Shown: in pieces, positions 1-64,000 of the stretch | Position numbering within the stretch: position 1 is the stretch's first letter | Layout: each line of letters starts with the position of its first letter | From: Pseudarthrobacter sp. ATCC 49987 | GTDB taxonomy: Bacteria > Actinomycetota > Actinomycetes > Actinomycetales > Micrococcaceae | Length of the DNA stretch: 64,000 nucleotides | Assembly (NCBI RefSeq): GCF_009928425.1 | Contig: NZ_JAABNS010000001.1 | Location: 3,720,001 to 3,784,000 of the forward strand | Reading direction: 5' to 3' | Notes under the pieces: generated by a model | What the model was told of the DNA's origin: nothing | Seen by the model: only the letters and a program-made list of their open reading frames with translations | Databases searched by the model: none | Translations under genes and position numbers: made by a program

Positions 1-714
1 CCATGTCCGAGAGCAGGTCATACCCGGCGGTCTTCAGCAGTTCTGCGGGGGCCTCGTCGTGTGGGCGGGTCAGCCAGGTGTAGACCTGTGTGACGGGGGC
101 GGAGTCGAGTGAGGCGGCGAGCAGGTTCTGCCCTGCCGGGTCGAAGTAGGCATCGGGTTTGGTCCCGGGTTCCCGGGAGCCGTTGGCGAAGTGCTGGGCC
201 AGGTTCCCGGCCGTCGCTTCGTTCTTCACGTAGGAGAGCGGGTTCCACCACCAGGTGGGATCTTCTTCCGCGACGGCCTGCGGGTCAAAGACCCATACGG
301 CGCCGGCCTCTGCCCGGACCGGACGTGTCACGTCGACGATGTCGCGCTTGTTCGAGGTGGCGATCACCGCGCCGGGTGCGTCCAGTATTGCCGGGACGGC
401 GTAGGAGGTGGTCTTCATCGTGCGGGGACAGGCGATGAGGATCAGCATGTCCTCCCAGGCGGCCCACAGCGGGCGCTTCCCGGCCACGCTGCGGCCAAGC
501 CGCACCCCCGTGGAGTTCTCCACGCCGAGACGCACGGCCGTGGCCGTGGCCCCTTTGCTGCCCGGGTGATCGAGGTCTTTGCCGCGGCCCATGTAGACGG
601 CGACCTTATCCACCCGGGTGCGTTTGTGCGCGCTGCGGGAGCGGCTGCGCCGATGGCCAGCCAGATCCCCAGCCCGTCAGCCATCCCGGTGCCTTTGCGG
701 TTCGGAGCACTCAT
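1..714 (-). pseudogene. VirD4/TraG-like conjugative coupling ATPase, frameshifted, runs off the window start
   Basis: The minus strand begins with an ATG at 714 and reads MSAPNRKGTGMADGLGIWLA, after which the plausible reading frame changes at about 630-650. In the second frame the protein continues through KVAVYMGRGKDLDHPGSKGA, a Walker-A-like IACPRTMKTTSY, then TSNKRDIVD and WWWNPLSYV, and is still open at base 1. This pattern fits the type IV secretion coupling ATPases (VirD4/TraG/TraD) carried by actinobacterial plasmids and integrative elements, which feed DNA to a membrane channel. The start overlaps the stop of the preceding virB4-like remnant as ATGA, so the two were once translationally coupled. 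The second frame has no good upstream start before a stop, which supports a true frameshift; a GTG near 613 is the alternative. The family call comes from recognition only. Confidence 0.6.
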
Positions 715-1302
715 GCCGCACCCCCTTCGTGGAGTCCGACAGATGAACCCGCTTCCGACGGGGATTTTTTCCAGCGCTTGTTGGTGTCGTTCAGGGACGC
801 CTCGATGGAAGTGAGGCCGATCTGGACGGGATGCCCGGGCGGCCGCCGACCTTGATCAGGAATTTCCCGCGTCCGGGGGGTTGGACGTCGCCGCCGCGGT
901 AGTCCCAGGCGGGCGGGTCCTGCCAGAAGATGAGCTTCTGCTGTTCCTGACGCGAGAGAGCGGGATTGCGGCGGTCAGCAGCGGCATTTCGGAGGCGGGA
1001 AGCCCGCCGCAGATGACCATGCCGGAGCGTTCAAAAAAGCCACGGCCCTTCATCCGGTCCTCTTCTGCCGGGAGCGCGAGCAGGTCGGACATGGTGTGGG
1101 AAATCATGACCTGCCCGACGCCGACTGCGCGGTTGAGCCGGGTCAGGGCGTCCACCCGGTCCACCATGCCCTTCCCCGCGCGCAGTGCCCGCCAGAGCTC
1201 ATCAAGGACGACAAAGCAGTTTCGGCACGGTTCCAGACCGGCGTCCGCGAGGGCGCTGCGACCCATCGGCGGCGCCCCGCAGCACACCGGCGGCCCCTGA
1301 AT
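711..1302 (-). pseudogene. VirB4/TraC-like conjugation ATPase, C-terminal remnant with two frameshifts
   Basis: The frame entering at about 1300 reads FVVLDELWRALRAG, a Walker-B-like strand, then MISHTMSDLLALPAEED and GMVICGGLPASEMPLL, typical of the C-terminal half of VirB4-type ATPases that power conjugative secretion. At about 950 the sense moves to another frame (EQQKLIFWQDPPAWDYRGG). At about 828 it moves again (VQIGLTSIEASLNDTNKRW) and ends in a TGA that overlaps the ATG of the next conjugation gene. The N-terminal part of the family is absent: upstream sequence meets the stop codon of the biotin carboxylase gene at 1309-1311. This is therefore a 5'-truncated, decaying piece of a lost mobile element. 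Confidence 0.6.
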
Positions 1303-1308
1303 CAGCGC

Positions 1309-3069
1309 CTACCCGATCAGGGCGAGCACCGCTCCAGCAGTAACAACGCCGCCGGCTGCCGCGCGGACGCCGGTCACGGTGCCGTCGCGGTGGGCCGAGA
1401 CCTGGGTTTCCATCTTCATCGCCTCCAGCACGACGACGGGGTCCCCCGCCGAGACTGCGGCGCCCGGTTCGACGAGCCACTTCACCACGGTCCCGGCCAT
1501 GTCGGCGCGCAGCTCCCCGGGGTCGGCGGCGGCAGCCCCGCCGTCGGACGCCCCGTCCACTGACACTCCGGCGGGCAGCGGTCCGCCCGAGCGGGCCCAG
1601 CCGTCCAGCAGGTCAGCCGGCAGGCCAACAGCCATCCGGCGGCCGTCCACCTCAACGGTGATGGTGCGGCGTTCGCCGTCAGGCGCGATGGTGCTGTAGT
1701 CCGGGTCGGCGGAGATGGAGACGGTGTCCGCGAAGTCGGTTTCGATCCAGCGGGTGTGGATGCCCAGGCCGCCCTCGGAGGTGAAGTCCGGAGATTCGAG
1801 CACGGCGCGGTGGAACGGCAGCACGGTGGCGACGCCGGTGATGCTGATTTCGGCGAGGGCGCGGCGGGCGCGGCGCAGGGCCTGCTGGCGGTCCGCGCCG
1901 GTGACGATGAGTTTCGCCAGGAGCGAGTCGAACTGCGGCGGGACGAAGGAGCCGGGGCGGACGCCCGTGTCGAGCCGGATGCCCGGGCCGGTGGGGCCGT
2001 GGAACTCGTCGACGGTGCCGGGCGAGGGCAGGAAGCCGCGCCCCACGTCCTCGGCGTTGAGCCGGAATTCGAACGAGTGCCCGCGCGGTGCCGGGTCCTC
2101 GGTGATGCGCAGCGGCTCCCCGGCGGCGATGCGGAACTGCTCCTGCACGAGGTCGATCCCGGTGGTTTCCTCGGTGATGGGGTGCTCCACCTGCAGCCGG
2201 GTGTTCACCTCGAGGAACGCCACGGTGCCGTCCGCGGCAACCAGGAATTCCACCGTGCCGGCGCCGGAGTAGCCGGCTTCGCGGCAGACGGCCTTGGCGG
2301 CGTCGTAGATCTGGCGGGTCTGCTCGTCGCTGAGGAACGGCGCGGGGGCCTCCTCCACGAGCTTCTGGTGCCGGCGCTGGAGCGAGCAGTCGCGGGTTCC
2401 GACGACGACGACGTTGCCGTGGACGTCCGCGAGGACCTGTGCCTCGACGTGGCGGGGCCGGTCGAGGTAGCGCTCCACGAAGCATTCGCCGCGGCCGAAG
2501 GCGGCGACAGCCTCGCGGACAGCGGAGTCGAAGGCTTCCTCGACCTCGTCGAGGGCGCGGACCACCTTCATGCCGCGGCCGCCGCCGCCGAAGGCCGCCT
2601 TGATGGCCATCGGCAGACCGTGCAGTTCGGCGAAGGCGCGGGCCTCTGCGGCGGATTCCACCGGGCCGTCGCTGCCGGCGACCAGCGGTGCCCCGGCGCG
2701 GACGGCGGTCTCGCGGGCGGTGATCTTGTTGCCGAGCAGGCGGATGGCGTCCGGCGTCGGCCCGATCCAGATGAGGCCGGCGTCGAGGACAGCCTGCGCG
2801 AACTCCGCATTCTCGGACAGGAAGCCGTAGCCGGGGTGGAGGGCGTCGGCGCCGGATTCGGCCGCGGCGGCGAGGAGCTTGGGGATGTTCAGGTAGGTGT
2901 CCGCGGGCGAGTTGCCGCCCAGGGCGTAGGCCTCGTCCGCAGCGGAGACGTGCAGGGCGTCGGCGTCGATGTCCGCGTAGACGGCGACGGAGGCCAGCTG
3001 CGCGTCGTCGCAGGCCCGGGCGATCCGGACGGCGATTTCACCGCGGTTGGCGATCAGGACCTTGCGCAT
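1309..3069 (-). CDS. accC: Biotin carboxylase fused to biotin carboxyl carrier domain
   Basis: This 586-residue protein should carboxylate its own biotin using ATP and bicarbonate. It opens with the biotin-carboxylase N-domain ([15 protein letters not shown]), carries the ATP-grasp glycine loop [11 protein letters not shown] and the catalytic stretch [13 protein letters not shown], and ends in a lipoyl-type carrier domain with the biotinylation motif EAMKMETQ, biotinyl lysine at about residue 552. The length matches acyl-CoA carboxylase alpha subunits of actinobacteria. No carboxyltransferase subunit is nearby. The gene instead follows the fused 5-oxoprolinase gene, whose TGA overlaps this ATG (ATGA), so it belongs to that operon. 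Its role there is not evident from sequence; it could serve a carboxyltransferase encoded elsewhere. Confidence 0.88.
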
Positions 3070-4724
3070 CAGTTACTCACTTCTTCTTCGGGGGTGGTGT
3101 GTTCGGTGGTGCTGGCGTCCGCCCAGCGGAAGCGGATCCTGCCGCCGATCGGGATCTGGGCTGCGAGGTCCAGCTGGGAGTCGACCACCACGGCGATCAC
3201 CGGGTAGCCGCCGGTGATCGGGTGGTCGGCCAGGAAGAGCACGGGGAGCCCTTCCGGCGGGACCTGCAGGGCGCCGGCGACGGTGCCTTCGCTGGCGAGT
3301 TCGCCCTGGCGGGTGCGCTGCAGCGGGGTTCCCTGCAGGCGCATGCCGACGCGGTTGGACTGCGGTTTCACTTCCCAGTCCTGGCCGCAGAAGGACGACA
3401 GCGCTGCGGCGTCGAACCAGTCGGCGCGCGGGCCGGGAACGACGTCGAGCACGGTGACGCCGGTGCCCGGGAAGTCCGGCTGCAGTTCGGGGTGCCCGAC
3501 GACGCCGGATTCGGCCTCCCCGCCGGCGGCGAACAGTTGGCCGGCGGCCAGCGGAGCGGGGCCGATCCCGGACATGGTGTCGGTGGAGCGGCTGCCGAGC
3601 ACCGGGGCGGTGTCCACGCCGCCGCGGACGGCGAGGTAGCTGCGGAAACCGCTCTGCGGCGGGCCGATGGTCAGGGTTTCGCCGTCGAGCAGGGCGAAGG
3701 GGGTGGCGATCGGGACGGTGCGCCAGGCTGGCTCACGGTCATCCCCCGACGCCGACGCGATGGTCAGTTCCGAGGGGGCACCGGCGACGGCGAGGACCTG
3801 GTCCCCGACCGCCTGCACCGCGAGGCCTCCAGCGACCGTTTCGATGGCGGCGGCCGACGGCGCGTTCCCGACGAGGCGGTTGGCCCGGCGCAGCGACGCC
3901 CGGTCCAGCGCGCCGGCGGCGGAGACACCCAGGCCGGAGTGGCCGTAGCGGCCGAGGTCCTGGATCAGGCTTTGCAGGCCCGGTGTGACGACCCGCAGGC
4001 CGGACGTCACGTCGGGAGCCGCAACCCCGGCGGGGCGTTCCGGGGCCAGCGACACGGCGTCCCGGACCGCGCGGAACTGCACCCGGTGGCCGGGGGCGGC
4101 CAGGGCAGGCTGCTCCCGGTCCAGGTCCCACATCTTCGCGCCGGTGCGGCCGATCAGCTGCCAGCCGCCGGGCGAGCGGCGCGGGTACACGGCGGAGTAG
4201 TTGCCCGCCAGCGCCACCGATCCCGCGGGGACGGCCGTGCGCGGCGAGCTGCGCCGCGGCACCTCGAGGGCCTGGTTCTCCCCAACCATGTAGCCGAAGC
4301 CGGGGGCAAAGCCGGCGAAGGCAACGGTCCAGATCTGCCCGGTGTGGGCTGCGATGACGCCCGCGGTTCCGAGGCCGGTCAGCTCCCCCACTTCGGCGAG
4401 GTCCTCGCCGTCGTACACGGTGTCGATGACCACCAGCCCGCCGTCCCGCTGAACGGGCGCGGTGAGGTCGAGCCGGAGCAGCCGCGCGGCGATCCGCTTG
4501 GCCGAGACCGGGGAGTCCGCCGTGACCAGCACCGTCTCGGCCGCGGCGAGGACGTCCAGCTGGCCCGGCAGCGGGTTCTCCAGGAGCAGCGCCTGCAGTG
4601 CCAGCACGTCCTGGGTTCCGGTGAGTTCGGCGAGTACCGCGCGGGTTCCCACCGCCCGCACGGAACTCACTTTGTGAACTGCCGCTTTTTGTACTGCCAG
4701 GGTTTCCCCCGCTGTCTCAATCAT
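3069..4724 (-). CDS. pxpBC: Fused 5-oxoprolinase subunits PxpB-PxpC (KipI-KipA)
   Basis: The first ~215 residues are a KipI/PxpB domain (motif [12 protein letters not shown] near residue 165). The rest is a KipA/PxpC domain starting with a signature of the form GxSxxGAxDxxSxxxANRLVGN. With PxpA these subunits form the ATP-dependent prokaryotic 5-oxoprolinase that opens pyroglutamate to glutamate. Many bacteria encode PxpB and PxpC separately; here one 551-residue chain carries both. A GAAGG lies 6 nt before the ATG. The 3' end overlaps the biotin carboxylase start by 4 nt, and the transporter gene lies 46 nt upstream on the same strand. The older B. subtilis names KipI/KipA relate to sporulation-kinase control, which is not expected here. 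Confidence 0.88.
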
Positions 4725-4770
4725 TAGGTGCCTTCATCGTTGCCGGTGCCTTGAACTGGATCCGCGCCGC

Positions 4771-6108
4771 TTAGGCGTGGGCTTCCTGCAGGAGGCGCTC
4801 TTCTTCCGCGGTCTGCGGGTTCCGGCCCAGGGCCAGCCCGACGACGGTGACGATCGAGGCGATCGCGAGGTAGCCGGCAATCAGGTACCAGTTCCCGGTC
4901 GCGGCGTAGAGCGCGGTGAAGATCAGCGGTGCGACGGCGCCGCCCACGACGCCGGCCAGGGTGTACGCCAGCGAGCTGCCGGCGTAGCGCAGCCGGGCCG
5001 GGAACTGCTCGGTGATGTAGGCGGCCTGCGGGCCGTACATGAAGGCGTGGAACGCCAGGCCGATCACGACGCCGACGGTGAGCATCACAACGGACTTGCC
5101 CTGGATCATCCAGAAGAACACCGGGATGTAGAGTGCGGTGCCGACGGCGGCGATGCCGTAGACCAGGCGGCGGTTGAAACGGTCCGTAAGGGCGCCGGCC
5201 GCGGGGATCAGAAACAGCTGGAAGGCGGAGCCGATCAGGATGGCAGCGAGCACGTTTCCGGTGGTCATGCCCAGCTGCTTGGTGGCGTAGACGGCCACGA
5301 AGACGGTGAAGAGGGCGTAGAGCACGTCGGGGCAGACCCGGGACAGGGCGGCGGCCACGAGGGCGCGTGGTTCCTTGGTGAAGACCTCCTTGATGGGGGC
5401 CTTGGGCTGCTCGCCGTGGGCCTGGATGGCCTTGAAGACGGGGGTTTCCTCGAGCTTGAGCCGGATCAGGAGGCCGAAGACCACCAGGAGGGCGGAGGCG
5501 AGGAAGGCGACGCGCCAGCCCCAGGAGAGGAAGGCTTCATTGCTGAGCGTGGCGGCCAGGAAGGCCAGGACACCGTTGGCCATCAGGTTGCCGGCCGGCG
5601 GGCCGATCTGCGCGGCCGAGGACCAGAAACCGCGCTTGTTGGCATCGCCGAATTCGCTGGAGAGCAGGACGGCACCGCCCCATTCGCCGCCGACGCCGAT
5701 GCCCTGGGCCAGGCGCAGCAGCACCAGGATGATGGGGGCCGCGACGCCGATGACCGAGTAGTCAGGCAGCGCACCGATCAGCACGGTGGCGGCGCCGATC
5801 AGCATCAGGGTGACCACTAGGACGTGTTTGCGCCCGATCTTGTCACCGAGACGGCCAAAGATCACACCGCCGATAGGGCGGGCCAGGTAGCCCACCGCGA
5901 AGGCGGAGAAGGAGAGCAGGAGGCCAACGAACTCGTCGTTGCCCGGGAAGAAGATCTTCGGGAACACCAGGGCCGAGGCCACGGAGTAGATCGCGAAGTC
6001 GTAGTACTCCAGCGAGGTGCCGGTGAGGCTCGCGACATAGGCCTTGAGGGCGCCGGGCGGCAGCTTCCTCTTGCTGGCGGCCGGGGTGGCCTGGTGCGGT
6101 GCGGTCAT
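4771..6108 (-). CDS. MFS transporter, metabolite:H+ symporter (MHS) type
   Basis: This is a 445-residue polytopic protein with about 12 hydrophobic segments. It carries the MHS/ProP-KgtP-type loop FGRLGDKIGRKHVLV between segments 2 and 3, and LRLAQGIGVGGEWGGA in segment 4. Such carriers import organic acids, proline or betaine with protons across the cytoplasmic membrane. Its position between pxpA and pxpBC on the same strand suggests import of 5-oxoproline or a related compound, which is an inference from context. A GGAGG lies 5 nt before the ATG, which supports the start. Confidence 0.85.
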   Translation of the reverse strand: MTAPHQATPAASKRKLPPGALKAYVASLTGTSLEYYDFAIYSVASALVFPKIFFPGNDEFVGLLLSFSAFAVGYLARPIGGVIFGRLGDKIGRKHVLVVTLMLIGAATVLIGALPDYSVIGVAAPIILVLLRLAQGIGVGGEWGGAVLLSSEFGDANKRGFWSSAAQIGPPAGNLMANGVLAFLAATLSNEAFLSWGWRVAFLASALLVVFGLLIRLKLEETPVFKAIQAHGEQPKAPIKEVFTKEPRALVAAALSRVCPDVLYALFTVFVAVYATKQLGMTTGNVLAAILIGSAFQLFLIPAAGALTDRFNRRLVYGIAAVGTALYIPVFFWMIQGKSVVMLTVGVVIGLAFHAFMYGPQAAYITEQFPARLRYAGSSLAYTLAGVVGGAVAPLIFTALYAATGNWYLIAGYLAIASIVTVVGLALGRNPQTAEEERLLQEAHA

Positions 6109-6208
6109 GATTTCCTCCAGGGTGCGGGGTGCTGCCTGTGCTGGGCGGGTGTGGTGAAGCGTCGCCGGCGGGATGGCGCAATGCCGGTGTCGCTGTGGTT
6201 TAGGCGGG

Positions 6209-6985
6209 TCAGACGAACGCGGCCGTGCTGATGCCGGCGGCGGTGAGGGCCTCGCGTACTGCGGCGGCCATGGTGACGGCTCCCGGGGAGTCGCCGTGCA
6301 CGCAGATGCTTTCCGCGCGGATCTTCAGGATGGAGCCGTCAATCGTGCGGACGGCGGAATCGGAGGCCATCCGGAGGACATGCTCCGTGACCTCGGCGTG
6401 GTCGTGCAGGACGGCTCCGGGCAGCGTGCGGGACACGAGGGTCCCGTCCGGGTTGTAGGCCCGGTCCGCGAAGGCTTCCGTCACGGCGCGGAGCCCGGCG
6501 GCCTCGGCCAGGCGGAGCACTTCCGAGCCCGGCAGGCCCAGGATGGGCAGGTTCGGGTCGACGGACTTTACGGCGTCGACGACGGCTTTCGCCTGCGCGG
6601 TGTGCGCGACGATCGCGTTGTAGAGGCCGCCGTGCGGCTTGACGTAAGTGACCTTGCCGCCCTCTGCGGCAGCCAGGGCCTGCAGCGCACCGATCTGGTA
6701 GACGACGTCGTCCGCCAGTTCGATCGGGTCGATGTCCAGGAAGCGGCGGCCGAATCCGGCGAGGTCGCGGTAGCCGACATGGGCGCCGATCACGACGCCG
6801 GCTGCAACCGCCTCGCGGCAGGTCTTCCGGATCACGCTGGGGTCGCCGGCGTGGAATCCGCAGGCCACGTTCGCACTGGAAACCGAGCGGAACATCGCCG
6901 TATCGTCTCCCAGGTTCCAGCGTCCGTAGGACTCGCCGACGTCGCTGTTCAGGTCGATGGTTGCCATTTGTGATTCTCGTCTCAT
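6209..6985 (-). CDS. pxpA: 5-oxoprolinase subunit PxpA (LamB/YcsF family)
   Basis: The protein carries the LamB/YcsF opening [14 protein letters not shown], the [12 protein letters not shown] motif and VKPHGGLYN, all typical of PxpA, which works with PxpB/PxpC in ATP-dependent cleavage of 5-oxoproline to glutamate in the cytoplasm. Three in-frame starts are possible. The ATG at 6985 has GAGGGGG at 6-nt spacing and is preferred, giving about 258 residues; a GTG at 7000 lies at that ribosome site; the ATG at 6967 matches the usual family N-terminus but lacks a site. It is first in the operon and divergent from the GntR gene, which probably controls it. Confidence 0.9.
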
Positions 6986-7022
6986 TGATAGCCCCCTCAC
7001 TAGGATGCACTAAATCTACGGA

Positions 7023-7062
7023 TTGTTCAACAATTCTTCGATTCCACGATGTGACGATCGTG
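7023..7062. promoter_or_regulatory. Two inverted repeats between pxpA and the GntR gene, probable operators
   Basis: TTGTTCAACAA (7023-7033) is a perfect 11-nt palindrome with one central base. CACGAT-6 nt-ATCGTG (7045-7062) is a perfect 6-bp inverted repeat ending 13 nt before the GntR start codon. They lie in the 90-nt divergent promoter region, where FCD-type GntR regulators usually bind their own and their neighbour's promoter. Binding is inferred. Confidence 0.45.
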
Positions 7063-7075
7063 TAAATTCTGACGT

Positions 7076-7786
7076 ATGACGAGCTCCGAAGCAGGATTCC
7101 GTGGCATTTCCGACTCAACCGGTGCGACGCTGGCCGCGGCGGCGCGGCTGCGGGTAGCCATCCCGTCGGTCGCGGACCGGGTCGCCGCCGAACTGCGGCT
7201 GCAGCTGGCGGAGGGGCTCTTGCTGCCGGGCGCGCGGCTGACCGAATCGACCATTTCCGAGGAGCTGGGCGTCTCGCGCAACACTGTCCGTGAAGCCTTT
7301 GCCGAACTCGCAGCCGAGCGGCTGGTGGTACGGCAGCCTAACCGGGGAGTGTTCGTCGCGAGCCTGGGGCCGGGCGACATCCACGACGTCTACACCGTGC
7401 GCCGCTTCCTCGAAGTGAGCGCCATCCGGGGCGGCGGAAGCCCCGAGCGGGTGGCGGCGGTCCGCGCCGCCATCGAGGAAGGCCGGGCCGCGGCGGCAGC
7501 GGATGACGAGGAAGCCCTGGGCAATGCCAACCAGCATTTCCACGGGGCCATCGCGGCGCTGGCCGAAAGCCCGCGCCTCAACACGATCATGGCCCAGGTC
7601 CTGGCCGAGATGCGGCTCTTTTTCCACAAGGCCACCCTGGACGCGCACTTCTACCGCAGCTACCTCGACGACAACGAGGAAATCTGCAAGGCCCTGGAAG
7701 CCGGCGAACTGGACCGTGCCGGCGACCTGCTGCTGGCCTATCTGGACCGTTCGGAAGAGAAGCAGAGCGCCGTCCACGGGGACTGA
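7076..7786 (+). CDS. GntR-family transcriptional regulator (FCD/FadR subfamily)
   Basis: This 236-residue protein has an N-terminal winged helix (residues ~30-95, with LTESTISEELGVSRNTVREA and a wing ending NRGVFVASL) followed by an all-helical FCD ligand domain (residues ~100-225) with the metal-site pattern around NQHFHGAI and the C-terminal helix. It is transcribed divergently from the 5-oxoprolinase/transporter operon across 90 nt that hold two inverted repeats. The likely role is ligand-responsive repression of that operon, with pyroglutamate or a related acid as effector; the effector is a guess from context. About 28 residues precede the DNA-binding domain. Confidence 0.85.
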   Translation: MTSSEAGFRGISDSTGATLAAAARLRVAIPSVADRVAAELRLQLAEGLLLPGARLTESTISEELGVSRNTVREAFAELAAERLVVRQPNRGVFVASLGPGDIHDVYTVRRFLEVSAIRGGGSPERVAAVRAAIEEGRAAAAADDEEALGNANQHFHGAIAALAESPRLNTIMAQVLAEMRLFFHKATLDAHFYRSYLDDNEEICKALEAGELDRAGDLLLAYLDRSEEKQSAVHGD

Positions 7787-7954
7787 GCGACGCTGCCGCA
7801 CCGCGGGCAGGCACACCCGCGACGCGCCTTCTGGCCTGCGCGGCGGCAAATTCCCGACGCTACCCGAATTCCGGCGTCGACAGCGTTTCCGCGCGTCGGG
7901 GAGAACTCCCCGCGTCGTGGTGCCGCGCCGGGCAGCAGGCCAGCCCGGCGCGGG

Positions 7955-8587
7955 TCAGTCGAGGGACCCGTGCGTTGGCCGGAACTCCCCCGGCCAGTCG
8001 GCCGCCCGGATCCGTTTGAGCTCGCTGACCGGACCCATGGCACCCCATTCATCAAGGCCCAGCCGCGAGAGCGGGTCCAGTTTGCTGATCCTGGGATGCG
8101 ATCCCTGAAGAACTTCTGAGGCGACCACGGCATGCGTGACTTCGCCGAAGACCAGGAAACAGTCGCCGATCTCCAGCGTGCTGTGGAGCTTGCACTCCAG
8201 CGCCACGGGCGATTCCGCAACCCGGGGAACCTGCACCGTGCGTCCGGCTTCACGCGTCAGGCCAGCGGCGTCGAACTCGCTCACCTCCGGCGGGAAATTC
8301 GTGCCGGTGGCGTTGACCTCGGCCATGAGGTCAGCCGGAGCCAAATTCACAATGAACTCGCCCGTTGCGACGATGTTGCGCAGCGAATCCTTCTCACCCA
8401 CCGACGTGAACTGAATGATCGGCGGATTCACCGAGGCGACCGTGAAGAAGGAATGCGGGGCGAGGTTGTCCATGCCGTCGGCGGACGTACTCGAAACCCA
8501 CGCGATGGGCCGGGGAACGATGACCGCCGTCAGCAGCCGATAGAAGTCCCCGGATGGCAGTTCGTCAGGGCTGAAGTCCGTTCGCAT
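7955..8587 (-). CDS. Flavin reductase-like FMN-binding split-barrel protein
   Basis: The 210-residue protein fits the flavin reductase (FMN-binding split barrel) family: LLTAVIVPRPIAWVSS near residue 20, NLAPHSFFTVASVNPP, and the GEFIVNLAP strand. Family members bind FMN and either reduce flavins for partner monooxygenases or act as stand-alone NAD(P)H oxidoreductases; no oxygenase partner is visible nearby. It stands alone on the minus strand, separated by 168 nt from the GntR gene it faces tail to tail. The substrate cannot be named from sequence. Confidence 0.82.
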   Translation of the reverse strand: MRTDFSPDELPSGDFYRLLTAVIVPRPIAWVSSTSADGMDNLAPHSFFTVASVNPPIIQFTSVGEKDSLRNIVATGEFIVNLAPADLMAEVNATGTNFPPEVSEFDAAGLTREAGRTVQVPRVAESPVALECKLHSTLEIGDCFLVFGEVTHAVVASEVLQGSHPRISKLDPLSRLGLDEWGAMGPVSELKRIRAADWPGEFRPTHGSLD

Positions 8588-8826
8588 GGCTCCACCTTAC
8601 GACCGGGCCGCCGAACCTGGTGCCGGCGGGTCCGCAACGGGAGCTGCTCGAGTTCACGGTACAGGGCGGCGAATTCCGTCAGCGTGGTCATCAGTATTTC
8701 CTGAGGTCCGGGGCCAGCTCCAGCTGCGACTCCTCCCCCAGCCGGGGCCCGGGCTTCAGCCGGTCAAACAGCCGGCAGAACTGCCGCAGCCAGCTTCCGC
8801 TCAGGGGACCTTGTTAGGGTGAACGA

Positions 8827-9162
8827 ATGAAACTTCGCCTCGCCGCCCTGTCCGCTGCCACCCTGATGATCGCGCTGACGGGCTGCGGGCAGGTGCAGGA
8901 CGCCGCGAACAAGGCCGTCAGCGACGGCGCCTCCCAGGTGGCCACGGCCGCCGGCAGTGAAGTGAAGAAGCAGGCCTGCAGCCTCGTGGAGGACGGCCTG
9001 GTCAGCGTCAAGGACAAGGAAGTGCTCGGCGGCCTTGTCGCCGGCGCAGAGACCGCGGGGGTTCCCGCCGAGATCACCACCCCGCTGCGCCAGATCGCCG
9101 ACTCCGGCGACCAGGCTCCGGCCGAATCGGTCAAGGCCCTCCAGGACGCCTGCGCCAAGTAA
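8827..9162 (+). CDS. Small putative lipoprotein
   Basis: A 111-residue protein with a short lipoprotein signal peptide: basic KLR, a hydrophobic core, and the lipobox LTGC with the acylated cysteine at residue 20. The mature part is alanine-rich and predicted helical, with two further cysteines (in KKQACSLV and QDACAK) that could form a disulfide outside the membrane. I do not recognise a family. It is monocistronic, between two minus-strand genes. The ATG follows a short AGGG-containing stretch. Confidence 0.7.
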   Translation: MKLRLAALSAATLMIALTGCGQVQDAANKAVSDGASQVATAAGSEVKKQACSLVEDGLVSVKDKEVLGGLVAGAETAGVPAEITTPLRQIADSGDQAPAESVKALQDACAK

Positions 9163-9193
9163 ACCCGGCGCACAACCAGCGGCGGGGCCGCTC

Positions 9194-9946
9194 CTAGCGC
9201 TTGCCCTTTTTCCGGGATCCCTTGCCGCGGCCCTTGTCCGGGTTCGGGGCGTAGCGCTGCGCCACCTTGGGCTTCTTGACGGCCGGACCGCGCCGGTCAG
9301 GCTTCGGTTCCTTCTTGGGCTTGTCCTGCTGGGCGGACGGCTGGCGGGAGCTCGCGGCGGTGCGGCCGCGGACAATGCCGATGAACTCCTCGATTACCTC
9401 ATCCGTGGTGTCGCTGGGCCAGGCCACGGCGATCTCCGTCGTGGGTGCCCCGGTGAGTTTGCGCGCCACAGTGTCTTTGACGTTGAAATGGCGGGCCACG
9501 GACATCGGCAGGATTACCAGGCCGGCCCCGGCGGCCACCACCTGCAGCGCCATTTCCGGGCCGCCGAGTTCGGCGACGTCCAGGAACGACTCCTTGGACA
9601 GATCGGCCAGGTCCACCTCCTCGAACACCGAGATCTCGTGTCCCTTGGGCGCCACCACCACGGGCTGTTCCTCATACAGGGGAATGACGCTCAGGCCCTC
9701 GCGCTCCACCGGCAGCCGGACGAAGCTCAGGTCCGCGGAACCGTCGCGCAGCACGGTGAGCTGGGCGCCGTCGTCGGACATAAAGGAGCGCAGCGGAACG
9801 TCGGGCATCCGCTCCTCCCAGCGCCGGGTCCACTTGCCCGGGGTCACGCCGGGGACGTAGGCGAAACGCAACTCCCGCACGGCTGCTTCGGCTGGGGCGT
9901 CGGTGGTTTCGTCGGGGGTCTGGGGTGTTTCTTCTGCTGCGGACAC
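9194..9946 (-). CDS. LysR-type substrate-binding domain protein lacking the HTH
   Basis: The core (about residues 25-200) looks like the periplasmic-binding-fold effector domain of LysR regulators: LRFAYVPGVTPGKWTRRW, DGSADLSFVRLPVE, VVVAPKGHEISV, then GAGLVILPMSVARH. The usual N-terminal winged helix is absent; instead a ~25-residue acidic, Pro/Thr-rich leader is present. The last ~50 residues are strongly basic (KPKKEPKPDRRG through GKGSRKKGKR), suggesting nucleic-acid contact or charge bridging. It lies divergently beside the DUF5997 gene, a pairing I recall from related genomes. The start is uncertain: GTG at 9946 is used, ATG at 9976 also fits, and neither has a clear ribosome site. Confidence 0.75.
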   Translation of the reverse strand: MSAAEETPQTPDETTDAPAEAAVRELRFAYVPGVTPGKWTRRWEERMPDVPLRSFMSDDGAQLTVLRDGSADLSFVRLPVEREGLSVIPLYEEQPVVVAPKGHEISVFEEVDLADLSKESFLDVAELGGPEMALQVVAAGAGLVILPMSVARHFNVKDTVARKLTGAPTTEIAVAWPSDTTDEVIEEFIGIVRGRTAASSRQPSAQQDKPKKEPKPDRRGPAVKKPKVAQRYAPNPDKGRGKGSRKKGKR

Positions 9947-10036
9947 ATGTTCACAGTACCGCCCGGCCCGGCGCATGGCGGGTGTCAGAGTTCAGTGCCG
10001 GTGCCCAGTCAGCCGCTGGCCGGATACCCTTGAAGC

Positions 10037-10441
10037 ATGACCTCTGCAAACTCCCAGTCCATGAAGCCGGCCACCGTTGCCAAGAAGCTTGGCATCTACC
10101 TGCCCGCAACACCCCAGGAGTTCCAGGATTCGGTCATCACCCGCGCCGATTTCGCCGAGCTCCAGGCCAACCCGCCGGAGTGGCTCGCTGAACTGCGCCG
10201 CAACGGCCCGCACCCCCGCCCGGTGGTCGCGCAGAAGCTCAACGTCTCCATCAGCGGCCTGGCCCGCGGCGGCGTCGAGGAAGCGCTGACGACGGCGGCA
10301 ATCACCGCGCTGCTGCAGGCTCCCCCGGCATGGCTGGTCGCCGAACGCTCCACCCACGCTGCCGTCCGCGCCGAGGCCCAGCGGGTCAAGGACGAGGCTG
10401 CGCAGAAGGACGCCAAGAAGGCGCGCGCGGCCGCCGAGTAG
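10037..10441 (+). CDS. DUF5997 family protein
   Basis: A 134-residue soluble protein starting MTSANSQSMKPATVAKKLGI. The stretch KKLGIYLPATPQEF and the central PPEWLAELRRNGPHPRPVV agree with the actinobacterial DUF5997 family as I remember it; its function is unknown. The last ~30 residues form a charged Ala/Lys helix. It is divergent from the HTH-less LysR-like gene, and the two may be functionally linked (inference from adjacency only). The 3' end faces a VOC-family gene on the other strand with a 20-nt gap. Confidence 0.75.
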   Translation: MTSANSQSMKPATVAKKLGIYLPATPQEFQDSVITRADFAELQANPPEWLAELRRNGPHPRPVVAQKLNVSISGLARGGVEEALTTAAITALLQAPPAWLVAERSTHAAVRAEAQRVKDEAAQKDAKKARAAAE

Positions 10442-10461
10442 CCGCGGCTGACGGCACCGGC

Positions 10462-10845
10462 TCAGTCCTGGTGGAGCTGGACGAAGTTCCCGCACCCGTC
10501 GTCGAACACTGCCGTCGTCCCCCCGGGTCCGACGGAGGGCTCGCCCTGGAACATGACGCCCTTGGCCGTGAGCCGCTTGAACTCGGCCCGGACATCGGTC
10601 ACCCCGAAGACGATCGCGGGCAGCCCGGCGTCGTGGCATCCGTTCATGTAGGCGGCCCCGATCGGGTTGTCGCTGGGCTCCAGCAGGAGCCCGACCGTTC
10701 CGCCTCCGGAGCCGGCCGGGTCCTTTACGATGTAGAGGTTGTGCTCCGGCATGGCCATGAGGCTCTCGAAGCCCAGGATTCCGGTGTAGAACTCGAAAGC
10801 AGCGGCGGGGTCCTTGACGTGGATGCTGCACATTTTCAGTCGCAT
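10462..10845 (-). CDS. VOC (glyoxalase/bleomycin-resistance fold) family protein
   Basis: A 127-residue protein with the paired beta-alpha-beta-beta-beta arrangement of the vicinal oxygen chelate superfamily: MCSIHVKDPAAAFEFYTGIL at the N-terminus, a central FGVTDVRAEFKRL helix, and the C-terminal FDDGCGNFVQLHQD strand. His11 and the late Asp/Gln residues are at positions usually used for metal, but the class cannot be told apart from non-catalytic binding proteins by sequence alone. It is monocistronic and tail to tail with the DUF5997 gene. Confidence 0.82.
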   Translation of the reverse strand: MRLKMCSIHVKDPAAAFEFYTGILGFESLMAMPEHNLYIVKDPAGSGGGTVGLLLEPSDNPIGAAYMNGCHDAGLPAIVFGVTDVRAEFKRLTAKGVMFQGEPSVGPGGTTAVFDDGCGNFVQLHQD

Positions 10846-10943
10846 GAGGCCTAGGCTACGCCGGGACCGCCCCGGGTGGGAACCGGACGCTCCGCTCCGG
10901 GCTCCCGCGCAGTTCCGGGACCATTGACGGCCCGCCTGCGATG

Positions 10944-10958
10944 GATTCCAATGGAATC
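10944..10958. promoter_or_regulatory. Perfect 15-nt palindrome upstream of a membrane-protein gene
   Basis: GATTCCA-A-TGGAATC is a perfect inverted repeat with one central base, 46 nt before the ATG at 11004. Its position between divergent genes suggests a regulator binding site. No regulator gene is adjacent. Confidence 0.35.
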
Positions 10959-11003
10959 AGCGGAACCGCGCCCGCACCGGGCCGGATCCCTGGAGGTGTT
11001 GGA

Positions 11004-11636
11004 ATGCCGTCTCTGTTCGCGCCCGCCCCATTCGCGCTGTGGCAACTGCTTGCCCTGGCCGTCGTCGTCGTGTGCGCGGCGGGAGCCTCGGTCTATTGGG
11101 TCCGGAAGCATCTGGCGGCCGACGACGATGGCCTGCCGGATGCCGTGTTCTGGGACGGTTTCGCCGGGCTCGCCATCGTTGCGCCGGCCGTGATCCTTCC
11201 GGCCCTGGCAGCACCGTGGGCCGGCCTGCTGCTCGGGGTCCTCGCCGCTGCGGCGGCTGCGGCCTCCTATCTCTGGACGCCCACGGTCTTCAGCAAGCAG
11301 GAGGCCCGGCGTTTCTCCCGGGAAACTGCAGCCAGCAACGAGGCCGCCGAGGCACGGCACCGCAGCGCCCTGGCCAGGTGGCAGCGCTACGAACTCGACC
11401 CCGGACACTGCATCGACTACCCCGCCATGAGTGACCCGCGGCAGCCGGAGACGGCAGCCCTGATCCGGGCGATGAAGGCCGCGGAGCGGCTCCGCGGCGG
11501 GGCCGACGCCAGCTATGCCCCGGCCGTGGCACGGCTGGAACAAGCCCTCGCCGACGCCGAACGGGCTGCCGGCGTCCGGCACGACGCCCCGGCCCGCGCT
11601 GCCGGATCCCCGACGGCGGATCCCGCGCTCGGCTGA
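11004..11636 (+). CDS. Hypothetical membrane protein with two N-terminal transmembrane helices
   Basis: The ATG at 11004 is chosen over an upstream in-frame ATG at 10941 because GGAGG precedes it by 8 nt. The 210-residue product has a hydrophobic helix at residues ~10-32 (WQLLALAVVVVCAAGASVYW), a second hydrophobic stretch at ~58-92 (a helical hairpin rich in Ala and Leu), then a cytoplasmic, Arg/Ala-rich helical tail containing PGHCIDYPAMSDPRQPETAA. I do not recognise a characterised family. It is followed after 70 nt by the F420-type oxidoreductase gene on the same strand. Confidence 0.65.
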   Translation: MPSLFAPAPFALWQLLALAVVVVCAAGASVYWVRKHLAADDDGLPDAVFWDGFAGLAIVAPAVILPALAAPWAGLLLGVLAAAAAAASYLWTPTVFSKQEARRFSRETAASNEAAEARHRSALARWQRYELDPGHCIDYPAMSDPRQPETAALIRAMKAAERLRGGADASYAPAVARLEQALADAERAAGVRHDAPARAAGSPTADPALG

Positions 11637-11706
11637 TACCCCGGGCATCTCGCGCCCTGCGCCCCCACGCCCCTGTATTCCCCGGTTACCCCCAAAAGGA
11701 AGCACC

Positions 11707-12345
11707 ATGACAGACATCACCATCATCGGCAGCGGCAACATGGCACGGGCGATCGGAACCCGCGCCGTGGCCGCCGGACGCCCGCTCCAGATCCTGGACC
11801 GGACCCCGGAGAATGCGGCCAAACTCGCCGCCGAACTGGGCGCTGACACCACCTCCGGAGGGCTGGGTGATATCCCGGAAGGGGACATCGTGGTGCTGGC
11901 CCTCTACTTCGGGCCGGCCAAGGAAGTGGCGACGCACTACGGCGACACCCTCAGCGGCAAGACCGTGGTGGAGATCAGCAACCCGATCAACCCGGACACC
12001 TTCGATTCCCTCACCGTCGAGCCGGGGACCTCGGCCGCCGAGGAGATCGCCGCCCTGCTGCCGGGGGCGGCGGTGGTCAAGGCCTTCAACACCACGTTCG
12101 CCGGACCGCTGACGGCCGGAGCCGCCGGCGGGATGCCACTGGATGTGTTCATCGCCTCGGACTCCGAGGAGGCCAGCAACCAGGTTGCCTCGTTCGCTGC
12201 AGCCGCGGGGCTGCGGCCCTTGCGGGTTGGCGGCCTGCGGCATGCGCGGGAGCTGGAGGGATTCCAGCTCTTGGTGGAAGCACTGCAGGCCAACCCCGCC
12301 TACGAGTCCTTCAACCGGGGGACCGGGCTCAAGATCGTCGACTGA
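11707..12345 (+). CDS. NADPH-dependent F420 reductase-like oxidoreductase
   Basis: The 212-residue product begins with a Rossmann nucleotide site (ITIIGSGNMARAIGTRAVAAG), followed by ALYFGPAKEV, VVEISNPINPD and VVKAFNTTFAGPL, the pattern of NADPH:F420 oxidoreductase-like and related prokaryotic reductases (NADP oxidoreductase coenzyme F420-dependent family). Such enzymes move hydride between NADP(H) and F420 or act on other substrates; F420 use cannot be confirmed here. The start has AAAGGA seven nt upstream. The gene converges on the PPOX-family gene, 6 nt between stops. Confidence 0.82.
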   Translation: MTDITIIGSGNMARAIGTRAVAAGRPLQILDRTPENAAKLAAELGADTTSGGLGDIPEGDIVVLALYFGPAKEVATHYGDTLSGKTVVEISNPINPDTFDSLTVEPGTSAAEEIAALLPGAAVVKAFNTTFAGPLTAGAAGGMPLDVFIASDSEEASNQVASFAAAAGLRPLRVGGLRHARELEGFQLLVEALQANPAYESFNRGTGLKIVD

Positions 12346-12351
12346 GGGCGG

Positions 12352-12834
12352 CTACAGTTCCACGGTGCCGCTTTCGCCCACGCTCATGCGGCTGTGCATG
12401 ACCTTGGACTTGACCCACTGCAGCACGGTCGCGGCGGTCCCACCCGGGCTGGTCCAGTACTCGGCTGAATCAGATTCGACGTGCAGCAGCACCACTTCCG
12501 GAGTATCCGGACCGTCCGGGAACCAGGCCTCGACCATCTGGTTCCAGAGCTCGTGGATCTTCGCGCGCTCCGTGACAACTTCTGCCGTTCCGGCCACCGA
12601 CACCCATTCCGTCCCCTTGCCAAACGAGACATTGACGGCCGGGTGCGCCCGGACGTGGGCCACCTGGGAGGTGGTGGCGGACGTGAAGAACCACATGTCG
12701 CCGTCGTCTAACACGTCCTGGACTGCCAGCGGCCGGCTGACCAGTGCGCCCGCTTCATTGACGGTGGTGAACATTCCGATCCGCGAATCGTTGATGATGT
12801 CCGTAACTTTGCTGATGTTTCCTGCATCCGACAT
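12352..12834 (-). CDS. Pyridoxamine 5'-phosphate oxidase-fold protein (general stress protein 26-like)
   Basis: The 160-residue protein begins KVTDIINDSRIGMFTTVNEA and continues with VSRPLAVQDV, DMWFFTSATTSQVAHVRAHP and VSVAGTAEVV, a split-barrel flavin/heme-binding fold of the pyridoxamine-5'-phosphate oxidase class related to B. subtilis GS26. These are usually cofactor-binding proteins of unclear reaction rather than true PdxH, and the PdxH phosphate-site pattern is not evident. It is downstream of the APC permease gene on the same strand, but a 75-nt hairpin separates them, so it probably has its own promoter. Confidence 0.82.
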   Translation of the reverse strand: MSDAGNISKVTDIINDSRIGMFTTVNEAGALVSRPLAVQDVLDDGDMWFFTSATTSQVAHVRAHPAVNVSFGKGTEWVSVAGTAEVVTERAKIHELWNQMVEAWFPDGPDTPEVVLLHVESDSAEYWTSPGGTAATVLQWVKSKVMHSRMSVGESGTVEL

Positions 12835-12862
12835 GCTGTCACCTCGTTCTGGTTCCGAACGG

Positions 12863-12937
12863 GGGAAGGTCCCCCTCCCGCCAGCCTATTGGTAAGTGTG
12901 CTTACTTTCCAATGGCTGCCGGAAGGAGGACCTTCCC
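12863..12937. repeat. Long near-perfect inverted repeat (about 75 nt hairpin)
   Basis: The arms align over about 35 nt: GGGAAGGTCC on the left pairs with GGACCTTCCC on the right, then CCTCCCGCCAGCC with GGCTGCCGGAAGG, then ATTGG with CCAAT, and an inner GTAAG-TGTG-CTTAC. It lies between the permease stop and the PPOX start. No T-run follows on the minus strand, so it is not a textbook terminator. It may be an RNA hairpin, a transcription barrier or a short palindromic repeat element. Confidence 0.6.
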
Positions 12938-12956
12938 AGTTCGTTGCTGCCGGGGC

Positions 12957-14480
12957 TCAGTAGCCCTGGGCCAGGACCTTGCCCTTGAAGAACTCCGGGC
13001 GGATCTTGTACATGACCAGCATGAGCACCACGCCCAGCAGGATGACGCCCATGCCGAGGATGAACACGAGGCCGATGCCGCCGACGGACGAGCCGGAACC
13101 GTACGCCGGGTCCATGGAGTCATAGGCGGTCTTGAAGAACATCACCAGCAGGATGACGCCACCCAGGAGCGGGGACAGGAACTTGAAGAAGAACGCGTGT
13201 GCCCCGCTGAACGCCTCGCTCCGGAAGAACCAGACACACGCCAGGGCGGTGATGCCGTAGTAGAAGCAAATCATCATGCCGAGGGCGGTAATGGTGTCCC
13301 ACAACGCGTTCTCGGAGGTGGTCCGGGTGATCACGTAGAACGCCGCGGCGGCGACGGCCGCCGCAATGGTGGCGTAGCTCGGGGACTTGAACGTGGGGCT
13401 GATCTTGCCGAACTTCGCCGGCAGCGCCTTGTAGTGGCCCATCGCCAGCAGGGTCCGGGCCGGTGACACGAACGTCGACTGCAGGGACGCGGCCGAGCTG
13501 CTGAGGATGGACAGGGACATCAGGATGGCGAACGGACCCATGACCGGTCCGGCGAGGACGGCGAAGATGCTGCCCTGGTTCTCCGGGTTTCCGGCTCCCA
13601 GGCCTTCGTTTCCGATGCCCGCGAAGGACAGCGTCGCAAGTGCGACGGTCATGTAGATGATCACGATGACCAGCACGGTGATGGTGGCCGCACGGCCCGG
13701 GGTCTTCTCCGGGTTGCGGGTTTCCTCGTTCATGGTCAGGGTGACGTCCCAGCCCCAGTAGATGAAGATCGAGAGGGAGACGCCGGCCGCGAAGGCCGAG
13801 AACGAACCGACGGCGAACGGGTTGAACCAGTCGGGGGTGATCGCGGTGGCGTCGAAGGCTGTGCCGTTGGCGACGTGGCTGAAGGCGGCGACGGCGAACC
13901 AGCCGAGCACGATGAGCTGGAACGCAACCAGCACGTACTGGACACCCTTGGTGGTTTCCATGCCGCGGTAGGAGATCCAGCACGCCAGCGCGATGAAAAC
14001 CAGCGTGGTGGCGATGTTCAGGGGCAGGTTCAGGGTCAGGTCAGCGAGTTCGGGATTGCCGAACAGCTGGGCCAGCATGAGGTAGAAGAAGTCCACCGCC
14101 ACGGCTGCCAGGTTGGACAACACAATGATGGTCGCGGCGATCAGTCCCCAGCCGCCCATCCAGCCGATCCACGGCCCAAAGGCGCGCGAGGCCCAGGTGA
14201 AGGAGGTTCCGGCGTCGGGCATGGCGTTGTTCAGTTCCCGGTAGCCAAACGCGACGAGCAGCATCGGAATGAAGCCCACCAGGAAGATGGCCGGCAGCTG
14301 GACCCCGACCTCGGCGACGGTGGGGCCGAGGGCCGCAGTCAGGGTGTAGGCCGGGGCAATACAGGACACACCGATGACGACGGCGCCGATCAGGCCCACC
14401 GATCCGGCTTTGAGGCCCTTGGCGCTAAGTCCTGCTTGCGTGTCGTGCGAGGTCTTGGCCGTCGCGTGTTCGGTGCTCAT
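12957..14480 (-). CDS. APC-family amino acid/amine permease
   Basis: A 507-residue protein with about 12 transmembrane segments. It shows the amino acid-polyamine-organocation signature at the first helices (GLIGAVVIGVSCIAPAYTLT), AMPDAGTSFTWASRAFGPW, and a helix-6-like WGWDVTLTMNEETRNPE. It probably imports an amine or amino acid with protons or sodium. Its start overlaps the universal stress protein stop (ATGA) and both lie downstream of a flavin amine oxidase, so a substrate of that oxidase, such as putrescine, is the likely cargo (inference from context). Confidence 0.88.
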   Translation of the reverse strand: MSTEHATAKTSHDTQAGLSAKGLKAGSVGLIGAVVIGVSCIAPAYTLTAALGPTVAEVGVQLPAIFLVGFIPMLLVAFGYRELNNAMPDAGTSFTWASRAFGPWIGWMGGWGLIAATIIVLSNLAAVAVDFFYLMLAQLFGNPELADLTLNLPLNIATTLVFIALACWISYRGMETTKGVQYVLVAFQLIVLGWFAVAAFSHVANGTAFDATAITPDWFNPFAVGSFSAFAAGVSLSIFIYWGWDVTLTMNEETRNPEKTPGRAATITVLVIVIIYMTVALATLSFAGIGNEGLGAGNPENQGSIFAVLAGPVMGPFAILMSLSILSSSAASLQSTFVSPARTLLAMGHYKALPAKFGKISPTFKSPSYATIAAAVAAAAFYVITRTTSENALWDTITALGMMICFYYGITALACVWFFRSEAFSGAHAFFFKFLSPLLGGVILLVMFFKTAYDSMDPAYGSGSSVGGIGLVFILGMGVILLGVVLMLVMYKIRPEFFKGKVLAQGY

Positions 14481-15391
14481 TGGTGTGCCTCTCGGGAGGT
14501 GTCATTCGACGTTGAATGGTTCTGGTGCTTGAGTTCGTAGCCGCCGGGCACCACGAGCATCGGCACCGGGAGGGCGCGCAGGATCCGGTTGGCGGTACTG
14601 CCCAGGAAGATGGAGCGGGCCTGGGCCAGCCGGCTCGACCCGATTATCAGGACCTCGCCGTCTTCCCAGTCGAGGCCGTCCACGGCCTCTTCGATACTCC
14701 GGCCCTGCGCCACGACAACATCCGTCCTGGCGGCCAGCTGGACGCCCGACGGGCTGACCGGCGCGGCTGACGCGACGGTCTTTTCCGCGTACTCGCGGGC
14801 GGCTTCCGCTGCACCGGTCGGGTCGCCGCCGTCGAGCGCGAGCAGTGACACCACCCGCAAGGGGACCCCCCGGTTCGCCGCCATGCCGATGGCGAAGTCG
14901 AGCAGCTTTCCGGCTCCCGTCCGGGTTCCGAGTCCGCAACTGATCCGGGTCAGGGCCTCCGTGCGGTGGTAGCCGTGGGGTGCCAGCGCCACCGGAACCG
15001 TTGAGGCGTGGAGCAGTGCGCTGGCCACCGAACCGATGGTGAAACGCTTGAACAGCCCTGCACTGGTTGCCCCGATGACGAGGATGTCCGCCCCGAGCTC
15101 CTCCGCCGCCTCGATCAGCGCCTGGGCATCGGAGTCCCCGGTGCGGACGTGCGCCTGCGCCGGGACGTCGGCCGGAACGAGGGCGAGGGCCTCGTCGAGC
15201 CACTGGCGCGCCTGTTCGTTCAGGAGGTTCTCGAAACCGGCCTTGGGTGCATGGGCGGCGCCGAACTGCTGGACTTCCGGCACCACCAGCACCAAGTCCA
15301 GGCTGGCACCGCGGCCCCGTGCCAGCGACACGGCCAGGTTCACGGCATCGTGGCCTCTGGCATTGGCTGAATACCCCACTACGTAACGCAT
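14477..15391 (-). CDS. Universal stress protein with two tandem Usp domains
   Basis: Two Usp domains (residues ~1-145 and ~155-295) each end with the ATP-binding pattern G-2x-G-9x-G(S/T): GATSAGLFKRFTIGS in the first and GSSRLAQARSIFLGS in the second. Such proteins bind ATP and act in stress responses or as regulatory partners of transporters. Here the gene sits between the amine oxidase (45 nt upstream) and the permease (4-nt overlap), so the stress protein is co-expressed with uptake. A direct role in controlling the permease is a plausible inference, not shown. Confidence 0.88.
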   Translation of the reverse strand: MRYVVGYSANARGHDAVNLAVSLARGRGASLDLVLVVPEVQQFGAAHAPKAGFENLLNEQARQWLDEALALVPADVPAQAHVRTGDSDAQALIEAAEELGADILVIGATSAGLFKRFTIGSVASALLHASTVPVALAPHGYHRTEALTRISCGLGTRTGAGKLLDFAIGMAANRGVPLRVVSLLALDGGDPTGAAEAAREYAEKTVASAAPVSPSGVQLAARTDVVVAQGRSIEEAVDGLDWEDGEVLIIGSSRLAQARSIFLGSTANRILRALPVPMLVVPGGYELKHQNHSTSNDTSREAHQ

Positions 15392-15436
15392 CTGGCCGAT
15401 CCTCTCTGAGCTGTTGCGCGGGTTGGGTGGAAGGGA

Positions 15437-16855
15437 CTAATTGGAGGCCACGGAGGCACGGTCTGCCGCTGCGACGATCCGGGCTGCCGTGTGGCGGCCC
15501 ATCCGGACGGCGCCGTCGACGTGCTGGTACCCCTCGGCGGCGAGGTCGGAGGAGGACCAGTAGATCGGCCCGACCGGCGCGTGCTGGTCCTTGCCGTACC
15601 GGTGCAGTCCACCAAGGTCGTAGCTGGAGGCATAGGCGCCCCGGGTCCACTCCTCGGAGCCCCAGTCCGACTCGTAGTACACCTCCGGTTCGAGGGCCTT
15701 GTCCCCCAGGAAGCGGGCCATCGATTCGAGGATGGCGCGGCGGCGGTCCTCGGCGCTGAGCTCGAACATGGCATCGGCTTTTTCATCCGAGACGAAGCCC
15801 ACCAGTGTCCCGCGGGGGTCTTCGTGGTTGGTGTTGTCGTAGACCTCCTGGACCAGGGCACCGGCTCCGAAGCAGGTTCCGGAGAGGCCGTCCTCGCGCC
15901 AGAACGGGGTGCTGTAGACGGCATGGACCTTAATGACCAGGCCCAGCGACTGGTGCTGGTGCATCTGGTGCTGGCGGCGCGGCAGCGGCGGGTCGAAGGA
16001 AACCCGGGTGTAGAGGTTCGGGGGCACGGCCATGATGACGAACCGCGCATTCACGGTGGCGCGTTCGGAGATGGCGGTCACCCGCTGGGCTCCGTCTTCG
16101 CCGGTTCCTTCAGTTCCTGCGGCCGGGGACGGCACCCAGTTGATGGTGCGCACCGGGCTGTCGAGGACGACGTCGTCGCCCAGTTCGGCGGCGATCAGGA
16201 GCGAGACCTGCTGCATTCCGCCGACCACCCGCTTGTCGAGGATGAAGTCCTCGTCGGTGAGGTGGGTGAAGGATCCGGCGGAGGCAGCCATCAGCACTGC
16301 CTGCAGGGCGGAGAAGGCGTGGGCCGGTTTGGTCAGCATGCCGCCGGCAATGAAGAGGCCGATGTTGTTGCAGGCTTCCTCGTCCGAGGAGTTCTCCCGC
16401 AGCCAGTGGTGGAAGGAGATGGTATCCAGCTCGCGGGCCTTGGGATGCGCCCACGGCTCGGTGGGGCCGATCTCGGCGGCGAGGGAATCCAGCAGCGCGG
16501 TGAGTTTGTCCATCTCGGCGGCGGTGGTTTCGCTGACCGGGAAAGTGTCGCCCGTATATAGGGTGCGCTTGCCGTCGGAGCCGATGTAGACGGATTCGCC
16601 GTCGCGGTAACGGGAATAGGTCTTCAGGCCAAGCTCGTCCAGGAGCGCCAGGAGTTCGGTCTGGTCCGGGGAAACCCACTGGCCGCCGATTTCCAGCATG
16701 GCGCCGTCGATCGTGTCGGTCCAGGTGCGGCCGCCGACACGGTCGCGCGCCTCCAGGACGGCCACGCTCAGGCCGGCCTTCTTCAGTTCCCGGGCTGCGG
16801 TCAGCCCGGCGGGGCCTGCTCCGACGATGACGACGTCGCGGTCAAGTTCCAGCAT
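15437..16855 (-). CDS. Flavin monoamine oxidase, putrescine oxidase-like
   Basis: The 472-residue enzyme starts with a GxGxxG dinucleotide site (VIVGAGPAGLTAAREL), then EARDRVGGRTWT and EIGGQWVSPDQT, and ends with a second FAD patch around DGAVRMGRHTAARI, typical of flavin amine oxidases and close in memory to actinobacterial putrescine oxidase. The reaction would be oxidative deamination of an amine to aldehyde, ammonia and H2O2 in the cytoplasm. It leads an operon with a Usp gene and an APC permease, and faces a TetR regulator across a 23-nt palindrome. Substrate assignment rests on resemblance and context. Confidence 0.87.
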   Translation of the reverse strand: MLELDRDVVIVGAGPAGLTAARELKKAGLSVAVLEARDRVGGRTWTDTIDGAMLEIGGQWVSPDQTELLALLDELGLKTYSRYRDGESVYIGSDGKRTLYTGDTFPVSETTAAEMDKLTALLDSLAAEIGPTEPWAHPKARELDTISFHHWLRENSSDEEACNNIGLFIAGGMLTKPAHAFSALQAVLMAASAGSFTHLTDEDFILDKRVVGGMQQVSLLIAAELGDDVVLDSPVRTINWVPSPAAGTEGTGEDGAQRVTAISERATVNARFVIMAVPPNLYTRVSFDPPLPRRQHQMHQHQSLGLVIKVHAVYSTPFWREDGLSGTCFGAGALVQEVYDNTNHEDPRGTLVGFVSDEKADAMFELSAEDRRRAILESMARFLGDKALEPEVYYESDWGSEEWTRGAYASSYDLGGLHRYGKDQHAPVGPIYWSSSDLAAEGYQHVDGAVRMGRHTAARIVAAADRASVASN

Positions 16856-16891
16856 GATGTCCTCTCTGTGGCCGCAAAGTGATGCGGACCA

Positions 16892-16914
16892 CTAAATGAA
16901 TGCCATTCATTTAG
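16892..16914. promoter_or_regulatory. Perfect 23-nt palindrome, probable TetR operator
   Basis: CTAAATGAATG (16892-16902), a single C, then CATTCATTTAG (16904-16914): 11-bp arms with no mismatch. It lies 37 nt before the amine oxidase start, in the region shared with the divergent TetR gene, the usual position for an operator that controls both. Confidence 0.7.
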
Positions 16915-17024
16915 ACTCGACTATAGACCCTTCGGGTGCGCCAGGGAAGACCCTTTGCCGAAGAAATTCGCCCGTAAAGTAGGGGCAGAATGGGAGGGCC
17001 CCTTCAACGGCAGAAAGGCCAGCA

Positions 17025-17714
17025 ATGCCGGCATCAACCAGTGCCCCTGCGGATCCGCACCGCCAGGATGCGAAACCGCGCCGCCGGGCGGGCAGGCCTG
17101 CTGCCGCCGTCCTCGACCAGGACGGCATTACCGCGGCAGCGCTGCAGCTCATCGGGAAGAGCGGCTATGACGGGTTCACCATGGCGGCATTGGCGCGGAC
17201 GCTCAACGTGGCGCCGTCGGCCTTGTACAACCACGTCTCGTCCAAACGGGACGTGCTGGTCCTGGTCCAGGACCACCTGACCTCGTTTGTGGATGTATCG
17301 GCCTTCGACGCCGAACCGTGGGACCGTGCGGTGCGCAGTTGGGCCTGGAGCTACCGCGACGTGTTCTCCAAGCACACGCCGCTGATCCCGGTGATCGCCG
17401 TGCTCCCGGTTACGGACGCGCCCAAGACCCTGGCCATGTACGAGGCCGTCAGTGCAGGATTCAGCCGGGCAGGTTTCCCGCAGGAGCGGATTGTTTCAGC
17501 GATCGTGGCACTGGAGTCCTTCATCTTCGGCTCGGCGTATGACGTCACTGCCCCGGCGGACATCTTCGACTCCGGAAGCATGGCGGCCTCGACGCCGAAT
17601 TTCACCGCGGCCGTCGCCCGGCTGGCCGACCAGGGCTACGAGAACCAGGCCGATGTCGCCTTTGAGCTGGGACTCGACGCGCTTGTCAGCGGCCTTGGCG
17701 CGCTGCGGGCGTAG
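17025..17714 (+). CDS. TetR-family transcriptional regulator
   Basis: A 229-residue protein. Residues ~1-30 are a basic leader (PHRQDAKPRRRAGRPAA). Residues ~33-80 form the TetR helix-turn-helix: DGITAAALQLIGKSGYDGF, then MAALARTLNVAPSALYNHVS. The C-terminal domain resembles the TetR_C group with VFSKHTPLIPVIAVLPV. It is divergent from the amine oxidase/Usp/APC operon and the perfect palindrome at 16892-16914 lies between them, so it probably represses that operon and itself, released by an amine. The IS element inserted 30 nt past its stop may have replaced its terminator. Confidence 0.87.
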   Translation: MPASTSAPADPHRQDAKPRRRAGRPAAAVLDQDGITAAALQLIGKSGYDGFTMAALARTLNVAPSALYNHVSSKRDVLVLVQDHLTSFVDVSAFDAEPWDRAVRSWAWSYRDVFSKHTPLIPVIAVLPVTDAPKTLAMYEAVSAGFSRAGFPQERIVSAIVALESFIFGSAYDVTAPADIFDSGSMAASTPNFTAAVARLADQGYENQADVAFELGLDALVSGLGALRA

Positions 17715-17744
17715 GCGGCGCAAGGCCCCCGGGCGGTCAGAAGC

Positions 17745-17770
17745 GGGGTTATAGGACAAAACGTGTGTAT
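17745..17770 (+). repeat. Left terminal inverted repeat of the IS1249-like element
   Basis: Begins GGGGTTATAGGACAAAACG and matches the complement of 19030-19055 at 21 of 26 positions. The 6 nt outside it, AGAAGC, recur outside the right end. Confidence 0.75.
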
Positions 17771-17867
17771 GGATTGTGCCTGTTTCCCAGTGACGGCGGG
17801 GGAAATCCGGGGTAGCTAAGCTTTGAAAGCTTAGGGTGGCTGGGGTGCTTGTATATCTCTGGAATGT

Positions 17868-18998
17868 TTGATTTGTGGTCGTGCGCTGGTTCGGAACGGA
17901 AAAACGGCGGCTGGCAAGCAGCGGTACCGGTGTCTGGAATGCGGGGCGAGCCGCTCGGGTGAACGCCCGGATGTGAGCCGGCGCGCGGAGCTGGACGCCT
18001 TTCTGGGCTGGTTGTTGGGCGCCGGCAGCCAGGCAGGGGCTGTCTCGTTCGGCACGGCCCGGTCGTTCCGGCGCCGCACGGCATGGTGCTGGAATATTTC
18101 CCCGGCGATACCGGCCACTGGCGAGGTCCATGATCAGGTCCAGATCGACGGGATCTACGTCGGGTCGTGGTGCTGTCTGATCGCGATCGCCGGAGAGCAC
18201 GTGATCGGCTGGCAGTGGTGCGACACCGAGAAAAAGGCTGCCTGGGCTGCCCTGCTTCAACGGTTCCCCGCGCCGCGCGTGGTGATCACCGACGGTGGTT
18301 CCGGGATCGCGGCCGCATTGTCTGACTGCTGGTCCGATAGCGCCGTGCAGCGCTGCCTCGTCCACGTCCAACGCAACGTGCGCACCCACTTGACCAGCCG
18401 GCCCAGGACCGAGGCAGGAAAAGCCCTCCTGCGCCTTGGCCGGGCACTGACACGGATCCGCACCTCGGCGCAGGCCGCGGCGTGGCTGGGCCACCTCAAC
18501 GACTGGTACCAGGACTACGGGGACCTGGTCCGGGCCCGGACCTACCGCGGCACCACCACCCCGGCGCCGGCCTGGGTGCGGGCGAATCAGACCTGGTGGT
18601 TCACCCACGACAGGCTCCGCAAGGCCTACCGCCTCCTGGAACGAATCAGCCAGGCAGGGACGCTGTTCACCTACCTCCGCCACGAGTTCATCGGACTCGA
18701 CATCGCCGCCACGACCAACCGGATCGAAGGCGGCACGAACGCCCAGCTTCGCCTGATCCTGCGGGCCCACCGCGGGATGAGCGAGGAGCACCAGAAACCG
18801 GCCATCGAGTGGTATCTGTACCTGCATAGCGAAACCCCGGTCCCGCCCGCCCGGCTCATCCGCCCGGAGCACCAAACGCCCATACGCCTACCGGCTCAGA
18901 CCGCCCCCGACCAACCCCACGGACCCGAGGAATACGGCAAAGCAGCCACCGCAGAAGAAGGCCTCTGGGCCCGCAAAGGATGGGCAGGACGACCCTGA
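17868..18998 (+). CDS. IS1249-family DDE transposase
   Basis: From a TTG at 17868 the product is 376 residues. An N-terminal zinc ribbon (cysteine pair extended upstream by the TGT at 17865, then YRCLECG) precedes the catalytic core. The acidic triad is visible: Asp94 in QIDGIYVG, Asp142 in VVITDGGSG and Glu287 in TNRIEGGTNAQL, matching IS1249/IS256-type transposases. The frame is open from 17835 but has no ATG or GTG there. Since the first ribbon cysteine lies before the TTG, initiation may use CTG 17859 or another weak codon, which would keep expression low. The frame is uninterrupted. Confidence 0.88.
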   Translation: MICGRALVRNGKTAAGKQRYRCLECGASRSGERPDVSRRAELDAFLGWLLGAGSQAGAVSFGTARSFRRRTAWCWNISPAIPATGEVHDQVQIDGIYVGSWCCLIAIAGEHVIGWQWCDTEKKAAWAALLQRFPAPRVVITDGGSGIAAALSDCWSDSAVQRCLVHVQRNVRTHLTSRPRTEAGKALLRLGRALTRIRTSAQAAAWLGHLNDWYQDYGDLVRARTYRGTTTPAPAWVRANQTWWFTHDRLRKAYRLLERISQAGTLFTYLRHEFIGLDIAATTNRIEGGTNAQLRLILRAHRGMSEEHQKPAIEWYLYLHSETPVPPARLIRPEHQTPIRLPAQTAPDQPHGPEEYGKAATAEEGLWARKGWAGRP

Positions 18999-19029
18999 CA
19001 CGCCCAAGCCATACACACATTTTGGCCGC

Positions 19030-19055
19030 TAACCCCCGTTTTCTCCTATAACCCC
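19030..19055 (-). repeat. Right terminal inverted repeat of the IS1249-like element
   Basis: Read on the minus strand it begins GGGGTTATAGGAGAAAACG, mirroring the left end. AGAAGC follows at 19056-19061 as the second copy of the target repeat. Confidence 0.75.
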
Positions 19056-19073
19056 AGAAGCGGCGCCAGACAA

Positions 19074-19107
19074 AAAAGAACCCCGGTCCGAAGACCGGGG
19101 TTCTTTT
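19074..19107. terminator. Rho-independent terminator of tRNA-Leu, probably bidirectional
   Basis: AAAAGAACCCCGGTC, loop CGAA, GACCGGGGTTCTTTT forms a 15-bp stem with T-runs in both directions. It lies 8 nt past the tRNA-Leu 3' end on the minus strand. The IS element ends 19 nt further on. Confidence 0.8.
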
Positions 19108-19114
19108 GTTTGCG

Positions 19115-19197
19115 TGCGCGAGGGGGGATTTGAACCCCCACGCCCTTTCGGACACTGGCACCTGAAGCCAGCGCGTCTGCCGTTCCGCCACTCGCGC
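19115..19197 (-). tRNA. tRNA-Leu (anticodon CAG)
   Basis: Minus-strand cloverleaf of 83 nt: acceptor GCGCGAG pairs with CTCGCGC, discriminator A, T-arm GGGGGTTCAAATCCCCC, anticodon stem CTGGC/GCCAG around loop TTCAGGT, giving CAG for CUG codons. The long variable arm (TGTCCGAAAGGGCG) marks a class II tRNA. The CCA end is not encoded. Confidence 0.93.
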
Positions 19198-19629
19198 GCA
19201 ACTTCTTTCACTCAATCCTGGCCCGGAATCCGGACCACCAACCTCGTGAAAGCAGCGAGATCAAGCATAACGGACAACAGCGGGAAAACACCAATCGGCC
19301 CCCGGAGGGACAGCAGTGGGGACAGCAAGGTGACACCAATGGGGACAACCACGGGCCAGGAGCGGGGCAGTAACAAGGGGCCGCAAGGAGGCGCCGCAGG
19401 GTGCCCGGGGGTCCTCCCCGCCGGCCGGACAGGGTCGACGTCAGCGCATGTCAGAGCCGGGCCGCCGCAATTTTCCAGCGCGGAGTGGCGACGCGCATTA
19501 AGGCCATTCCCAGACTCGCCCAGTAGTATCTGATGTAGGAGTGCCCGTTACCAGCGGGCTCCCGCAGATGTGGGAATCCGAGTTCCGGAACGAATGCTGC
19601 CCTGCAGCCGTCACGAAAGGAGAAGGACC
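19198..19629. other. Intergenic region before fhaA, no gene seen
   Basis: About 430 nt separate tRNA-Leu from fhaA. A G/A-rich stretch at about 19310-19345 has TGGGGACA twice about 25 nt apart. No credible ORF or RNA is visible. The promoter of the fhaA-pknB operon must lie here; GTAGTATCTGATG near 19522-19534 is only a weak -10 candidate. Confidence 0.5.
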
Positions 19630-20370
19630 ATGGGATTGCTGGACAAAGTCGAGCGCGGCATCGAAAAGGCCGTCCGCGGAGTCTTCTCCACCGGTTCTCG
19701 TGCCCAGGTTGAGCCGGTCGAGATCGCCAGCCACCTCCGCCGCGAGGTGGACAACAAGGCCCTCACCATCGCCGCGGGACGGACCCTCGCCCCCAACGTC
19801 TTTGATGTCCTCCTCAGTGACGCCGACTTCCAGCGGGCCCAGGAATGGGGCACACCGCTCGCCGAAGAACTGTGCGACGTCGTCATCAACCACGTGCGCA
19901 GCCAGGGATACACCCTCCAGGGTCCCGTCCGGATCAGCTTCCGCCGTGACGAGGAACGCCGCGCCGGAGACTTCGAGATCAAGTCGCGGACCGAAAAGTC
20001 CCCGTCCCCCGCGCAGCCGGCGGCGCACGGCGGCATGCCTGCCGCGCCGACGCGCCAGCCCTCCCGGATGCAGCCTGTCCTGGACATCGACGGGCAGCGG
20101 TACTCCCTCAACGCGCCCTCGATCGTGCTGGGACGCTCCTCAGAAGCAGACATCCTTATTGATGACACCGGCGTTTCCCGTCGCCACCTGGAAATCCGGA
20201 CGGGGACTGGCACTGCCCAGGCCGTCGATCTGGGCTCCACGAACGGCAGCTACGTCAACGGCCACAAGATCGTGGGGTCATCGGAACTCACCGACGGCAC
20301 CACGATCACTATGGGACGGACCAAAATCATCTTCCGCCTTTTGCCCGCCAACCCAGGCGGCCGCCGGTGA
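19630..20370 (+). CDS. fhaA: FhaA: DUF3662 plus FHA-domain protein
   Basis: The ATG at 19630 follows AAGGAGAAGGACC. The 246-residue protein has an N-terminal DUF3662 domain (residues ~1-120, VERGIEKAVRGVFSTG through SFRRDEERRAGDFEI), a short Pro/Ala linker, and a C-terminal FHA domain with the phosphothreonine pocket residues in VLGRSSEADILI, VSRRHLEI and GSTNGSYVNG. Mycobacterial FhaA binds the phosphorylated pseudokinase domain of MviN and restrains late peptidoglycan synthesis; this one is shorter, mainly in the linker. It heads the cluster ending in pknB and overlaps fhaB by 4 nt. Confidence 0.92.
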   Translation: MGLLDKVERGIEKAVRGVFSTGSRAQVEPVEIASHLRREVDNKALTIAAGRTLAPNVFDVLLSDADFQRAQEWGTPLAEELCDVVINHVRSQGYTLQGPVRISFRRDEERRAGDFEIKSRTEKSPSPAQPAAHGGMPAAPTRQPSRMQPVLDIDGQRYSLNAPSIVLGRSSEADILIDDTGVSRRHLEIRTGTGTAQAVDLGSTNGSYVNGHKIVGSSELTDGTTITMGRTKIIFRLLPANPGGRR

Positions 20371-20846
20371 GCGAACTGACCATCACGGCCCTGCGCTTCG
20401 GTTTCCTCCTTCTCCTGTGGGTGCTGATCTTCAGCATCGTTGCCGCCATGCGCCGCGACCTCATGATCGGCCGCAAGGCCGCGGCGGGCGCCCCGACGGC
20501 GCGGCAGGTGCGCAAGAACCCGGCCCTGGCCGAACCGGCCGCCCCCGTCAAACAGCAGCCCCGCCAGCTGGTCGTCACGGAAGGTCCGCTCAAGGGCACA
20601 ACGATTCCGCTGGCGGCGAGCCCCATCCTGCTCGGCCGTGCCCAGGAGGCCACCCTCGTGCTGGAGGATGACTACGCCTCGGGCCGCCATGCCCGCCTGT
20701 TCCCGCAGGGCAGCCGCTGGTTCATTGAGGATCTTGGTTCGACCAACGGCACCTATCTGGCCGATCAGCAGCTCACCAGGGCGCTGCCGGTTGAGTTGGG
20801 TGTCCCCGTGAGAATCGGCAAGACGGTCATCGAATTGAGGCCGTAG
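20367..20846 (+). CDS. fhaB: FhaB/FipA: membrane-anchored FHA-domain protein
   Basis: The 159-residue protein has one N-terminal transmembrane helix (residues ~8-26, FGFLLLLWVLIFSIVAAM), a basic linker, and a C-terminal FHA domain with ILLGRAQEATLVLE, SGRHARLF and GSTNGTYLA. In mycobacteria the equivalent (FhaB/FipA) is a PknA/PknB substrate that links FtsZ and FtsQ in septum assembly. The start is a GTG that overlaps the fhaA stop, and pstP begins 3 nt after its end, so expression is coupled. Division role here is by family analogy. Confidence 0.9.
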   Translation: MSELTITALRFGFLLLLWVLIFSIVAAMRRDLMIGRKAAAGAPTARQVRKNPALAEPAAPVKQQPRQLVVTEGPLKGTTIPLAASPILLGRAQEATLVLEDDYASGRHARLFPQGSRWFIEDLGSTNGTYLADQQLTRALPVELGVPVRIGKTVIELRP

Positions 20847-20848
20847 CC

Positions 20849-22615
20849 ATGGCTGCCCCGGATGTTCCCGCAGACCAGGCAAAAGGCAAAACAACTGCCT
20901 CCAAGCGGCCGCTCATCATGCGTTACGCCGCGCGTTCCGACGTGGGCCGGGTGCGCGCGAAAAACGACGACTCCGCCTACGTCGGCCGCCACCTCGCCGT
21001 CGTCGCCGACGGTATGGGCGGACACGCCGGAGGCGATGTCGCCTCTGCCGCCACTGTGCTGGACATGATCCATCTCGACAGCGAGGACTACGACGGCGAC
21101 GCCGGCACCATCCTGGCCGACGAGATCCAGACCGCCAACTCGCTGCTCTCCGAACTCGTCCACATCAATCCCAAGCTGGCCGGGATGGGCACCACCGTTA
21201 CAGCGCTCCTGCTGGCCGAAGGCAAGCTGCATTTCGCCCACATCGGCGACTCCCGCGCGTACCGTCTGCGGAACGGCGAATTCGAGCAGGTCAGCGTGGA
21301 CCACACGTTCGTGCAGCGCCTCATCGACGAAGGCCGCCTCCGGCCCGAAGAAGCCGAAACCCATCCGCACAAGAACGTCCTGATGCGCGTCCTCGGCGAC
21401 GTCGACGCCAGCCCTGAACTGGACCTGGCAACCCTCGACGTCGAACCGGGTGAGCGCTGGCTGCTCTGTTCCGACGGCCTGAATTACGTGGCGGGCCACG
21501 TTGTGGAGCGGACCGTCCGGGAGACCAAGGACCTGCGTGAATGCGCCGAACTCCTGGTCGATCTCACCCTTGAAGCCGGCGCTCCGGACAACGTCACCGT
21601 CGTGATGCTGGAAATCGCCGAACAGACCACGGACGACGTCCGGACGGCCGCCGTCGAAGTTGTCCCGGCCCCGTCACCGTCCACCGTGACCGCGACCGTG
21701 TCCGAAAGCGATGCCCGGCGGCCCGGAAGCACCTTCGGCGCGGCGAAAACGGCCGGAGAGCCGCAGAAGACACCCGACGCCGGCAAGACCGGCGGATCCC
21801 CGGCGGCTCCCGTGGCCGCCGGCGCTGCAGCGGCGTCCTCTGCCCCGGCCAAGGCCCCCGAATCCCCCAAGGATGCCGGTGCGGCCGCCGACAAAGCAGC
21901 CGACAGCGCTGGCGGAAAAGGTGAACCCGAGGCCTCCACGGATCCGCACCTGGGTGAGCATCTTACGGCCGAGGTGCTCCGCGAGGAGCTTGCCAGCCGC
22001 CCCCACGAACTCGTGGGTGCCGCCGCCGCGGCCGCGGAATCCGGATCAATCCCCACCATCGCCGGGCGCACCATGGCCCGCCGGGCAGCGACCGTCCTGA
22101 CCCATAAGTCAGAGCAGGCGAAGGAAGAAGCCGAGGAGTTCAGGCCAGCCGGCCGGCCGCGCCGCTGGGTGACTGTCTCCATCGCCGTCGCCATTGTGGC
22201 ACTCCTCGCCCTGGGCCTGTGGCTGGGCTACGCCTGGACCCAGACGCGGTACTACATCGGCGAGCAGGACCAGCATGTGGCCATCTTCAACGGGGTCTCC
22301 CAGCGCCTTGGACCCATCCAGCTCTCCACCCTCGAAACGGTGACCGAAATCCGGATGTCAGATCTGCCCGAATTCTCCCAGCAGCGGGTGCGCCAGACCG
22401 TGCCTGCCCGGGACCTCTACGATGCCCAGCGGATCGTCAAGAACCTTGAGCGCACCGGCACCACCGCCCCCGCGGACGAGTGCATCACCCCGTCCCCGAC
22501 GCCCGCTACCCCCGGTGCGACAGCGACTCCGGGTGACACGGCGAGCCCTGGCGTGGCCGGGACTGCCACACCATCGCCGTCGGCGACGGCGCCGATCTGC
22601 GAGGTGGCCAAATGA
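20849..22615 (+). CDS. pstP: PP2C-type Ser/Thr protein phosphatase PstP
   Basis: Residues ~25-265 form the PP2C domain with the metal-binding patterns KNDDSAYVG, VADGMGGHAGGDVAS, MGTTVTALL, HIGDSRAYRL and CSDGLNY. A long Ala/Pro/Ser-rich linker (~270-430) follows, then one transmembrane helix (~440-460, SIAVAIVALLALGLWLGYAW) and a ~125-residue outer domain ending in a Thr/Pro tail. PstP reverses phosphorylation by PknA and PknB. At 588 residues it is longer than the mycobacterial protein (about 514), the extra length being in the linker and tail. Its stop overlaps the rodA start by 4 nt. Confidence 0.93.
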   Translation: MAAPDVPADQAKGKTTASKRPLIMRYAARSDVGRVRAKNDDSAYVGRHLAVVADGMGGHAGGDVASAATVLDMIHLDSEDYDGDAGTILADEIQTANSLLSELVHINPKLAGMGTTVTALLLAEGKLHFAHIGDSRAYRLRNGEFEQVSVDHTFVQRLIDEGRLRPEEAETHPHKNVLMRVLGDVDASPELDLATLDVEPGERWLLCSDGLNYVAGHVVERTVRETKDLRECAELLVDLTLEAGAPDNVTVVMLEIAEQTTDDVRTAAVEVVPAPSPSTVTATVSESDARRPGSTFGAAKTAGEPQKTPDAGKTGGSPAAPVAAGAAAASSAPAKAPESPKDAGAAADKAADSAGGKGEPEASTDPHLGEHLTAEVLREELASRPHELVGAAAAAAESGSIPTIAGRTMARRAATVLTHKSEQAKEEAEEFRPAGRPRRWVTVSIAVAIVALLALGLWLGYAWTQTRYYIGEQDQHVAIFNGVSQRLGPIQLSTLETVTEIRMSDLPEFSQQRVRQTVPARDLYDAQRIVKNLERTGTTAPADECITPSPTPATPGATATPGDTASPGVAGTATPSPSATAPICEVAK

Positions 22616-24063
22616 CACCCATCGATCCGACCCCCAAGCCGCGGCGGAATATCGAACTTGTCCTGCTGGTCCTGGCCCTCGCCGTCGGCATTGGCGCCAA
22701 CGCCCTGGTCGGCGTGGACCGGCAGAAGGCCTTCGACACCGACTTCTGGTTCCAGTCGAGCCTGCTCGCCGCCGCCGCCCTGGCATTTCACATCGTGCTG
22801 CGCATCCGGGCGAAATATGCCGATCCAGTAATTCTTCCGCTGGTGGTGGCTCTCAATGGTCTGGGCCTCGCCATGATTCACCGGTTGGACCGGGTCGGGG
22901 AGGACACGGGCAACAACCAGTTGCGGTGGACCCTCGTGGCCATGGCTGTTTCCATCGCCGTCATCTGGTTTCTCAAGGACCACCGGGTCCTTCGGCGTTT
23001 CACGTACATCTCGCTGGCCGTCAGTGCGGTCCTGCTGATCCTGCCGCTGGTTCCCGGCATTTCCGCCGGTGAAATCCTCGGCGCGCGGGTGTGGATCAAG
23101 TTCGGGTCGATGACCTTCCAGCCGGGTGAAATTGCCAAGATCACGCTCGCTATATTCTTTGCCGGGTATCTTTCCTCCAACCGGGATCTTATTCTGCTCG
23201 CCGGCCGGAAGGTCGGGCCCATCCAGTTCCCGCGGTTCAAGGACATGGGCCCCATGCTCGCCGCCTGGCTCGTGAGCATCGGGGTGCTGATCTTCCAGCG
23301 GGACCTGGGCTCCTCGATCCTGTTCTTCGGCCTCTTCCTCGTGATGATTTATGTCGCCACGAGCCGCATCAGCTGGGTGATCATCGGCGTCGGGCTCATG
23401 GCTGCCGGCGGCTTCGTTGCCTCCAAGGCCTTCTCCCACGTCGCCCTGCGGATTGACGGCTGGATTAACGCCTTCACCGACGAGGTCTACGGACGGGAAT
23501 TCGGCGGCAGTCTGCAAATCGTGGAAGGACTGTTCGGCATGGCCAACGGCGGACTTGTGGGAACCGGCCTCGGCCAGGGTCGCCCCAATCTGGTGCCGTT
23601 CGCCAACAGCGACATGATCATTGCCTCCTTCGGCGAGGAACTGGGGCTCATTGGCCTCTTCGCGATCGTCCTGATGTACCTGCTGCTCTTCACCCGCGGC
23701 TTCCGTGCCGCGCTCGGCACCCGCGACGCGTTCGGAAAGCTGCTGGCCACCGGGCTCTCCTTCGCCATCGCGCTGCAGTGCTTCGTGGTGATCGGCGGTG
23801 TCACCCGGCTCATTCCCCTCACCGGTCTCACTACGCCGTTCCTGGCCGCAGGCGGCTCGTCCCTGCTGGCCAACTGGATCATTGTCGGGCTGTTGCTGAT
23901 GATCTCTCACACCGCGCGCGGCCCGGTGGACACAACACCGCTGGCCCCCGGCGAACAACCCGATCCACAGAAAGTCATTCCTGCCATGCCTTCCAAGCCG
24001 GCCGCCGTCTCCGGCACCGGACGAAACAGTCCGGATGCCCCCACCGAGACGGTGAAGCTGTGA
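22612..24063 (+). CDS. rodA: RodA/FtsW SEDS-family peptidoglycan glycosyltransferase
   Basis: A 483-residue integral membrane protein with at least ten hydrophobic segments and SEDS-family stretches: GARVWIKFGSMTFQPGEIAK, DLGSSILFFGLF, NSDMIIASFGEELG and LTTPFLAAGGSSLL. The conserved GEI-K and EE-G blocks are intact. SEDS proteins polymerise glycan from lipid II together with a class B PBP, here the gene directly following (4-nt overlap, GTGA). Its position in the pknA/pknB cluster matches the elongation-type RodA of actinobacteria rather than the division FtsW in the dcw cluster. The cytoplasmic C-terminus is about 45 residues. Confidence 0.92.
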   Translation: MTPIDPTPKPRRNIELVLLVLALAVGIGANALVGVDRQKAFDTDFWFQSSLLAAAALAFHIVLRIRAKYADPVILPLVVALNGLGLAMIHRLDRVGEDTGNNQLRWTLVAMAVSIAVIWFLKDHRVLRRFTYISLAVSAVLLILPLVPGISAGEILGARVWIKFGSMTFQPGEIAKITLAIFFAGYLSSNRDLILLAGRKVGPIQFPRFKDMGPMLAAWLVSIGVLIFQRDLGSSILFFGLFLVMIYVATSRISWVIIGVGLMAAGGFVASKAFSHVALRIDGWINAFTDEVYGREFGGSLQIVEGLFGMANGGLVGTGLGQGRPNLVPFANSDMIIASFGEELGLIGLFAIVLMYLLLFTRGFRAALGTRDAFGKLLATGLSFAIALQCFVVIGGVTRLIPLTGLTTPFLAAGGSSLLANWIIVGLLLMISHTARGPVDTTPLAPGEQPDPQKVIPAMPSKPAAVSGTGRNSPDAPTETVKL

Positions 24064-25517
24064 ACCAGGCCATTCGCAATTCCTGGATCGCCGCGATCGC
24101 GATGTTCGTGCTGATTTTTGGTGCCCTTAGCTACGTCCAGGTGGTCGGCGCGGACGAACTCGAGGCCAACGCCTGGAACAAGCGCACGCTCCTGCAGAAC
24201 TACTGCAACGACCGCGGCGCGATCATCGTTGGTGGCACCCCGGTGGCGGAGTCCGTCGCTGCCGACGAGAGCTGCAAGTTCCAGCGCACGTACACGCAGC
24301 CGGAGCCTTACGCCGGGATCACCGGCTATTTCTCCAGGAGCTTCGGCGTGACCGGGCTGGAGAAGACGATGAACAAGGAGCTCGCGGGCAGCTCGGACCA
24401 GCAGTTCCTGGACCGTGTCGGCCAGCTCTTCCTGGGCAACCAGCCCAAGGGCGCCTCCGTGGAGCTCACGCTGGATCCCAAGATCCAGAAGCTCGCCTTC
24501 GACCTCATCCCGGATGGCCAGCGCGGATCGATCGTGGTGACAAATCCTAAAACCGGCGCGATTATTGCCATGGTTTCCAAGCCCTCCTACGACCCCAACC
24601 TGATCGCCACGCAGGATCCGGCGGCCGAGGCCGCCAACTTCGCCGAGCTGAACAAGGTCCCCGGAATCAACCTGAACCAGAATGTCAGCGGACCCACCGG
24701 GGCACTGCTGGCACCGGGCTCAGTCTTCAAACTCATTGACACGGCCGCTGCCCTTAACTCGGGAAAGTACAACAAGGACAGCGTCCTGCCCAACCCGGCG
24801 GAGATGTCCTTCCCCGGCATCCAGTACAAGCTGCCCAACTACGCCGGCGGCAACTGCTACACCCGCGATACGGCGACTTTTGCCTTCGCGCTGCAGCAGT
24901 CCTGCAACACTCCGTTCGCCAGCATCGCGCTGGATCTGGGGCAGAAGGCCATTGCCGACCAAGCGGAGAAATTCGGCTTCGGGCAGGACTTTGGCGACCA
25001 GCTGAAGCTGGACTCCGCCCCGAGTTTCTTCCCGACCGAAAAGCTCGATGATGCCAGCCTGGCGCAGTCGTCGATCGGCCAGCGCGACGTCCGGGCCACC
25101 CCGCTGCAGATCAACCAGATGACGGCCGCCATCGCCAACGGCGGAGTGCAGATGCAGCCGAACCTGATCAAAGCCGTGCGCTCCCCGGACCTGCGGCCGA
25201 TCAGCGAGCCGAAGCCCCAGGTGCTGCGGACCTCCACCACGGCGGACATCGCCCGGCAGATCAACGAGTGGATGGTCAGTGTCGTCAGCGACGGCATCGC
25301 CCGGGGTGCGGCCGTGCCCGGCGTCAAGGTCGCCGGGAAGACCGGCACCGCGGAACTCGGCAACGGCCTGAACAACTCATGGTTTACCGGGTTTGCCCCG
25401 GCGAATGACCCGCAGGTGGCTGTCACTATCGTCGTGGAAGGCGTAGACATCACCACCGGCGCAAAGCTAACCAGTCCGAACGCGAAGAAGATCTTTGAGG
25501 CGGTGTTGAATAAGTGA
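24060..25517 (+). CDS. pbpA: Class B penicillin-binding protein (PbpA type)
   Basis: From the GTG at 24060 the product is 485 residues: one N-terminal transmembrane anchor (~8-28), a dimerisation-like region, and a transpeptidase domain. Catalytic motifs are SxxK at Ser221-Lys224 ([10 protein letters not shown]), SxN as QQSCNTP, and KTGT as VAGKTGTAE. It crosslinks peptidoglycan outside the membrane together with the RodA encoded just upstream, whose stop overlaps this start. The far-upstream start at 23778 lies inside rodA and is rejected. Its stop overlaps the pknA start. Confidence 0.92.
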
Positions 25518-27319
25518 GGCCTTCATCAGGAATCACCCTCGGCGGCAGATTCCAGCTGACGACGCGTATTGCGATCGGCGGCATGGGAGAAGTCTGGAAA
25601 GCCAAAGACCTGATCCTTGGCCGCATCGTCGCCATCAAGGTGCTCAAGGAGGAGTACACGGGCGATCCGGGCTTCCTCCAGCGGTTCCGGGCCGAGGCCC
25701 GCCACACTGCGCTCCTGAACCATGTGGGCATCGCCAATGTCTTTGACTATGGCGAGGAAGAAGGCTCCGCCTACCTCGTGATGGAGTTGGTCCCGGGCCA
25801 GCCGCTGAGCAGCATCATCGAGCATGAACAGGTGCTGTCCCCGGACCGCACCCTGTCCATGATCGCCCAGACGGCGCGCGCCCTCTCGGTGGCCCATGCC
25901 CAGGGCCTGGTCCACCGCGACATCAAGCCGGGCAACCTGCTGATCACCCCGGACGGCCGCGTCAAGGTCACGGACTTCGGCATCGCCCGCCTCGCGGACC
26001 AGGTCCCGCTCACCCAGACCGGGCAGGTGATGGGAACCGCCCAGTACCTGGCACCTGAGCAGGCTACCGGGCAGCTGGCCACCGGTGCCTCGGACATCTA
26101 CGCCCTCGGCGTGATCGGCTACGAGTGCCTCACTGGACGCCGCCCCTTCTCCGGCGAATCGCAGATCGCCATCGCGCTGGCCCAGGTCAATGACGCGCCG
26201 CCGCCGCTGCCGGAGACCCTGCCGAAGCCGGTCCGCGCCCTGCTGATGTCCATGCTCGCCAAGGACCCCAAGAACCGCCCGGCCGATGCCCTCAAACTGT
26301 CCGAGGCCGCCGAAGCCATCCGTAACGGCGACATCGCCGCTGCACACGCCGCGGTTCCGGGCATGCTCCTGTTCGAGGCAGCAACCGGACCGATCACGGC
26401 CCCGGTGGACATTCCCACCGCGGCAACCGGTGTCATCGGCGAGGCGGACCGCACGACGTCGGCCACCTCCGCTTTGCCGGTGGTCGGCGCGGCGGGAGCC
26501 GGCGCCGCTGCGGGAGTGGCTGCGGGAGCCGCCGCCACCAGCGCCTACGGTGCCCGAAACACCCTGTCCCGCGCAGATGCCCTCGCCGCGGAACGCAATT
26601 GGGTCCAAGAGGACGACGACTACGACGAGCCGGTCGATGAGCCGGAACGCCGCGGCCGGAGCCCCTGGACCTGGCCGCTGATCGCCCTGATCCTGCTGGT
26701 GCTCTTCGCGCTCGTGGGCGTGGTGCTGACCCAGGCCGGGATCCTGTTCCCGCAGACGCCGGCGAGCAGCATCGCCACCACCAGCGCGAAGCCGAGCAGC
26801 ACCAGCGCTTCGCCTACGTCCTCGAGTCCCAGCCCCACCAGCAGTTCCGCGACGCCCACGCAGTCCACCCCGGCCGCGATCAACCTGATTCCGGAAAGCT
26901 ACCTCGGCCGCCCCTTCAACCAGGTCCGCAGCGAACTGATCGGCCTGGGGCTTGTTGTGACCGGAGCCGAGGTCTTCGACGATGCCACTCCCGGAACGGT
27001 GGTTCAAATTGACCCTGCCGGGCGAGTCCAGCCCGGTTCGACCATCACAGTGAACTACTCCAAGGGCCCGGAATCCGTCACGGTCCCGATGCTCCAGTCC
27101 GGTGCCAGCGAAGCCGCCGTCCAGCAGGCCATCGAAAGCGCAGGCCTCCGCTGGGCCAAGGGTGCCGACGTCGCTCCGACGAATAAGAAAGAAGCTGCCG
27201 GCACCTTCGTCAGTTCAGAACCCGCCTCCGGCAGCAAGGTTCCCGCCGGTTCCCTGGTGACCTACCACCTCGCCAAAGCCGCGTCCGCGGCAGCCACCCC
27301 AAGTCCGACCGGAACGTAG
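25514..27319 (+). CDS. pknA: PknA-position Ser/Thr protein kinase with two extracellular PASTA domains
   Basis: The 601-residue protein has a Hanks-type kinase domain (residues ~12-270) with a glycine loop GGMGEVWKA, Lys42 in AIKVL, the catalytic HRDIKPGN (Asp136) and DFGIARL. An Ala-rich juxtamembrane region, a transmembrane helix (~394-415, [18 protein letters not shown]), a Ser/Thr linker and two PASTA-like repeats (~460-525 and ~526-592) follow. Mycobacterial PknA has no PASTA domain, so this kinase should itself sense muropeptides or lipid II. A GTG start overlaps the pbpA stop; pknB begins 7 nt downstream. Confidence 0.9.
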
Positions 27320-27325
27320 GCCAAT

Positions 27326-29269
27326 ATGTCTACTTCACCCCGCACCCCATCGCACCGGGAGGACCGCGGCCCCGTGAACACACAGCGCGTCCTCAGCGGG
27401 CGCTATGAGCTGGGTGAACTGATCGGCCGCGGCGGCATGGCCGACGTCTTCCGCGGTGTCGACACCCGGCTGGGACGCACCGTGGCTGTTAAGCTGCTCC
27501 GCCCGGACCTGGCCCGGGACCCCCAGTTCCAGGCCAGGTTCAAACGCGAGGCGCAGGCGGTGGCCGCCCTGAACCATCCCTCAATCGTGGCCATCTATGA
27601 CACCGGGGACCACGCCGTCCCCGGGGACCACGAAGACACCGTACGGGTCCCGTACATCGTGATGGAGTTCGTCTCCGGAAAGACGATCCGGGACCTGATC
27701 AGGGCCAAGGAAGTCAGCATCGACCAGGCGATCGACTTCACGCTGGGGGTGCTCGCCGCCCTGGACTACAGCCACAAGGCCGGGATCGTGCACCGCGACA
27801 TCAAACCGGCCAACGTGATGTTCTGCCCGGATTCCAACAGCGTCAAGGTAATGGACTTCGGAATTGCCCGCGCCATGGCGGACTCGGCAGCCACCATGAC
27901 CCAAACCCAGGCCGTGGTGGGGACGGCACAGTACCTTTCACCGGAACAGGCCCGCGGCGAGACCGTGGATGCCCGCAGCGACCTCTACTCGGCCGGGTGC
28001 CTGCTGTATGAGATGCTGGCCGGCCGGCCGCCCTTCATCGGCGACAGCCCCGTGTCCGTTGCCTACCAGCATGTGCGCGAGATCCCCGAACTGGCCAGCA
28101 GCCTGAACCCTGACGTCTCCGAGGCGCTGGACAGCGTGCTGATGAAGGCGCTGCAGAAGAACCGCGCGGACCGGTTCCAGGACGCCGCGGCCTTCCGGCG
28201 CGCCCTCCGGGCCGCGCGGAGCGGAGTCGGCGTCGCCCCGGCGGCGGCCAGCGAAGCACCCACCAACCCCAATGACACGGTTCCGACGCCGGACAGCACA
28301 CCGACGGCCGCTTTCTCGGTAACGGGCGCGAAGTTCCTTGACGAGACCCCCACTGGCAGACTCCGTCCCGCCCTGGAGACGCCGGGCGATGATGAGAGTG
28401 CTCCGATGGAACAGGGTGTCGTCTATGGCGCCGCGGACACAGGCAGCCTGCCGCTGGTCCTTCCGCCCGAGCGGGAGCACACCCAGCGCCAGAAGTCCCG
28501 CCGCCGGACGTGGATCACCACACTCGTGATCGTCACCGTCCTCGTATTGGCGGGCGGCGGCCTGTGGCTCTACAACATGATGAACCAGGCTCCGCCCCCG
28601 GTCGCCAAAGTCCTGGTGCCGTCGGTGACCTCGCTGACCGAGACCGAGGCGCTCCAGAAGCTCTACAACGCCGGGCTCAAACCCCAGCTCAGCCGGATGC
28701 AGCACGAGACCATTGGCAAGGGCATCGCCATCGGCACTGTCCCGGCAACGGGGAGCTCCCTGGACCCCAATTCGGATATCACGCTGAACATCTCGGAGGG
28801 CCCCAGCGTCATCACCATCCCCGCCGACCTGCCGGGACGCACGGAGGCGGCAGCCCGCGATGTGCTCCGCCAGAAGGGACTGGCAGGAGCACCTGGCACC
28901 ACCATGGCCAACAGTCCCACAGTCCCGGCGGGCATTGTGATCACCACCAACCCTGCGCCGGGCCAGAATGTGGCCGCGGGCAGCACGGTGGAAATCATCG
29001 TCTCCACCGGAAAAGTGGTGGTTCCCCAGCTCGTGGGCCTTCCCCGGGCCGAGGCTGAAGCGGCCCTGAAGGCACTTGGCCTGGGCATGAACGCCACGGA
29101 AGTCGAAAACTCAGAAGTGGAACCGGGAAAAGTCACCGGACAGGCTGACCCGGCGGATGCCCTCGTGGAACAGCGCAAGACGATCACCGTCACCGTGGCC
29201 AAGGCGCCTCCGCCCCCGCCGAGCCCGACACCCACGCCCACCCCGACGCCCACCAAGAGCACCAAATAG
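27326..29269 (+). CDS. pknB: PknB: Ser/Thr protein kinase with three PASTA domains
   Basis: The kinase domain (residues ~25-290) has IGRGGMADVFRG, Lys56 in AVKLL, HRDIKPANV (Asp158) and DFGIARA with the activation-loop threonines TMTQTQAVVGT. A transmembrane helix follows at ~393-415 (TTLVIVTVLVLAGGGLWLY), then three PASTA repeats beginning near VLVPSVTS, ITIPADLPG and VVVPQLVG, and a Pro/Thr tail. It phosphorylates cell-growth and division proteins, with PstP as counterpart. ATG 27326 is used; the GTG at 27374 has a nearby GGGAGG and gives an N-terminus closer to other PknB proteins. Confidence 0.93.
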   Translation: MSTSPRTPSHREDRGPVNTQRVLSGRYELGELIGRGGMADVFRGVDTRLGRTVAVKLLRPDLARDPQFQARFKREAQAVAALNHPSIVAIYDTGDHAVPGDHEDTVRVPYIVMEFVSGKTIRDLIRAKEVSIDQAIDFTLGVLAALDYSHKAGIVHRDIKPANVMFCPDSNSVKVMDFGIARAMADSAATMTQTQAVVGTAQYLSPEQARGETVDARSDLYSAGCLLYEMLAGRPPFIGDSPVSVAYQHVREIPELASSLNPDVSEALDSVLMKALQKNRADRFQDAAAFRRALRAARSGVGVAPAAASEAPTNPNDTVPTPDSTPTAAFSVTGAKFLDETPTGRLRPALETPGDDESAPMEQGVVYGAADTGSLPLVLPPEREHTQRQKSRRRTWITTLVIVTVLVLAGGGLWLYNMMNQAPPPVAKVLVPSVTSLTETEALQKLYNAGLKPQLSRMQHETIGKGIAIGTVPATGSSLDPNSDITLNISEGPSVITIPADLPGRTEAAARDVLRQKGLAGAPGTTMANSPTVPAGIVITTNPAPGQNVAAGSTVEIIVSTGKVVVPQLVGLPRAEAEAALKALGLGMNATEVENSEVEPGKVTGQADPADALVEQRKTITVTVAKAPPPPPSPTPTPTPTPTKSTK

Positions 29270-29298
29270 GACCGGGCTAACCCGGCCGGCCTCGCCCG

Positions 29299-29940
29299 CT
29301 AGTGCTTGATGAGCGGGCTGAGCGTCGAGGCCCGCTGGGCAGCACCTGACATGCCGAGGGATTCGAGCCAGTTCCCGAGCATCTGGTAACCGCCTTCGGT
29401 CAAGACGGACTCCGGGTGGAACTGCACCCCGCAGAGAGGCGCGGTGCGGTGCTGCAACCCCATAACAACCCCGGTCCCCGTCTCCGCCGTGATCTCCAGG
29501 ACCTCCGGGATGCTCTCACGGACGGCGGCGAGGGAGTGGTAGCGGGTCGCGGTGAAGGGCGACGGCAACCCGGTGAACACACTGCTCCCGTGGTGCTCCA
29601 CGAGGGACGTCTTGCCGTGCATCAGTTCCGGAGCGTGGGTGACTGTCCCCCCGTACGCCTCCGCCAGAGCCTGATGGCCCAGGCAGACCCCCAGCATTGG
29701 TTTGTTGTGGCTTCCGCACCACTTGATCAGCTCGATGCAGACCCCCGCGCCGGCGGGGTTCCCGGGACCCGGCGAGATGAGGACGCCGTCGCGCGCTTCG
29801 GCGAGGTCGATCGCCTCGGCCAGGGTGACGTCGTCGTTGCGGACCACAGTGGTCTCGGCACCGAGTTCCTGGAGGTATCCCACCAGGGTGTACACAAAGC
29901 TGTCATAGTTGTCGACGACGAGAATCTTGGTTGTGCTCAT
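29299..29940 (-). CDS. pabA: Aminodeoxychorismate/anthranilate synthase glutamine amidotransferase
   Basis: A 213-residue class I glutamine amidotransferase. The catalytic triad is visible: Cys in MLGVCLGHQALAEAYGG, His and Glu in CGVQFHPESVLTEGG; the N-terminus ILVVDNYDSFVYTL and GVLISPGPGNPAGAG are typical of PabA/TrpG. It supplies ammonia from glutamine to a chorismate-converting partner. Beside pknB in actinobacteria this gene is commonly annotated pabA/trpG; which partner it serves (folate or tryptophan) cannot be told here since no pabB or trpE is adjacent. It converges with pknB, 29 nt apart, across a short GC-rich hairpin. Confidence 0.9.
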   Translation of the reverse strand: MSTTKILVVDNYDSFVYTLVGYLQELGAETTVVRNDDVTLAEAIDLAEARDGVLISPGPGNPAGAGVCIELIKWCGSHNKPMLGVCLGHQALAEAYGGTVTHAPELMHGKTSLVEHHGSSVFTGLPSPFTATRYHSLAAVRESIPEVLEITAETGTGVVMGLQHRTAPLCGVQFHPESVLTEGGYQMLGNWLESLGMSGAAQRASTLSPLIKH

Positions 29941-30207
29941 GGGTGCCTTGCTGAACCAATCGTTGAATCAGTGAACCGGTGAATTGTGCCATCCAGGGAA
30001 AAAGGAACTGAACCATCCTGCAGCTGCAGCACGTGCGTTCTCCTCCCGGACGTTCGCGGCGGACACCGCTGTGGCGCCAACTACAGCTAGAATTGGCTCC
30101 GAACAAGAACTTCGACATGACCAAGAGCGCGCTGACCGCCGGTGTATTCCTCCTTGCAGGATATCAAGCCAGGGTCCCGCTCCTGTTCCAGCAGCCCAGG
30201 AGGATCC

Positions 30208-30462
30208 GTGCCCGAGTCAAAGCGCCGCAAACGCACCACCCCCGCAACGCCGCAGACTGCCGCGGCGCAGGCCAACAAGCCCAACCCGGTCTGGTTCAAG
30301 CCCGTGATGTTCGGCCTGATGATCCTCGGCCTCCTGTGGATCATCACCTTCTATATCAGCGAAGGCACCCTTCCTGTCGCCGCCTGGGGATCCGGGAACA
30401 TCATCGCCGGCTTCGGCATCGCCATCGTCGGTTTCCTCATGACCACCCGCTGGCGCTCCTGA
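30208..30462 (+). CDS. crgA: CrgA: cell division regulator membrane protein
   Basis: An 84-residue protein begins at GTG 30208, preceded by AGGAGG at 4 nt. It has a basic N-terminus (ESKRRKRTTP), the KPNPVWFKPVMFGLMI block leading into the first transmembrane helix (~34-52), a short outer loop, and a second helix (~63-80), ending TTRWRS. This is the layout of CrgA, which in Streptomyces and mycobacteria modulates FtsZ-ring and septal PBP assembly. Location near pknB/pabA is the usual one. A strong terminator follows. Confidence 0.92.
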   Translation: MPESKRRKRTTPATPQTAAAQANKPNPVWFKPVMFGLMILGLLWIITFYISEGTLPVAAWGSGNIIAGFGIAIVGFLMTTRWRS

Positions 30463-30480
30463 CTCGCGCCGAACCTGAGG

Positions 30481-30513
30481 AAAGACCGGTACACCCCGTG
30501 TACCGGTCTTTTG
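30481..30513 (+). terminator. Rho-independent terminator after crgA
   Basis: AAAGACCGGTACAC, loop CCC, GTGTACCGGTCTTTT: a 14-bp perfect stem with a T-run, starting 18 nt after the crgA stop. Confidence 0.85.
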
Positions 30514-30583
30514 CGTTAACCTCGAGGCCTACCAAAGGCCGATAATGCTGGAGCGGAGAAACACTGCGAGCGAAGGAGCCCGG

Positions 30584-31189
30584 ATGACCCCGACAGTAAC
30601 AGGCCCGGTGATCGGCGACGACGGCCTGGCCCGGCCCCAGTGGGCGGCCGTGGATCCGTTGCTGCGCGAGTACTACGACACCGAATGGGGATTTCCGGTA
30701 CGCGACGAACAGGGCCTCTACGAGCGCATCAGCCTTGAGGGTTTCCAGGCCGGGCTGTCCTGGGCCACGATTCTCCGGAAACGGCCGGCGTTCCGGACCG
30801 CCTTCCACAATTTCCATCCCGAGACGGTGGCAGCATTCACCGAAGCCGACGTTGAGCGGCTCCTCCTCGACGCCGGGATTGTCCGTAACCGACTGAAGAT
30901 CCGTGCCGCCATCACCAACGCCCAGGCCACCATTGCGCTACGGGCCGACGGCGGACTGGTTGACTTCGTCTGGGCGTTCCAGCCGGATTCCACACCCGAG
31001 CCGGCGTCCCACGAGGACATCCCTACCACCTCGGCAGAGTCCATCGCCCTGTCCAAGGCACTGCGGAAGCGGGGGTTCGCTTTCGTCGGGCCCACCACCA
31101 TGTACGCCCTGATGGAAGCAATCGGCATGATCGACACCCACCTGCTGGACAGCCACCGCAGGGGAACCTCCGGCATCTGGCCGCGCTGA
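30584..31189 (+). CDS. tag: DNA-3-methyladenine glycosylase I
   Basis: The ATG at 30584 has AAGGAG at 6 nt, preferred over the in-frame ATG at 30545. The 201-residue protein fits the Tag family: RPQWAAVDPLLREYYDTEWG, the catalytic-glutamate region LYERISLEGFQAGLSW, ILRKRPAFRTAF, and the late FVGPTTMYALMEAIGMI with the zinc-site histidine in DTHLLDSHRRG. It excises 3-methyladenine from alkylated DNA. It is followed by a 1-kb region without genes that holds the DnaA-box array. Confidence 0.92.
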   Translation: MTPTVTGPVIGDDGLARPQWAAVDPLLREYYDTEWGFPVRDEQGLYERISLEGFQAGLSWATILRKRPAFRTAFHNFHPETVAAFTEADVERLLLDAGIVRNRLKIRAAITNAQATIALRADGGLVDFVWAFQPDSTPEPASHEDIPTTSAESIALSKALRKRGFAFVGPTTMYALMEAIGMIDTHLLDSHRRGTSGIWPR

Positions 31190-31220
31190 GCCCGAGGCGC
31201 TGTGCACAACTCTGCTTGAG

Positions 31221-31884
31221 TTATCCACAGTGTGGATAACTGTGTTCGAGATTCCCTCTGATCCTCCAATTCCCGCGCGCTGTGGCCCTCAGGAACTCCT
31301 GCCGGAAGGAATTCCGCGGGGAGTCACAGGCATGTGAGTTATTAACAGTGTGGATTGCCTGTGGATAACTCCAAAGCTGCAGCAACCGCTTTTGGGAACC
31401 GGGACCGCGGGGCCTTCTTACCCTCACCTTTCCAGGTTCAGCACGCCGCGACAGGGTTATCCACTTAACAACAGGCCAGTACCCACAACTTATCCACAGC
31501 TGGGGATAACGTGCTCATCAGAACGGTCTTCGGGGGTCCCTGGCGCCACGTGGCGCCAATTCCGGCCTCGTCACTTCGAGGGACAAGTTATTAACACTGT
31601 GAATAACCCTGTTGAAAGCAGATCTAAGCCCGGAGCTTCGTCTTCTGAGGGAGGCTCCCAGCCGCACCGCCGTGACGGCCTCCAGTGCCACGCCACCTTA
31701 CTCCGGGCGTTCCAGGCCGGAGTTGTCCACTTAACCACAGGGCAGCCCACAGGAGTTATCCACAAATGTGGAGATCTCGAAGTGCAAATCGGCAGAATTG
31801 CCCACTGTGGCCCTCAGATCCCGGACCGCGTGTTGAACTACAGGCGTGTAAGTTACCAACAGTGTGGATAACCCCTGTGGACAA
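31221..31884. other. DnaA-box array built from head-to-head box pairs
   Basis: Six perfect TTATCCACA boxes occur at 31221(+), 31231(-), 31360(-), 31490(+), 31756(+) and 31863(-), plus one TTGTCCACA type at 31876(-). At least nine one- or two-mismatch boxes lie between. Most are arranged as inverted pairs with 1-nt gaps (31221-31239, 31339-31357, 31588-31606, 31853-31871) or 2-nt gaps (31490-31509, 31756-31775). The first pair, TTATCCACAGTGTGGATAA, is a perfect palindrome. Random occurrence is not credible in GC-rich DNA. DnaA binding is inferred from the established 9-mer consensus. Confidence 0.85.
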
Positions 31885-32185
31885 CTTGCCGACTGTGCGT
31901 TTCGGCCGTCCCGCTGCGGACGATCCCGGTCGCAACGGCGGCGGCGCAAAAGTGCGCGCAGGGCAGGACGCGCTGTGGAGAACAGGGAAATGCTGTGGGA
32001 AACGCCCTTCGGCACGACGCTCCCGCCCGGTTGCTGCCACCTTCACCCCGCCGCTCCCGCGGAAATCCGGGGCTTCATGCGGACCAGACGTGCTCACGCA
32101 CCGAACAACTGGGCGGGAACGTCCGGGGACGAGGGAAGGAGGAGGGGGAGGGGGAGGGCGCCGGGGTGACGGCAGGGAAGCGCCG
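31885..32185. other. GC-rich spacer between the DnaA-box array and the rhomboid gene, no gene seen
   Basis: About 300 nt with a polypurine run near 32130-32160 (GGAGGGGGAGGGGGAGGG) and no credible ORF. Together with the array it makes a gene-free kilobase, unusual in this otherwise dense region. Confidence 0.5.
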
Positions 32186-33055
32186 TTAGGCGCTGGCAAC
32201 CCGGAGGGCCGAGACGGCGATGAGGAGCGCCAGCACCAAGACCAGGCCGCCCGCTTGCAGCAGGCCCTGCCGCTGGCCGCGGGGCGTGTACGCAACGACG
32301 GCGGCACACAGGGCACCAGTGACGGCACCACCCAGGTGGGCCTGCCAGGCAATTCCGGGGACCACGAAGCCGATGACGCCGTTAATAAGGATGAGCACCC
32401 AGAGTTGCCTCGTGTCACCACCGCGGCGGCGCTGGACCACCAGCATGGCTCCAAAGAGGCCGAAGATGGCGCCAGAAGCGCCCACAACGCCACTGGGCGG
32501 CAGGACAGGTGTCAACAGGAGGTAGCCGACGGATCCGCCGACGGCGGAGAGCAGGAAGATCGCCAGGAAGCGGATTCTTCCGAGGAGGGGCTCCAGTGCC
32601 TGTCCAAACACCCACAGCATGTACATGTTGAGCACGATATGGAGGATGAAGCCTTGTGAGTGGACAAACGCTGAGGTCAGCATGCGCCAAGGTTCGAAAT
32701 AGCCGTACTGGGGAGCGGCGTACACAGATGCAAAGGCCAGGTTATCCTCGACAACCTGCCCGGGGACCAGCCACTGGAGAACAAAGACCAGGACGCAGAG
32801 CCCGATGAGGGACAGGGTGACCACGGGCTTACCGGCGGTCACGGCGCCGCCGTAGACGGTCCTGACGTCCGGCGTCGTACGTTTTGTTTCGTTAACACAG
32901 TCAACGCATTGGAATCCGACGGCGGCCGCCCGCTGGCAGTCGGGGCACGCAGGGCGCCCGCACCGCTGGCAGCGCACATAGGCGGGCCGGTCCGGGTGCC
33001 GGGGGCACACCGGGATCTGCGCGGACGGCTCTGCCGCCGGAATTCCGTAGCTCAT
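32186..33055 (-). CDS. Rhomboid intramembrane serine protease with N-terminal zinc ribbon
   Basis: Residues ~15-55 carry a cysteine-rich B-box-like ribbon (CPRHPDRPAYVRCQRCGRPA, then CPDC and CVDC). Residues ~78-285 form a six-helix rhomboid domain with the catalytic GASG at Ser194 (VVGASGAIFG), His240 in WQAHLGGAVTG, and the HIVLNMYMLW segment. Rhomboids cleave transmembrane substrates inside the bilayer; the substrate is unknown. The gene is 8 nt after the cyclophilin gene on the same strand, so the two are probably co-transcribed, a pairing common in actinobacteria. Confidence 0.92.
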   Translation of the reverse strand: MSYGIPAAEPSAQIPVCPRHPDRPAYVRCQRCGRPACPDCQRAAAVGFQCVDCVNETKRTTPDVRTVYGGAVTAGKPVVTLSLIGLCVLVFVLQWLVPGQVVEDNLAFASVYAAPQYGYFEPWRMLTSAFVHSQGFILHIVLNMYMLWVFGQALEPLLGRIRFLAIFLLSAVGGSVGYLLLTPVLPPSGVVGASGAIFGLFGAMLVVQRRRGGDTRQLWVLILINGVIGFVVPGIAWQAHLGGAVTGALCAAVVAYTPRGQRQGLLQAGGLVLVLALLIAVSALRVASA

Positions 33056-33063
33056 GCGGTGGG

Positions 33064-33609
33064 CTAGAGCTTCACTACATCAATGCTCTTGATGACGACG
33101 TCCTCGACCGGACGGTCGCCCATTCCGGTGCGGACACCCTCGATGGAGTCGACAACCTTCCTGGACTCGTCGTCGGCTACCTCACCGAAGATGCTGTGCT
33201 TGCCCTGCAGCCAGCCGGTGGGGATGGTGGTGATGAAGAACTGTGAGCCGTTGGTGCCGCGGCCCATCTGGATGCCGGCGTTTGCCATGGCCAGCTTGTA
33301 GGGCTCGTTGAAGGTCAGCTCCGGGTGGATCTCGTCGTCGAATTTGTAACCCGGTCCGCCAACGCCACGGCCCAGGGGGTCGCCCGCCTGGATCATGAAG
33401 TCCTTGATGATGCGGTGGAAGATGGTGCCGTCATACAGCGGCGTCCCCGTCTTGTCCTCGCCCGATTCCGGGTGGGTCCAGGCCTTCTCGCCCGTCGCCA
33501 GTCCGACGAAATTCTCGACGGTCTTGGGAGCGTGGTTACCGAAGAGGTTGACGACAATGTCGCCCATGCTCGTGTGGATGGTTGCTTTTGCAGTTGCGAT
33601 GGCAGTCAT
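33064..33609 (-). CDS. ppiA: Cyclophilin-type peptidyl-prolyl cis-trans isomerase
   Basis: The start at 33609 (MTAIATAKATIHTSMGDIVV) is chosen over the in-frame ATG at 33636 because it matches the usual N-terminus. The 181-residue protein contains the cyclophilin core: YDGTIFHRIIKDFMIQAGDP with the catalytic arginine, FDDEIHPEL, LAMANAG and GTNGSQFFITTIPTGWLQGK with a loop leading to HSIFGEV. No signal peptide is present, so it folds cytoplasmic proteins. It lies first in a two-gene unit with the rhomboid gene. Confidence 0.93.
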   Translation of the reverse strand: MTAIATAKATIHTSMGDIVVNLFGNHAPKTVENFVGLATGEKAWTHPESGEDKTGTPLYDGTIFHRIIKDFMIQAGDPLGRGVGGPGYKFDDEIHPELTFNEPYKLAMANAGIQMGRGTNGSQFFITTIPTGWLQGKHSIFGEVADDESRKVVDSIEGVRTGMGDRPVEDVVIKSIDVVKL

Positions 33610-33764
33610 AGGCCCTATTCTTCCATGACAGGCCATTACACATAGGGCCGCTCCGCTAGTTCCGCGCTGGGTGAAATCGGCCCGGAATCGGCCTGAAGAA
33701 TAGCCCGTGAGGTCTGGGACACGTAGGCTAACTGCAGAACCGTCACATTAATCGGGAGGTAGTT

Positions 33765-34745
33765 GTGAAAAAAACGGATCGAATTGCCCGTGAGCTGGAG
33801 CATTCAGTCAGCACCGGAGTTGAGAACGCCAAGGAATGGGCAACCCCGCGGGTTGAGGCAGCCGTCAACTGGGCCGTTCCGCGTCTGCAGCAGGGCCTGG
33901 ATACAGCTTCTCCCAAGATCCAGGAGGGGCTCAAGTCGGCGGCCTACAATCTCGCCGACGGCGTGGCGACGGTAACCCCGCGCCTCCAGGACGGATTGGC
34001 CCACCTCGCACCGAGAATCAACGATGCCGTTGAGGGAGCCACCCCGCGTCTGCATGAGGCGCTGGACAAGGCAACGCCGGTCATCGCAAACGCCCGCGAC
34101 CGGGTTGTCGTCGAATATCTGCCGAAGCTTTCGGACCAGATCGGCCACGCCTCCGACGCCGTGCACCGTACACTCCAGAGCGCACCGGCCCATGTGGACG
34201 CCGTTGCCCAGAGGCTCGGAGACGCGGGGATCATCCACTCCGTCCAGGAGCAGGCCAAGTCCGCCGGCACCCACGTCAAGGTTGCTGCGAAGAAGGCTGG
34301 CAAGGCCGTCGGCGTCGAGGTTGCCAAGCCGCAGAAGCCCAAGCACCGCGGGCTGCTGATCTTCGGCATCATCGCCGCAGCTGCCGCTGCCGGGGTTGCC
34401 GCGTGGAAGGCTTCCAAGCCGGTCGAGGATCCCTGGAAAACGCCTGCACCGGTCACCCCCGCGCCCGTGTCGGCCACAACTGTCAACGATGTCAAGGAAG
34501 CCGTCAAGGAAGCAGCCGGCCAGGCCGGCGCAGCGACAGTTGCCGCAGCGGACGCCGTCGCGGACGCTTCGGCTGAAGCGGCCAAGACCACCGACGACGC
34601 CGCAGCCACCGCCAAGCATGCGGCCGGGGACGCTGTCGAGGACATCAAGGACGCTTCCGCCAAGATTGCCACCGATGCCAAGACCGCAGTTCGGAACATC
34701 GCCGCAAGCCGTAACAACGGCACGGACAAGAGCACCGGCAGCTAG
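33765..34745 (+). CDS. Hypothetical membrane-anchored protein with amphipathic repeats
   Basis: GTG 33765 has GGGAGG five nt upstream. The 326-residue product has no signal peptide. Residues ~25-110 contain at least six degenerate units of about 11 or 22 residues keyed by a (T/V/S/A)P(R/K) step followed by an amphipathic helix: ATPRVEAAV, AVPRLQQGL, ASPKIQEGL, VTPRLQDGL, LAPRINDAV, ATPRLHEAL. One hydrophobic helix sits at ~194-210 (LLIFGIIAAAAAAGVAAW). The C-terminal ~110 residues are an Ala/Asp/Lys helix resembling LEA or apolipoprotein-like repeats. I do not recognise a characterised family; membrane or envelope association is inferred. Confidence 0.75.
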   Translation: MKKTDRIARELEHSVSTGVENAKEWATPRVEAAVNWAVPRLQQGLDTASPKIQEGLKSAAYNLADGVATVTPRLQDGLAHLAPRINDAVEGATPRLHEALDKATPVIANARDRVVVEYLPKLSDQIGHASDAVHRTLQSAPAHVDAVAQRLGDAGIIHSVQEQAKSAGTHVKVAAKKAGKAVGVEVAKPQKPKHRGLLIFGIIAAAAAAGVAAWKASKPVEDPWKTPAPVTPAPVSATTVNDVKEAVKEAAGQAGAATVAAADAVADASAEAAKTTDDAAATAKHAAGDAVEDIKDASAKIATDAKTAVRNIAASRNNGTDKSTGS

Positions 34746-34778
34746 ACAAGCCAGTGGGCCGCCTTCGGGCAGCCGTTG

Positions 34779-34817
34779 AGGGAGGGATTCCGCCAGTGGC
34801 GGGATCCCTCCCTTTTT
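34779..34817 (+). terminator. Rho-independent terminator after the repeat protein gene
   Basis: GGGAGGGATTCCGCC, loop AGT, GGCGGGATCCCTCCC followed by TTTTTT; a long GC-rich stem with one mismatch about 35 nt after the stop. Confidence 0.85.
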
Positions 34818-34910
34818 TGGGCGTGTTTGAGCACGATGTTTACCAGTTCGTAGCCGGGGGATTGCCCGGCGCCGGGCTGGAAAAACCGCGGTAGTGCTAA
34901 ATTTGGGGGA

Positions 34911-35786
34911 ATGTCACCCGAAAAATCCTCTGAGGATGCCTTACACGACGCTGCGCCGACGCCGGCTGTGTCTATCGTCATCCCGGCGTACAACGAGGAA
35001 AGCGTCATCCGGCAGTGTCTGATTGCTGCCGTCTACCAGTCTGTCCCGGCGCACGAGATCATCGTCGTCGACAACATGTCCACGGACCGCACAGCCGATA
35101 TCGTCCGGCAGATGCAACTGGAGTACCCCGAGAGCCCCATCATCCTGCTCAGCCAGGACCGGGACCAGGGTCTGATCCCCACCCGTAACTTCGGCCTCAA
35201 CCATGCCACGGGAGACATCCTCGGCCGGATCGACGCCGACTCCGTGCTCGAACCCGACTGGGTCGAACAGGTGCAGAAGGCTTTCCGGGACAAATCGGTC
35301 CACGCCGCGACCGGCCCGGTGGTCTACTACGACATGCCGATGCGGCGATTTGGCCTGAAGGCCGACGACAAGATGCGCCAGCTGATGCTCAAGCTGGCCA
35401 AACACCAGTACCACTTTCTCTTTGGGTCCAACATGGCGCTCCGCCGCTCGGCGTGGGAGATCATCCGCGGCGAGACATGCCGGGATGAGAAGGACGAGAT
35501 GCACGAGGACATCGATTTGTCCCTGCACCTGGCCGACCACGAGCTCAGGATCCAGTACTGGCCGCAGATGGTCTCCGGCATGTCCGCGCGCCGGCTGGAA
35601 GACTCTCCCCGCGACTACCGCTACTACGTGACGCGCTTCGACCGCACGTACAAGGCCCACAACGTTAAGAAGATGGCGCTCAAGGCGCCCATGGTTGTCT
35701 TCTTCTCGGTGTACTTCCCGGCCAAGCTCCTGCGCGCAATCCACACGGTCAACACCACACAGCCTGCCCGCCGCGGCGGCCAGTAA
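34911..35786 (+). CDS. Family 2 glycosyltransferase (GT-A fold)
   Basis: The ATG follows GGGGGA. The 291-residue protein has a GT2 domain (residues ~20-235): VSIVIPAYNEESVIRQCL, IIVVDNMSTDRTADIV, the metal-binding DAD in GRIDADSVLEPDW, GSNMALRRSAWEII and EDIDLSLHLADHEL with the catalytic ED. No transmembrane helix is evident; the basic C-terminal region may associate with the membrane. Donor and acceptor sugars cannot be read from sequence. It stands alone between terminators, so no pathway is implied by neighbours. Confidence 0.88.
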   Translation: MSPEKSSEDALHDAAPTPAVSIVIPAYNEESVIRQCLIAAVYQSVPAHEIIVVDNMSTDRTADIVRQMQLEYPESPIILLSQDRDQGLIPTRNFGLNHATGDILGRIDADSVLEPDWVEQVQKAFRDKSVHAATGPVVYYDMPMRRFGLKADDKMRQLMLKLAKHQYHFLFGSNMALRRSAWEIIRGETCRDEKDEMHEDIDLSLHLADHELRIQYWPQMVSGMSARRLEDSPRDYRYYVTRFDRTYKAHNVKKMALKAPMVVFFSVYFPAKLLRAIHTVNTTQPARRGGQ

Positions 35787-35818
35787 CCCCCGGGGTGGCC
35801 GGCGCCGGCCTTCGAAAG

Positions 35819-36781
35819 TCAGTCCGTCCCCAGCTCCGCCAGTCCGGCCGCAGTGCGCCGCACTGAACGTGAACTGCGCTGTCCCAGGACGACGACGGCG
35901 AGCCCCACCAGGATCATCGCCAGACCGGCATAGGTGCCGGCTGGCAAGGTCTCAGCCAGGAACGCGGCGGCCAGCAGCGCAGCGCCCGGAATCTCCAGCA
36001 GGATGATCATGGAGACCAGCAGCGGGCTCATGGTCGCCAGCAGGTGGTTGAAGGCTGTGTGGCCGATCAGCTGGGCGCATACCGTGATCGCCAGGATGCC
36101 CAGCCAGCCGGAGGCTTCGAAGCCTGCCAGCGGCTGCTGCGAGAACAGCGCCAGCACCGCAACGACGGCCGCGCACATCCCGTAGCACAGGGTCGTGTAG
36201 ATGCCCGTCCCCATGGTCTGGCGGGCTTTGCCGCCGGCCAGCGTGTAGATCCCCGCCAAGGCGCCGCCCGCCACGGCCAGGAGGTCGCCCAGCAGCGCGT
36301 CCGGGGAGCTGCCCATGTCGAATCCGGTAATCGCGACGACACCGCCGAACGCGATCCCAAGGCCGGCCAGGACGGGCCAGCGGTGCCTGACGCCCCGGAA
36401 GAGCTGGAAAACGGCGATCCAGCCCGACTGCAGGCAAACAAGGGCCGTCGCTGCCGCGACCGAGGTCAACTGCAGCGAGGTGATGAAGCAGGCGAAGTGC
36501 AGCGCCAAGGCGACGGCGGCCGCCAGGGACCAGCGAAACTCCCGGCCGGTGACCCGGCCGAACTGGCGTGGGTTCCGGACCAGCACGGGGCCGGCCATAA
36601 CGACCGAACCGATCGCGTTGCGCCAGAAAGCGATGGCCAGGGCACTGACGGAGGTGGCCCCCAGGGTGGCAGCGATGAGCGGCCCGGAGGAGGCCACCCC
36701 AAGGACGCCCAGGGCAGCAAGGAAGAAGTTCACGGTCCAACAGTAGTGGGGACGGAGAGCACGCAGCTGAACCAGCTGCAT
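35819..36781 (-). CDS. EamA/DMT-family transporter
   Basis: A 320-residue protein with ten hydrophobic helices in two EamA repeats, the first starting FFLAALGVLGVASSGPLIAA with FWRNAIGSV, the second near ALLGDLLAVAGGALAGIYTL. DMT-family members mostly export amino acids, metabolites or drugs. The first ~16 residues lack a ribosome site; a GTG at 36733 directly before the first helix is an alternative start. The gene converges with the glycosyltransferase and is divergent from the cupin gene 69 nt away. Confidence 0.85.
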   Translation of the reverse strand: MQLVQLRALRPHYCWTVNFFLAALGVLGVASSGPLIAATLGATSVSALAIAFWRNAIGSVVMAGPVLVRNPRQFGRVTGREFRWSLAAAVALALHFACFITSLQLTSVAAATALVCLQSGWIAVFQLFRGVRHRWPVLAGLGIAFGGVVAITGFDMGSSPDALLGDLLAVAGGALAGIYTLAGGKARQTMGTGIYTTLCYGMCAAVVAVLALFSQQPLAGFEASGWLGILAITVCAQLIGHTAFNHLLATMSPLLVSMIILLEIPGAALLAAAFLAETLPAGTYAGLAMILVGLAVVVLGQRSSRSVRRTAAGLAELGTD

Positions 36782-36850
36782 CCTTGACCGCGGCAGGCGG
36801 CGGTGCCAGTCTTAAATCCGGTCTCACCATCATCCACAAAGGAGACCATC

Positions 36851-37219
36851 ATGGCTGCAACCATCCGCAAGAGCCTGGACAATCCGGAGGAAACCCGCCC
36901 CGTCAAAGACGGGATGGGCCAGGTTGAGCTCGTCAATCTCGACGCCGGCGCCGTGGCACGTGCGACGTTCCTGCCGGGCTGGAAGTGGTCCCAGCACGTC
37001 AAGCCGATCGCCCAGACGGACAGCTGCATGATTGCCCACAAGGGCTACACAATCTCGGGCCGCCTCAAGGTCGTCATGGACAACGGCGAGGAGAACGAGT
37101 TCGGCCCGGGTGACTTCGGCGTCATCCCGCCGGGACATGATGCGTGGGTCGTCGGCGACGAGCCCTACGTCTTTATCGACTGGCAGGGCATGGACGACTA
37201 CGCCAAACCCAAGGAATGA
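36851..37219 (+). CDS. Small cupin-domain protein
   Basis: The ATG at 36851 has AAGGAG at 6 nt, preferred over an in-frame ATG at 36803. The 122-residue product is a single cupin barrel: PGWKWSQHVKPI, then SGRLKVVMDNGEENEFGPGD and PPGHDAWVVGDE. The first-motif histidine in WSQHVK and the second-motif histidine in PGHDAW could bind metal, but the set is incomplete compared with classical cupin enzymes, so the protein may be a binding protein. No partner gene is adjacent. A strong terminator follows it. Confidence 0.82.
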   Translation: MAATIRKSLDNPEETRPVKDGMGQVELVNLDAGAVARATFLPGWKWSQHVKPIAQTDSCMIAHKGYTISGRLKVVMDNGEENEFGPGDFGVIPPGHDAWVVGDEPYVFIDWQGMDDYAKPKE

Positions 37220-37270
37220 GGGGGCACTGCCGGGCCATCCGCGCAGTGGACAGGCAAGCAGTGGACAGGC

Positions 37271-37311
37271 AAAAGGCCCCGGTCCGCGTTTCCGCGGGCC
37301 GGGGCCTTTCC
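37271..37311. terminator. Bidirectional terminator between the cupin gene and tRNA-Ala
   Basis: AAAAGGCCCCGGTCCGC, loop GTTTC, CGCGGGCCGGGGCCTTT: a long GC-rich stem with A/T flanks on both sides, placed between the convergent cupin and tRNA-Ala genes. Confidence 0.8.
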
Positions 37312-37316
37312 TATGG

Positions 37317-37389
37317 TGGAGGCACGGGGACTCGAACCCCGAACCCCCTGCTTGCAAAGCAGGTGCGCTACCAATTGCGCCATGCCCCC
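37317..37389 (-). tRNA. tRNA-Ala (anticodon TGC)
   Basis: Minus-strand cloverleaf of 73 nt: acceptor GGGGGCA pairs with TGCCTCC with one mismatch-tolerant position, discriminator A, anticodon stem CCTGC/GCAGG around loop TTTGCAA giving TGC, T-arm GGGGTTCGAGTCCCC. CCA is encoded at 37314-37316. Confidence 0.94.
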
Positions 37390-37461
37390 ATAAGAAGCAA
37401 CCCGACAATCATACCCTAGTTCGAGAAGCTGTTTCCCAGCTCCCGATCCGGGGAATCCGGG

Positions 37462-37578
37462 CTAGTCAACCGTGTCGGTTGATTCGCTCCAGACCGTTTT
37501 CCGGGCCTCGGATTCCTGCACTTTCTTGTAGAGCAGGACGCCTGCGATCGTGGCTGCAACAACCAGCAACTTCTTCAC
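37462..37578 (-). CDS. DLW-39 family small protein
   Basis: A 38-residue protein between tRNA-Ala and tRNA-Ile. It starts at GTG 37578 (MKKLLVVAATIAGVLLYKKV) with one hydrophobic N-terminal helix, then QESEARKTVW and the tail SESTDTVD. Size, the N-terminal helix, the tryptophan position and the place just past gyrA/DUF3566 match the DLW-39 family of actinobacteria, named for a conserved DLW; here the triplet reads TVW. Function is unknown. Its conservation of place argues that it is a real gene despite its size. Confidence 0.75.
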   Translation of the reverse strand: MKKLLVVAATIAGVLLYKKVQESEARKTVWSESTDTVD

Positions 37579-37648
37579 ATGCACCCCGTTCCGGCTCGGC
37601 GATAAACAAATACCAACCGAACCTCCACTTGAATCTGTACAGATTCCG

Positions 37649-37722
37649 TGGGCGTACCAGGACTTGAACCTGGGACCTCTTCGTTATCAGCGAAGCGCTC
37701 TAACCGCCTGAGCTATACGCCC
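37649..37722 (-). tRNA. tRNA-Ile (anticodon GAT)
   Basis: Minus-strand cloverleaf of 74 nt: acceptor GGGCGTA pairs perfectly with TACGCCC, discriminator A, anticodon stem CTTCG/CGAAG around loop CTGATAA giving GAT, T-arm CCAGGTTCAAGTCCTGG. It is the usual partner of tRNA-Ala downstream of gyrA. Confidence 0.95.
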
Positions 37723-37820
37723 CGATGCCTCATCGGGCCGAGATACGACTTTACAGCACATCCCGGCCCGATCTCAAATCGAGGCATTTCCCCGGGAAAA
37801 ATCCGGGAAAACTATGGGAT

Positions 37821-38467
37821 TTAGTCGTCCGTGAGGGTGACTCCAATGCCGCCCACGAGGGTGGCGGAGATGTTGTACAACACTGCCGAGAGCATGGACA
37901 GTGCCGTCAGCAGCACAACGTTGATGACGGCAATGATCGTGGCGAAGGACGCAACCTGTCCCAGCGAGGCGACCTTCTTCAATTCGAAGCCGCCGCCTTC
38001 GGACCCAGCCAGGGTGCCGAGGAGGCCGTCAACCTGGTCGAAGATCCCGGTCAGGTCCAGGACCGTCCAGAGCACAATCGCGGCCACAACGGTCACGATG
38101 CCCAGTGCCACGGAGAGCAGGAAGGCCATCTTCAGCACGGACCAGGGATCAACCTTGCTGACCAGCAGGCGGGCCCGGCGGACCTTGGCCTTGGGTGCCG
38201 GCTTGATCAGCCCGGCAGTGTTCTGTCCCGGACGGATCTGGTCCGGACGTTGTCCGGGGGTGACCGGGCGCTGGCCGGGGGCCGCGGGGCGTCCCTGCGC
38301 AGGACGCTGGCCGGGCACTGCCGGCCGCTGGGCCGAGCCACTGGCTCCGCCGGCTGCTCCGGGGCGCTGTTCGGGGCGGGACGGCGCACTTACCCGCGGC
38401 GCGGAGGCAGGCTGCCGCACTCCGCCGGGAACGCCGCTGTTCGGCTTGGGATATGAGTCCGAATTAC

Positions 38468-38471
<4 letters not shown>
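37821..38471 (-). CDS. DUF3566 transmembrane protein
   Basis: A 216-residue protein. The first ~100 residues are disordered and rich in Pro, Gln, Arg and Gly, with repeated PGQRP steps ([17 protein letters not shown]). The DUF3566 domain follows: [20 protein letters not shown], then two transmembrane helices (~127-150 and ~178-200). It overlaps the gyrA start by 4 nt in the sense that gyrA ends inside its first codons, so it is translated with gyrA, the standard actinobacterial arrangement. Function is unknown; it is presumed to sit in the membrane with its disordered tail in the cytoplasm. Confidence 0.9.
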
Positions 38472-41182
<2,711 letters not shown>

Positions 41183-41241
41183 AGTCTATATTTTCCGTTT
41201 CAGGTATATATCGTTCCGGGAATATTCAGGGCTTCGAGCCG

Positions 41242-43326
41242 CTAGATATCCAGGAACCGAACGTCCTTGGCGTTCTGCTGAATGAAGTTGCGGCGGGATT
41301 CAACGTCTTCGCCCATCAGGGTGGAGAAGGTCTGGTCCGCGGCCAGGGCATCGTCCATGGTGACTTGAAGCAGCGTCCGGTGGTCGGGATCCATGGTGGT
41401 GTCCCACAACTCGGTGTAGTCCATTTCACCCAGGCCCTTGTAACGCTGGATGCCGTTGTCCTTGGGGATACGGCGGCCGGCGGCCTGGCCGGACAGCAGC
41501 CGCGCATCGCGTTCCCGGTCGCTGTACACGTAGTCGTGCGGTGCATTGGACCATTTGATCCGGTACAGCGGGGGCTGCGCGAGGTAGACGTAGCCGTTTT
41601 CGATCAACGGGCGCATGTAGCGGAACAGCAGGGTCATCAGCAGGGTGGTGATGTGCTGGCCGTCAACGTCGGCATCGGCCATGAGGACGATCTTGTGGTA
41701 ACGCAGTTTGCTCAGGTCGAAGTCCTCGCCGATACCCGTGCCGAACGCGGTGATCATGGACTGGACCTCGGCGTTGCCCAGCGCCTTGTCCAGCCGGGCC
41801 CGCTCCACGTTCAGGATCTTGCCGCGCAGCGGCAGGATGGCCTGGGTTTCCGGGTTGCGACCGCGCTTGGCGGAACCGCCGGCAGAGTCGCCCTCCACGA
41901 TGTAGACCTCGCACTTTTCCGGGTTCTTCGACGAGCAATCCGAGAGTTTTCCAGGCATGCCGAAGGATTCCAGCGGGCTCTTCCGGCGGGCGTTGTCGCG
42001 GGCCTTCCGGGCAGCCATCCGTGCCTGGGCGGCAGAGATGGCCTTGCGGATGACGTCGCGGGCGGGGCCGGGGTTACGTTCGAGCCAGTCGCCGAGCCCG
42101 TCCGTGACGACGCGCTGGACAAAGCCCTTGACCTCGGAGTTGCCGAGCTTGGTCTTGGTCTGGCCCTCGAACTGCGGTTCGGCCAGTTTGACCGAAATAA
42201 CGGCGGTCAGGCCTTCGCGGATGTCGTCGCCGGTGAGGTTGTCGTCCTTTTCCTTGATGATGCTCTTCTCCCGCGCATAGCGGTTGATCAGCGAGGTCAT
42301 TGCGGCGCGGAAGCCCTCTTCGTGGGTGCCGCCCTCATGGGTGTTGATGGTGTTGGCGTAGGTGTGGACGCTCTCGGAGTACGCGTTGGTCCACTGCATC
42401 GCCATTTCCAGGGCGATGTGGCGTTCCTTGTCCTCGGTTTCGAAGGCGATGACGTCCTCGTGGACCACATCGACCTTTTTGCCGGAGTTCAGGTGTTTGA
42501 CGTAGTCCAGCAGCCCGTCGTCGTACTGGTAGACCACGGTGTGGAATTCAGCCGGGACTTCACCCTCGGTCGGAACGACGTCGAGGTCCAGATCCCCGTC
42601 CTCGGACGGTTCCGCTGCGGCACGCCGCTCATCGGTCAGCGTGATCCGCAGCCCCTTGTTCAGGAACGCCATTTGCTGGAAGCGGGCGCGGAGCGTTTCG
42701 AAATCAAAATCTGTGGATTCGAAGATGCTGGCATCCGGGTAGAACGTCTGGGTGGTGCCGGTCTCGGTTGTCTCTTCGCCCTGGACCAGGCCGCCCTGCG
42801 GCTTGCCGCCGTCGGCAAAGGACATCCGCCAGACATTGCCCTGCCGGCGGACCTCGGTATTGACGCGGCTCGAGAGCGCGTTGACGACAGAGATGCCGAC
42901 GCCGTGCAGGCCGCCGGACACGGCGTAGCCGCCGCCGCCGAATTTGCCGCCCGCGTGCAGGATGGTCATAACGACCTCCACGGTGGGCTTGTGCTCCGTC
43001 GGGTGCATGTCGACCGGGATGCCGCGACCGTTGTCGACCACCTTGACCCCGCCGTCGGCCTGCAGCACGATTTCGATGTGGGTGCAGTACCCGGCCAGGG
43101 CCTCATCAACCGAGTTGTCCACGACTTCATAGACCAGGTGGTGCAAACCGCGCGGTCCGGTGGAGCCGATGTACATGCCGGGACGTTTCCGGACAGCCTC
43201 CAGGCCTTCGAGCACCGTGATGTCGCTGGCGCCGTAGCTGTGGGGAGTCGCGGTTTCGGGCGGGGTGTCCGCCGTATCAGCCACTACTGGTTCCACTGCC
43301 GGGATCTCTGCATTGTCGTTAGCCAC
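41242..43326 (-). CDS. gyrB: DNA gyrase subunit B
   Basis: The ATPase and Toprim subunit of gyrase. GTG 43326 gives 694 residues with the expected N-terminus ([13 protein letters not shown]); a longer in-frame start at 43488 would add 54 residues of no family likeness. Domains: GHKL ATPase (~40-260) with [22 protein letters not shown] and [14 protein letters not shown]; transducer (~270-430); Toprim (~470-585) with [16 protein letters not shown] and DADVDGQHI; and the C-terminal [22 protein letters not shown] lies about 12 nt before the GTG. It precedes gyrA in the same direction. Confidence 0.96.
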
Positions 43327-43738
43327 AGGCGCTTTCGACTCCTCTTTTTCGTTAAAGGCCGGCCGTTGCCCCTTCCCGGAGGAAACAGCTACTGCCAACG
43401 GGCACGTCACTGATGACACCGGTTGTTCTGCTGGCTCGAGGATCCGTCTACCGCACGCGGATATTGCGTCGGAAACGGACTCAGTCAACGTTTCACCGGC
43501 GCCCAGTTATCTATCACGATTCTACCGTGTTATAGGGGCGAAACCCGCATTCCAGGGGGCCAAACGGGAAGGAAAGTGCCGCTGGGAGGCCGCAGACTCC
43601 ACCTGCAAGGCTCCAGGGGTACCGGATGCGGGTTCCTATACGGCTCCGGTGCCTCTGAGCGCCCTACACGCCGTTTGCGGAATTTTCAAGAGTTTTGCAA
43701 GGAGTGCTTCAGACCGCGTGCGGTGGAAGTCCCGGACG
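43327..43738. other. gyrB upstream region, no gene seen
   Basis: About 410 nt between the gyrB start and the end of the DUF721 gene. It should hold the gyrB promoter on the minus strand; TAGAAT (complement of 43519-43524) is a plausible -10 but no clear -35 is placed. No hairpin or ORF of note was seen. Confidence 0.4.
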
Positions 43739-44302
43739 TTATCCGTAGGTGTCCCGCGGCCCGCGCCCGTTGACGGTCCGGCCGCCCTTGCGCCAGCTGG
43801 GCGCCGCAGGTCCAAGGACCTGGATCTTGGTGACAACCCCTTCGCCGAGTTCGGTGCGGAATTTCTCCAGCAGGCTGAGGCTCAGCAGGCGCAGTTGCGT
43901 AGCCCAGGCGGTCGAATCACAGCGGACGTGGAGGGTGGTATCGGTGAAGCTCTCCGGGGTGCAGTGGGCGGAAATCTCCGGTCCGACGAGTGTGGCCCAC
44001 TCGGCCATCACCGAGCCGACGGCCACAGGAGAGCTCCAGCCGCGCTCCGCGACAAGGCGCCCCACCACCTTGCCGAGCCCCATCGGGTCCCGGCCGGTGC
44101 CATGGAATTGTCCGAAACCGCGGGTGCTGCCGGTACTGCGGCCGGACTTCGGCGGGGTGGTTCCGGGCCGCGGCGGCGCCTTGCGCCGGATTTCGCCGCG
44201 TGACGCGGCCGCGTCGCGCATCCTGTTCAGCGCCGACTGGGCGGCGTCGATGTCATCCGGGTCGCGACCCGGCTGCAGGCCGCCGTCGGTATCCTTATTC
44301 AT
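43739..44302 (-). CDS. DUF721 (DciA-like) protein
   Basis: The 187-residue protein has a Pro/Arg/Gly-rich N-terminal half and a DUF721 domain at ~75-165: PMGLGKVVGRLVAERGWSSP, VMAEWATLVGPEISAHCTPE and LHVRCDSTAWATQLRLLSLS. DUF721 includes DciA, the ancestral loader or partner of the replicative helicase in bacteria that lack DnaC/DnaI. It follows recF with a 4-nt overlap (ATGA), in the conserved dnaN-gnd-recF-DUF721-gyrB order, which supports a replication role. I assign the domain with confidence and the helicase-loading role by family analogy. Confidence 0.88.
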   Translation of the reverse strand: MNKDTDGGLQPGRDPDDIDAAQSALNRMRDAAASRGEIRRKAPPRPGTTPPKSGRSTGSTRGFGQFHGTGRDPMGLGKVVGRLVAERGWSSPVAVGSVMAEWATLVGPEISAHCTPESFTDTTLHVRCDSTAWATQLRLLSLSLLEKFRTELGEGVVTKIQVLGPAAPSWRKGGRTVNGRGPRDTYG

Positions 44303-45522
44303 CGATCTTCCCGCTCATCGATTCCTCCCGGGATTACCTTCACCCGCCGCCCGGCCAGTTCCGTCGGGATATCGTCCTCGACGGCGGCGGTCACGAGCAC
44401 CTGCTCGGCGCCGGATACTATTGCGGCCAGTTTACGCCGCCGCTGGACGTCAAGCTCGGCAAAGACATCGTCCAGGATCAGGATCGGGGCGGATCCCCCG
44501 GTACGGGCGTCATCGAGCATGACGTAGTACGAGGCCAGACGCAGGGACAGGCACATGGACCAGGTCTCGCCATGCGAGGCATACCCTTTGGCAGGGGCTG
44601 ATCCCAGGACCAATTCGAGTTCGTCTCGGTGCGGGCCAACGAGGGAGATCCCGCGCTCCAGTTCCTTGCGCCGTGACGAAGCGAACGCCTGGACGTACCG
44701 TTCGGTGAGTTGGTCAACGGAGAGCAGGCGCAGGTCCTCGGCGGACCCGGTGGCTTCCCCGCCGCGGGCAGCCGCGGGACCGGAAGCGGCGGCCGGCGCA
44801 GCGCCGTCGTCCTCCACCGCACCCTGCAGTGTGGAGCGGTAGATGGCGCCGGCTTCCTTGGAACCGTCCGTGAGCTGCGCGTAGGCGCTTCTGAGGTGGG
44901 GCCGGAGCCGTTCCACTAGTTCCAGCCGCGCGTGCAGCAGCTCGGCTCCCGCCCGGGCCATGTGCTGGTCCCAGACATCCAGCGTGGCCTCGTGTCCCGT
45001 GCTGAATTTGCCGGCGCGGGCGGACTTCAGGAGCGCGTTGCGCTGCTTCAACACCCGGTCGTAGTCGCTGCGGGTGGCTGCATGCCGCGGGATGAGGCTG
45101 ACGAGGAGTTCATCGAGGAAGCGGCGCCGGCTGGACGGATCACCCTTGACCAGGGCCAGGTCCTCGGGGGCAAACAGTACGGTTTGGCAGATGCCCAGGA
45201 TGTCCCTGGCCCGGACCGGGTTGCTGCGGTTGATCCGGGCGCGGTTGGCGCGGGAGCTGTTGATTTCGAGTTCGAGCACGGTGGACTGCTCTCCGCGGAC
45301 CAGCCTGGCACGGATCATGGCCCGGTCCGTGCCGAAACGCAGCAGCGGGGCATCGGAACTGACGCGGTGCGAACTGAGCGTGGCCAGGTAGCCGATCGCT
45401 TCCATAAGATTGGTCTTGCCGATGCCGTTCGAGCCGACCAGCACCGTGACGCCGGGCTCCAGGCTCAGCTCCACCTGGGAATAACTGCGGAAATCTGTGA
45501 GCGAAAGTTGTTCTAGGTACAC
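44299..45522 (-). CDS. recF: RecF, DNA recombination/repair ATPase
   Basis: The 407-residue SMC-like ATPase has an N-terminal Walker A (LVGSNGIGKTNLMEAIGYLA), FAPEDLALVKGDPSSRRRFL, and a C-terminal signature/Walker B (ILILDDVFAELDVQRRRKLA). RecF binds gapped DNA and helps load RecA with RecO and RecR. An Ala/Gly-rich insertion near residues 245-265 is a local feature. It overlaps the DUF721 gene by 4 nt and lies 26 nt after gnd. Confidence 0.95.
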   Translation of the reverse strand: MYLEQLSLTDFRSYSQVELSLEPGVTVLVGSNGIGKTNLMEAIGYLATLSSHRVSSDAPLLRFGTDRAMIRARLVRGEQSTVLELEINSSRANRARINRSNPVRARDILGICQTVLFAPEDLALVKGDPSSRRRFLDELLVSLIPRHAATRSDYDRVLKQRNALLKSARAGKFSTGHEATLDVWDQHMARAGAELLHARLELVERLRPHLRSAYAQLTDGSKEAGAIYRSTLQGAVEDDGAAPAAASGPAAARGGEATGSAEDLRLLSVDQLTERYVQAFASSRRKELERGISLVGPHRDELELVLGSAPAKGYASHGETWSMCLSLRLASYYVMLDDARTGGSAPILILDDVFAELDVQRRRKLAAIVSGAEQVLVTAAVEDDIPTELAGRRVKVIPGGIDEREDR

Positions 45523-45548
45523 GCCGGGTTCAGGATTTCAGGGCGGGA

Positions 45549-46433
45549 CTACTTGGCCGGACGGGTAGCGTGCCCGCCGAACTGGTGGCGCAGCGCGGAA
45601 ACCATCTTCATCGCGGGCGAGTTGTCCTCCCGGGAGGAGAAGCGGGCGAAAAGCGCTGCCGTGATGGCCGGGGCCGGCACGGCGTTGGCGATTGCTTCCT
45701 CCACGGTCCAGCGTCCTTCGCCCGAATCCTCGACGTAGTCGTCGATCGACTCCAGGCCGGGATCCTCGTCAAGGGCTTTGACCATGAGGTCCAGCAGCCA
45801 GGACCGGACGACGGTTCCCTTCTGCCAGGCCCGAAACGTGCCGGGGAGATCGGTGACGATGTCCTTGGCGGCCAGGAGTTCGTAGCCTTCCGCGTAGGCC
45901 TGCATCAGCCCGTATTCGATGCCGTTGTGGACCATCTTGGCGTAGTGGCCGGCGCCGATCCCGCCGACGTGGACGAAGCTGTCGGCGCGGTCGCCGTCGG
46001 GACGGAGTGCGTCGAAGACGGGCATCGCCCGTTCGATGTCCGCGGCGTCACCGCCGGCCATGAGGCCGTAGCCGTTCTGCAGGCCCCAGACCCCGCCGGA
46101 GACACCGCAGTCGGCGAAACGGATGCCCTTTTCCGCCAGGGCTGCCCCGTGTTTCTGGTCCTCGGTGAAGCGGGAGTTGCCACCATCCACCACGAGGTCG
46201 CCGGTGTCGAGCTTGTTGCCGAGTTCGGTGATGACCGCGTCGGTGATCTCGCCGGAGGGGACCATCACCCAGATCAGGCGCGGCGCCGGGACGGCGGAGA
46301 TTAGTTCGTCGACGCTCGCGACGTCGGTGAGGTCCGGGTTGCGGTCAAAACCGGTGACGTCGACTCCAGCCTTGCGCAGCCGTTCGCGCATGTTGAAACC
46401 CATTTTTCCAAGGCCGATCAGTCCGATGTGCAC
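45549..46433 (-). CDS. gnd: 6-phosphogluconate dehydrogenase, decarboxylating (short type)
   Basis: GTG 46433 (VHIGLIGLGKMGFNM) gives 294 residues; the in-frame ATG at 46481 would add 16 residues of no likeness. Seen are the nucleotide site GLIGLGKMGFNMRERL, VDGGNSRFTEDQ, the substrate pattern GVSGGVWGLQNGYGLMAGG and the catalytic lysine/asparagine in GHYAKMVHNGIEYG. The ~300-residue form without the extra C-terminal helices is the GndA/YqeC type, often NAD-linked. It oxidises 6-phosphogluconate to ribulose 5-phosphate and CO2. Its place between dnaN and recF is common in actinobacteria. Confidence 0.92.
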   Translation of the reverse strand: MHIGLIGLGKMGFNMRERLRKAGVDVTGFDRNPDLTDVASVDELISAVPAPRLIWVMVPSGEITDAVITELGNKLDTGDLVVDGGNSRFTEDQKHGAALAEKGIRFADCGVSGGVWGLQNGYGLMAGGDAADIERAMPVFDALRPDGDRADSFVHVGGIGAGHYAKMVHNGIEYGLMQAYAEGYELLAAKDIVTDLPGTFRAWQKGTVVRSWLLDLMVKALDEDPGLESIDDYVEDSGEGRWTVEEAIANAVPAPAITAALFARFSSREDNSPAMKMVSALRHQFGGHATRPAK

Positions 46434-46537
46434 GGGATAAGCTCTTTTCTGCGCTGGGGTGTTTCGGGTGGTGGCGTCCACCCAACTGGCTGGCAGCTGA
46501 GGCCGTTTTGATCCCTCAAACCGGCCGTAACTGTGAG

Positions 46538-47662
46538 TTAGTTGGGCAGCCGGACCGGCATGACCAGGTAGCGGTAGTCGCCCTGGTCCTCGCCGTCGGC
46601 GTCGTGCTGAGCCGTGATCATGGCCGGCTTGGGCGCGCTCGTGAAGGAGAACCGGACAAACTTGGTTTCGATGACGCTCAGGCCTTCGATCAGGTAGTGA
46701 GGGTTGAACGCGACGGTGATGTCTTCGCCGGTGAGCTGGGCTTCGAGCTCTTCGGAGGCCTGCGCATCTTCGCCGGTGCCGGCGTCGAGGTGCAGCTGGC
46801 CCTGGGTGAAAGCGAGCCGGACCGGGGTGTTGCGTTCTGCCACGAGCGAGACGCGGCGCACGGCCTCGACAAGTTCCGATGTCTGCACAGTCGCGTGGAT
46901 GGGCGTGGACTCGGGGAACAGTGAGCGGATCTTGGGGTAGTCGCCATCAACCAGGAGTGACGTCGTCGTGCGTCCGCCGCTCTCAAATCCGATGAGCCGG
47001 CTGTCGTCATCGGCAAGGGCGAGGTTGATGTCGCCGCTGCCGCCAAGGGTCTTGGCTACTTCGTTGAGGGTCTTGGCCTTGACCAGGGCGCTGGTTGAGA
47101 TGCCCGGGGTGACGGGCTTCCACGGGAGTTCGCGCATCGCCAGGCGGTAGCGGTCGGTGGCCAGCAGCGTGATGAGGTCGTCCTCGATCTCCATTCGGAC
47201 GCCGGTGAGGATCGGCAGGGTGTCGTCCTTGCTTGCCGCGATGATCACCTGGGAGACAGCCTGGGCAAAGGAGTCGCCCGGGACCGTGCCGCTGATCGGG
47301 GGCAGTGCTGGCAGGGGCGGGTATTCGGCTTCCGGCATGGTGGCCAGGTGGAAGCTGCTTCGGCGGCAGGTGAGGGTGACTTTGTTGCCGTCGGTTTCGA
47401 TGTCGACCGGTGCGGACGGAAGGCTGCGGCAGATGTCGGCAAGCAGGCGTCCTGAGACCAGGATGGTGCCTTCGGTCGTGATGTCAGCTGCGATTTCAAG
47501 CCTCGCTGACGTTTCGTAATCGAAGCTCGACAGGCTGACCGTACCGGCTTCAGCCTTGAGAAGCAGGCCTGAAAGTACGGGTACCGGCGGCCGCGGAGAC
47601 AACGACCGGGCGGTCCAGGTCACGGCTTCTGCCAGGACGTCCCGTTCGACTCTGAACTTCAC
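46538..47662 (-). CDS. dnaN: DNA polymerase III beta sliding clamp
   Basis: GTG 47662 (VKFRVERDVLAEAVTW) gives 374 residues, the expected clamp length; the in-frame start 93 nt upstream is rejected. Three repeated clamp domains are seen, with LSGLLLKAEAGTVSLSSFDY in the first, ITLLATDRYRLAMRELPW in the second and the C-terminal DYRYLVMPVRLPN. It encircles DNA and tethers polymerase III. It lies between the oriC spacer and gnd, transcribed away from dnaA. Confidence 0.96.
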   Translation of the reverse strand: MKFRVERDVLAEAVTWTARSLSPRPPVPVLSGLLLKAEAGTVSLSSFDYETSARLEIAADITTEGTILVSGRLLADICRSLPSAPVDIETDGNKVTLTCRRSSFHLATMPEAEYPPLPALPPISGTVPGDSFAQAVSQVIIAASKDDTLPILTGVRMEIEDDLITLLATDRYRLAMRELPWKPVTPGISTSALVKAKTLNEVAKTLGGSGDINLALADDDSRLIGFESGGRTTTSLLVDGDYPKIRSLFPESTPIHATVQTSELVEAVRRVSLVAERNTPVRLAFTQGQLHLDAGTGEDAQASEELEAQLTGEDITVAFNPHYLIEGLSVIETKFVRFSFTSAPKPAMITAQHDADGEDQGDYRYLVMPVRLPN

Positions 47663-48184
47663 GGAAGGGTGCCGCCTTTCATTGCTGCTGTCATCGCTGG
47701 TGGCCGGGCCACCGGCCCGGCTGGGAATCACAAAAGATGTCCAGGACGGACACACTGCAGACAGCTTAGCCGCAAGAAGTGTGATTCTCCCATCCCCGGG
47801 TTACATCCGTGTGGTTCGCTCCGCCCGGTCCCGGTGCCGGTTTCCGGCCAGGGCCGGGAGGGTCCTTGGCGGTGTGCGGCGTCCGGAGCGAAGTTGTTAT
47901 TTGAGGGAATTTCATTTTCTAGGGATTAGTAGTGTTAATAACTGCTGTGGATACTGTGGATAACCCTGTTTGGCGGTGCGATTCCGGGGTTAAGCCCTGT
48001 TCATGGACTGTGGGTGGAGCAGGTTTTAAACAGGGTGTGGATGGGGATAACATTTTTTTCCGATCCGCTGATCCACAGACGCCTTAAGGGTTTTAAGCCC
48101 ATTAACCGCGGTTGTCCCCTTAACTATCCACAGGCTTGTCCACAGGAGCCTGTTAATAAGGTAAGAGTGCGCGGTGCGGACTGC
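47663..48184. other. dnaA-dnaN intergenic region, probable oriC
   Basis: The 522-nt spacer contains consensus DnaA boxes TGTGGATAA at 47955-47963(-) and TTGTCCACA at 48136-48144(+), and one- or two-mismatch boxes at about 47946, 48036, 48042, 48069 and 48124. An A/T-rich stretch at about 47892-47945 (TTGTTATTTGAGGG through GTTAATAAC) and a T-run at 48053-48059 are candidate unwinding sites. Position next to dnaA is the usual actinobacterial oriC. It also carries the dnaN promoter. Confidence 0.75.
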
Positions 48185-49606
48185 CTAGGAATTGCGCTGC
48201 TGCTGCTTGATCCGGTTGGTCAGCTCGGTCACCTGGTTGTAGATCACCCGGCGCTCGGCCATCAGTTCGCGGATCTTGCGGTCCGCGTGGATGACCGTGG
48301 TGTGGTCGCGGCCGCCGAGCTCCTGGCCGATCTTGGGAAGGGACATGTCCGTGAGCTCACGGCACAGGTACATGGCGATCTGCCGGGCTGTCACCAATGT
48401 CCTGGTCCGCGACTTGCTGCAAAGCTCCTCCATGCTGAGCTTGAAGTAGTCGGCAGTCTGGGTCAGGATCTGCGCGGAGGTGATCTCCTGGGCCCCGTCA
48501 TCGGTGATGAGGTCCTTGAGCACCATCTCGGCCAGGGCAACGTCGACCGGCTGGCGGTTCAGGCTGGCGAAGGCCGTGACGCGGATCAGTGCCCCCTCGA
48601 GTTCGCGGATGTTGCTCGAGATCTTCGAAGCGATGTACTCCAGGGCATCGTCCGGGGCGGAGAGGCCCTCGCTGAGGGCCTTCTTCCGGAGGATCGCGAT
48701 CCGGGTTTCGAGTTCCGGCGGCTGGATGTCGGTCAGCAGGCCCCATTCGAACCGCGACTTCATCCGGTCCTCGAAACCAGCGAGCAGCTTGGGCGGCTGG
48801 TCGGAGGTGATGACCACCTGCTTGTTGTTGTTGTGCAGGGCGTTGAACGTGTGGAAGAACTCCTCCAGCGTCCGGTCCTTGCCGGCCAGGAACTGGATGT
48901 CATCGATCAGCAGGACGTCCACGTTGCGGTAGGTCGTCTTGAAGCTGGTGCCTTCATCGTCGCGGATGGAGTTGATGAAGTCGTTGGTGAATTCCTCGGA
49001 GTTGACGTAGCGGACCCGGATCCCGCTGTAGAGCCGGCGGGCGTAGTGGCCGATCGCGTGGAGCAGGTGGGTTTTGCCCAGTCCGGAATCACCGTAGATG
49101 AAGAGGGGGTTGTAGGCCTTGGCCGGGGCTTCGGCGACGGCGACGGCCGCGGCGTGGGCGAAGCGGTTGGAAGAACCGATCACAAAGGTGTCGAACACAT
49201 ACTTTGGATTGAGCCGGCCGAATTCGTGGGAGGTGCTTGGCAGCATCGGCTGCGGCTTCAGTTCCACCGAGGGGTCGGCCACCAGGGACAGCTCGACGGC
49301 GGGTTCCGGCTCCGGGTGGAGCGGTACCAGATCGGTGTCGACGTCGATCGCGCAACGGATTTCGTCGGAGAAAACGTTCCGGAGGGCGTCGTCGAGGGCT
49401 TCCTTCACCTGCGTCTGGAGCACCTCGCGGGTGAGCTCGTTGGGCACGGCGACCAGAAGGGTGGAACCGATGAGGCCCTGGGCCTGGGCGAGGATGACGA
49501 AGCCACGCTGCCGGGGTGTCACACGGTGGTCATTCTCCAGCAGGCTCACTACCCGCCGCCAGGAACTTCCGACAGTGTTGGCTTGGTTGGCTTCGTCTAC
49601 TGTCAT
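48185..49606 (-). CDS. dnaA: Chromosomal replication initiator DnaA
   Basis: ATG 49606 (MTVDEANQANTVGSSWRRVV) with AGGAAC upstream gives 473 residues. Domain I is at ~1-85, a short acidic domain II follows, and the AAA+ domain (~130-350) has KYVFDTFVIGSSNRFAHAAA, Walker A GDSGLGKTHLL, and Walker B LLIDDIQFLAGK. Domain IV (~375-473) has the DNA-binding signature GGRDHTTVIHADRKI that contacts DnaA boxes. DnaA-ATP opens oriC. Candidate boxes flank the gene on both sides, so autoregulation is likely. Confidence 0.97.
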   Translation of the reverse strand: MTVDEANQANTVGSSWRRVVSLLENDHRVTPRQRGFVILAQAQGLIGSTLLVAVPNELTREVLQTQVKEALDDALRNVFSDEIRCAIDVDTDLVPLHPEPEPAVELSLVADPSVELKPQPMLPSTSHEFGRLNPKYVFDTFVIGSSNRFAHAAAVAVAEAPAKAYNPLFIYGDSGLGKTHLLHAIGHYARRLYSGIRVRYVNSEEFTNDFINSIRDDEGTSFKTTYRNVDVLLIDDIQFLAGKDRTLEEFFHTFNALHNNNKQVVITSDQPPKLLAGFEDRMKSRFEWGLLTDIQPPELETRIAILRKKALSEGLSAPDDALEYIASKISSNIRELEGALIRVTAFASLNRQPVDVALAEMVLKDLITDDGAQEITSAQILTQTADYFKLSMEELCSKSRTRTLVTARQIAMYLCRELTDMSLPKIGQELGGRDHTTVIHADRKIRELMAERRVIYNQVTELTNRIKQQQRNS

Positions 49607-50069
49607 CAATCAGTTCCTCAAACTTGCTTGCCTGCATTACCTGCAGCCACAAGTCCCGAACCAGTGCGCTGGCCCCGGCTTAATCCACAGGGTTATGCAC
49701 AGTCCGTGGATAATCGGCTACTGGGACACTCTAGGCGATGAAAAGTCCAGAAGATAGCTGGGTTCTGTCCTGTGGATAATCACACTGGTGTAGTTCGAAA
49801 ACGGGGTGCGTGACACACTTCATCCACAGGCTGGGGCGGCGGTTAGCCACAGCTGGGGAAAGTCTGCGGCGCGACCCCCGGTTTGACTCCGGAGGGCAGC
49901 AAGCCCTAACGTTGTGAAGTCCCATGTGTACGCTTTTCGCCTCTTTTGTTTCTCTCCCGACGCCCTGCGTCTTGCGAGTCGAGGGAAGCGGCACATACAA
50001 AACTTAGCGTCGACCAGTTCTTCCCCTTGATCGGGTGGGCGCACCTTTGATCCCACTGGAGTAACTAAC
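49607..50069. other. dnaA-rpmH divergent intergenic region with DnaA boxes
   Basis: 463 nt with the dnaA and rpmH promoters. One consensus box TGTGGATAA lies at 49771-49779, with one-mismatch boxes at 49693 (TTATGCACA), 49706 (CGTGGATAA), 49820 (TCATCCACA) and 49853 (TTAGCCACA). These could extend oriC or let DnaA repress its own gene. No ORF is credible. Confidence 0.65.
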
Positions 50070-50207
50070 GTGAGCAAGCGGACTTTTCAGCCGAATAACC
50101 GCCGTCGAGCCAAGAAGCACGGCTTCCGCCTTCGTATGCGTACCCGTGCCGGCCGTGCCATCCTGGCAGCCCGTCGTGGCAAGGGTCGCACCGAGCTGTC
50201 GGCCTAA
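50070..50207 (+). CDS. rpmH: Ribosomal protein bL34
   Basis: A 45-residue highly basic protein starting at GTG 50070 ([20 protein letters not shown]) and ending [11 protein letters not shown]. The family core [19 protein letters not shown] is complete. It is a structural protein of the large ribosomal subunit and heads the rpmH-rnpA-yidD-yidC operon, divergent from dnaA. Confidence 0.97.
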
Positions 50208-50248
50208 ATAACTGACTCGTCGGTCTACATCCCTGTGCGAGTTTAAAG

Positions 50249-50659
50249 GTGCTGGCCACCCGCAACCGTCTGAGGACATCAACCGATTTTTCAACAACTG
50301 TACGTTCCGGTGTCCGCAATGGACGCCGGAACGTAGTGTTATATACGGTAGCCCTGGCTGCCAATGAACCAAGCCGGATCGGATTCATCGTTTCCAAGAG
50401 TGTCGGGAACGCTGTTGTCAGGAACCTCGTTAAGAGGAGACTGAGAGAAGTCGGTGCCTTGTCGTTGCAGAAATACGGCAGCGGGTTCGCGATCGTGGTC
50501 CGGGCCCTGCCCGCTGCGTCGGGGGCCAGCTGGGACCAGCTGCGATCGGACTATGACGCCGCCCTTGAAAGCAACATGAAACGGCTGGGCAGCCGCCTTC
50601 CTAAGGCTGCTTCTTCAGTTTCTTACGAGACAACACAGGAAGGGACCCCGCGTGCGTAA
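50249..50659 (+). CDS. rnpA: Ribonuclease P protein component
   Basis: The 136-residue basic protein has the RnpA core: [35 protein letters not shown] and LVKRRLREV (the RNR motif region). It helps the catalytic RNA mature tRNA 5' ends. The start is a GTG at 50249, 41 nt after rpmH, and the 3' end overlaps yidD by 8 nt, which links expression. Confidence 0.95.
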
Positions 50660-51047
50660 CTTAACTGCCGCCGTCGTCCCTCCTGCAAAATCCGCAGCCG
50701 TATGGCTGGGCCGGGCAGTCTGGAATTTGCCCCGCAATATCCTTATCCTGCTGCTTCTGGCGTACCGCAAGGCGATCTCACCGCTGTACGGCCAGGTTTG
50801 CCGCTTCTTTCCCAGCTGCTCGGCCTACGCCCTTGAGGCGGTTACGGTCCACGGCGCGGTGAAGGGAAGCTGGCTGGCGGCCAAGCGTCTGTTGCGCTGC
50901 CATCCCTGGAATGCCGGTGGTGTGGACCATGTCCCCGCCGGTAAAAACGAGTGGCCCGCAGACCGCACCCCCACAATTGTTGTGCTGAACAATCCGGACA
51001 AGTACCTGGCTGCTCAGACTGATGGAGAAGGCCGCTCTGCGGCCTGA
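50652..51047 (+). CDS. yidD: YidD membrane protein insertion efficiency factor
   Basis: A 131-residue protein whose central part (~28-100) has the family blocks [31 protein letters not shown] and [16 protein letters not shown] with the conserved cysteines. It helps YidC insert membrane proteins. A ~25-residue N-terminal leader and a polar tail of ~30 residues extend beyond the usual ~80-residue core. GTG 50652 lies inside the rnpA end. Confidence 0.93.
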
Positions 51048-51063
51048 CGAATAGGGATATCGT

Positions 51064-52044
51064 ATGGATTTCTTTGAAACAATCATGTTTCCGTTCAAGT
51101 GGCTTGTGTCCGCCATTATGGTGGTCTTCCACGATGGCCTGAGCGCCATCGGCATGCCCGCCGCCAATGGCTGGACGTGGACCCTGTCCATCATCGGCCT
51201 GGTGCTGGTGATCCGTGCGGCTCTGATTCCCGTGTTCGTCAAGCAGATCAAGGCCCAGCGCGGCATGCAGCTGCTGCAGCCGGATCTGAAGAAGCTGCAG
51301 GACAAGTACAAGGGCAAGACCGACCAGCTGTCCCGCCAGGCCATGGCCCAGGAACAGATGGCCATGTACAAGAAGCATGGCACCAACCCCTTCTCCGCGT
51401 GCCTGCCCATGCTGATCCAGATGCCCTTCTTCTTCGCTCTGTTCCAGGTCCTCTCCGGGATTACGACGGCGGCGACCAGCGGGAAGAGCATCGGCGCGAT
51501 GAGCCACGAGCAAGTGGTCCAGTTCGATGAGTCCAGCATCTTCGGGGCCCCGCTCTCCGCCACCCTGCTGCACGGCACGCCCGAGGGCGGCAACGTCGTG
51601 GCCGTGTGGATCCTGTCGATTGTGATGATCCTGGCCATGACGGCCTCGCAGTTCATCACGCAGAAGCAGATCATGGCCAAGAACATGTCCGAAGAGGCCA
51701 TGGCCAGCCCGTTCATGAAGCAGCAGAAGATGATGCTCTATGTCCTGCCGATCGTCTTCGGTGTGGGTGGCATCAACTTCCCCATCGGCGTGCTGATCTA
51801 CTGGACCACCACCAACCTCTGGACCATGGCGCAGCAGTTCTTCGTGATCCGCCGCATGCCGACGCCGGGATCCCCCGCCGCCAAGGCCCTGGCGGAGCGC
51901 CGTGCCGCCAAGGGGCTGCCGGCCCTGCCCCTGACGGGCGCCAAGAAGGCCGAAGCAGCGGCCGCTGAAGCCGCGGCCGCGGAGGCCCTGGTGGCCAAGA
52001 GCCAGCGCGTCCAGCCACAACGTAAGAACAGGAAGAGGAAGTAA
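51064..52044 (+). CDS. yidC: YidC/Oxa1 membrane protein insertase
   Basis: The 326-residue protein is the Gram-positive length. Membrane segments include WTWTLSIIGLVLVIRAALIP (with the groove arginine), LPMLIQMPFFFALFQVLS, VAVWILSIVMILAMTAS and FPIGVLIYWTTTNLWTMAQQ, followed by a basic Ala-rich tail ending QPQRKNRKRK that likely binds ribosomes. It inserts proteins into the membrane alone or with SecYEG. The stop shares its last base with the jag start (TAATG). Confidence 0.95.
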   Translation: MDFFETIMFPFKWLVSAIMVVFHDGLSAIGMPAANGWTWTLSIIGLVLVIRAALIPVFVKQIKAQRGMQLLQPDLKKLQDKYKGKTDQLSRQAMAQEQMAMYKKHGTNPFSACLPMLIQMPFFFALFQVLSGITTAATSGKSIGAMSHEQVVQFDESSIFGAPLSATLLHGTPEGGNVVAVWILSIVMILAMTASQFITQKQIMAKNMSEEAMASPFMKQQKMMLYVLPIVFGVGGINFPIGVLIYWTTTNLWTMAQQFFVIRRMPTPGSPAAKALAERRAAKGLPALPLTGAKKAEAAAAEAAAAEALVAKSQRVQPQRKNRKRK

Positions 52045-52646
52045 TGTCCGCCGAGAGCACCGAACACGCTATTTCCGCTGAAGCCATCGACGAGCAGGAC
52101 GACGCCTTGAACGCGGTCCAGGACACCGATCAGACCACCGATGAAGGTGCCGAAGATTCCGAGGGCAAGGGAATCTCCGCGAGCCGTCTGGAAGAAGAAG
52201 GCGACGTCGCGGCGGACTACCTTGAGGAATTGCTGGACATCGCCGACATTGACGGCGACATCGACATTGAAGTCCGCAACGGACGTACCTACATCTCGAT
52301 CGTCGCTGAGGAAGAATCGGCCGGCCTGGAGAACCTGGTTGGCAGGGACGGCGAAGTCCTCGAAGCCCTTCAGGAACTGACCCGGCTCGCCGTGCTGTCG
52401 GCGACCGAAAACCGGTCCCGGCTGGTGCTGGACATCAACGGCTACCGTTCGGAGCGCGCCGGCGAGCTGCAGAAGATTGCAGAAGACGCTGTCGCTTCCG
52501 TGAAGAAGTCCGGTGAAACCGTGGCATTGGCCCCGATGAGCGCCTATGAGCGCAAGATTGTGCACGACGCCGTCGCTGACCTGGGCCTCATCAGCGAGTC
52601 CGAGGGCGAAGGCGCCGACCGCCATATCGTCGTCTCCGCCGACTGA
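52044..52646 (+). CDS. jag: Jag/KhpB-like KH-R3H RNA-binding protein
   Basis: The 200-residue protein has an acidic N-terminus (~1-45), a KH-like domain (~70-130; ENLVGRDGEVLEALQELTRL in the G-x-x-G region) and a C-terminal R3H domain (~135-200; VALAPMSAYERKIVHDAVA). Jag/KhpB proteins bind RNA and, in firmicutes, influence cell elongation. It directly follows yidC with a 1-nt overlap, the widespread arrangement. Confidence 0.92.
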   Translation: MSAESTEHAISAEAIDEQDDALNAVQDTDQTTDEGAEDSEGKGISASRLEEEGDVAADYLEELLDIADIDGDIDIEVRNGRTYISIVAEEESAGLENLVGRDGEVLEALQELTRLAVLSATENRSRLVLDINGYRSERAGELQKIAEDAVASVKKSGETVALAPMSAYERKIVHDAVADLGLISESEGEGADRHIVVSAD

Positions 52647-52648
52647 AC

Positions 52649-53314
52649 GTGCCGGATAGCTTGATGGTTGACATTACCGAGGCTGAACTGCGGGCAGCAC
52701 AGGCGATCTTTGGTGACCGCCTGGACCTCGCAAAGCGCTACGTGGAGCACCTCGCCACGTCCGGGACGGAGCGGGGCCTCATCGGCCCCCGTGAGGTACC
52801 CCGGCTGTGGAGCCGGCACGTGCTTAACTGCGCCGTGATTGAGAGCCAGATTGCCGAGGGAAGCCATGTGGCCGACGTCGGCAGCGGCGCCGGACTGCCG
52901 GGCCTGTGCCTGGCCATAGCCCGACCGGATCTGGAACTGACCCTGATCGAACCCCTTGAGCGCCGGGTCATCTGGCTCCAGGAAGTCGTGGACGACCTCG
53001 GCCTGGACAACGTGACGATTATGCGCACCCGCGCGGAACTCGCGGTGGGGATGGTGAACGCCGATGTCGTCACCGCCCGCGCCGTGTCAGCACTGTCCAA
53101 CCTGGCCGGACTCACCATTCCGCTGCTGGCTGGCAAGGGCGAAGTGGTCGCCATTAAGGGACGCAGCGCCGGCGAGGAAATTGAAAAAGCCGCCAAGGTG
53201 ATCCGGAAGCTCGGCGGCACCCAGACCTCCGTTGTACTGGTGGGTGAGGACCTCCTCGAAGAACCTACAACCGTTGTCCGAATCGTTGTGAATAAGCCTC
53301 AAAAGATCGCCTAG
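52649..53314 (+). CDS. rsmG: 16S rRNA m7G527 methyltransferase RsmG
   Basis: A 221-residue SAM-dependent methyltransferase: VADVGSGAGLPGLCLAIARP forms the SAM motif I, LIEPLERRVIWLQEV motif II, then VVTARAVSAL with the ARA signature. It methylates G527 of 16S rRNA; loss gives low-level streptomycin resistance in other bacteria. GTG 52649 lies 2 nt after jag; ATG 52664 (MVDITEAEL) is an alternative start. An 86-nt gap separates it from parA. Confidence 0.94.
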   Translation: MPDSLMVDITEAELRAAQAIFGDRLDLAKRYVEHLATSGTERGLIGPREVPRLWSRHVLNCAVIESQIAEGSHVADVGSGAGLPGLCLAIARPDLELTLIEPLERRVIWLQEVVDDLGLDNVTIMRTRAELAVGMVNADVVTARAVSALSNLAGLTIPLLAGKGEVVAIKGRSAGEEIEKAAKVIRKLGGTQTSVVLVGEDLLEEPTTVVRIVVNKPQKIA

Positions 53315-53400
53315 CATCAGCCCGGTGCCCTCGGTCTCCTTGGGTAAGAGGTTAGGCTAGTAACCGGCAGCAAGAGCCGAACGAGAGTGAGTGTGTCACA

Positions 53401-54468
53401 GTGACCAGTAGCGAAGCCTCCACACAACGGATTCCCCCGTTCGTGTCCCTGGGGTCCGCACGGGCCTTTGCTGCGCCCGCAGTCGCACACGATTACTCCG
53501 GAAATCGCACGGCTTCAGTTGCAAAGACCACCGGAATGGCGAGTGTTTCACGTGAAACATCCGTGGTCTCCAGTGGAAATGTCCTCGACTCCATCGATGA
53601 TTCCAGCCCGATTGCCCGTGAGCTCGCCCATGAGAACAAGCGGCGCGAGCGTCTCCTGGGGCGCGAACTTCCGAAGCCGGAGAAGACCCGGATCTTCACC
53701 GTCTCGAACCAGAAGGGCGGGGTCGGCAAGACCACCACAACCGTCAACATCGCTGCCGCCCTGGCTGCTGCGGGGCTGAACGTGCTGGTCATCGACATCG
53801 ATCCCCAGGGGAACGCCTCGACAGCGCTCGGAATTGAACACCACGCCGACGTTGACAGCATCTACGACGTGCTCATCAACGACATCCCGTTGCAGGACGT
53901 TGTGGCACCTTGCCCGGACATCGACAAGCTGATCTGTGCACCCGCCACCATCCACCTTGCGGGCGCGGAGATTGAGCTGGTCAGCCTTGTTGCCCGCGAG
54001 CAGCGCCTCCGCCGTGCGATTGACGTGTACTCCAAGGAACGGGCGAAGAACGGTGAGGAGCGGCTGGACTACATCTTCATCGACTGCCCGCCGAGCCTGG
54101 GCCTGCTGACCGTCAACGCGTTCTGCGCAGCCAACGAGGTGCTCATTCCGATTCAGTGCGAGTACTATGCGCTGGAGGGACTGAGCCAGCTGCTGAAGAA
54201 CATCGAAATGATCCAGAAGCACTTGAATGCGGATCTGGTCGTTTCCACCATCCTGCTGACCATGTACGACGGCCGCACCAATCTCGCTGCCCAGGTGGCA
54301 GCTGAGGTGCGCGAACACTTCCCGGAGCAGGTGCTCGGCGCTGTGGTCCCACGATCGGTCCGTATTTCAGAAGCTCCCAGCTACCAGCAAACCGTGATGA
54401 CCTACGATCCCTCATCCAGCGGGGCCCTGTCCTACCTGGAAGCCGCAGCCGAAATCGCGGAACGTTAG
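53401..54468 (+). CDS. parA: ParA/Soj chromosome-partition ATPase
   Basis: Residues ~97-355 are a deviant-Walker ParA ATPase: TVSNQKGGVGKTTTTVNIAA, then VLVIDIDPQGNASTALGI and YIFIDCPPSLGLLTVNAFCA. ParA-ATP binds DNA nonspecifically and pulls ParB-parS complexes. The first ~95 residues form a disordered-looking extension, and part of it (SVSRETSV, residues ~49-56) is encoded by a parS site at 53544-53559. GTG 53401 is the only start giving this length; an internal start past the parS is not obvious. parB follows after 68 nt. Confidence 0.95.
   Translation: MTSSEASTQRIPPFVSLGSARAFAAPAVAHDYSGNRTASVAKTTGMASVSRETSVVSSGNVLDSIDDSSPIARELAHENKRRERLLGRELPKPEKTRIFTVSNQKGGVGKTTTTVNIAAALAAAGLNVLVIDIDPQGNASTALGIEHHADVDSIYDVLINDIPLQDVVAPCPDIDKLICAPATIHLAGAEIELVSLVAREQRLRRAIDVYSKERAKNGEERLDYIFIDCPPSLGLLTVNAFCAANEVLIPIQCEYYALEGLSQLLKNIEMIQKHLNADLVVSTILLTMYDGRTNLAAQVAAEVREHFPEQVLGAVVPRSVRISEAPSYQQTVMTYDPSSSGALSYLEAAAEIAER
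53544..53559. other. parS site 1, inside the parA coding sequence
   Basis: Perfect 16-nt palindrome TGTTTCACGTGAAACA, the established ParB-binding consensus. It encodes part of SVSRET in ParA's N-terminal extension. Confidence 0.93.
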
Positions 54469-54536
54469 AATCTTTTCAAGAATTGCACTAGCTAGAGTCC
54501 GGTGATGCCTGGCTCTTCCAATGGAGGGATTTATCC

Positions 54537-55754
54537 ATGAGCGATAAGCGACGCGGCCTTGGCCGTGGACTTGGGGCACTCATTCCAAGTTCCGCCGCGG
54601 CTTCCGGCAACGGTTCAGCGCCGTCCCGTCCCGTGGATCTTTTCTTTCCTGAAGCCCGCAAGCGGACACCGGCCCCCGAGGTAGCCGAAGACACCACAGT
54701 TGTGCCGGACGAGGAAGCAGCTGCAGCGTCGCAAACACTCTCCCCAACAGCGGCTGGGACTAATTCCAGCGCGCCGGATAAGAAAACCGTTCCCGCGGCC
54801 AAGAAGGCGACGGCACGGAAGGCCCCAGCCACGAAGGGCGAGGCCCCCGCTGCGGCGTCCAAGCCGGCAGTGAAGAAGGCGCCCGGGACAGCATCGGTTT
54901 CGGACGTTGAAGATCAGGGTGTGGAACTCGTCGAAGTGCCTGGAGTCCGCTTTGCGGAAATCCCGGTCACTGACATCCACCCTAACCGCAAGCAGCCACG
55001 TTCCGTCTTCGATGAGGACGACATGGCGGAACTGGTGCACTCCGTCCGGGAAATTGGCGTCCTCCAGCCAATTGTTGTCCGTACTTCAACCGAAGAGGGT
55101 GGAGAACCCTACGAGCTGGTCATGGGCGAGCGTCGGTGGCGGGCAGTGCAGGCCGCGGGCCTCGAAACTATTCCCGCCATTGTCCGGGACACCACCGATG
55201 ATGATCTCCTCCGCGACGCGCTGTTGGAAAACCTGCACCGGAGCCAGCTGAACCCGCTCGAAGAGGCGGCCGCCTACCAGCAGCTGCTGGAGGACTTCGG
55301 CACCACCCATGAACAACTGGCCGACCGCATCGGACGTTCACGCCCGCAGGTGTCCAATACCCTCCGGTTGCTCAAGCTTCCGCCGCTGGTTCAGCGCCGA
55401 GTTGCTGCGAGCGTCATCTCTGCCGGCCACGCGCGTGCGCTGCTCGCGCTTCCGGATGCCGCCGCGATGGAACGCCTCGCCCAGAAGATTGTTGCCGAAG
55501 GCATGTCGGTCCGTGCGACGGAAGAGGCCGTGACCCTCTACCAGAATCCGGCTTCGACACCGAAGAACAACATTCCGCGTCCTGGCGCACGGCACGAGCG
55601 CCTGGACTATTTGGCGTCATCGCTCTCGGACCGGCTCGACACCAATGTCAAGATCTCCCTCGGTGCGCGCAAGGGCCGTGTGAGTATCGAGTTCGCAAGC
55701 GTGGAGGACCTCAACCGCATTATGGATGTCCTCACGCCCGGTGCCCCGAGGTAG
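54537..55754 (+). CDS. parB: ParB/Spo0J centromere-binding CTPase
   Basis: The 405-residue protein starts with the ParA-stimulating peptide ([18 protein letters not shown]), followed by an Ala/Lys/Pro-rich linker (~20-130). The ParB/Srx N-domain (~135-235) has [20 protein letters not shown] and the CTP-binding blocks [14 protein letters not shown] and [21 protein letters not shown] helix-turn-helix (~240-300, [18 protein letters not shown]) binds parS, and a C-terminal dimer domain ends in [10 protein letters not shown]. It loads at the ten parS sites nearby and spreads by CTP switching. Confidence 0.95.
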
Positions 55755-55771
55755 ATTAGAACCGCACTTCG

Positions 55772-55803
55772 AAGGGATCCGTTTCACGTGAAACGGGTCC
55801 CTT
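55772..55803 (+). terminator. parB terminator built on parS site 2
   Basis: AAGGGATCCGTTTCAC (55772-55787) pairs with GTGAAACGGGTCCCTT (55788-55803), 15 of 16 pairs Watson-Crick and the remaining one a possible G-U; TGTTGTTGG follows. The parS core GTTTCACGTGAAAC forms the tip. It begins 18 nt after the parB stop. Confidence 0.65.
55780..55795. other. parS site 2
   Basis: CGTTTCACGTGAAACG: full 14-nt core with C/G outer bases in place of T/A; palindrome intact. Confidence 0.9.
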
Positions 55804-56180
55804 TGTTGTTGGCCGCGACACCAATTGCCCGTTGTGGTAGTCTCCGCAGCGGTGGTTCTGGATTCTGTTTCTGACTTTCTACCGTCCTCGGGAGGTATCT
55901 GATTGCGGCTTCCGGACTACATTTCCCGCCCAAACACGGCTCGGTCTTCGGACAGAACCGGCGCCTTCGTATATTTTGATCGGTACAGCGCTTCGGATTG
56001 CGGCCTTCCTGGGCTGCTTGCGGCCGTTGGGATACTGCGGACAACTGCAATGTCATGGGAATCGTGTTCGGCAATCGTGCTCGGCAGGGACGGGCCGGTT
56101 GTTGCAGGCCCCGCGCCTGGGCTCATTGTCCTCGGACAGGGAGGATTACTGCAGCGCCAGAGCCCGAAAACTTGGGCGCG

Positions 56181-56196
56181 GGTTTCACGTGAAACA
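56181..56196. other. parS site 3
   Basis: GGTTTCACGTGAAACA: full 14-nt core, one outer base different from consensus. Confidence 0.9.
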
Positions 56197-56563
56197 TGAA
56201 GTCGTGCCTGATCGGCCCTAGGAAACCGTTGTATCGTGCGGAAGACCGCTGAATTGCCGGCCAGGCCGAAAGACAACCCCCTCTGCTCTGCGCGAGGATG
56301 TTGGCACCGACCCACCCACCTGTCACGGATCCGGAAGTGTGCGGATCCGGTCTGGCCCGAGTACGGGCTGCTGACCCCTGGTGGGTGCGAACTCAGCGGC
56401 TGTTCTCCAGTTGACGGTGGTGCGCTGGACTTCAGAAGGGTACGGACAGTGGAATCAACTTCGGCCCTGAAGCGGAGTGATCCGTCGACGTCTTCGATGG
56501 AGTGATCCACTCACAATGATTACCTGAAACTGCTTCCTCAGACTCTGTGTTGACGCAGTCTCG

Positions 56564-56579
56564 TGTTTCACGTGAAACA
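56564..56579. other. parS site 4
   Basis: Perfect consensus TGTTTCACGTGAAACA. Confidence 0.93.
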
Positions 56580-57440
56580 TGGAGGGGTAGTTGCGATACA
56601 GATGGCGCACTGGCAGGACAGGCGGAGAAACAGTAGGCGGGCCATCGGCTTCGTCGCGCCGTCAGCCCGGAAATGGGCCACAGGGCCCCTACGCGGGCTA
56701 TAAGCAGGCAAGGCCAGCCCCGGCTTCATCAGGGACGTTGCAGGGGACGCCTAACGGCTTCCCCGGTGCCCTACACGGGGCACAGGACCGTGCTGGTGTC
56801 CCCGCGGCATAGCGCGTTGGTGTCGCCACGGCGAGGTCTCCCCCGGTAGCCGGACGCGCTCCGTCTGCCGACCAGATCGCAGTAGCACCCGGACAACATC
56901 CTCCAATGCTGATGCCGTCGGCTCTTGAGAATTCCGACAGCCCGTTGGACACCCCAGACATGCGCTCCGCGGGCCCGCCATCGGTGTGAGCGACCTTCAA
57001 CGGGGCGACGGGTCAGTCATGTGGAGGGCAATTCACCAGGGCACCAGCCGAAGGTGGGTGTGGGGACCGCCGGCGACTGGAGTACCGGCGGGCATCCGAC
57101 TGGTGATCGTTATTGTGCGGTGCAGGAACCAGCTGTGCCGTCGCAGCGGTAGCGCCAGGGCGACTCCACGGTACCGGTCTCGAAAAGGAGGGTACGGGAC
57201 GCCCGAGCTGCAGCCCTTCCCTCGTGCGGGGGAATGGCCACATGGTGAACCTGCTGGAGAGGGAAGACTCCCGCCGGGTGATTGCTGCCGCTCCTTCAAG
57301 ACGATTCCACTTGATCGGAAGGTTTTGCGCGCGGCCGGCACTGCTCCGGCTCGGGGGCCTACGGATTCCGGCACTGATGGCTGCACGCGTCCACACCGTC
57401 CCTGGCCGGACGAGGTCAAGAGGAGTGACAAAGTACCATC

Positions 57441-57529
<89 letters not shown>

Positions 57530-57956
57530 GACGGGATCGCCTGTTCTGGCGGGACCGGAAGATGGCGAGTGCCATTGGCTACTCCCCTGCAAGTCCCCTG
57601 ACGGAACGTGATCCCGGGCAGGCCTTCCACTCCCGCCTGAGTGAGAATGTTGCTGACCTCGCAGCGCGGGGTGCTGGGTTGCTCGCGCCACTTGCGATCG
57701 ATGACACATGAACAGGACCGGAGGATCGGTGTCCAGGAAGTGGTGCTCCCTTGCGATGAGCCAGCCTGGTTGGGAAATAGCGGGTGTGGCGCTCCGGCGC
57801 GGCGGGTGCAGGCCTGCGACGGAGGACACGGTCCCCCTTCACTGGCCTGAAGGCTGCGGCGATAGTCGCCTGGGCCCGGACCAGTATGTCCAACGGTGGC
57901 GAGAGTGGCAGTAGATTGTGGCGTTTGACAACGGTGGATATCCCGGTGGAAAAGCC

Positions 57957-58368
57957 TGTGGATAACTTTGTGGATTACTCGGAGGTTGGGTGTGGGCATC
58001 GCACGTGGCGACGCTACTCCACGGGCGCCGAAGGAGAGCCCGCAATAGGGGTGCCTTCGGCTAGTTGGACGTGTTTCACGTGAAACATTCACAGGCCCCG
58101 AACCGTGACCTCATTCACGTCCTGCTGTGCTTCAAAAATCCCCCACTGAAGGTTAATTTTCTGCGGTATTCCGCACTTTGCCGTGTGCAGTTTCGCTGTG
58201 ACTTTGCCCGGTCGTGAACGCGCATCGATGGGATCGGATGTGTCACGGCCGCTCGTTCGTCGACGAGATGGAAGCGACGGTTCGGCCCACTGGTAAGGGA
58301 CGGATGGTGAGATTGTGATCAAGGCCTCGCTGCCTGTGGATAACTGTGTGAATAAGTTCTGTGGAGAA
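57957..58368. other. DnaA-box group within the centromere region
   Basis: Consensus TGTGGATAA at 57957-57965 and 58335-58343, with one-mismatch TGTGGATTA at 57969, TGTGAATAA at 58347 and TGTGGAGAA at 58360. All are in the same orientation, spaced 12-13 nt within each group. parS site 5 lies between the two groups. Confidence 0.65.
58072..58087. other. parS site 5
   Basis: Perfect consensus TGTTTCACGTGAAACA. Confidence 0.93.
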
Positions 58369-59299
58369 CTCTGTGGGCATCCGCCCGGTTTCACTTTTGG
58401 ATGGCATCAAAAGGCGATTCGGGATCTCGTCGGCCTACCCAGAACAGTCCTTCGGATCTCCAAATTCACGACTGCCCTCCGGCCAATCCGTTCACAGTTG
58501 TCGTTCCCCCGGGCAGGGCAGGCACCACATGATTGGAACTTTGAGGGGCCGTAGGACTTGGATCTCGGGCCGTGAGGTGCCGCCACAGCAGTCCTCAGCG
58601 CCTGTCGGGCGCCGCGCCTGAAGATTCATGCCGGCGGTGAAAGTCGCCCGGGTCTCTCCACCTCAGGGATGGAGGAAGCCACGGCGGGCCAGGTAGCGGC
58701 CGTCCCACCACGTCGTCTGGATACGTAACGTGGCTTCTGCCTGGCACGATCTTGCCTGCTCCCCCATCTGGCTGACCAAGGCTGACGAGCGCATTCGTCT
58801 GCCGCTCCCCTCTGGCCGGAGGCGAGCGGAGGATTCCAGTGAGGTGGCCACCGTCGCGTGCAAGGCAGCTAGGTTGCCCCTTCCTCCGTGCCCAGCCAAG
58901 CGAACACCTCTGGACTTCAGGTTCCGCTGCGTCCTTGTGGAGAATTGGGTGTCGGGTGCTGGTGTGCCAAGCCCGGCTCCTAGGACCAGTGCCAGGAAAA
59001 CGTAAGCATAGGTTGGTGGTGAGGCGGCAGGCGCTCTGTGGCACCGGGAGTGCAGACGTGGCCAATATCTGACCAATCATTTCGACGCAATCATTTCGAC
59101 CCAACCATTACAGTCCGAGCTCCGCGGTCCTTCCTAGCCTTCCTATTGCTTCCACCCGGGGCAGGTAGCCGCTGCTCACGGGACGGACGGCGTCCGCGGT
59201 TGTCCCCGGTCGCAAGCATGGGCAGCGGCTAGCGGCGGCCGAGCCAGCACAGTGGAGAATTCTCACTATTGGTGATGCCCGAGATAGTAGGATTTGTTG

Positions 59300-59315
59300 T
59301 GTTTCACGTGAAACA
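59300..59315. other. parS site 6
   Basis: Perfect consensus TGTTTCACGTGAAACA. Confidence 0.93.
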
Positions 59316-59670
59316 GCGAAGTCTTGTGAGTAATCTCGTGGCTGCCGCTGCCGCGGAAACCCGGCCTTGCGGGGTAATCGTCCTTGCTCAACGGGCGCGT
59401 AGGGCTTCCCTCGATTGGGGACGGCAGTATGAATCAAGCTGAGGCGCCTCCCATGAGGCCTATGGGGGGTGTGGTTCAGATGATCGGAAGTTCCGGTGTT
59501 TCCAGGCGCCAGGCACCAGGCAACAGGTTTGATGCTTCAGGCACGTTGATCCGCCCTGGACGTTTGCCAGTATCCGCACGGAGTTGGTAAACGAGAGCGG
59601 AATATCAGTTGGAGCTCATCTTCTCCGCGAGTAGCCCAGCCGGTACACCTAAGGACACCCCGCCGCACAG

Positions 59671-59686
59671 TGTTTCACGTGAAACA
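59671..59686. other. parS site 7
   Basis: Perfect consensus TGTTTCACGTGAAACA. Confidence 0.93.
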
Positions 59687-59789
59687 TTCCCCAGGGCGGA
59701 ATCGCCAGTACGTCAGACCCGAGGCGTCACCACGCTAGCCGCCGTGCCTGAAGAGGCGCGACCGCGGCGGTTTGCAGCCTCCGCACGGA

Positions 59790-59805
59790 TGTTTCACGTG
59801 AAACC
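59790..59805. other. parS site 8
   Basis: TGTTTCACGTGAAACC: full core, one outer base off. It lies 119 nt from site 7. Confidence 0.9.
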
Positions 59806-60281
59806 CACCCGAACGCCGCAGGTTTGCTCGGGCCACTCCCCGGCCGGTTTGGCGTTGCAGCCGTTCGGGCATAGGCAATCTGACTGTGGAAGGTGGGTCT
59901 TCCATGCCGTGCGGCCGCAGTTCCACATCCCGCGACTGTCGGGGGGGCATCCGATTGACGATTCTGTGAATGCGGAGGTACAAATCGGCGGTCAGGGCGA
60001 AGTCCCCAATTTCAGTAGTGCACAGGATCGCGGCGCGTGGCGCCTGCGTGGGGGTCGCTGGTGCGAGGGCGGCAGCCTGCCGCTAGGGCGCAGACGTCGG
60101 ATCCGTGCGGGACGGCGCGAAATGAGCCGGGACCGGGTTCGTTCGGTGCCCAAATACGCCGGGTGTGGCAAAGGAACGTACCCACCAGACCATCCGGGAA
60201 GAGAGCCGGTGGCGGTGCCGGGTTTGGCGAGACTCTACGGTCAGCGTTGGAAGGAGGCGTGCGCAACTCTCGCAGCCACAA

Positions 60282-60297
60282 TGTTCCACGTGAAACA
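60282..60297. other. parS site 9 (variant)
   Basis: TGTTCCACGTGAAACA: one mismatch in the core (T to C at position 5), so probably weaker. Confidence 0.75.
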
Positions 60298-60374
60298 TCG
60301 GGCCCAGGGTTCCACGTTCTGCGAACAGCGACTATGGCGCGGTGGGCTATTCCGCCTACCGCAGGCCTACGTGA

Positions 60375-60390
60375 TGTTTCACGTGAAACA
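60375..60390. other. parS site 10
   Basis: Perfect consensus TGTTTCACGTGAAACA, 93 nt from site 9. Confidence 0.93.
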
Positions 60391-60608
60391 AGGCCGAGAC
60401 GCTCGACACTTCATGCTGCTACTCAGCCCATAGAGAGCGGGCCCCTTCCCGCTGAGGGGTAGTTCCATCGATTCCGCAGCGCGATGTCCGGGCAACCCAA
60501 GCAAAATTAACAATACGCAAAGGTTGTATGAGCGCGTAGACATCGTGTCACTGGATCACTGTCCTCCTCCCGTCCAAGCCAAAGGCAGCGAAAGTCACCA
60601 CGAATAAA

Positions 60609-60648
60609 AAGATGGCCCCTCTTCCTGGAACGGAAGTGGGGCCATCTT
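60609..60648 (-). terminator. Rho-independent terminator of trxA
   Basis: On the minus strand AAGATGGCCCC pairs with GGGGCCATCTT, with further TTCC/GGAA pairing inside, followed by TTTTTATTCG. It starts 38 nt past the trxA stop. Confidence 0.88.
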
Positions 60649-60685
60649 GGGGTTTGGTCTGCGCTAAGCCCTGACCAAACAGAGA

Positions 60686-61012
60686 CTAGGACAGAACGTC
60701 CGCGAATTCCTTTTCGAAGAACTGCTTGGGACGTGCCCCGATGACAGTGCCCTTTACTTCTCCACCCTGGAACAGGTAGACGGCGGGGATGGACGTAATG
60801 CCGTACTGGGCCGCGATCGCGGGGTTGTCATCAACGTTGACCTTGACGACGTCCACCTTCTCGCTGTATTCAACGGAGATCTCGTCGAGAATCGGTCCAA
60901 GCTTGCGGCACGGTCCGCACCATTCTGCCCAGAAGTCCACGATGACCGGCTTGTCAGAAGCCAGTACATCGGTGCTGAAACTAGCGTCTGTTACGTCTTT
61001 TGCGTTGCTCAT
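60686..61012 (-). CDS. trxA: Thioredoxin
   Basis: A 108-residue thioredoxin with the active site WCGPC (Cys32, Cys35) in VIVDFWAEWCGPCRKLGP, the cis-proline in ITSIPAVYLF, and GGEVKGTVIGARPK near the end. It reduces protein disulfides in the cytoplasm and is recharged by the thioredoxin reductase encoded 40 nt upstream on the same strand. A strong terminator follows, so trxB-trxA form the end of the transcription unit. Confidence 0.97.
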   Translation of the reverse strand: MSNAKDVTDASFSTDVLASDKPVIVDFWAEWCGPCRKLGPILDEISVEYSEKVDVVKVNVDDNPAIAAQYGITSIPAVYLFQGGEVKGTVIGARPKQFFEKEFADVLS

Positions 61013-61052
61013 AGCCCTGTCTTTCTCTTAGGTTGGGTGCTGCGCGCGCCGT

Positions 61053-62009
61053 TTAGGCGTGGAAGTCTGCGAGGTAGTGCTCGACGTCAAGGGCGGCTAC
61101 ACAGCCGGACCCTGAGGCCGTGATCGCCTGGCGGTACGTCGGGTCGATGACGTCGCCGGCCGCGAAGACACCCTTGAGGCTGGTCTTCGAAGTGCGGCCC
61201 TCGACGGCGATGGTTCCCTCGGGGGTCAGGTCCAGCTTGCCCTTGACGAGGTCGGTGCGGGGATCGTTGCCGATCGCCACAAAGACGCCTGTGACGGCGA
61301 GTTCTGTCTCGGTGCCGTCCACGAGATTCTTCAACCGAAGACCGGTGACCTTGTCTTCGCCCAGGACATCCTCGACGCCGCTGTTCCAGATGAAGCTGAT
61401 CTTCTCGTGTGAGAGGGCGCGGTCGGCCATGATCTTGGAGGCGCGCAGGGTGTCGCGGCGGTGGACGACGGTGACGGACTTCGCGAACTTGGTCAGGAAC
61501 AGTGCCTCTTCCATCGCGGAGTCGCCGCCGCCGATCACGGCGATGTCCTGGTCTTTGAAGAAGAAACCGTCGCAGGTTGCACACCAGCTGACACCATGGC
61601 CGGAGAGGCGCTTCTCGTTGGGCAGGCCGAGCTCACGGTAGGCCGAACCCGTCGACAGAATGATGGAGCGCGCCTGGAAGGTCTCCCCCGAGCCGATGGT
61701 GACCGTCTTGATCTCGCCGTCGAGATCCAGTTCGGTGACGTCCTCAAACTGGATTTCGGTGCCGAACCGGGCGGCCTGCTTCTCGAAGTTTTCCATCAGG
61801 TCCGGGCCCATGATGCCATCCGGGAACCCCGGGTAGTTCTCGACGTCCGTGGTGTTCATCAGCTCGCCGCCGGCGGTAACGGACCCTGCCAGGAGCAGCG
61901 GCTTCAGGTTGGCGCGCGCCGTGTACACCGCGGCGGTGTAGCCCGCGGGGCCGGAGCCGACGATGATGACATCACGTACTTCGGACGCGGTGTTTTCTGC
62001 GTTGCTCAC
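61053..62009 (-). CDS. trxB: Thioredoxin-disulfide reductase
   Basis: GTG 62009 ([20 protein letters not shown]) gives 318 residues, the normal length; a longer in-frame start at 62063 adds 18 residues of no likeness. An AAGGAAGAGG lies 11 nt upstream. FAD site [20 protein letters not shown], redox pair [11 protein letters not shown] (Cys143/Cys146), NADPH site [17 protein letters not shown] and the closing [13 protein letters not shown] are all present. It passes electrons from NADPH to thioredoxin. Confidence 0.96.
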
Positions 62010-62185
62010 TGAACGGTGAACCTCTTCCTTTGTCGATGCGCCCGCCTGGGTGGCCGGCCACATGGCACAACTACTACTTGGTGCTGAATATTCCGGTCGG
62101 ACGGGGCGTCGCGGGAGGACGCCATCACTCAGGGTACCGTCTGGGCACCGGGGACCGCGGGGTCATTGCCTGGGTTACGGACGAG

Positions 62186-63772
62186 CTACTGGACCTTGAT
62201 TTCGGCCAGGCGAAGGCCAAATCCGTAGCGGGTCTTCGGGGCCGCGAGCTTGGGCAGCGTCTTGATCGATACGATGACATACTGCGCGGTGGTGGGCTCA
62301 GGCAGGGGCATCGTCAGGTCCGGTGAGGTAAAGCTGTTGCTGCCTACCAGCTTGGCGCCCTCGAGGGACGCACGGTCATTGGTAAAGACGCTGATGCTGC
62401 CGCCCGAGGCGCCCAACTGGCTGAGGGTTACCGAGGAGACCTTGGCGGGGCCCTTGAGCTTGACGACGAGGGGGACTTCACTGGCCAGGCCGCCCCAGTT
62501 GTCAGTGGCGAATTCCATGTCCGACCAGTAGCTGGCGGCGTTGCCGTCGACGGTCTTGACGAGGTCGCCGTCGTAGGTTCCGGCGAAGTCGAAGTTGCCC
62601 AGCCGTGTAACGCCTTCGACGGCGGGCGGACCGGCGGCCGGAGCAGGACTGCCGCTACCCGAGGGCCCTGCCGTGGTCGAACCGGGGGCGCTGGTGGACC
62701 CATTGCCGCTCGCTACGGGCTGCGGAGTGCTCTTGAAAAGGCTGCCGAGATTGGTCACGGCAAGAACCAGTCCGACCACGAGGACCGCGGCAAGGAGTCC
62801 GCCGACCAGCCAGCGGATGGAACGAGGCCCGCGCTGGGGTTCCTCATCCTTGCCGTAGTACTCGTCATCCGCGGCCGAGCCGTTGCCCCGGGCCGAGCCC
62901 GGGAAGAACCCGGGGTCCCGGTCCATAGACGCGCTTCCGGCCGCGGCGGCAGACGCCGGTACGCGATCCTGGTGGGAAGCCTGCCGGTCGTCGGGAGCGG
63001 GGTGATCGTAGTCGTCGTCGGACCACAGCGAAACCTTGGGTGTTTCGGCGGGTGCAGGCGGCGTCGAATTGCGTGCAGCTGAGGCGGGGGCACCTCCCTG
63101 CACCGGCTGGGGAGCCGTTACCTGCGGGGTGGCCTCCTGGGGCGCAGTGTCGGGGGACTTCGCCTGGGCGGACGCCGCTGCGGCGGCAGCACCGCCGGCC
63201 GCGGCACCAGCGAGTCCCGCGGCGCCGGCAGTGGGCGACGACGCCGGATGCGACGGCGCGCGGGCAACGGAGGCAGGGGGCACAACCGGCTTGACGTTCG
63301 ATGCCGGTGCGGCCTGCTGCTGGTTCTGCCCGTAGTTGATATACCCGGCGTCTACTTCTTCTTCGTCGTAGAGGCCGTCGTAGGTTTCGGGTTCGTTGGA
63401 CCGCGGCTGGCCGAAGATTTCGCTGCCCAGCGTGTCGGTAAAGAACGGTTCGACGTACGGCGGGTTGGAAGAGACCACGAGGTCCAGCAGGTCAGCAGCC
63501 GAGGTGTGATTCGTGATGAGGTATGTCGTGTCGTCGCTGACCCCGAGGTCGAGGATCTGCACACTGCCGGGACGCTCGCCGGTGGCCACTTCCCGGGCAC
63601 TTTGTGCCACTTGATCCGCGTTGCCGGGCCCGGCCACAAGGATGCTCACGGAACGGTTGAGCACCTGGTCCACACCGTCCAGCACCAGATCCTGGTCATG
63701 TGAGGTCAGTACAGTGGCAGTGACCTTGTAACGGCCACCTAGTACTGATCCGACATCGATCGGGTGGGACAC
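62186..63772 (-). CDS. Pseudokinase membrane protein with outer discoidin-like domain (MviN-tail-like)
   Basis: A 528-residue protein. Residues ~8-115 resemble a kinase N-lobe (VGSVLGGRYKVTATVLTSHD, then NRSVSILVAGP and VQILDLGVSDDTTYLI) but have no intact glycine loop, no HRD and no DFG. A long Ala/Pro/Ser linker follows, one transmembrane helix at ~320-342 (WLVGGLLAAVLVVGLVLAV), and a C-terminal beta-rich domain (~385-528; DGNAASYWSDMEFATDNWGG, QYVIVSIKTLP) similar to F5/8 discoidin-type domains. This domain order equals the region after the flippase in mycobacterial MviN, whose pseudokinase recruits FhaA. Here it is a separate gene. Confidence 0.75.
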   Translation of the reverse strand: MSHPIDVGSVLGGRYKVTATVLTSHDQDLVLDGVDQVLNRSVSILVAGPGNADQVAQSAREVATGERPGSVQILDLGVSDDTTYLITNHTSAADLLDLVVSSNPPYVEPFFTDTLGSEIFGQPRSNEPETYDGLYDEEEVDAGYINYGQNQQQAAPASNVKPVVPPASVARAPSHPASSPTAGAAGLAGAAAGGAAAAAASAQAKSPDTAPQEATPQVTAPQPVQGGAPASAARNSTPPAPAETPKVSLWSDDDYDHPAPDDRQASHQDRVPASAAAAGSASMDRDPGFFPGSARGNGSAADDEYYGKDEEPQRGPRSIRWLVGGLLAAVLVVGLVLAVTNLGSLFKSTPQPVASGNGSTSAPGSTTAGPSGSGSPAPAAGPPAVEGVTRLGNFDFAGTYDGDLVKTVDGNAASYWSDMEFATDNWGGLASEVPLVVKLKGPAKVSSVTLSQLGASGGSISVFTNDRASLEGAKLVGSNSFTSPDLTMPLPEPTTAQYVIVSIKTLPKLAAPKTRYGFGLRLAEIKVQ

Positions 63773-63943
63773 GGGTTCCTCCTAGACTGTCCGGGAACTG
63801 CTGGACTGATCACTTCATCAGTGACTGCAGGTCGCCCGGTAAGCCGGTGGACCCGTGGTCTGCAACTCCCCTTGTTAGTCTTCGATCCTAGCCGATGCAG
63901 TGTCCCGGCCTCGGAAGCACGGCGCTGCGAAGCCTACTGGTTA

Positions 63944-64000
63944 CTATTTTTTCTTCTTTCCACCGAACGGAAAATGCGGGTTGTGACCGGCCGGGCCCTG
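63944..64000 (-). CDS. C-terminal end of an unidentified gene entering from beyond the window
   Basis: The last 18 codons on the minus strand read QGPAGHNPHFPFGGKKKK followed by TAG at 63944-63946. By synteny with other actinobacteria the gene before this pseudokinase is often murJ/mviN, but 18 residues cannot establish that. Confidence 0.5.
   Translation of the reverse strand, partial: QGPAGHNPHFPFGGKKKK

Follow-up and report, generated by a model that had tools for sequence, protein, structure and literature searches.

To our knowledge, how actinobacteria restrict the initiation of chromosome replication to once per cycle is poorly understood. In Escherichia coli, part of the answer lies in the datA and DARS loci. 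DnaA-box clusters outside oriC were reportedly described in Streptomyces coelicolor by Smulczyk-Krawczyszyn et al. in 2006 (J Bacteriol), under names that we take to be H24, D78 and H69, one of them presumably taken from a cosmid that possibly covers the locus discussed here, and Okumura et al. are said to have described DnaA-box clusters in Bacillus subtilis in 2012. According to the available parts of two sources, the E. coli DARS core comprises three boxes, with box I opposite boxes II and III, and datA lowers active DnaA (PMC8682772, PMC5742627). Reviews, likewise available in part, cite the clusters close to oriC in S. coelicolor and B. subtilis as repressing untimely initiation (PMC5742627, PMC4585315). 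DnaA-box clusters near oriC are known in Streptomyces, those of S. coelicolor being known to us via citing reviews; in the literature available to us, largely in part, we found no description of the synteny with the rhomboid and crgA genes or of the partner palindrome set out below, and no stated link between crgA and the DnaA box, though they are mentioned together.

The locus to be compared with these systems is a non-coding array of DnaA boxes at positions 31221-31884 of the window, the whole stretch of 64,000 nucleotides that was analysed. Its consensus boxes are clustered outside oriC, as in a titration cluster, and in this it resembles datA; it differs in that minimal datA consists of boxes 2, 3 and 7 with an IHF site, the two being set beside one another by description only, from partial sources. 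The likeness to DARS1 and DARS2 extends, in the available parts of their descriptions, to three boxes with I opposite II and III, an intergenic location and a position conserved among relatives, with partner-protein sites nearby in the case of DARS2. However, the gaps in the E. coli core, measured in NC_000913, are 5 and 3, whereas the actinobacterial ones are mostly 1-3 and 3-4; the two E. coli loci are far from oriC, and no such palindrome was seen in those parts of their descriptions. The S. coelicolor clusters are alike in lying close to oriC in an actinobacterium and in being cited as repressive, yet no conserved triplet, crgA link or palindrome was found in their descriptions as available, in part, through reviews. 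The B. subtilis clusters are likened by description only, from partial sources: they too are chromosomal and cited as restraining initiation, but belong to another phylum.

Three repeated units of DnaA boxes

The array lies between the convergent tag and rhomboid protease genes, and its surroundings are as follows:

crgA, 30142-30462, plus strand; the element adjoins its 3' side in other actinobacteria, and here tag intervenes
tag, 30545-31189, plus strand; left neighbour of the array, 3' end towards it
rhomboid protease gene, 32186-33055, minus strand; right neighbour of the array, 3' end towards it
ppi (cyclophilin gene), 33064-33636, minus strand; beyond the rhomboid gene
dnaN, 46538-47755, minus strand
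dnaA, 48185-49609, minus strand; about 16 kb from the array

As the original prediction held, the surroundings are free of genes from the end of tag (31189) to the start of the rhomboid gene (32186), and the array gave zero matches in an Rfam scan at gathering thresholds and in a tRNA scan. With the 3' ends of tag and the rhomboid gene converging on it, the array does not stand upstream of a gene, as a promoter-proximal DnaA site would, and a promoter role was rejected because the flanking genes are convergent.

A re-scan of the sequence recovered the six inverted pairs that had been predicted, with their gaps and coordinates, and the seven exact TTRTCCACA sites (six TTATCCACA, one TTGTCCACA), which lie at 31221, 31490 and 31756 on the plus strand and at 31231, 31360, 31863 and 31876 on the minus strand. 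The extra reverse boxes at 31360 and 31876 do follow after 2 nt and 4 nt; the first pair, announced as a perfect 19-nt palindrome, is a palindrome whose central base is unpaired. There are 12 exact sites in the window, seven of them within these 664 bp, against a mean of 0.41 and a largest value of 2 in 100 window shuffles. The 4.40-Mb genome contains 56 (26 for a reversed-pattern control), of which the array holds 7/56. Consensus boxes are also denser here than in the spacers flanking dnaA, as had been claimed, the dnaA-dnaN spacer having two exact sites and the region upstream of dnaA one.

Rather than standing as separate pairs, the boxes form three repeated units, each consisting of a B module, which ends in an inverted pair, followed by an A module of one forward and two reverse boxes:

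B1, 31221-31239, no strand: inverted pair TTATCCACA-g-TGTGGATAA, unit 1
P1 palindrome, 31321-31340, no strand: GAGTCACA-N4-TGTGAGTT, preceding A1
A1, 31339-31368, plus strand: weak forward box TTATTAACA, gap 1, reverse box TGTGGATTG, gap 2, exact reverse box
B2, 31457-31509, plus strand: forward boxes at 31457, 31465, 31479 and 31490, reverse box at 31501; last-pair gap 2
A2, 31588-31618, plus strand: forward box TTATTAACA, gap 1, reverse box TGTGAATAA; third, reverse site weak and partly conserved
B3, 31723-31775, plus strand: forward boxes at 31723, 31731 and 31756; weak reverse half at 31767
P3 palindrome, 31835-31854, no strand: GAACTACA-N4-TGTAAGTT, overlapping box I of A3
A3, 31853-31884, plus strand: forward box TTACCAACA, gap 1, exact reverse box TTATCCACA, gap 4, exact reverse box TTGTCCACA; an inverted pair plus tandem box

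Measured from the start of the B pair, the A module begins at 118, 98 and 97 bp in units 1, 2 and 3 respectively. The B modules of units 2 and 3 consist of forward boxes within 33 bp and a final inverted pair whose boxes stand 2 nt apart; that of unit 1 retains chiefly its inverted pair, with the boxes 1 nt apart. Each A module runs from a weak forward box across a 1-nt gap to a reverse box, and after 2-4 nt to a second reverse box, which is weak in unit 2. The weak boxes within pairs carry two mismatches each (TTATTAACA at 31339 and 31588, TTACCAACA at 31853). The original prediction did not include the further forward boxes, with one or two mismatches each, at 31457, 31465, 31479, 31723 and 31731. 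It also left out the two palindromes (31321 and 31835) and the three-unit repeat itself.

The original prediction had also offered the array as the second part of a bipartite origin or as the true initiation site, and both its greater number of exact boxes than either dnaA spacer and a minimum of cumulative skew at 30-40 kb of the window would suit such a role. We consider this very improbable. Firstly, the array has no AT-rich element of the kind that belongs to an oriC, its lowest 50-bp GC being 0.38 against 0.28 in the dnaA-dnaN spacer. Secondly, third-position skew fails to separate leading from lagging genes here: over 464 kb of this genome they differ little, with opposite sign on each arm, and the low in window skew may therefore merely follow gene orientation. 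Thirdly, in relatives the element stays with ppi and crgA, 8 to 175 kb from dnaA. The array as true origin was thus rejected because it is without the AT-rich stretch of the dnaA-dnaN spacer, which itself likely contains oriC:

candidate unwinding stretch and likely oriC, 47891-47963, no strand: 50 bp at 28% GC from 47891, adjoining DnaA boxes at 47946 and 47955

In Kocuria rhizophila, according to the available part of the source, the predicted oriC is in the dnaA-dnaN spacer, with an AT-rich stretch next to the boxes (PMC12500396), and the Streptomyces albus origin is described, in a source likewise available in part, as flanked by dnaA and dnaN (PMC3937824).

Other features were recorded in passing. 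A third DnaA-box cluster lies downstream of parB at 57957-58368 of the window, with reverse boxes at 57957, 57969, 58335, 58347 and 58360 flanking what we take to be a parS-like palindrome at 58072-58087. An isolated inverted pair, TTGTCCACA-gcg-TGTGGACAA, stands far from the origin at 1351202-1351222 of the genome (L001), and an open reading frame at 17868-18998 of the window has weak matches to Mutator/MULE transposases.

Conservation of the array and its triplet core

Examination of relatives, suggested as a check on the array, bore it out: array DNA was matched in 36/36 same-genus genomes, at least one B-A unit is present in 37/37, and a related triplet occurs across the class. The array lies between tag and the rhomboid gene in 32 same-genus genomes, which are all those where both genes were found (of the 36 fetched loci, 33 yielded tag, 34 dnaA, and 32 tag and rhomboid together). 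In 34/36 loci dnaA shares the array's stretch, which is no longer than 20 kb; the other two run into contig ends. There are three B-A units in 25 of the 37 genus genomes (this one included), two in 10 and one in 2, in a count where A sites were found by a loose pattern and some B pairs were listed as A. Over 97 genus units the B-to-A distance spans 95-125 bp, and in 67/70 of units 2 and 3 it is 96-101 bp. Across the genus TTATTAACA hardly varies in A1 and A2, and the positions conserved beyond the boxes are those of the palindrome GAACTACA-N4-TGTAAGTT, found at a fixed offset in 35/35 genomes scored for A3 (again including this one), 21/35 for A2 and 3/25 for A1. Array DNA searched against 22 other-family genomes gave two weak matches (E 2e-4 and 5e-4), treated as chance.

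A slightly broader version of the A3 motif reached, among the matches listed, Arthrobacter, Pseudarthrobacter, Paenarthrobacter, Glutamicibacter, Sinomonas, Kocuria, Zhihengliuella, Brevibacterium and Gordonia. All 12 of the loci inspected (at most 8 kb each) had at least one of ppi, rhomboid, trpG and tag, those from Gordonia having two to four boxes only. Box clusters adjoin the ppi-rhomboid pair in 8/10 genomes drawn from other genera of the family and from family f6, which is Brevibacterium-like by motif; in the two g24 genomes among these ten, ppi-rhomboid was not found near the box clusters.

Across the class, 148 genomes were searched, 142 had a ppi match, and 60 loci of up to 20 kb were picked across families, of which 58 were used and two dropped as too short. 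The triplet sought, an inverted pair plus a tandem DnaA box, is a shape chosen after seeing the array, with the controls of box order and permutation coming later. With at most five mismatches and a tandem gap of 1-5 it occurs in 51/58 loci, and in 51/51 of these the best triplet is solely within the interval from rhomboid/ppi to trpG/pknB, against a mean of 6.5 and a largest value of 18 in 20,000 runs of a simulation. At any score, and with gaps of 0-5, the best triplet is inside this interval in 55/58 loci (60 permuted consensuses: mean 5.2, maximum 20); seven of the 58 exceed five mismatches, three of them with 9-10. Mean best mismatch for the favoured box order is 3.71 inside the interval and 8.45 outside it. 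For each of the remaining three orders, too, the best triplet is inside, in 48, 48 and 49 of 58 loci, because the interval is box-rich, and preference for the favoured order therefore rests on mismatch counts, those of the other orders being 6.2-6.7 inside.

The gaps of these triplets (inverted, then tandem) are 1 and 4 in 22/46 good examples and 2 and 3 in 11/46, together 33/46, with 26 triplets on the plus and 20 on the minus strand. The box order of DARS is present in A1, A3 and the class triplets (the third box of A2 being weak), but its spacing is not: the window has gaps of 1/2, 1/3 and 1/4, and 5/3 was found in 0/46 good class triplets. As its gaps differ, the locus is not classed as a DARS.

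Where crgA was found, 49/50 good triplets lie between rhomboid/ppi and crgA, at a median of 90 bp from the crgA match and in 44 of the 49 at no more than 160 bp; the crgA 3' end points towards the triplet in 54/55 class loci with crgA. ppi and dnaA are about 8 to 175 kb apart in the 24 class genomes with both on one contig (two further rows were set aside, one for a span across the contig start and one for a second ppi copy), and closeness to the origin is therefore loose.

A palindrome shared with the dnaA region

Near the class triplets a second motif recurs, with the consensus GAATTACA-N4-TGTAATTC. A simple rule detects it in 29/51 good-triplet loci and fails in 22/51, including all from families f33, f34 and f35, some having degenerate versions. 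The palindrome is fused to a box in 22/58 class loci, always within the rhomboid/ppi-to-trpG/pknB interval. Boxes beside crgA are kept in three f35 loci where the rule failed (L281, L283, L284), and the latter two have an exact forward box shortly ahead of the triplet.

Two of the window's four best palindrome matches are in the array, one is upstream of dnaA and one in the dnaA-dnaN spacer, in a ranking whose weights were set by the analyst from palindromes near class triplets:

fused exact DnaA box (49771) and palindrome, 49771-49796, plus strand: upstream of dnaA
weaker palindrome copy, 47798-47817, no strand: dnaA-dnaN spacer; a similar one, by a simple rule, in 6/33 relatives

The fused motif stands 166-174 nt from the dnaA match in 17/17 same-genus loci with enough upstream sequence, two short stretches (160 and 167 bp) ending before its position. 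The fused pattern is present in 59/61 genus genomes, against none for its reverse; its position at dnaA is established only where it was checked, and the count is partly non-independent as 17/61 genomes had been seen earlier. The palindrome is also upstream of dnaA, without the fused box, in two of four other genera of the family, and was not seen there in the other two.

In whole genomes of the class, with at most one mismatch, the fused pattern occurs in 37/148 against 2/148 for the reversed pattern, a count that is not independent because some of the instances on which the pattern was based belong to the sample. Of these matches 27 are downstream of ppi, two upstream of dnaA, two at crgA on other contigs, and six elsewhere or unplaced (G358, G372, G386, G398, G448, G432), although the match in G432, at 1,192,946 of a contig of about 1.2 Mb starting with dnaA, may be upstream of dnaA. 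Four of the six belong to one family, f27 (G358, G372, G386, G398), with matches on contigs that have neither crgA nor a found dnaA; this family may offer an alternative home for the fused element. In the rest of the phylum, where the count is independent, the pattern was found in 13/144 genomes against 0 for its reverse. Nine of the 13 matches are within 111 bp of a crgA match, crgA positions being taken from genomes with fused-pattern matches only, and the other four are at neither crgA nor dnaA; G532 and G562 each carry a second match at another place.

Allowing two mismatches, this genome has 14 palindrome places against five for the reversed control, five of the 14 being copies of one sequence. 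One, with a single mismatch, is close upstream of a gene resembling nrdR, with an NrdR zinc ribbon and an ATP cone (L320, 2156001-2156020), and another, with two, is upstream of an open reading frame with a WhiB domain (L324, 2627482-2627501). For the identity of the putative palindrome-binding protein, here called X, operators of the BlaI/MecI/CopY type were considered; their half-site resembles that of the palindrome, but they are spaced differently.

The association with the 3' end of crgA, seen in the class and in 9/13 other motif-bearing genomes, and the convergent gene arrangement could alternatively be explained by a DnaA-dependent block to transcription, or a terminator, at that end, acting on the neighbouring genes. 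This explanation is improbable: tag separates crgA from the array in the genus, yet the array there is larger rather than lost, and the palindrome also stands upstream of dnaA.

Proposed replication control by DnaA and a putative partner

The sequence, geometry, conservation and position of the element, and the motif it shares with dnaA, are matters of direct observation. With its clustered boxes, its simpler form elsewhere and that shared palindrome, it looks like a site for the control of chromosome replication. A titration or reactivation locus, as the original prediction had suggested, is still the kind of explanation that suits the array best, and the conservation lends it further weight; the bipartite and true-origin roles proposed with it are not supported, the AT-rich stretch being in the dnaA-dnaN spacer. 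We infer DnaA binding, the existence of X and the direction of the effect. In the available part of one study, E. coli DnaA favours box pairs 2 or 3 bp apart in vivo (PMC11317965), a preference that fits DnaA binding at the array.

The core of the proposed element would be the triplet, one box facing a tandem pair, often adjoining or fused to a palindrome for X. This core is kept in most of the class loci examined and occurs in some other classes of the phylum, and in Arthrobacter-type bacteria it has expanded to as many as three B-A units. DnaA would bind head-to-head on the inverted pairs, its assembly or release being influenced by X, which would touch the same bases as DnaA and, in the genus, would have a site fused to the box upstream of dnaA.

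Such an arrangement could serve reactivation, as at DARS: ADP-DnaA on an inverted pair would lose its ADP, be released and reload ATP, and the locus would promote initiation, with X in the role of Fis/IHF at E. coli DARS2. The order and orientation of the boxes equal those of the E. coli DARS core, among the possible orders this one gives the lowest mismatch counts in the class, and the tandem gap is 3-4 in most triplets, close to the 3 of DARS. Nevertheless this is unlikely, if less so than the roles at the origin or in transcription: the inverted gap is mostly 1-3 nt rather than 5, there are many extra boxes, and DARS1 and DARS2, in the available parts of the sources, lie between oriC and terC, whereas the array is about 16 kb from dnaA.

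Instead, we think it reasonably probable that the array is a non-coding DnaA-regulatory locus near the origin, with a DARS-like order at another spacing, that probably exerts early negative feedback. The locus would be duplicated soon after initiation, most likely doubling DnaA-binding capacity and thereby restraining re-initiation. Negative feedback through titration or inactivation is favoured over reactivation because the locus is copied early and an actinobacterial cluster is cited as repressive, although the box order resembles that of a reactivating site, which would promote initiation.

We also propose, tentatively and with slightly less than even confidence, that many lineages of Actinomycetota share an element fixed at crgA that is read jointly by DnaA and X, with X also sitting upstream of dnaA in the Arthrobacter group. 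If this is true, X would regulate the initiation of replication throughout the lineage, and Arthrobacter would represent the amplification of the element into a three-unit array. Being conserved and syntenic, with its box geometry defined and a partner motif beside it, the element provides an exact target, and a handle on a possible regulator of initiation.
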